Below, piece by piece: positions 1-22,642 of a DNA stretch of 22,642 nt. The stretch covers positions 1-22,642 of IMG/VR virus record IMGVR_UViG_3300012920_000301; one strand, written 5' to 3'. This DNA comes from a virus. Position numbers and translations under genes: made by a program. The notes below the pieces were generated by a model. That model was given only the letters and a program-made list of their open reading frames with translations. It was not told the DNA's origin and searched no databases. Numbering within the stretch: position 1 is the stretch's first letter; every line of letters starts with the position of its first letter.

Positions 1-1
1 G

Positions 2-697
2 ACTGTTGCCTCTTCATTCAATGAAAACACTGAGCAAATCGAAACTCAAACCAAGTCATCAGACCTCATTTCTTTGGAAAGAACTTTTGTTAGTGAGACA
101 GCGACTAATTTTTTAAATTATCTAAATTCAAAGAATATAACATTTAGAGTTTTTCTTGAGGAAAAAGTATATCTTGAAAATTTCACTGACGATAAGGGGA
201 ATCGTGGTAGTTACCCCAAAGGCACTACAGCAAGAACTCATTTCGTGGAGATGATTACACCCGGATATGTGCGACATGGAAATGCAACGCCTATGACAAA
301 CGCACAAATTAAAAATGCCCATCCTGAATTGACTGATGAAAAAATAAACACCATGCGAACCGCGTTTGAGTCTAATAAAAACATTAGACCATTCCCACTT
401 CCATTGGAGTCAAATACAAGTCTTTCTGAAAGCGATGTGCAACGGGCTATGCCTATTATCAATCAAATTTACTCAGACACGGCTAAAAAATCTCCACTAC
501 AAATTAGAGAAAATTCTGGCACAAATCCAGTGCCTTCTTACAACTCACCCGTTTCACGGTCAAAGGCATCAGTTCCATTTGTTTCACCGATTCAACCATC
601 AAGTGCAAATCCCGGTGACCTGTGGTACAATATAAAATTGGCTAAGATGTTTATCTTCATCAAGCAAAATTCACAAACATACTGGGTGGAATTGTGA
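2..697 (+). CDS. Partial virion protein of unknown family (3' end of gene; possible spike/hub component)
   Basis: The reading frame is open from base 2 with no start or stop upstream, so this is the C-terminal 231 residues of a longer protein cut by the window edge. The TTG at 74 is inside the frame and is not taken as the start. No family is recognised. The visible part is hydrophilic; a Pro/Ser-rich stretch precedes a C-terminal segment with the pattern PGDLWYN...YWVEL, a motif type I associate with phage tail and fibre proteins. The stop codon TGA (695-697) shares its last base with the ATG of the PAAR gene, indicating translational coupling. A gene directly before a PAAR tip gene is often the spike or hub (gp5 in T4), so that role is inferred from position only. 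I see no octapeptide beta-helix repeat of the T4 gp5 type. Coding is near certain; function is open. Confidence 0.8.
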   Translation, partial: TVASSFNENTEQIETQTKSSDLISLERTFVSETATNFLNYLNSKNITFRVFLEEKVYLENFTDDKGNRGSYPKGTTARTHFVEMITPGYVRHGNATPMTNAQIKNAHPELTDEKINTMRTAFESNKNIRPFPLPLESNTSLSESDVQRAMPIINQIYSDTAKKSPLQIRENSGTNPVPSYNSPVSRSKASVPFVSPIQPSSANPGDLWYNIKLAKMFIFIKQNSQTYWVEL

Positions 698-975
698 TGG
701 CAGTTTTAGGTGCGGCGAGAGAGGGTGATACGGTCGCAGGTGGTTCCATTTATGCCACTCGCGGAAAAAATGTTTATGTGAACGGAATTCCTGTCGCCAC
801 GGAAAACAGCATGGTCACACCTCATCCCAAAGACCATCCATCTGTGCCGATTGTAAGTGCGTCGAAAACAGTTTATACAAGTAATGGTCTTTTCGGTATA
901 GCCAGAGAAACAGATGTCGCTGCTTGTGGACACTCCATCAGCACCGCATCATCAACAGTAAAGGTAGGTAACTGA
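697..975 (+). CDS. PAAR-motif baseplate spike tip protein (T4 gp5.4-like)
   Basis: This 92-residue protein is predicted to form the conical tip that sharpens the central spike of the contractile tail. It contains two PAAR-type half repeats: AAREGD at residues 6-11 and IARETDVAACGH at 68-79. Three histidines and one cysteine (H43, H47, C77, H79) match the zinc-binding set known for PAAR tips. Length is typical of a stand-alone PAAR protein. The ATG at 697 is preferred over the GTG at 694 because it overlaps the upstream stop in a TGATG arrangement, with a purine-rich GGGTGGA at 684-690 as ribosome binding site. Its own stop overlaps the next gene's ATG in the same way. Family is confident; attachment to a gp5-like spike is inferred from family knowledge. 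Confidence 0.92.
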   Translation: MAVLGAAREGDTVAGGSIYATRGKNVYVNGIPVATENSMVTPHPKDHPSVPIVSASKTVYTSNGLFGIARETDVAACGHSISTASSTVKVGN

Positions 976-2942
976 TGGGATTTTGTTTCGACGATATAGC
1001 ACCAACGACAATTGGAGGACCATGTGGATTTTTGTACCCTACCTTGCAAAGAAACTTCTTTGAAAATCCAAATGCGTTAGGTACAGACTTAGATGTTGCA
1101 CTCGGTGTTAATAAAGTTGTTTACTTTAGTAACTTTTTCTTTGATGATGAACCCGCCGCAGGTGTGCCAACATCATATGAGGATTGGGTTACTAAAGAAC
1201 GCTCAGAAGTAAAGTCTAGACTACAGACATTCATTAATCAATACTTTCCAGTTGGCTCAGAAAAAAGAAGTATTCTGGATGACACATCAACAGTAATTAT
1301 TTGTGACATTGAGCCGCTTTTAAATAATATTCCAGACTTAACATCTTTTTATCAGGGTGGTGATTCACCCCCAAATGTTCAACAGTATTTTTTGGGTGAC
1401 TTGTATGAGATTTTAGGATTTTCTAGCACTGATGAGGAATACACACAAGTTACTAGATTCCTTGATGGTTTTCTTACAAGACTTGACGCTCTATCCGAAT
1501 TATTTCCAGACAAAGACGCAGATGGAAATATTGGAATTTACTTTGGACTGAGAGGTTTACAAGAAAAAGTGAATGGTGTTCCAGTTAGTGAGGCAGCAGA
1601 CTACTCAAAAGAAAAGGCAGGATTTGAAAAAATTCTAGGGGCAATTCTTGACGACCCTTTTAGTCCATTAACGCAAACTCAAAGGTTTAAATACAGAAAA
1701 CTATTTCAATCATACCCCAAGCAAATTGTTCGTTTTATTGTAAATAGTGATTTGACACCTGAACGTCAACTGTTTGACCAAGTTATCAACGCTGTTGATT
1801 TTCAGAATATTTCATATACAAACTCAAGGGTATCCGGTAAGTTCTCTGACCACTCAGAATTGATTGCTCACGTTTCAGTTGGATTCAATAACACTGGCGG
1901 TGGCTCAACTAATATTACAGAAGAGCAACTTGGACTAATTGTAAATGGTTTATGTCAACAGGTCCGGGGTGAGCAAGATAAAAAAATCTTCCAAACCGTC
2001 TTATGGTCATCCCCGGCATTTGAGCCTTTATTTTATCCACAAAACGGAGTTATCAGTGATTCTTCCATACCTTCCGGTGCAGGCACAAATCCAACCGGAG
2101 GTTATAATGGTGGTGGTTTATTCAATCTTGAATTGTTTAACACCACCGGATGTGAATTGCCGCCATTGCCGCTGCCTGCTGATGTTCTTGAATTGCTAGA
2201 GGCTATCGCAACCGGAGAGTTATTTAGAAATCCACTCGAAGGATTAGTTAATGCTGCCTTGGGGGCTATTGGTGATGTGGTCGATTCTGTGGTTGATGCG
2301 ATACCAAGCCCAGAACTTCCGGGGCGACCGGGAGAGGACGTATTAAGTTCCTTGCAAAGTGTCACCGACAGTGCGCAACAAATTACGAATGAATTCAACG
2401 ACCACTGTGCTAGGCTTAGTGGTGTAAGCAATTATCGTGAAGGGTTTGAACCCGGAGGTGGTGTGGGTGACTTGCCCGGTCTTGCTGGTCTTCAAGCAAT
2501 CGCCCAACAATACAATCAAATCAAAAATGTTTTTGAAAACGATGCCCTTGAGCAAGCCCTCATTGACCAGTATTCTCCTTTTTTCAGCAGCATCCTTGGT
2601 CCGGGTGACCAACTATACGAATCATTCAACTCCTTGATTGATGGCGACTTGAAAAACTTCTTGCTACAATTCCCCGTCACTGACGGTAGACTAGATTTAA
2701 GTCAGGCAACCGTAGAGCAACTCACTCAGTTTATTCAACTTGCGGATAGTATTGACAATTTGGTAAGAGACATCCAATTCCTCATAGACTCTGACAATGC
2801 GACGTATTTTGCGGCTGCTGACTATCTCGCCAAAAAGGCACTAGGCTTCTCAGTTCTCACCATGATGGAAGACCCGTGTTTTAGTCAAAAACTTCTTGGA
2901 CAAATTGCCAAACCAGACCTCAAAGGACTGCTAAACCTCTAA
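975..2942 (+). CDS. Unrecognised 655-residue protein, probable baseplate/tail structural protein
   Basis: I do not recognise this family. The start ATG overlaps the PAAR stop (TGATG) and has GGTAGG at 963-968 as ribosome binding site. The N-terminal half (about residues 1-370) is mixed alpha/beta and acidic. A Gly/Asn/Pro-rich linker lies at about 370-400. The C-terminal half looks largely helical, with a Pro-rich hinge (PELPGRPGED) and an Asp-His-Cys triplet at 476-478 followed by a Gly-rich turn. There is no signal peptide, convincing membrane helix or recognised enzyme motif. Its place between the spike tip and gp25 argues for a role in the hub or the hub-wedge interface. A protein of unknown function at this place is, as far as I recall, common in marine T4-like phages. 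Alternatives include a tail-assembly chaperone. Coding is certain; the role is inference. Confidence 0.85.
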   Translation: MGFCFDDIAPTTIGGPCGFLYPTLQRNFFENPNALGTDLDVALGVNKVVYFSNFFFDDEPAAGVPTSYEDWVTKERSEVKSRLQTFINQYFPVGSEKRSILDDTSTVIICDIEPLLNNIPDLTSFYQGGDSPPNVQQYFLGDLYEILGFSSTDEEYTQVTRFLDGFLTRLDALSELFPDKDADGNIGIYFGLRGLQEKVNGVPVSEAADYSKEKAGFEKILGAILDDPFSPLTQTQRFKYRKLFQSYPKQIVRFIVNSDLTPERQLFDQVINAVDFQNISYTNSRVSGKFSDHSELIAHVSVGFNNTGGGSTNITEEQLGLIVNGLCQQVRGEQDKKIFQTVLWSSPAFEPLFYPQNGVISDSSIPSGAGTNPTGGYNGGGLFNLELFNTTGCELPPLPLPADVLELLEAIATGELFRNPLEGLVNAALGAIGDVVDSVVDAIPSPELPGRPGEDVLSSLQSVTDSAQQITNEFNDHCARLSGVSNYREGFEPGGGVGDLPGLAGLQAIAQQYNQIKNVFENDALEQALIDQYSPFFSSILGPGDQLYESFNSLIDGDLKNFLLQFPVTDGRLDLSQATVEQLTQFIQLADSIDNLVRDIQFLIDSDNATYFAAADYLAKKALGFSVLTMMEDPCFSQKLLGQIAKPDLKGLLNL

Positions 2943-2950
2943 TTATTTCA

Positions 2951-2962
2951 TATAGATAAAGT
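2951..2962 (+). promoter_or_regulatory. Late-promoter-like element at the gp25 start
   Basis: TATAGATA (2951-2958) matches the T4 late promoter consensus TATAAATA at 7 of 8 positions. With T4 spacing, transcription would begin around 2964, at the gp25 start codon itself. The 11 bases 2952-2962 match elements before the gp8-like and fibre genes. No clear Shine-Dalgarno sequence is visible before this ATG. The element could instead be an AT-rich translation-initiation spacer. Confidence 0.4.
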
Positions 2963-3343
2963 ATGAGCAGATTTTCAGACATAGACCTAAATTTTGAAAA
3001 GAACCCGTTTACAAACGACGTAAATGTTCTGACAAATACTGACGGTATCAAGCGGTCTGTCAGAAATCTTGTTCTTTATAATTTCTTTGAAAAACCATTC
3101 AAGCCCAGATTTGGCGGAAATACAAAAGCCAAACTTTTTGAAAATGCAAACGCCTTGACTGCCATTGATGTCCAAGAGCAAATTGAAAATGTGATAAACG
3201 AGTCTGAGCCACGGGTGTCTCTAAATGATGTTATTGTAATCCCAAATATTGACCAGAATGGTTTTAACGTCAGCATAAACTTCACACCCATCAACACCGT
3301 TCAGCCGGTCATTCTACAGTTCGCACTTGAAAGGGCAAGATAA
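2963..3343 (+). CDS. 25: Baseplate wedge subunit gp25
   Basis: This 126-residue protein belongs to the gp25/GpW lysozyme-like wedge family, close in length to T4 gp25 (132). gp25 sits in the inner baseplate next to gp6 and helps couple sheath contraction to baseplate rearrangement. Diagnostic features are the N-terminal DIDLNFEKNPFTND segment (residues 7-20), a conserved NTDGIKRSVRNLVL helix, the FKPRFG motif in the first half, and a C-terminal beta strand ending near the last residues. It starts 20 bases after the preceding gene. The ATG at 2963 lacks an obvious Shine-Dalgarno sequence but aligns with the expected family N-terminus. The stop TAA shares a base with the gp6 ATG, so the two are probably translated together, as suits partners that meet in the wedge. 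Confidence 0.94.
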   Translation: MSRFSDIDLNFEKNPFTNDVNVLTNTDGIKRSVRNLVLYNFFEKPFKPRFGGNTKAKLFENANALTAIDVQEQIENVINESEPRVSLNDVIVIPNIDQNGFNVSINFTPINTVQPVILQFALERAR

Positions 3344-5382
3344 TGGCTATTAGCAGAAAAAACTTAAGTGTAAATGCCTTAGATTTTGACACTATCAAAA
3401 GTAATATTAAAGTATTTCTTAGAGAACAAGACACCTTCAAAGATTATGATTTTGATGGCTCAGGGTTAACTGTTCTTCTTGATATTTTATCATACTTCAC
3501 ACACTACCAAGGCATTTACAACAACCTTACAGCGAACGAACTTTTCTTGGATTCAGCGGTAAAGCGTTCGTCATTGGTTTCCCATGCTAAGTCACTTGGC
3601 TACACTCCAAGGTCAGTCACCGCCCCAGTGGCAACAGTTAACATTAATTTTTCAGTTGCCCCTACAGGATTTATTTTAAATCGAGGTAGGACTTTTAGAG
3701 CGACCGTCAACGGCAAGACATATAATTTTACAAATCTCGTAGACTACACGGTGACACCGGATGACACTGTTAACGGAGGCTTTGTCAACGATGTTGAAAT
3801 TCGTCAGGGTGTGTTGAGAAGTAAGTCTTTTATTGTTCCGTCGAACAATCAAAAAGACCAAAAATTTACTCTTCCAGACTCGAATGTTGATACAAAAACA
3901 ATCAAGGTTCAAGTCCTTGCTTCATCTACAGACAACTCAGGTGTTGAGGATGTCTGGGACATCGGAACAGATTACAATTTAATTACCGCATCTACAAATG
4001 CCTATTTTATTCAAGAAGATTTTGATGGCACATTTAGTATTTACTTTGGTGATGGAGTGGTTGGTAGAAAACTTAAGGCAGGAAACATTGTCTCTGTCTC
4101 TTATCTGAAAACTGATGGTGCTTTTACAAACGGCATCGGAAAAAACGATTCCGAGACAAACAGAACCTTTACTCTAAACACAAACTCTACGGTGACCACC
4201 GTAAGTCCTGCTGCCGGTGGGGGTGCAAAAGAAAGCATTACGAGCATTCGATACAACGCACCAAAATCATACGCCTCACAAAACAGAGCAATCACAACAA
4301 ATGATTTTGAGTCTTTGATTTCTAGTAATTTTTCTGGATTCAAATCTGTGTACGTCTTTGGTGGAGAAAACGCAGACCCCCCACAGTTTGGTAAAGTTCT
4401 CGTCGCTTTGAACCCAAACACAAATACAACAATTCCATCGAGTCTTAAGAAAGATATCGAGGCTTTCCTTAGAACGAAATGTTCTGTGGCGGTTACTCCT
4501 GATGTGATTGACCCAGTTCAAATGTTCTTTAGATATGCGGCAAATGTTGTGTATGACCCATCACAAACAACTTTGACAACTGCTAAAATTCAAAGTCTTG
4601 TGAGAGCAAAAATTTCAGAATATTTTGATAGTAACACAATCAACTTTTTCTCTGTGGTATCCCTAAGTAGAATGATTAAAGATGTTCTTGAGTCTTTGGT
4701 GGAGGTTGAGTCCGTTTCTTTGATTCCGTATCTTGAACAAAGATTTGAACCAAATCCAAATACACCAACTGGATATCAGTTGAAGTTTCAAAATCCAATC
4801 TTCCATCCACATGAGGGTCACTCCCCCGTGGTGTCAAGCAACTCTTTTGGATACGTTGACACAGACGGGTTGACAAAACAAGTTTTTGTTGATGATGATG
4901 GTAGAGGTAGACTTAGAGTTTATGAACTTGAGGGTGGTAATCGAAATTACTTAAATAGAAATTTTGGTTCTATTCTCTATGATAGTGGTATTCTTACTAT
5001 CAACACAAATGTTCTTAGTGTTTTCAATGCAGAAAATATTAGAATTAGAGTTGAAGTTGGCGCACAGCGTCTTGTCTCAAACCAAAATCATATCTTGACA
5101 CAAGATATTTCTGACTCCGGTAGAGCGACAGTAAATCTTTTCCTCGATGACAGACCTGATAGAAGAGTTGTTACTTCAACCGCCACAGAAAACGCTTATG
5201 TTGGAACCTCATCAATTTCATCCGTGTTAAATAATCAAATTGTTGCTGAACAAACACAAACACAATCACAGGGTGGTGGTGCAAGCGATATTCTCGTGCC
5301 ATTTAATCCTCTAACTGACCCACTTCAAATTCCTGTGACTTCGCCAACTAGTGGCTTCTACGAATCTGGTGGTGGTTACTAA
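3343..5382 (+). CDS. 6: Baseplate wedge subunit gp6 (baseplate J-like)
   Basis: This 679-residue protein is the gp6 wedge protein (T4 gp6, 660 residues), of the baseplate J-like superfamily. It forms the inner iris of the baseplate. The N-terminal region carries the strongly conserved stretch DYDFDGSGLTVLLDILSY at about residues 31-48, then ANELFLDSAVKRSSLVSHAK, and GYTPRS at 86-91. A central beta-rich domain includes the YFGDGVVG turn typical of baseplate J proteins. The C-terminal 60 residues are Gln/Ser/Gly-rich and look flexible. The ATG overlaps the gp25 stop and is preceded by GAAAGGG at 3329-3335. The stop overlaps the next ATG, giving an unbroken gp25-gp6-gp7-like set. Assignment is firm from motif order, length and synteny. 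Confidence 0.95.
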   Translation: MAISRKNLSVNALDFDTIKSNIKVFLREQDTFKDYDFDGSGLTVLLDILSYFTHYQGIYNNLTANELFLDSAVKRSSLVSHAKSLGYTPRSVTAPVATVNINFSVAPTGFILNRGRTFRATVNGKTYNFTNLVDYTVTPDDTVNGGFVNDVEIRQGVLRSKSFIVPSNNQKDQKFTLPDSNVDTKTIKVQVLASSTDNSGVEDVWDIGTDYNLITASTNAYFIQEDFDGTFSIYFGDGVVGRKLKAGNIVSVSYLKTDGAFTNGIGKNDSETNRTFTLNTNSTVTTVSPAAGGGAKESITSIRYNAPKSYASQNRAITTNDFESLISSNFSGFKSVYVFGGENADPPQFGKVLVALNPNTNTTIPSSLKKDIEAFLRTKCSVAVTPDVIDPVQMFFRYAANVVYDPSQTTLTTAKIQSLVRAKISEYFDSNTINFFSVVSLSRMIKDVLESLVEVESVSLIPYLEQRFEPNPNTPTGYQLKFQNPIFHPHEGHSPVVSSNSFGYVDTDGLTKQVFVDDDGRGRLRVYELEGGNRNYLNRNFGSILYDSGILTINTNVLSVFNAENIRIRVEVGAQRLVSNQNHILTQDISDSGRATVNLFLDDRPDRRVVTSTATENAYVGTSSISSVLNNQIVAEQTQTQSQGGGASDILVPFNPLTDPLQIPVTSPTSGFYESGGGY

Positions 5383-7658
5383 TGCCTGATGGTGGTTCAC
5401 TGCTTTTACCTCTTCGCGTTTTTGTTGAAGACCCATTTCCGTCAACACTTCCACAAAGTATTGACCAAAGGTTTTCTACAAAATTATCCGAACTCTTACC
5501 AGATTTTGTAGTTGAGGACCACCCAACTTTTGTCGCTTTCGTAAAGGCATATCTTGAGTGGACAGAGCAATTTGGTAATCCCAGAGCCGAAGCGGTTCGT
5601 GTCGCAAGTTATTATGATTTGGACAATACAATTGATTCATTTTTATTATACTTCAAAAGCACATATCTCTATGATTTTCCAGAGAGTCTTGCGAGTAATG
5701 TTGATGAAAGAGGCTTGATTAAAAATATTAAAAATTACTATGGTGCAAAGGGTAGTGAGCGTTCATTGGAGTTGCTTTTTCGTGTTTTGTACGACACAAA
5801 GGTATCTGTAGAGTATCCCAGAGAACAGGTGATTCGATTATCAGAGTCAGACTACTCAATCCGAAACGGGATTAAAATTACTAGAACAAACGGAAGACAA
5901 CTTACCTTTTACAAAGGTGGACAAGTGACACAACTTGACCCGTTGAACTCCACAACGATTTTGGGCAAAGCGGATATTGATGAAATTACTCTTCACAATC
6001 AAGAGGCTATTGACTACTGCCTAGTGACAGTTAAAAATGTCTCAGGTCAGTTCAAGCCAAATCAAGATGTAATTTTGTCTACCAACGCACGCCAAAATTT
6101 GACTGAAAGAGTTTTTGATACAATCAAAGAAGTTAATGTAAAAACAATTGGGGGCATTACACAAGACGGTCTTGGTTACAATGTTGATGACAAAATTATT
6201 GTTAAAGACCCCCAAAATAAAATTATTGGCTCTACTAGAATTCGCTCTGTGAGTGGCACGGGTCAGGTCACAGGTATTGATACCTTTAGAAGTGGCAGAA
6301 TTTTTAATCCGGCGACTGACTATGTTGTTGACGTTCAGACGGCTGGTGGCTCTGGTGCGCAATTTGACATTTTTGGTGGCAAGGCAATTTCGGAACTTGG
6401 TCGTTTGTATGAAACCGAACGCTCACTCATCTCATCTAGTTCAAGAATTCAAAACAACTTTTCATTCCAAGAGTTTTCTTATAGAATCAAAAGTAGTGTC
6501 GGTCTAAAAGATTACGCAAATATCATCAAAAAGGTTTTTCATCCTGCTGGCTCCATGCTTCTGGGTGCGTTTGAATTTAATGAAAACACTTCAATGATTG
6601 GTATGACTTTTTCCTCAAGTGCTGCTGATATCAGACCAAGGCTCATTCCTAGAATTGGTAATTATGCTCCGTATACAATTGGTGAAACCGCTGACCTTCG
6701 TGGGGACACATACGGCAACGACTTCTTAGGCTATACCTTTGGTGATTTTTATCCACTTGGTTTTGACGGTCTGACTGCGGCAACGGGAGCAAATTTTGAC
6801 CCTGCAACTGGGGCTGCAATAACACACGACGCATTCAGACCATTTGATATTCCAGAGTTGCCGCGAGTGCAACTTGGTAGTGGGTATTATGACAGTCCAA
6901 GGTCACCCCTCTACATTTATAATGGTTTTGAGGGACAGATTCTTGCAGGCTATACACTCTCGACTCGTCCCCAAACAGTTATGACCACTTCGGATGGCTC
7001 AACTTATGAATTTTATAACGTCTTTAGACATCCAAAATCTTTGTTTAATATCACATCGGAAACTCAGGCAGCATCTAGAAACTCAAACTTTAGATTTGTT
7101 CCGGGTCACGCTGGGGCATCTGGGGCTTCGGCAATCAAAAGGTCTTTCAACAAAGTTGAAATCTTTGGTGTGGATTTGAAGGGTACTTTCAGTGCAAATG
7201 ATATTTTTGAGCAACAAATACCTTTTTACGGAACCGTTAGAGGTAAGTTAACTAAAGACTTTGATACTGTTCAAGCCAGTACGGTTCCGGGCGGTCCTAA
7301 ATTCATGTCAAAAAAAGTTAGTGAATTTGATTCTTCAAGCACAAACACTGATTTGATTTCTGATTTTGATAATACTGAAAAAACACTCACAACACCGGGT
7401 TCTAATGTTGCCCGATTTACTTTTATCATGGAAAACGGAAACTTTACAAATCAGGAATATAAAGGGAGACAGATTCCAATTGTCAAGAAAGATGGTAGTG
7501 CATCATTCTTACTTGGTTTGGGGGACGGAACTGGCACGGTTGTAAAACTAGAAAGCACGCAGGGCGATACTGGCAATTTACAATTCGGCGACGTAAGAAT
7601 TGGCGATTTCTTTGATAATCTCTTTACTCCTACTCCCGGTGTCGATACAGCAAACTAA
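5382..7658 (+). CDS. Baseplate wedge protein, gp7-like
   Basis: This 758-residue protein resembles the C-terminal core of T4 gp7, the wedge initiator that binds gp10, gp8 and gp6. From my recollection of T4 gp7, three landmarks align: a helical segment with a run of residues before YYGAKGSERS (119-128), the adjoining LLFRVLYDTKVSVE strand region, and a later helix ending in FHPAGS at about 386-391, comparable to FVHPVGF in gp7. T4 gp7 is 1032 residues; the large N-terminal beta-propeller-like part is absent here, while about 350 residues of Gly/Ser/Phe-rich sequence follow the core. A GxGY beta module (GLGY at 263-266) lies between the landmarks. Position between gp6 and gp8 fits gp7. The start overlaps the gp6 stop. 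It could be annotated only as a virion structural protein in relatives; coding is certain. Confidence 0.75.
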   Translation: MPDGGSLLLPLRVFVEDPFPSTLPQSIDQRFSTKLSELLPDFVVEDHPTFVAFVKAYLEWTEQFGNPRAEAVRVASYYDLDNTIDSFLLYFKSTYLYDFPESLASNVDERGLIKNIKNYYGAKGSERSLELLFRVLYDTKVSVEYPREQVIRLSESDYSIRNGIKITRTNGRQLTFYKGGQVTQLDPLNSTTILGKADIDEITLHNQEAIDYCLVTVKNVSGQFKPNQDVILSTNARQNLTERVFDTIKEVNVKTIGGITQDGLGYNVDDKIIVKDPQNKIIGSTRIRSVSGTGQVTGIDTFRSGRIFNPATDYVVDVQTAGGSGAQFDIFGGKAISELGRLYETERSLISSSSRIQNNFSFQEFSYRIKSSVGLKDYANIIKKVFHPAGSMLLGAFEFNENTSMIGMTFSSSAADIRPRLIPRIGNYAPYTIGETADLRGDTYGNDFLGYTFGDFYPLGFDGLTAATGANFDPATGAAITHDAFRPFDIPELPRVQLGSGYYDSPRSPLYIYNGFEGQILAGYTLSTRPQTVMTTSDGSTYEFYNVFRHPKSLFNITSETQAASRNSNFRFVPGHAGASGASAIKRSFNKVEIFGVDLKGTFSANDIFEQQIPFYGTVRGKLTKDFDTVQASTVPGGPKFMSKKVSEFDSSSTNTDLISDFDNTEKTLTTPGSNVARFTFIMENGNFTNQEYKGRQIPIVKKDGSASFLLGLGDGTGTVVKLESTQGDTGNLQFGDVRIGDFFDNLFTPTPGVDTAN

Positions 7659-7665
7659 ATAGAGT
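7655..7665 (+). promoter_or_regulatory. Late-promoter-like CTAAATA element before the gp8-like gene
   Basis: CTAAATA (7655-7661) lies across the stop codon of the gp7-like gene, and the 11 bases CTAAATAGAGT differ from the element at 15179-15189 by one base. With T4 late spacing, transcription would start near 7667, close to or inside the ribosome binding site GAGGA (7666-7670). A role as late promoter is inferred from resemblance to TATAAATA; an accidental match in an AT-rich junction is possible. Confidence 0.4.
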
Positions 7666-7674
7666 GAGGATAAT

Positions 7675-9645
7675 ATGTCTGGATTTACATACGACGCAAA
7701 ACTAAAAACGGCTCTTGCCAAAAACTTTTTATCGCAATTCGGTCCATTTGCCGAAGATAAGTTTTTGCTTGCCGTGTCAAAAATTAGTGGCTCAACGTCA
7801 GAAAATCGCAGTGAGGAAGAGGAGTTGGTCACAAGGTCAAGCACCACAATTGCTAAAAGAATCGCCCCGAACGATGCCTCGCTTCTAACAAAAAGATACA
7901 ATTGGTCTGAGGGAATCACAATGGCTAGATTTGATTCCTCGGTTGATATGTCAACTGTCACCGACCCTTTCTATGTTCTGACCAATGATGATAATGTTTA
8001 CATTTGTCTCGAAAACAATAACAATGTAAATGGTTCTGACTTTGAACCAGTTGGAACTTCCACAGACGAATTTGTTTTACCCGATGGGTTTAGGTGGAAG
8101 TATCTTTACACCATCCCACCCGATTTACAAAAATTTAAGTCTGAAACAGAAATGCCTGTTCCAGTTTTGCCATTCTACTCTAGAATTGCAAACGCATATG
8201 AAGACCAGCGGCAAGGGCAATATGCTGTTCAATATGAAGGAAGACTCTCCTCAACAAATGGTGAAATTAAGGCGATATCAAGAACAACAGGAAACCTTGT
8301 TTACAATAATGCTATTCCAGCATCACCAACCAATAGAGTGACCTCTGCGGGAAATGACATTCTCACGGCTGATGCTGTCGCAGGTTCCGGTACAGAGGGA
8401 CCGTCATCAACAGTTGGTTACTACCTTCGTATTCTCAGTGGTGTTGCAGCAGGAGAAGTCAGAAAAATTATTGACATCCCCACCGCTGGCTCTGTTAAAC
8501 TTGACGCTCCTTGGACCACAGGAAAAGTTCCCAAACCAAATGACTTGTACGAAGTCGGGGTTGGTATTGAAGTGAGTGGTGATGGGGTAAATGCCGCTGC
8601 TTTCGGTAGAATTGCAAATCAAGACAAAACACTCGACACCATCGTGGTCTACAATCAAGGTTCTGGATATACCACTGCGACAGCGAGCGTGATTGCCCCT
8701 CAATACATCGGGACACAAACACAAGATACTCCAACAGAGTATTCTCTCGATGTCCTTGTGAAAAAGGAAATTGGTGGCAATGCCGCATTTGAATTGCTTG
8801 CAAACAAAGTAGGAATTATCGCATCGCTTGATGGTATTAATGATTTACCTGAATTGAATGGCAATGATTTCAGAGATGTGATTTTGTGGAGAAACGCAGA
8901 AACTAGCGATGGAAAACTTGTGGGGTTTGATGACGACTCATTAACCACTGTTCTTTTTAAGGAGCCATCTGAGTCTGGCACATTGAAGGGTTTTGGTCTG
9001 GGGGTTTCTGATGCGACATTCCTCATCGTTGGAGAACAGTCAAACACTGCTGTTGAAACTGAGGGAGCCTTGCAAATTGATTTAAGTGCGAGGTCTGGTT
9101 CATTCATCGCAAAAAATCTTAAAAAACCATTTATTGAAGATGAGTCTCTTTTGGTTTTAAGTAAGAGTAGCGGACAAACTGTATACACGCAAAATGAAAA
9201 GGCTCTTCAAAGTTTTGTAACCCGCTTTGAAGATACGACTAACAATATTAAGAAGGATGTTTTTAACTGCACCACAAAACTTACTCTTGAGTTTGGAACT
9301 CAGCAATTCAGTCGTGACCCAGCGATTGACTCAACTGCAATTGGAGCAAGTGGTAGCATGGGAGATATTGTTTCTTTCCGATTAAATCAAAATAATCTCA
9401 TGGTTGGAGATTTGTTCCTTACAAACGTAAAAAACATTTCTGGTGCTACTGACGGTTTTGTGATTGGAGAAAGACTAGACTATCAACTCGCAGCGGGGGG
9501 AACAATTTCTGGAACATTATCTGCTGTAATCGCACCGGAGATTGACCTTTATTCTGGAGAGATGGTATACATAAAAGGATTAGACTCTGCTATCACGCGG
9601 GTCACCGAGCAAAGAGAAGATTTCAAATTTGTATTTGAATTTTAA
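7675..9645 (+). CDS. 8: Baseplate wedge subunit gp8-like, enlarged
   Basis: This 656-residue protein is assigned to gp8, the wedge subunit that joins gp7 and gp10 in T4. Two landmarks match T4 gp8 as I recall it: PDGFRWKYLYTIPPDL at 136-151 (T4: GYVWEYLFEIPPDV) and the C-terminal YSGEMVYIKG at 626-635, followed by an acidic, aromatic end (T4: SGEMIYMENR, ending ILFTF). The protein is about twice the length of T4 gp8 (334). The extra sequence lies between the landmarks, roughly residues 180-600, and includes a GxGY beta module (residues 329-332) also seen in the neighbouring gp7-like protein. The ATG at 7675 has GAGGA at 7666-7670. It lies 16 bases after the gp7-like gene and 9 before the next. 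Confidence 0.86.
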   Translation: MSGFTYDAKLKTALAKNFLSQFGPFAEDKFLLAVSKISGSTSENRSEEEELVTRSSTTIAKRIAPNDASLLTKRYNWSEGITMARFDSSVDMSTVTDPFYVLTNDDNVYICLENNNNVNGSDFEPVGTSTDEFVLPDGFRWKYLYTIPPDLQKFKSETEMPVPVLPFYSRIANAYEDQRQGQYAVQYEGRLSSTNGEIKAISRTTGNLVYNNAIPASPTNRVTSAGNDILTADAVAGSGTEGPSSTVGYYLRILSGVAAGEVRKIIDIPTAGSVKLDAPWTTGKVPKPNDLYEVGVGIEVSGDGVNAAAFGRIANQDKTLDTIVVYNQGSGYTTATASVIAPQYIGTQTQDTPTEYSLDVLVKKEIGGNAAFELLANKVGIIASLDGINDLPELNGNDFRDVILWRNAETSDGKLVGFDDDSLTTVLFKEPSESGTLKGFGLGVSDATFLIVGEQSNTAVETEGALQIDLSARSGSFIAKNLKKPFIEDESLLVLSKSSGQTVYTQNEKALQSFVTRFEDTTNNIKKDVFNCTTKLTLEFGTQQFSRDPAIDSTAIGASGSMGDIVSFRLNQNNLMVGDLFLTNVKNISGATDGFVIGERLDYQLAAGGTISGTLSAVIAPEIDLYSGEMVYIKGLDSAITRVTEQREDFKFVFEF

Positions 9646-9654
9646 GAGGTTTGA

Positions 9655-12600
9655 ATGACTACAAAGAAAACAGCGTATGACTCACAAATCATGGGAAGCG
9701 TCCCGTACTTTAATGACTTCAATGAAGCCAAGAAGTTTCTTCAAGTCATGTTTAAGCCGGGGTACGCTGTTCAGGCAAGAGAACTTGCACAGGCTCAGTC
9801 TATCCTGCAAAATCAAATCGAAAGATTTGGCGACCACATTTTTGCAAATGGCTCTGTTGTGTTGGGTGGAGCAATCACAGAGGTTGCATCAGATTTTTTA
9901 AGAATTTCACCGGATACAGAACTTTCAACTGAAAATTTGGCTCGCATCGTTGGACAAAAAATCACTGCTACCACAATCGATGACGCTGGTGCTACCACTG
10001 AAACAGAAGCGAGAATCGTCGCCACATCTCCAAAATCAACACTTTCAAATGACCCATATCAGGTTGTGTTTGTTCAATATCTGACTCCCGGTACATATCA
10101 AGAAAATATCCGAATTAGCACCACTGGCACAAACAGTCTTGGGCTTTCATTTACAACGCTGTCTGGGCAAACTGCTCCGGGTGTGGGTAGAGTTTCAAAT
10201 CTCATCTCTGTCAACGAAGGTGTCTACTACGTTGACGGATATTTTACGCAAAATGACAAACAATCATTTGCCGCGTACAGCACACACTCAAACAATTATC
10301 GTGACTACACCACATCAGATGTGGCAGTTGGTTTTGAGTCTGTGCGTAGCGTGGTCACCGAGGGTGATGACTCAACACTTCGTGACCCATCATTCGGCTA
10401 CTCAAACTACAACTCCCCCGGTGCTGATAGATTCAAAGTTTCTCTTAATTTAACTCAACGCGGACTTACTGGCTCTGGCACTGCTGGATATGAAATTGCT
10501 AACCCAACTGACTTTGTTGAACTTGTTAGAGTCATCGGTGGCAACACCACAAGAATTGTAAAATATCCAAACTATGCTGAACTTGAAAAAACATTAGCAA
10601 GAAGAACATTTGATGAGTCTGGACATTATACCGTTGAACCTTTCCCGTTAGAGGTTGATTCATATTTATCAACCTTTGGAATCAATGACCCTTCTAAATT
10701 TGGTGTTATCATTGGTCCGGGTAAGGGCTACATCAAAGGATTTGAATTTGAAACAACGAGTGAAAATTACTTAGAGGATGATTTCCCCACGGTTGAATTT
10801 ACTCAAAGTGGAAGTTCACGCGCACCAAGAGGGGCTTATGTCAGGCTAAATGGTGATAAGTTTGGCGGTATTAAAGTTGATTCAAAACAAATTTTTAAGA
10901 AATCTTCTCGCATGTATTTTTATGATGCTGATGGAAATCAACTAGGTAGTTTTAACCCACTTTACATTTCTGCTGAAAGTGGTGCTGAAAATGCTTTCCA
11001 AAAACTTTTTATTACCAGTGTTAAATTGAACGTAGGAGCAAGGCTTACACAAATCCGAACAATCAGCAGCGTCGATACTATCGCTGACCCCGGTGCGGAC
11101 ATCACAGGAAATAGTGCATCACATGTTACTTTGATTGCCGCTGATGGGGATGAAGTTGTGTTGGCAGGTTCAGCAAGAGCCATCTTTGAGGTTTCAAAGT
11201 CTGGTGCTATTAGAAACGCTAATCCAGCGAGATTGCCAAAGGTGTCTCCTTTTGTTGCCCTGACAAATTCCTCTGGTGTTTTCACGGTAAACGCTGATAT
11301 TAATAGAGAATTTATCGGTGCGGTGGGTAATAGAGATGGTGCATTGGAAGCCCCTCAAGTTCTCGTAGATGATGATAATGGTGTTAAATTAGTAAGAGTT
11401 TCAAACTTTACGATTTCAAATAATCAAAGTGAATTTACTGGAAATCTTGGCACTGCGTTTGCAAACAGAAGGGTTGTTTTGTTTGCACCAATGAGCAACA
11501 CAGACAAAACTGCAATCAGAACTAAATCACTTTCTGGTACACTGACCGCAACAAACTTGAGTGCAAACACTCCCGGTGTTTTTGTAATAACTGGTGTTGT
11601 TGATGTTAAAGAAATTATTTCTATTACGCAAGATGGTGTTGATGTCACAGATAAGTTTGTTTTAGATGATGGACAACGTGAGTACGCATACGAATTTTCA
11701 AGACTTCTTTTAAAACCCGATGCCACGCTTGACGACCCAAATGGTCAAATTAGTGTAAGTTATGTAAGATATCTTCATAGTGGTAATGATGGTCCGTTTA
11801 CAGCGGACAGTTATTTAAGCATTCCAAGAGCAGACATTCCTTCGTTTAATGGTAAGAAGTTGCCGAACTTTGTTGACTGGCGACCAAGACGACAAACTGA
11901 TGGCTCACTTAATTATGCCCAAGGAACCGCACCAAACGATGACTGCGACCCATATACGCCACCACAACCACCCGAAATCGACGTTGTTTCTCTTGGTGGC
12001 AGAATTGATAGCGTTGTGGTTACCCCTGATAGGACTTTCAAAATTATTAAAGGTGTCGCTGCTCTGGAGCCTGAGCCGCCCGTTACATCACCAAATGATA
12101 TGGAAATCTACAGACTTCACATTCCCGGTGATGCGACATCATCCGATGAAGTAAGAATTGAATACATTAATAATCAAAGATTCACTATGAAGGAAATCGG
12201 AGAGATTGAAACTGCACAGCAGTTTGATTCTGATTTCAACTACAAACGCTCGCTTATTAACAATGTGATTTCAAGAACAAACGCATCGGGCAACAGTGTT
12301 CCTATTGCTTTGTCTGGTATTTTTGCCGACGAACTTGCTGGTCATGCCAACGCGGATGTCACACGGGCTAATTACAATACGTCAATTGACCCTCTTCGTA
12401 ATAGAATGTATCCTCCGTTTGTCAGCCAATCAATTGAACCAACCACACAAGAAAACGAAACTATTTTTCTTGAATCTTCTGGTGGGCAAACGACATCCGA
12501 TGGCATCTTTTTACCAACATTTTCATCCGCTGTCTTTGCGTCACAAATCGAAATTACCGAGGATGACAACCTTGAAGAACTGAATCCATTCGGTGCTGTG

Positions 12601-15171
12601 GATTACTATGGCACACTGAAAATTTCACCTTTCTGTATCAATTATTGGGATGAGAATATTAAACCAAAGGTTTCAAATAATCTTGATGGTCAACTCAATA
12701 ACTGGGAACTTGATATACGAATTACCAGAGACAACCAAATTGCTGGTCGCAATAGAGGATTCGGAACCACATGGAGAGATTGGGAACTTCATTGGTTTGG
12801 CACAAAACCATTCACAACTGTTTTTGATTTTGTTGACCCAAATGAAAGAGTGTATCGACAAGATGTAAAGACTGCGTTTGTTACTAGAGTGCTTTCCCGA
12901 AGAATGGTGAAAAATATCAATAATAAGATTGTTGACATTTCTATTCGTCCATACATCCCTGAGTCAACAATCAAACTTGAAGCGACTGGTTTAAGACCAT
13001 CTAGTAGAGTTTATGTGTTCATGGATTCTGAGGCAATTGGAGATTTGTCTGGATATGTCGTTAGTGAAACAGGGACTCTTGATATTTCTTCCGTGACTAT
13101 CCCAAGCGGTCGCTTTACTGTGGGTAAAAAACATGTGTTCTTGATGGACGTTGCAGACGGTGAAATTTCTAGGGCTACCACCTCGGCAGATGAATATTTT
13201 TATGCTCAACGATTGATTGATACAGAGGTAAACTCTGTTTCTTATCCTCGACCCCCCTCTGTCAGAAGACGCTCATCCAACTCCGATAGTCTTGCTTTCG
13301 ATAGTTACGGTGATTTGTTCAATTCTGAACAATCAGTTGTTTTAAACTCTGAGTCTCCACTTCTTCAAAGATTCAATGTAAACCCAACAGAATTTCCAAA
13401 TGGTATTTTCATTCCAAGCGTTGATTTATTCTTTAATGAGGTATCTGACGCTGCCACACCCGTGACAGTTTCAATCAGCCCTGTGGTTGATGGAGTCCCC
13501 TCTGATAATATTATTATGCCATTTGCCAGAGTGACAAAAGCAGTTTCGACCATCGCTGAAAGAGAATCTGTTAGTGGGGAAATCAAAAATGCAGAAACAT
13601 TTGAGTTTTCCTCTCCTGTATATCTCGCTCCCGGTGAGTACGCTTTGTCTGTTTCGACAAATGATTTGACTCTTTCCGCTTTTGTTCAAAATCTCTCTTC
13701 CGTAAGCACGGACGCAAGATTTGGTCCTTTGTATCTCCCAAACAATAACGGTACTAACACCCCGTATTTTAATAGAAGGCTCTGTTGTGTTATTAGGAAT
13801 TGTGCCTTTAGCGTTGACAATGCTGCATCTGCCACTGTGCAACTTTCAAACGTAGACACTGTTAACGCGGATGCGTTGTATGTTTCTAATGCACCAAACA
13901 CATATTCAAACTTTACAAATAATATTACAATTTCTAATACAACAGTTGAAGAAAATTCAAGTTTGGAAACAGTAAGAAACTTAATTCCTTCCAATGGAAC
14001 AATCACCTTCAAGTTATCAAATAATTCTTTGTTCTCAACGCTCATTGACCCAGACCAAGTTTCTGTGTTGGCTGTTGAAGCAAAAATTAATAACGCTTTG
14101 AAAGATGCCCCGACAGGTTTCCTTGAGCCTCCGAGTGAAATGGCGGCAGTTGATTTGAATGCTCCGGGTATTTTTAGATACTACTCTAAGATTGTGGAGT
14201 TGGACTCCTCCGAGCCAGCGGATGATATTGTAGTTTTTGTTGACGGAGTGTTTACGGCAACCGCCAAAGTGTATGTTTTTGTAAAAACTTTGGATAGTTC
14301 AACAAACCTAGAGGATACGGATTACATTCAATTGTTTCCCGGCGGAAAAGCAACACAAGCATCCCAGAATTTTGAGGGTGCTTTGTCAATCCCATTCCAA
14401 ACATACAGACAAGACCCAGATGATGATATTGACCCCGGTGATGCTCCAGAAATTATTCGGTCCCCGTTCTCAAGGTATCTTTTTAAAGTTGTTGTGAGTG
14501 ACACTCAAGATGGAATTCAAGAGGGTGGCATAACTCCATACGTTACCTTCATCGGTGCAGCACCAGTAAGAACTCAGGCGGGTACATTGAACTTCTCTCT
14601 CGGAATTCCCACTGGAACCGTTCTCCCAGTAGCACAACAAGAAGGTATTGTTCCTGTTGGTTGGCTCGCATGTGATGGACAAGGGTATAATCCAGATGAT
14701 TATCCAAACCTTTTTGCAAGTATTGGATACAAATATGGAATCACTAATACAGGAAACTTTAGAGTTCCTGATTTGCGAAGTAGAGTTGTTCTTGGTGAAG
14801 GTGCTGGTGAAGGACTCACAGCAAGAACTCTTGGACAAGAAGGTGGCACTGAGAAGGTGATGACTCACAATCACGTTTATCTTGACAGATTCTCGCCTGA
14901 TTTTAATTCAGAATTTGCCTCTGATGACGAGGGTGACTCCTCTGCAACATCCGATGCTGGTTCAAAATTCTTATCCACGCTTCTTGGAACACAAGATGTA
15001 ACTATATCAGAACCGTTTCATGCAAACTACTCAATCTCAAAAGACCAACAAAGAGGTATCGGAATCGACCTTCGAGGTTCAGATAATGGTGGCGGCATTC
15101 AGAATATTGACTTTGATGCCACAGAACAAATGCCACCGTACTTGGTTCTAAAATACATAATTAAGACATAA
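9655..15171 (+). CDS. Giant baseplate/fibre protein: DUF4815-like N-terminus and tail-collar C-terminus
   Basis: This 1838-residue protein starts at an ATG with AAGAGG at 9644-9649. The first ~70 residues match the DUF4815 family of phage structural proteins (FKPGYAVQARELAQAQS, then RFGDHIFANGS). The middle is a series of beta-rich domains; one around 1220-1350 has the pattern GIFIPSVDLFF...TPVTVSI...PVYLAPGEYAL, which I recognise as a repeated type in large phage tail proteins. A tail-collar domain begins near 1651 with IPTGTVLP, GWLACDGQGY (1669-1678) and NFRVPDLRSRVVLG (1701-1714). An HNH pair of histidines lies at 1738-1740 and the protein ends MPPYLVLKYIIKT, as in short-tail-fibre collar proteins (T4 gp12). 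Position between gp8 and the fibre suggests it fills the gp10/gp12 role: wedge attachment at one end, fibre-type function at the other. The role is inferred; both terminal domains are clear. Confidence 0.86.
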   Translation: MTTKKTAYDSQIMGSVPYFNDFNEAKKFLQVMFKPGYAVQARELAQAQSILQNQIERFGDHIFANGSVVLGGAITEVASDFLRISPDTELSTENLARIVGQKITATTIDDAGATTETEARIVATSPKSTLSNDPYQVVFVQYLTPGTYQENIRISTTGTNSLGLSFTTLSGQTAPGVGRVSNLISVNEGVYYVDGYFTQNDKQSFAAYSTHSNNYRDYTTSDVAVGFESVRSVVTEGDDSTLRDPSFGYSNYNSPGADRFKVSLNLTQRGLTGSGTAGYEIANPTDFVELVRVIGGNTTRIVKYPNYAELEKTLARRTFDESGHYTVEPFPLEVDSYLSTFGINDPSKFGVIIGPGKGYIKGFEFETTSENYLEDDFPTVEFTQSGSSRAPRGAYVRLNGDKFGGIKVDSKQIFKKSSRMYFYDADGNQLGSFNPLYISAESGAENAFQKLFITSVKLNVGARLTQIRTISSVDTIADPGADITGNSASHVTLIAADGDEVVLAGSARAIFEVSKSGAIRNANPARLPKVSPFVALTNSSGVFTVNADINREFIGAVGNRDGALEAPQVLVDDDNGVKLVRVSNFTISNNQSEFTGNLGTAFANRRVVLFAPMSNTDKTAIRTKSLSGTLTATNLSANTPGVFVITGVVDVKEIISITQDGVDVTDKFVLDDGQREYAYEFSRLLLKPDATLDDPNGQISVSYVRYLHSGNDGPFTADSYLSIPRADIPSFNGKKLPNFVDWRPRRQTDGSLNYAQGTAPNDDCDPYTPPQPPEIDVVSLGGRIDSVVVTPDRTFKIIKGVAALEPEPPVTSPNDMEIYRLHIPGDATSSDEVRIEYINNQRFTMKEIGEIETAQQFDSDFNYKRSLINNVISRTNASGNSVPIALSGIFADELAGHANADVTRANYNTSIDPLRNRMYPPFVSQSIEPTTQENETIFLESSGGQTTSDGIFLPTFSSAVFASQIEITEDDNLEELNPFGAVDYYGTLKISPFCINYWDENIKPKVSNNLDGQLNNWELDIRITRDNQIAGRNRGFGTTWRDWELHWFGTKPFTTVFDFVDPNERVYRQDVKTAFVTRVLSRRMVKNINNKIVDISIRPYIPESTIKLEATGLRPSSRVYVFMDSEAIGDLSGYVVSETGTLDISSVTIPSGRFTVGKKHVFLMDVADGEISRATTSADEYFYAQRLIDTEVNSVSYPRPPSVRRRSSNSDSLAFDSYGDLFNSEQSVVLNSESPLLQRFNVNPTEFPNGIFIPSVDLFFNEVSDAATPVTVSISPVVDGVPSDNIIMPFARVTKAVSTIAERESVSGEIKNAETFEFSSPVYLAPGEYALSVSTNDLTLSAFVQNLSSVSTDARFGPLYLPNNNGTNTPYFNRRLCCVIRNCAFSVDNAASATVQLSNVDTVNADALYVSNAPNTYSNFTNNITISNTTVEENSSLETVRNLIPSNGTITFKLSNNSLFSTLIDPDQVSVLAVEAKINNALKDAPTGFLEPPSEMAAVDLNAPGIFRYYSKIVELDSSEPADDIVVFVDGVFTATAKVYVFVKTLDSSTNLEDTDYIQLFPGGKATQASQNFEGALSIPFQTYRQDPDDDIDPGDAPEIIRSPFSRYLFKVVVSDTQDGIQEGGITPYVTFIGAAPVRTQAGTLNFSLGIPTGTVLPVAQQEGIVPVGWLACDGQGYNPDDYPNLFASIGYKYGITNTGNFRVPDLRSRVVLGEGAGEGLTARTLGQEGGTEKVMTHNHVYLDRFSPDFNSEFASDDEGDSSATSDAGSKFLSTLLGTQDVTISEPFHANYSISKDQQRGIGIDLRGSDNGGGIQNIDFDATEQMPPYLVLKYIIKT

Positions 15172-15178
15172 TTGAGGA

Positions 15179-15189
15179 CTAAATAAAGT
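15179..15189 (+). promoter_or_regulatory. Late-promoter-like CTAAATA element at the fibre gene start
   Basis: CTAAATAAAGT lies directly against the ATG of the fibre gene. ACTAAATA (15178-15185) matches TATAAATA at 6 of 8 positions. With T4 spacing, transcription would begin at about 15191, on the start codon. A Shine-Dalgarno-like GAGGA (15174-15178) sits just upstream with an 11-base gap to the ATG, longer than usual, and would be lost from a transcript initiated here. Read-through transcripts could use it. Confidence 0.4.
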
Positions 15190-18100
15190 ATGCCAGAATT
15201 CCCACCACCACCCGGTTCCTCAGCAGGAAACACTTTAGATTCTCTTACCACAAATGATACATTCATTACATGGTTTGATAGAACTAATAAATTAATTGAG
15301 GCTGTCAATCCCTTAGCAATTTATGGTGCGACCACTTACGGTTCAGGAACATCATACGAGGGTGTGACAATTGCATTTAATAATGAAACTGGTATTCATA
15401 AATTTGGCTTCTCGACTCCTGCCGTCATTTATGGTAACACTGAGTTTGTTGGTGGAATTACTTTCTCCGGTGTGTATGTCTCCTTCAATGGTGGAACTGT
15501 TGACTTCCATACTTCAAATCTTTATGGAAAAGTTGTCACTAGCGTCAACGGTCAAACCGGAGATGTGACTGTTTCTGGAGGCGCAGGGAATCTTCCCGGT
15601 GCATCGACTGGTCACATCTTGGTATTCAATGAAGACGGAAGCACCTACCAAGCACAGCCATTCTTTTCTGGTGTGACATTTGATGTCATCGCCGCTACAG
15701 AGGGTGGAGGTCTTGTTTTAGGTGCTACCTTAACTGATGCAGGTGACTCACTTCAAAAAGGCTATGTGCAACTTGTAACTGCTGGTGGAAGTGCAGGTAT
15801 TCTTTTTAGGGATTCCTCTTACTCAGGTGCAAACCTTAGAGAACGAGGCTCCAATGTTCACTTTGGAAAAAATTCATCAAGTAACAGTTATGTGTTGACG
15901 ATTAGCGGTGGAGACACTGCGGGAACCTTGGACTCAAACACAAACGCTCCGTACGTTAATTTAGACCAAACCACAAGACGCTTAGGATTGTTTGGAATTA
16001 CTGTGCCTGCGGGTCCAATCCACTATCTTTCAAGAAACGGTGAGTCCGGTGATGTAATCTTTGAAAACAACCAAGGACAAACTTTTGGTGTTCATGTAAA
16101 TAACTCAAACCTCAATCTTACTCCAAATGAAATGAAAGAACTGCGTGTCACTCTTGGTGCTACCGCAGATGATGGACTTGTCAAGATTATTGGTAATAAT
16201 CCCTTTGAAACATCTAAAAATATTTTAAACGTCACACAACTTGGTGATGTGGTTATTGGTGCGGAGGACATCGGAAGTTCTGGTGACACTTATGGTGCGT
16301 TGAATATTGCGAGTGGCAGACTCTTCATTGGCGGAAGTGCTGGACAAGATGGATATGTCTTAACATCAACTGGAACCGCGTCTGAGTGGCAACCCGCACC
16401 AGTTAGCAGCCCAGAATTTATTGCAGAACTTTCCGATGGTTCAACTGGTAGTATTTTTGGAGTTACGACACCCACTGAATTTGAATTTGCCGGTGGGTTC
16501 AATACTGATTGTTTAGGATTTAGTGGTGGTGGTACATCAACAACTGGTGGTGTTGAAATCCGCTCCTTTATGACCGGAACAAGCAATCTTTTTGGTGATG
16601 TTATCGAAAGCAGTAGTTTGGGTGGCAATACCTATGATGGGTTTAACATCCTTACACTGGGCGGCATTTTCCATGAAACATCTGTTCATACTGATGTAAA
16701 TGGTAGAAGAATCTTATCTTATAACTTCTTTGGTTCTCCAACTCAGGGAGATGACGGTGCAACTGGTTCAATCGGTGCGTTGTATATTGATGGCTCGCTT
16801 GCTGCGACTGGTGCATCACTTGAAGGTATTGATTTTAGAACGACAACCGATACTAAAGGTTTAACACTTTCTTACACTGTTGCACCCGGAGGCACGACCG
16901 CTAGAGTTAATTATCAAGTAACTGGTTCTGGTCTTGGTGGTGGTTCTACCGGAAGCACTGGGTCAGTTGGTCCCCAAGGAAGGACAGGTTCCGCAGGAAC
17001 AACTGGCTCTACTGGTGCAACCGGCTCTACCGGCTCAACAGGTTCAACCGGCTCGACTGGTTCAACGGGTTCAACTGGTTCGACAGGAATGGCTGGATTC
17101 AGATATCTTTGTGATACTACTCCATCGAATGTTGCAGCGGGTGAATTGAGTTTTGATAACAACGCAAGTTCAGGTCCGGTTGTTACGATTAACAAACTAA
17201 ACGCGGATGGTGTTGATATTTCAACATACATGGATTTGATTACTGCGTCACCGAGTGACACGATTATTATCCAGAAACAAAATGGCTCTTCCTTTAGGAC
17301 TTTGAGAGTCACGGGTGTTACTCAGGGTGCATCAAATTATGAATTTGCCGGTACGACTGCTGGTGGTGGTGCGGTGTTCTCCGCCTCAGATAATTTGTAT
17401 TTTTACTTTACCAAAACTGGAGCAGGCACGACAGGCACAACTGGTACAACCGGAACGGCGGGTGGTGGAACAGGCTCCACTGGTTCGACTGGTTCAACGG
17501 GAACCACTGGTGCAGCGGGAGTCACGGGAACCACTGGTTCAACAGGCTCAACTGGTGCGACTGGTTCAACGGGTCAACCCGCTGGATTCTTGTATGGAAC
17601 CACGGCTGCAAATCCCGTAGGTAATCCGGGTAAAATTTACACTATCCAAGCCGGAAGTGTCATGTCGTTTGCTATTAATGCAACCGCTGAAAATGGTGCT
17701 GATTTATTCGATTATCTTATCAATGGTGCAACCACAGATAGAGTCGTTGTGCAGAGCAGAGACTCTGGTGACTTCGCTGCGGTGATTCCAGAAGCCGGAG
17801 TGGGCTACGTTACCGCTGGTAATTTCTTTACCTTTACAAGCACGAATGCGGCAAATCAAGCCGGTGCTTCTTTCGCAGCCGGTGAAGATGTTTACATGTA
17901 TATTGTAAAGGGTGCGGTTGCTCAAGATGGCTCCGCAGGTGCAGCAGGTTCAACTGGTTCTACAGGCTCGACAGGCTCTACAGGTGCGACTGGTTTTGCA
18001 GGATTCCGATATGAACTTATCGAGGGCGACTCGAATGCAACTTCCACTCCCGGTGCTGGTGAAATGGTCGTGGACACATCAACCAATGGCTCTGGGTTTG

Positions 18101-19476
18101 TCAAGATTCATACCACCGATGCTGATGGCAATAATCTAAATGCCTTCTTCTCTGGCACAAGAAGTGTTATGAAAACTGGAGACAGTTATCTTGTTGCGGG
18201 TGTAAGTGCTGGAAATAACTTGTACGTTTCTGGCACTGCTGTGCCTTACAGTGTTGCGGCGAGCGTCGTTACAATGACAGGCTCAGGAAATTTTGCTCGT
18301 TCAAGCAACGTGTTGCCTATCGGTGGCAGTGTTTACATCTCATTCTCCAAGGCTGGTGGAACGGGTGCAGAAGGTCCGGTGGGTATTGGCGCAACAGGCT
18401 CCACTGGCTCGACTGGTTCTACAGGTTCCGATGGTGCAGCAGGAGCGACAGGTTCCACTGGCTCGGCAGGAACATTTGTTCGCTCTGGTTCTGCTGTTGA
18501 TGCAAACTCAGTAAACTCCATTGAGGGAGTGCCTAATCTTCACATCGCTGCCGGTAGTGGAATCGCTATCGACCTGCTTGAAGACCCGACCAATAGTGCT
18601 GCCAAGTATACGATTACTAACACTGGTGGCGGCGACGGCGGTCCCGGCACTACTCCCGGAGGTGCTATTGTTGGTGTTCGTGTTGATGAAATCCGCGTAC
18701 CACTTTTGGATGGTAGGTCAGGTGGAACGGCTGACCTTGATGCTCTCTTAATTAACGATTTGGAGGCTGGAGAAGATGGTAGTCAAAATATGATGAACTA
18801 TAACTTTGTTCCCTCAAATTATGATTCGCAAACTGACCCCACGGGCAGAAACGCCGTGTGGAATATGGTTCCGTTTTATAATAACTATACAGTTGGAAAT
18901 GTGGGGCAGGTCGCATCCGTGCAATTGCGGTGCAATGACGTAGGAAAAAATCTTATCCTCCCCTCCGGCGCAAATTATAACATGCCAAGAACATTCTCTG
19001 ATGAGTTAACAGGAACCTCAAGTCCAGTTGGTCAATTACTTGAATTGAGAGAGGGAAACTACCTTTATCACGTTAAATATGACATCGACCATCAAACAAC
19101 GTCTGATTTGCAGTCCGCTTTTGCATTTAGGGCTGTTCCAACCACTGGTAGTGATTCGGGACTTGCTGGAACATCAGATTCAAGTGGATTCTTTGCTCAG
19201 GACGAGGGACTGGCAAGCACAAGTATGCTTGGAATTGAAAGTGGCGGAACCACTAAGAAACGAAGAATTGGTGTCAATGGCGATGTTACTAGCCTCAGTC
19301 TTGAATATTGGCTTGATGGAAATAGTCTTCCCGGTGCAGGTTTACCCGGAAGTAATCGATGTTTGGGATTGTGTGTAAGTGGTATGTCAAACTCAAATAC
19401 GGCTACTGGTACTTTCCACACAGCAGGCAGAATCCTGTTTGCCAGAAGAACTGTTGTAATCTATAGCAAGTCTTAA
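15190..19476 (+). CDS. Collagen-like tail fibre / receptor-binding protein
   Basis: This 1428-residue protein is a probable trimeric fibre. Residues 18-45 (SLTTNDTFITWF, then NPLAIYG) look like an attachment segment, and VTSVNGQTGDVTV at about 116-128 is a motif frequent in phage tail fibres. Beta-rich sequence continues to about 580. Four Gly-X-Y blocks, mostly Gly-Ser-Thr, lie at residues 585-635, 746-797, 914-937 and 1059-1094. They are separated by three ~110-120-residue domains of common pattern, beginning GF[RL]Y and ending Y.[YS][IF].K.G. A Gly-rich linker at 1146-1158 leads to a 270-residue terminal domain with Cys at 1248, 1391 and 1395, which I take as the receptor-binding tip by position. 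It replaces neither a chaperone nor an enzyme: no catalytic motif is seen. Other possible roles are whisker/fibritin or a head or neck decoration fibre, since gp13 follows. Fibre nature is confident; receptor binding is inferred. Confidence 0.87.
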   Translation: MPEFPPPPGSSAGNTLDSLTTNDTFITWFDRTNKLIEAVNPLAIYGATTYGSGTSYEGVTIAFNNETGIHKFGFSTPAVIYGNTEFVGGITFSGVYVSFNGGTVDFHTSNLYGKVVTSVNGQTGDVTVSGGAGNLPGASTGHILVFNEDGSTYQAQPFFSGVTFDVIAATEGGGLVLGATLTDAGDSLQKGYVQLVTAGGSAGILFRDSSYSGANLRERGSNVHFGKNSSSNSYVLTISGGDTAGTLDSNTNAPYVNLDQTTRRLGLFGITVPAGPIHYLSRNGESGDVIFENNQGQTFGVHVNNSNLNLTPNEMKELRVTLGATADDGLVKIIGNNPFETSKNILNVTQLGDVVIGAEDIGSSGDTYGALNIASGRLFIGGSAGQDGYVLTSTGTASEWQPAPVSSPEFIAELSDGSTGSIFGVTTPTEFEFAGGFNTDCLGFSGGGTSTTGGVEIRSFMTGTSNLFGDVIESSSLGGNTYDGFNILTLGGIFHETSVHTDVNGRRILSYNFFGSPTQGDDGATGSIGALYIDGSLAATGASLEGIDFRTTTDTKGLTLSYTVAPGGTTARVNYQVTGSGLGGGSTGSTGSVGPQGRTGSAGTTGSTGATGSTGSTGSTGSTGSTGSTGSTGMAGFRYLCDTTPSNVAAGELSFDNNASSGPVVTINKLNADGVDISTYMDLITASPSDTIIIQKQNGSSFRTLRVTGVTQGASNYEFAGTTAGGGAVFSASDNLYFYFTKTGAGTTGTTGTTGTAGGGTGSTGSTGSTGTTGAAGVTGTTGSTGSTGATGSTGQPAGFLYGTTAANPVGNPGKIYTIQAGSVMSFAINATAENGADLFDYLINGATTDRVVVQSRDSGDFAAVIPEAGVGYVTAGNFFTFTSTNAANQAGASFAAGEDVYMYIVKGAVAQDGSAGAAGSTGSTGSTGSTGATGFAGFRYELIEGDSNATSTPGAGEMVVDTSTNGSGFVKIHTTDADGNNLNAFFSGTRSVMKTGDSYLVAGVSAGNNLYVSGTAVPYSVAASVVTMTGSGNFARSSNVLPIGGSVYISFSKAGGTGAEGPVGIGATGSTGSTGSTGSDGAAGATGSTGSAGTFVRSGSAVDANSVNSIEGVPNLHIAAGSGIAIDLLEDPTNSAAKYTITNTGGGDGGPGTTPGGAIVGVRVDEIRVPLLDGRSGGTADLDALLINDLEAGEDGSQNMMNYNFVPSNYDSQTDPTGRNAVWNMVPFYNNYTVGNVGQVASVQLRCNDVGKNLILPSGANYNMPRTFSDELTGTSSPVGQLLELREGNYLYHVKYDIDHQTTSDLQSAFAFRAVPTTGSDSGLAGTSDSSGFFAQDEGLASTSMLGIESGGTTKKRRIGVNGDVTSLSLEYWLDGNSLPGAGLPGSNRCLGLCVSGMSNSNTATGTFHTAGRILFARRTVVIYSKS
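16942..17094 (+). repeat. Collagen-like repeat block 1 of the fibre gene
   Basis: Seventeen uninterrupted Gly-X-Y triplets (residues 585-635), mostly Gly-Ser-Thr, encoded by 9-base units. Neighbouring units are never identical at DNA level because glycine, serine and threonine codons alternate. The block probably forms a collagen-type triple helix. Confidence 0.9.
17425..17580 (+). repeat. Collagen-like repeat block 2 of the fibre gene
   Basis: Gly-X-Y triplets at residues 746-797 with one phase interruption (GlyGlyGly at 758-760), after which the phase resumes at 762. Richer in Gly-Thr-Thr and Gly-Ala-Ala than block 1. Such an interruption would kink or loosen a triple helix. Confidence 0.88.
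17929..18000 (+). repeat. Collagen-like repeat block 3 of the fibre gene
   Basis: Eight Gly-X-Y triplets at residues 914-937, ending Gly-Phe-Ala just before the third globular module (GFRY at 938). This is the shortest of the four blocks. Confidence 0.88.
18364..18471 (+). repeat. Collagen-like repeat block 4 of the fibre gene
   Basis: Gly-X-Y triplets at residues 1059-1094 with a one-residue phase slip at Gly-Ile-Gly (1065-1067). It follows the third globular module and precedes the C-terminal region. Confidence 0.87.
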
Positions 19477-19574
19477 CGGTGGCTAGTAGTTGAAAGAAAA
19501 CAAGCCAAAGGGAAAGTCGCTCAGGCGTAGGAAGCCTCGTTCCAATACATATAAAAGGACAAGGAGCGAGATAG
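19477..19574 (+). promoter_or_regulatory. 98-base leader ahead of gp13 with possible promoter and folded structure
   Basis: This is the only gap in the window longer than 20 bases. TATAAAA at 19550-19556 resembles the core of a late promoter (TATAAATA). AAGGAG (19561-19566) is a good ribosome binding site for gp13, 8 bases before its ATG. TCGCTC (19517-19522) can pair with GAGCGA (19564-19569), which would cover part of that site; smaller hairpins lie inside (AGGC 19523-19526 with GCCT 19534-19537, or GGAA 19530-19533 with TTCC 19540-19543). No hairpin followed by a T run is present, so I do not call a terminator. A regulatory role is inferred. Confidence 0.45.
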
Positions 19575-19651
19575 ATGTCGAAACCAACAACAAGAGAAGA
19601 GTTAAAACAGTACGCTCTGAGGAAACTGGGCGCACCAGTAATCGAGATTAA
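19490..19651 (+). other. Doubtful small ORF (53 residues, very basic) overlapping gp13 start
   Basis: A TTG-initiated frame runs through the leader into the gp13 gene in a different frame. Its first ~25 residues are strongly basic (for example KGKSLRRRKPRS), followed by overlap with gp13 codons. There is no convincing ribosome binding site before the TTG, and TAG codons lie directly upstream in frame. It may be only a by-product of a purine-rich leader. Recorded because the lysine/arginine content is unlike the acidic structural proteins around it. Confidence 0.15.
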
Positions 19652-20369
19652 TGTCGATGACTCTCAGTTAGAGGACTCTCTCGACGATGCAATTCAAATG
19701 TTCAACGAATACCATTTTGATGGTGTTGAGCGTGTTTTGTATAAACATGAAATCACTGAGACAGATATTCAAAATGGTTTTATTGACACCGATTCCATCG
19801 GAGCCACTGGACCAAATGGATATCCTCAAGTTGAAGATTCAAAAGAACTTATTTCTGTAACGAAGGTTTTTCAGTTTGACCAAGGCGGTGCTGGTTCAAA
19901 CATGTTTAGTGTTCGTTACCAAATGGCTTTGAACGATACCTACGGTCTTCGATATGGTGGTGATATGACAAATTATTATATCACCCAGTCGTACATTTCA
20001 CTCCTAGCAGACATGTTAGACCCTGAAAAACAAATTCGTTTTAATCGAGTCACAAATAGACTGTACCTCGACATGAACTGGTCAGAACTTGTTAGTGCTG
20101 GAGATTTTATTGTAATTGATGGATATGCCGCTATTAATCCAGAAACATACACTGAGGTGTACGATGATATTTTGCTCAAACGATATGTAACCGCATCATT
20201 TAAAAAACAATGGGCTATGAATCTGATGAAATATCAAAACATTAGTCTTCCCGGTGGTGTTCAGTTTAACGCTGACCAGTTATTTTCATCCGCTACCGAC
20301 GAGATGGAAAAAATTGAGGAAACATTACAAGACAAATACGAATTACCACCTGACTTCTTCACGGGATAA
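19575..20369 (+). CDS. 13: Neck protein gp13
   Basis: This 264-residue protein is the T4-type neck protein gp13, which with gp14 seals the portal after packaging and forms the tail-docking site. The N-terminus TREELKQYALRKLGAPVIEI and the following acidic helix region (INVDDSQLEDSLDDA, then FNEYHFDGVE) are characteristic. A central YQMALNDTYGLRYGG segment and the C-terminal ELPPDFFTG also fit the family. T4 gp13 is somewhat longer (309). The ATG at 19575 has AAGGAG 8 bases upstream. It is the first gene of a tight gp13-gp14-gp15-gp16-gp17 run, only 2 bases before gp14. Confidence 0.94.
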   Translation: MSKPTTREELKQYALRKLGAPVIEINVDDSQLEDSLDDAIQMFNEYHFDGVERVLYKHEITETDIQNGFIDTDSIGATGPNGYPQVEDSKELISVTKVFQFDQGGAGSNMFSVRYQMALNDTYGLRYGGDMTNYYITQSYISLLADMLDPEKQIRFNRVTNRLYLDMNWSELVSAGDFIVIDGYAAINPETYTEVYDDILLKRYVTASFKKQWAMNLMKYQNISLPGGVQFNADQLFSSATDEMEKIEETLQDKYELPPDFFTG

Positions 20370-20371
20370 TC

Positions 20372-21235
20372 ATGCCAGTAAATCCATACTTCAATAAATT
20401 TAATAATTCTTCTGAGCAATCTCTGGTTGACAGTATTGTTACAGAAGTTATCAAAATTCATGGTATGGATGTTGCTTACATTCCAAGAGCGGTTGTCAAC
20501 AAAGACGATTTGTTTGGTGAGGACAGACTCGCACGTTTCAAAGATGGTTTTTTAATTGAAGCATACCTTGATAGTTACGAAGGCTTTGAGGGCGAGGGTG
20601 AGGTGATGACCCAATTTGGTCTGGACATCAAAGACGAAATTGAATTGACAGTCTCACGAAGTAGATTCAATAGTATTTTTCCAGAATATCCTTATCCGAG
20701 AGAAGGCGATTTAATTTATCTTCCTTTGAGCGATGGCTTGTTTGAAATTAATTTTGTTGAAAGAGAAAAGAACTTTTTTCACTTTGGTAAAATCTTTTCT
20801 TACACGCTCAAATGTTCGATGTTCAAATACTCTGGGGAAGACATCACGACTGGATTTGGTGCGATTGATGGAGCCACCAGCGATGTCAACAACAGGCTTA
20901 TTGTTGTAACAACCTCTTCGGGTAGCGGTGAATTCATTGAGGGTGAACGCGCACACCTGTATGACGCTCTTGGCTCGACGGGTGCGACTCTCGATGTGAT
21001 TAACTGGAATACAAGCACAGACACCGCAGAGGTTATGATGATTGGCGGAACATTCGGTGGAGCAGCCAGCATCATTGGTGCAAATTCTGGTGCAACGTAC
21101 TCCATTGACACTATTGGATTTACGAATGACTTCTTTGTCCAAGAGCAATTTGAAGATAATACAAACTTCATGCTTGAGGGCAACTCCTTTATTGACTTTA
21201 CGGATACTGACCCGTTTTCGGAGGGTGACCTTTAA
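20372..21235 (+). CDS. 14: Neck protein gp14
   Basis: This 287-residue protein is gp14, partner of gp13 in the neck (T4 gp14, 256 residues). The conserved N-terminal half includes PYFNKFNNSSEQSLVDSI, an IHGMDVAYIPR segment, and DLFGEDRLARFKDGFLIEAY followed by a Gly/Glu-rich turn and FGLDIKDEIELTVSRSRF. The C-terminal part (about residues 178-250) is different in character: Gly/Ser/Thr-rich, with GSTGATLDV and ANSGATYSI, a repeated SGAT-type beta module found in many phage structural proteins. This may account for the extra length. The ATG follows the gp13 stop by 2 bases. The stop TAA shares a base with the gp15 ATG. Confidence 0.93.
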   Translation: MPVNPYFNKFNNSSEQSLVDSIVTEVIKIHGMDVAYIPRAVVNKDDLFGEDRLARFKDGFLIEAYLDSYEGFEGEGEVMTQFGLDIKDEIELTVSRSRFNSIFPEYPYPREGDLIYLPLSDGLFEINFVEREKNFFHFGKIFSYTLKCSMFKYSGEDITTGFGAIDGATSDVNNRLIVVTTSSGSGEFIEGERAHLYDALGSTGATLDVINWNTSTDTAEVMMIGGTFGGAASIIGANSGATYSIDTIGFTNDFFVQEQFEDNTNFMLEGNSFIDFTDTDPFSEGDL

Positions 21236-22095
21236 TGTTTACAACTTATTATAATGAGGCTATTCGTAAGACCGTTGTTGCTTTCGGCTCGTTGTTCGAT
21301 GAAATTTTTGTTCAACGTAGAGACAGTGCTGGAAACACTATCAAAAAATTTATGGTTCCGATTTCGTATTCTTCTAAAGAAAAATTTATTCGGATGCTTG
21401 ATGAATATCCAAATACAAAAGGTCAAGTAGATGGTGGTCGTAGCGGCGAATCAACAAGAGCCGGTATCGCGTCAATTTTACCTCGGATGGGTTTTAACAT
21501 CAATAATATTAATTTTGATTCGACTAGAAAAAGAAACACCATTTACAAAAGATATAAACAAAAAACATCGAGTGGCGAGGTTGACACTCAGTTTGCCGAA
21601 GTTCCGTATACGGTGGGTTTTTCCTTGTCAATTGTTTCAAGAACAATGGACGATGCTTTGCAAATCGTCGAGCAAATCGTTCCATACTTTACTCCAGAGT
21701 TCACGGTTACACTTAATTTTTCTGACATCAACACAAAAATTGATGTTCCAATTATTTTGAATTCTGTGACACCTGAAATCGACTACGAGGGCGATACATC
21801 TACACAACGCTCAGTCATATTTAATCTTGAGTTTACCGCGTTAACTTATGTGTTTTCACCAGTCAAAACACAAAAGTTTATCAAGCGAACAGACGTTACA
21901 GCGTTCAACGCATTCTTCAACACCGGACCAACTGGTGGAGTCACTGGTCCAACGTCAGCAGCATTTCGTATCATCACAGATGTCACTGGACCCTCTGGTG
22001 CTGATTCACTTCCACCAATTGCCGGAATCACCCAAGATATCTTCGAGTATCCAAATACTCTAAACATCAAAGGGGGAACACTAAATGCCCAATAA
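21235..22095 (+). CDS. 15: Tail sheath stabiliser / tail completion protein gp15
   Basis: This 286-residue protein is gp15 (T4: 272 residues), the hexameric terminator at the head-proximal end of the tail that stabilises sheath and tube and contacts the neck. Landmarks are the N-terminal FTTYYNEAIRKTVVAFGSLFDEIFV, VPISYSSKEKFIRML at about 41-55, LPRMGFNINNINFD, and a C-terminal half with VPYTVGFSLSIVSRTMDDALQIVEQI and FTPEFTVTLN. A C-terminal tail of roughly 60 residues has several TGP/GPT triplets (from 230) and looks disordered. The ATG overlaps the gp14 stop by one base. The 3' end overlaps gp16 by 11 bases. Confidence 0.94.
   Translation: MFTTYYNEAIRKTVVAFGSLFDEIFVQRRDSAGNTIKKFMVPISYSSKEKFIRMLDEYPNTKGQVDGGRSGESTRAGIASILPRMGFNINNINFDSTRKRNTIYKRYKQKTSSGEVDTQFAEVPYTVGFSLSIVSRTMDDALQIVEQIVPYFTPEFTVTLNFSDINTKIDVPIILNSVTPEIDYEGDTSTQRSVIFNLEFTALTYVFSPVKTQKFIKRTDVTAFNAFFNTGPTGGVTGPTSAAFRIITDVTGPSGADSLPPIAGITQDIFEYPNTLNIKGGTLNAQ
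22071..22077 (+). promoter_or_regulatory. Ribosome binding site fixing the gp16 start
   Basis: AGGGGGA lies 7 bases before the ATG at 22085, inside the last codons of gp15. It supports starting gp16 within the gp15 gene rather than further downstream. Confidence 0.7.
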
Positions 22096-22573
22096 CAACG
22101 AAAATCCTTTAGAAAACGCTTTGAACATAGAGCCTACAGAGGTGCGGAAAACGACACCCGAAGTGGTGGATGCCGACATCGTTCGCCGTGAGCCTGTCAA
22201 GGTTGACCTTTCCAAGTTTCCCGACCGCAAAAAGATGGACCAACGAAAAGACTATGGCGAAGTGCGTGAAAATCTAAAAGATGTAATTGATAATAGTAAA
22301 GTTGCTATTGACGGAATCTTGAAAGTTGCATCCGAGAGCGACAGTCCCAGAGCCTACGAGGTTGTGTCACAACTTCTTAAAACGGCGACAGAGGCAAACA
22401 AAGAATTACTGGATGTTCATAAACAAATGAAAGACCTTGAAAAAGACGAAACAAAGAAACAGGTTACAAACAATGCCTTCTTTGTTGGCTCTACAAAAGA
22501 ACTACAGGATATGATTGCAAAACAACTTCCTGCGAAGAAAGTGAAGAAGATTAGGAATGACCGAGAAGCATGA
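22085..22573 (+). CDS. 16: Small terminase subunit gp16
   Basis: This 162-residue protein matches T4 gp16 (164 residues) in length and place. gp16 forms a ring that recognises concatemeric DNA and regulates the gp17 motor. The N-terminal ~50 residues are polar and likely flexible. Residues from about 55 to 130 are strongly helical and heptad-like (VRENLKDVIDNSKVAI, then SPRAYEVVSQLLKTATEAN and a Lys/Glu-rich helix), as expected for the central coiled-coil oligomerisation domain. The C-terminus is basic (LPAKKVKKIRNDREA), suitable for DNA or gp17 contact. Overlaps on both sides (11 bases with gp15, 17 with gp17) suggest coupled translation. No endonuclease or ATPase motif is present, as expected for the small subunit. 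Confidence 0.91.
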   Translation: MPNNNENPLENALNIEPTEVRKTTPEVVDADIVRREPVKVDLSKFPDRKKMDQRKDYGEVRENLKDVIDNSKVAIDGILKVASESDSPRAYEVVSQLLKTATEANKELLDVHKQMKDLEKDETKKQVTNNAFFVGSTKELQDMIAKQLPAKKVKKIRNDREA

Positions 22574-22642
22574 TGCCGAGTCCTATCTTGGCAATATCAA
22601 TCTGAAAGCCGCTGGCGTACAGACTGAATTTACAAAAGAACA
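22557..22642 (+). CDS. 17: Large terminase subunit gp17, N-terminal fragment
   Basis: The frame opens at ATG 22557 inside the 3' end of gp16 and runs off the right edge after 28 complete codons. The translation begins MTEKHDAESYLGNINLKAAG and continues to TEFTKE. The YLGN.NLK...EFT.E pattern matches the extreme N-terminus of T4-like gp17 in marine phages as I remember it. gp17 is the packaging ATPase and headful nuclease; none of its catalytic motifs fall inside the window. Purine-rich sequence at 22542-22556 supplies a ribosome binding region within gp16. ATGs at 22570 and 22573 are in a different frame that stops soon after, so 22557 is preferred. Confidence 0.85.
   Translation, partial: MTEKHDAESYLGNINLKAAGVQTEFTKE

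Follow-up and report, generated by a model that had tools for sequence, protein, structure and literature searches.

Organization of the fibre locus

The window, that is, the whole stretch of DNA analysed here, is an entire IMG/VR virus record (IMGVR_UViG_3300012920_000301; 22,642 bases), and it carries a long tail-fibre gene in which four collagen-like blocks alternate with three small modules, M1, M2 and M3 (Table 1). All three modules are flanked by Gly-X-Y runs, as a preliminary description of this DNA had claimed, with the end of M2 lying near residue 909 instead of 913. Collagen (PF01391) was the only Pfam family listed for the fibre at E ≤ 1 (E = 1.3e-13); it passed its cut-off (50.9 bits against 27.2) and covered four stretches. 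A further 17 PHROGs families match the fibre, several of them described as tail fiber protein. Ser, Thr and Ala abound in the collagen-like blocks, and proline is very scarce. The N-terminal region is probably the attachment side of the fibre, and the C-terminal region probably its receptor-binding tip.

Table 1 Features of the fibre gene and of the neck protein gene in the window (residues refer to the fibre protein)
Feature	Position	Strand	Residues	Remarks
Tail-fibre ORF	15190-19476	+		1428 aa; 5' neighbour is an 1838-aa ORF, 3' neighbour is the neck protein gene
N-terminal region	15190-16629	+	1-480	Conserved relative to six relatives
Collagen-like block 1	16942-17094	+	585-635	17 Gly-X-Y
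Module M1	17095-17424	+	636-745	Position-1 subtype
Collagen-like block 2	17425-17580	+	746-797	Interrupted once
Module M2	17584-17916	+	799-909	Position-2 subtype
Collagen-like block 3	17929-18000	+	914-937	8 Gly-X-Y
Module M3	18001-18363	+	938-1058	Type-B subtype
Collagen-like block 4	18388-18477	+	1067-1096	No module after it in this fibre
C-terminal region	18478-19473	+	1097-1428	Variable
Neck protein (T4 gp13-like)	19575-20369	+		Neighbour gene used to find relatives

The neck protein matches 1837 phage records, all of them below 60% identity, including many from T4-like phages that infect marine bacteria; annotations among the listed matches are neck protein, head-tail adaptor Ad2 or hypothetical. 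In pelagimyophages, a host-recognition cluster is reported to precede the neck gene gp14, and structural proteins with collagen repeats are reported as well (PMC7029224).

Two further features of the locus were observed. Antisense ORFs on the minus strand (16914-17312, 17922-18104 and 18333-18521) face the collagen blocks and contain Pro-Val-Glu-type repeats; they are most likely by-products of the collagen repeat codons. In addition, residues 543-583 (16816-16938), which precede the first collagen block, and residues 1110-1150 (18517-18639), which come after the last one, have a common short motif and a Gly-rich end, and are a possible but weak second repeat (25 of 1000 shuffles reach the score).

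Common origin of the three modules

Pairwise alignment linked M1 to M2 (z = 8.5; 0 of 1000 shuffles reach the score) and M1 to M3 (z = 5.0; 1 of 1000) significantly, whereas the match between M2 and M3 was not significant locally (629 of 1000) and marginal globally (23 of 1000). Profile-profile comparison with three fibres per profile gave probabilities of 98.5 for M1-M2, 95.8 for M1-M3 and 5.5 for M2-M3. We also performed shuffle tests with profiles that drew solely on other fibres, in which 1996-2000 of each 2000 shuffles were scored; here and below, M1, M2 and M3 are written W_1, W_2 and W_3 after the slots 1-3 that they occupy in this fibre. None of 2000 shuffles reached the score of W_2 or W_3 against the position-1 profile, or that of W_1 against either the position-2 or the type-B profile, while 4 reached that of W_3 against the position-2 profile and 34 (35 on repeat) that of W_2 against the type-B profile. 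Homology of M1, M2 and M3 is thus supported, strongly for M1-M2 and more weakly but significantly for M1-M3. Judged by sequence, M1 is the member that ties M2 and M3 together, and the M2-M3 comparison by itself would not convince; the kinship of that pair is marginal when tested directly, and draws on M1 and on the structural models of M1 and M3 described below.

The preliminary description had proposed that the three segments are diverged copies of one module, and this proposal of common origin is supported by the sequence comparisons together with the predicted structures of M1 and M3. The motifs by which it had recognized the module are looser than was claimed. The opening GF[RL]Y is present in all three modules here but in 7 of 33 overall; the exact central motif (acidic-A-[DN]-G-x-[DN]-[IL]) is found here in M3 only and in 1 of 33 overall; and the exact ending motif (Y.[YS][IF].K.G) occurs in M1 and M3 but not in M2, and in 2 of 33 overall. 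Invariant residues were limited to Y4 and G16 in a 13-row alignment and to G16 in 28 rows.

Predicted fold and structural matches

An AlphaFold2 model of M1, made from an alignment with 12 other rows, was predicted with a pLDDT of 92.9 and a pTM of 0.85; it comprises seven strands, and a short helix follows strand 3. For M3, the alignment was limited to five position-3 rows to keep M1 sequences from dictating the fold; the resulting model has a pLDDT of 75.9 and a pTM of 0.75, and three of the five M3 models were poorer (pLDDT 62.5-63.9). The order of elements matches between the M1 and M3 models, as read from two strand lists and not from a superposition: one long strand is split in two in M3, and a strand-turn-short-helix element is present in both. 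Structure prediction for these two modules therefore returned a matching strand order and not unrelated folds.

Convergence or shared composition, with no common ancestry, could in principle produce a resemblance of this kind, and the near-chance score of M2-M3 taken alone would fit such an origin. However, shuffled and reversed controls alike stay below the M1-M2 and M1-M3 profile scores, none of 33 tiles placed outside the modules scores above 3.6 bits against the position-1 profile (bar one that overlaps M1), and the separately made models of M1 and M3 agree. We consider an origin without common ancestry hardly credible.

Among solved structures, the best Foldseek match for M1 had E = 0.37. 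A second structure aligner matched M1 and M3 to small beta-barrels (Upf1, the V-ATPase N-terminal domain, HerA and T5 pb9) and to parts of GH110 and K1 lyase; the best match had Z = 6.5 (rmsd 2.9, 88 aligned) for M1 and Z = 4.8 (rmsd 3.0, 73 aligned) for M3. M1 and M3 align to nearly equal ranges of Upf1 (325-418 and 325-414), K1 lyase (142-233 and 142-230) and T5 pb9 (94-170 and 94-169), with Z from 4.4 to 6.5, values that may reflect only a common arrangement. When solved structures were searched by sequence, the low-complexity blocks drew mostly collagen and kinesin-fusion chains, and the modules had no convincing match.

Predicted viral structures gave closer matches. In BFVD, 40 entries match M1 at E ≤ 0.001 (best 3.4e-7; TMq up to 0.86), 24 of which are named collagen triple helix repeat, 9 unnamed and 7 otherwise named; they include proteins of S-CAM7, S-H34, Klosneuvirus, Indivirus and Marseillevirus LCMAC102. 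M3 has 17 matches at the same threshold, and 16 of these are common to the 40 of M1.

Module number in related fibres

We collected relatives by two scans, one with the neck protein (the best 80 of 593) and one with the fibre N-terminal domain (16 loci). Eight of the 84 loci gathered by the end of the neck-protein scan, lying on five contigs, carry modules by profile, in addition to a fragment (L004) that matches 21 residues. Exact-peptide scans with single modules found one near-identical contig and, for M3, also a contig matching its last 21 residues. Many of the loci are short, but some that extend 10 kb ahead of the neck gene (L015, L017 and L018) show no module, so a fibre with modules is not general among these phages.

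Modules were counted in the 13 contigs that cover the module region, source record included. Not counted were L090, L093 and L095, whose contigs stop short of this region, together with the fragment L004 and with L100, where collagen is lacking and the only match is a distant N-terminal one. Three modules are present in this fibre, L085 and L008, and four in L007, L087, L088 and L099, the last of which is identical to L088 over its 1431 aa. The remaining six (L010, L014, L094, L096, L097 and L098) have two strong modules and a weak N-terminal one that lacks a long collagen block before it. The weak module scored between E = 0.0035 and 0.11 with a first profile, and reached 1.5e-6 in L010 and 6.5e-5 in L014 with a 28-row profile that contains no such module. 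The third module of L007 was missed by the first profile and scored 19.0 bits with a type-B profile from which it was excluded. Counting modules in related fibres thus showed that their number varies, from two plus a weak copy to three and four.

The fibre of L085 is 98% identical to this one over 458 base columns, with 42 differing alignment columns over about 1430. Between the two fibres, a 9-base deletion and a 3-base insertion lie in frame in or beside block 1 (16942-17094). We considered a change in collagen length between the two fibres and rejected it, as both runs comprise 18 triplets when the first module triplet is counted; block 1 therefore displays in-frame indel activity with no net change.

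As a separate observation, inserts of 36-44 residues break collagen blocks in L007 (residues 597-632) and in L010 (residues 722-765 and 917-953). Read by eye, they occur once in L007 and twice in L010, and resemble a smaller second repeated unit.

Slot-specific subtypes and the history of the units

In a tree of 33 modules, the slot-3 modules of five fibres and the slot-4 modules of L007 and L087 branch off as one group (99/99), and we refer to these as type B. The slot-1 modules cluster at 84/81, and the slot-2 modules form no resolved group in the tree. The three modules of this fibre placed as one clade gave a p-AU of 0.0193. Other groups, which were picked after the tree was seen, gave p = 0.283 for L088_4 with type B, 0.0965 for L088_3 with L088_4 and 0.0955 for L007_3 with L007_4, none of which is rejected, and p = 0.531 for slot 2 with L088_4.

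Leave-one-out profile scores, given in the order position 1, position 2 and type B, were 68.4, 61.6 and 25.5 bits for W_1, 28.9, 39.5 and 5.9 bits for W_2, and 18.5, 9.2 and 51.3 bits for W_3. On these sequence scores the modules of this fibre are slot-specific, each scoring highest with its own slot of other fibres. An exception elsewhere is L088_2, which scores higher with position 1 than with position 2. At slot 4, L007_4 and L087_4 score highest with type B, and L088_4 is position-2-like (38.0, 58.1 and 19.0 bits). The claim that the second module has diverged most did not hold in this comparison, since it is M3, not M2, that belongs to a separate subtype, although the terminal branch of M2 (1.49) is slightly longer than that of M3 (1.38).

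The preliminary description had also suggested that the fibre may grow or shrink by duplicating a unit of collagen plus module. Variation in unit number agrees with this suggestion, but the copies are old and slot-specific, and no trace of recent duplication is found in the DNA: at the nucleotide level the three modules of this fibre are no more alike than expected by chance (scores reached by 109, 74 and 112 of 300 shuffles), which argues that the duplications are old. A stricter form of the idea, in which recent duplications or deletions in place alter the unit count, can draw on counts ranging from two plus a weak copy to four, on the type-B modules that fill both slots 3 and 4 of L007 and L087, and on the sister pairing of L007_3 and L007_4 that the AU test left standing. 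It is opposed by the missing DNA similarity, by the higher scores of this fibre's modules with the same slot elsewhere than with its own other slots, and by slot 4 of L088, which scores as another subtype, and we regard it as very unlikely. Among fibres on one kind of base, a whole unit at slot 4 is present in some and absent from others, and this slot seems to draw on two module types, a pattern that leans towards unit gain or shuffling over in-place duplication and is suggestive of two sources. The base tree is unrooted and resolved only in part, and the direction of the change in unit number fits gain and loss alike.

Base, tip and possible mosaicism

Relative to six relatives, residues 1-135 are 47-77% identical and residues 136-480 are 37-44% identical. 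The C-terminal region has no clear similarity to four of the six (z = 0.2-1.1) and resembles that of L008 (40% over 127; z = 18.1) and L088 (z = 8.4). For the neck protein, identity to L007, L008, L010 and L014 amounts to 80-83%. The base joins L007, L087 and L088 instead of L008 (p-AU = 0.0349 for residues 1-140 and 0.0559 for residues 1-480), while M3 is closest to that of L008 (z = 14.3), as is the tip. A base nearest L007 combined with M3 and a tip nearest L008 is suggestive of a mosaic fibre that may have arisen by recombination within the shaft.

The concentration of variability in the C-terminal region also bears on another reading of the modules, namely that lateral binding, for instance to surface glycans, is their main function and that the collagen blocks merely serve as spacers. 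Repeated binding domains occur in phage fibres, the modules differ between slots, and polysaccharide-active proteins are present among the weak structural matches, which speaks for lateral binding. However, no conserved site is evident given the one or two invariant residues reported above, the most variable part of the fibre is the C-terminal region, and the structural matches, with Z of 6.5 at most, perhaps denote a common arrangement only. We regard lateral binding as the main role of the modules as rather unlikely.

The module in other viruses and its closest known counterparts

To describe the spread of the module we used a profile of 28 modules (A7). In a set of eight T4-like records it matched S-CAM7 (E = 1.4e-10), which had been picked for its fold match, and none of the other seven. 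In a second set 11 of 12 records match, six of which supplied rows of the profile and match by construction; four of five GenBank records match (LR756501 of 735 kb, MA01, S-H34 and S-CRES1), as does the IMG/VR contig of L120. RcapNL, a candidate carrier by fold (E = 7.0e-4), has no profile match and was rejected. A tblastn search with the whole fibre, the module region and the modules of two relatives gave no match among 50,697 phage records, and the S-CAM7 module gave 16 matches in the same records, so that failure of a single-module search says little.

When the 28 modules were compared with curated libraries, no family matched more than one of them in Pfam (best E = 0.0041) or in NCBIfam (best E = 0.024). 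The Pfam family FlgD_ig (PF13860) was considered for M1 and set aside, being listed for 1 of 28 modules at 17.5 bits, below its cut-off of 27. Two genome-contig scans by short peptide patterns found no cellular relatives, which is weak evidence, and we noticed no literature on this module in PMC, whose coverage leaves subscription papers partly outside.

Two of the matching records have unusual features of their own. In LR756501 (L121), an uncultured phage, the open frame at 2-6844 encodes a fibre that has very long Gly-Thr-Ser-type repeats and one module. In S-CRES1 (L124), the module match at about 3001-3336 begins ahead of both the open frame and the annotated 'fibritin' start, and this module seems to be interrupted or misannotated between two genes.

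The closest known counterpart is a 'collagen triple helix repeat protein' of Synechococcus phage S-CAM7 (NC_031927), probably the BFVD entry A0A1D8KUV5, which matches the M1 fold at E = 6.2e-7. Like the modules here, that of S-CAM7 has Gly-X-Y runs on both sides; unlike this fibre with its three modules of three subtypes, the S-CAM7 protein, encoded by an ORF of 517 aa (500 aa in BFVD), has one module by profile and differs in its N-terminal part. The module is also encoded by Synechococcus phages S-H34 and MA01 (E = 1.2e-10 and 1.6e-10), in genes annotated 'minor tail protein' or 'baseplate wedge tail fiber connector' that lie, as here, just upstream of the neck protein gene, in their case with one small ORF between. 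Their 501-aa proteins differ in having one module and no visible collagen blocks, and the module is therefore not only a collagen cap. By predicted fold only, the M1 model also matches five BFVD entries named 'Collagen triple helix repeat' (E = 7.2e-6 to 9.3e-5) from the giant viruses Klosneuvirus KNV1, Indivirus ILV1 and Marseillevirus LCMAC102.

The joining of collagen blocks to other domains in a phage fibre is also seen in the E. coli prophage fibres EPclA-EPclD, which the published account describes as modular; EPclB has two Col domains with a Pf2 repeat between them, and PCoil and PfC are reported to be trimerization modules beside collagen (PMC3368898). The domains PfN (PF08400), Pf2 (PF03406) and PfC (PF06820) were not found in the fibre studied here at Pfam E ≤ 1. 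Since trimerization modules next to collagen are reported for EPcl fibres, the general plan was already known (PMC3368898); the module here is different.

A model of the fibre shaft

The reading we favour, and consider probable, is that of a beads-on-a-string shaft built from units of a collagen-like block and a small beta module, running from a conserved base to a fast-changing tip. Shared ancestry, slot-specific subtypes and varying unit number are results of the comparisons above; in addition we infer a trimeric fibre with module caps and a receptor-binding tip. Each module would trimerise and thereby cap, register and stabilise the next proline-poor Gly-Ser/Thr/Ala rod; the modules would also provide a knob or hinge and join the rods to one another. 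The repetitive collagen codons could act as joints allowing units and tips to be acquired, lost or swapped, and such changes would alter the reach of the fibre and leave the base untouched.

We put forward more tentatively, as a possibility that we would not yet call likely, that the modules belong to an unnamed viral family of trimerising caps, seen by sequence in several phages, one of 735 kb among them, and in giant viruses by predicted fold, which would allow proline-poor rods of chosen length to be built from interchangeable units. Each slot subtype would be fitted to its adjacent collagen, and both reach and tip would change by recombination at the joints.

Collagen-containing phage fibres were already known, while the registering of proline-poor rods and the evolution of fibre length are less understood. 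This family of fibres offers a natural series in which related bases carry 2, 3 or 4 units, and its module has a confident predicted fold and is unnamed in the curated libraries searched, so that trimerisation, rod stability and fibre reach are approachable through single units. If the module is indeed a collagen cap, this would help to explain its recurrence in many viral proteins that are labelled only 'collagen triple helix repeat'.
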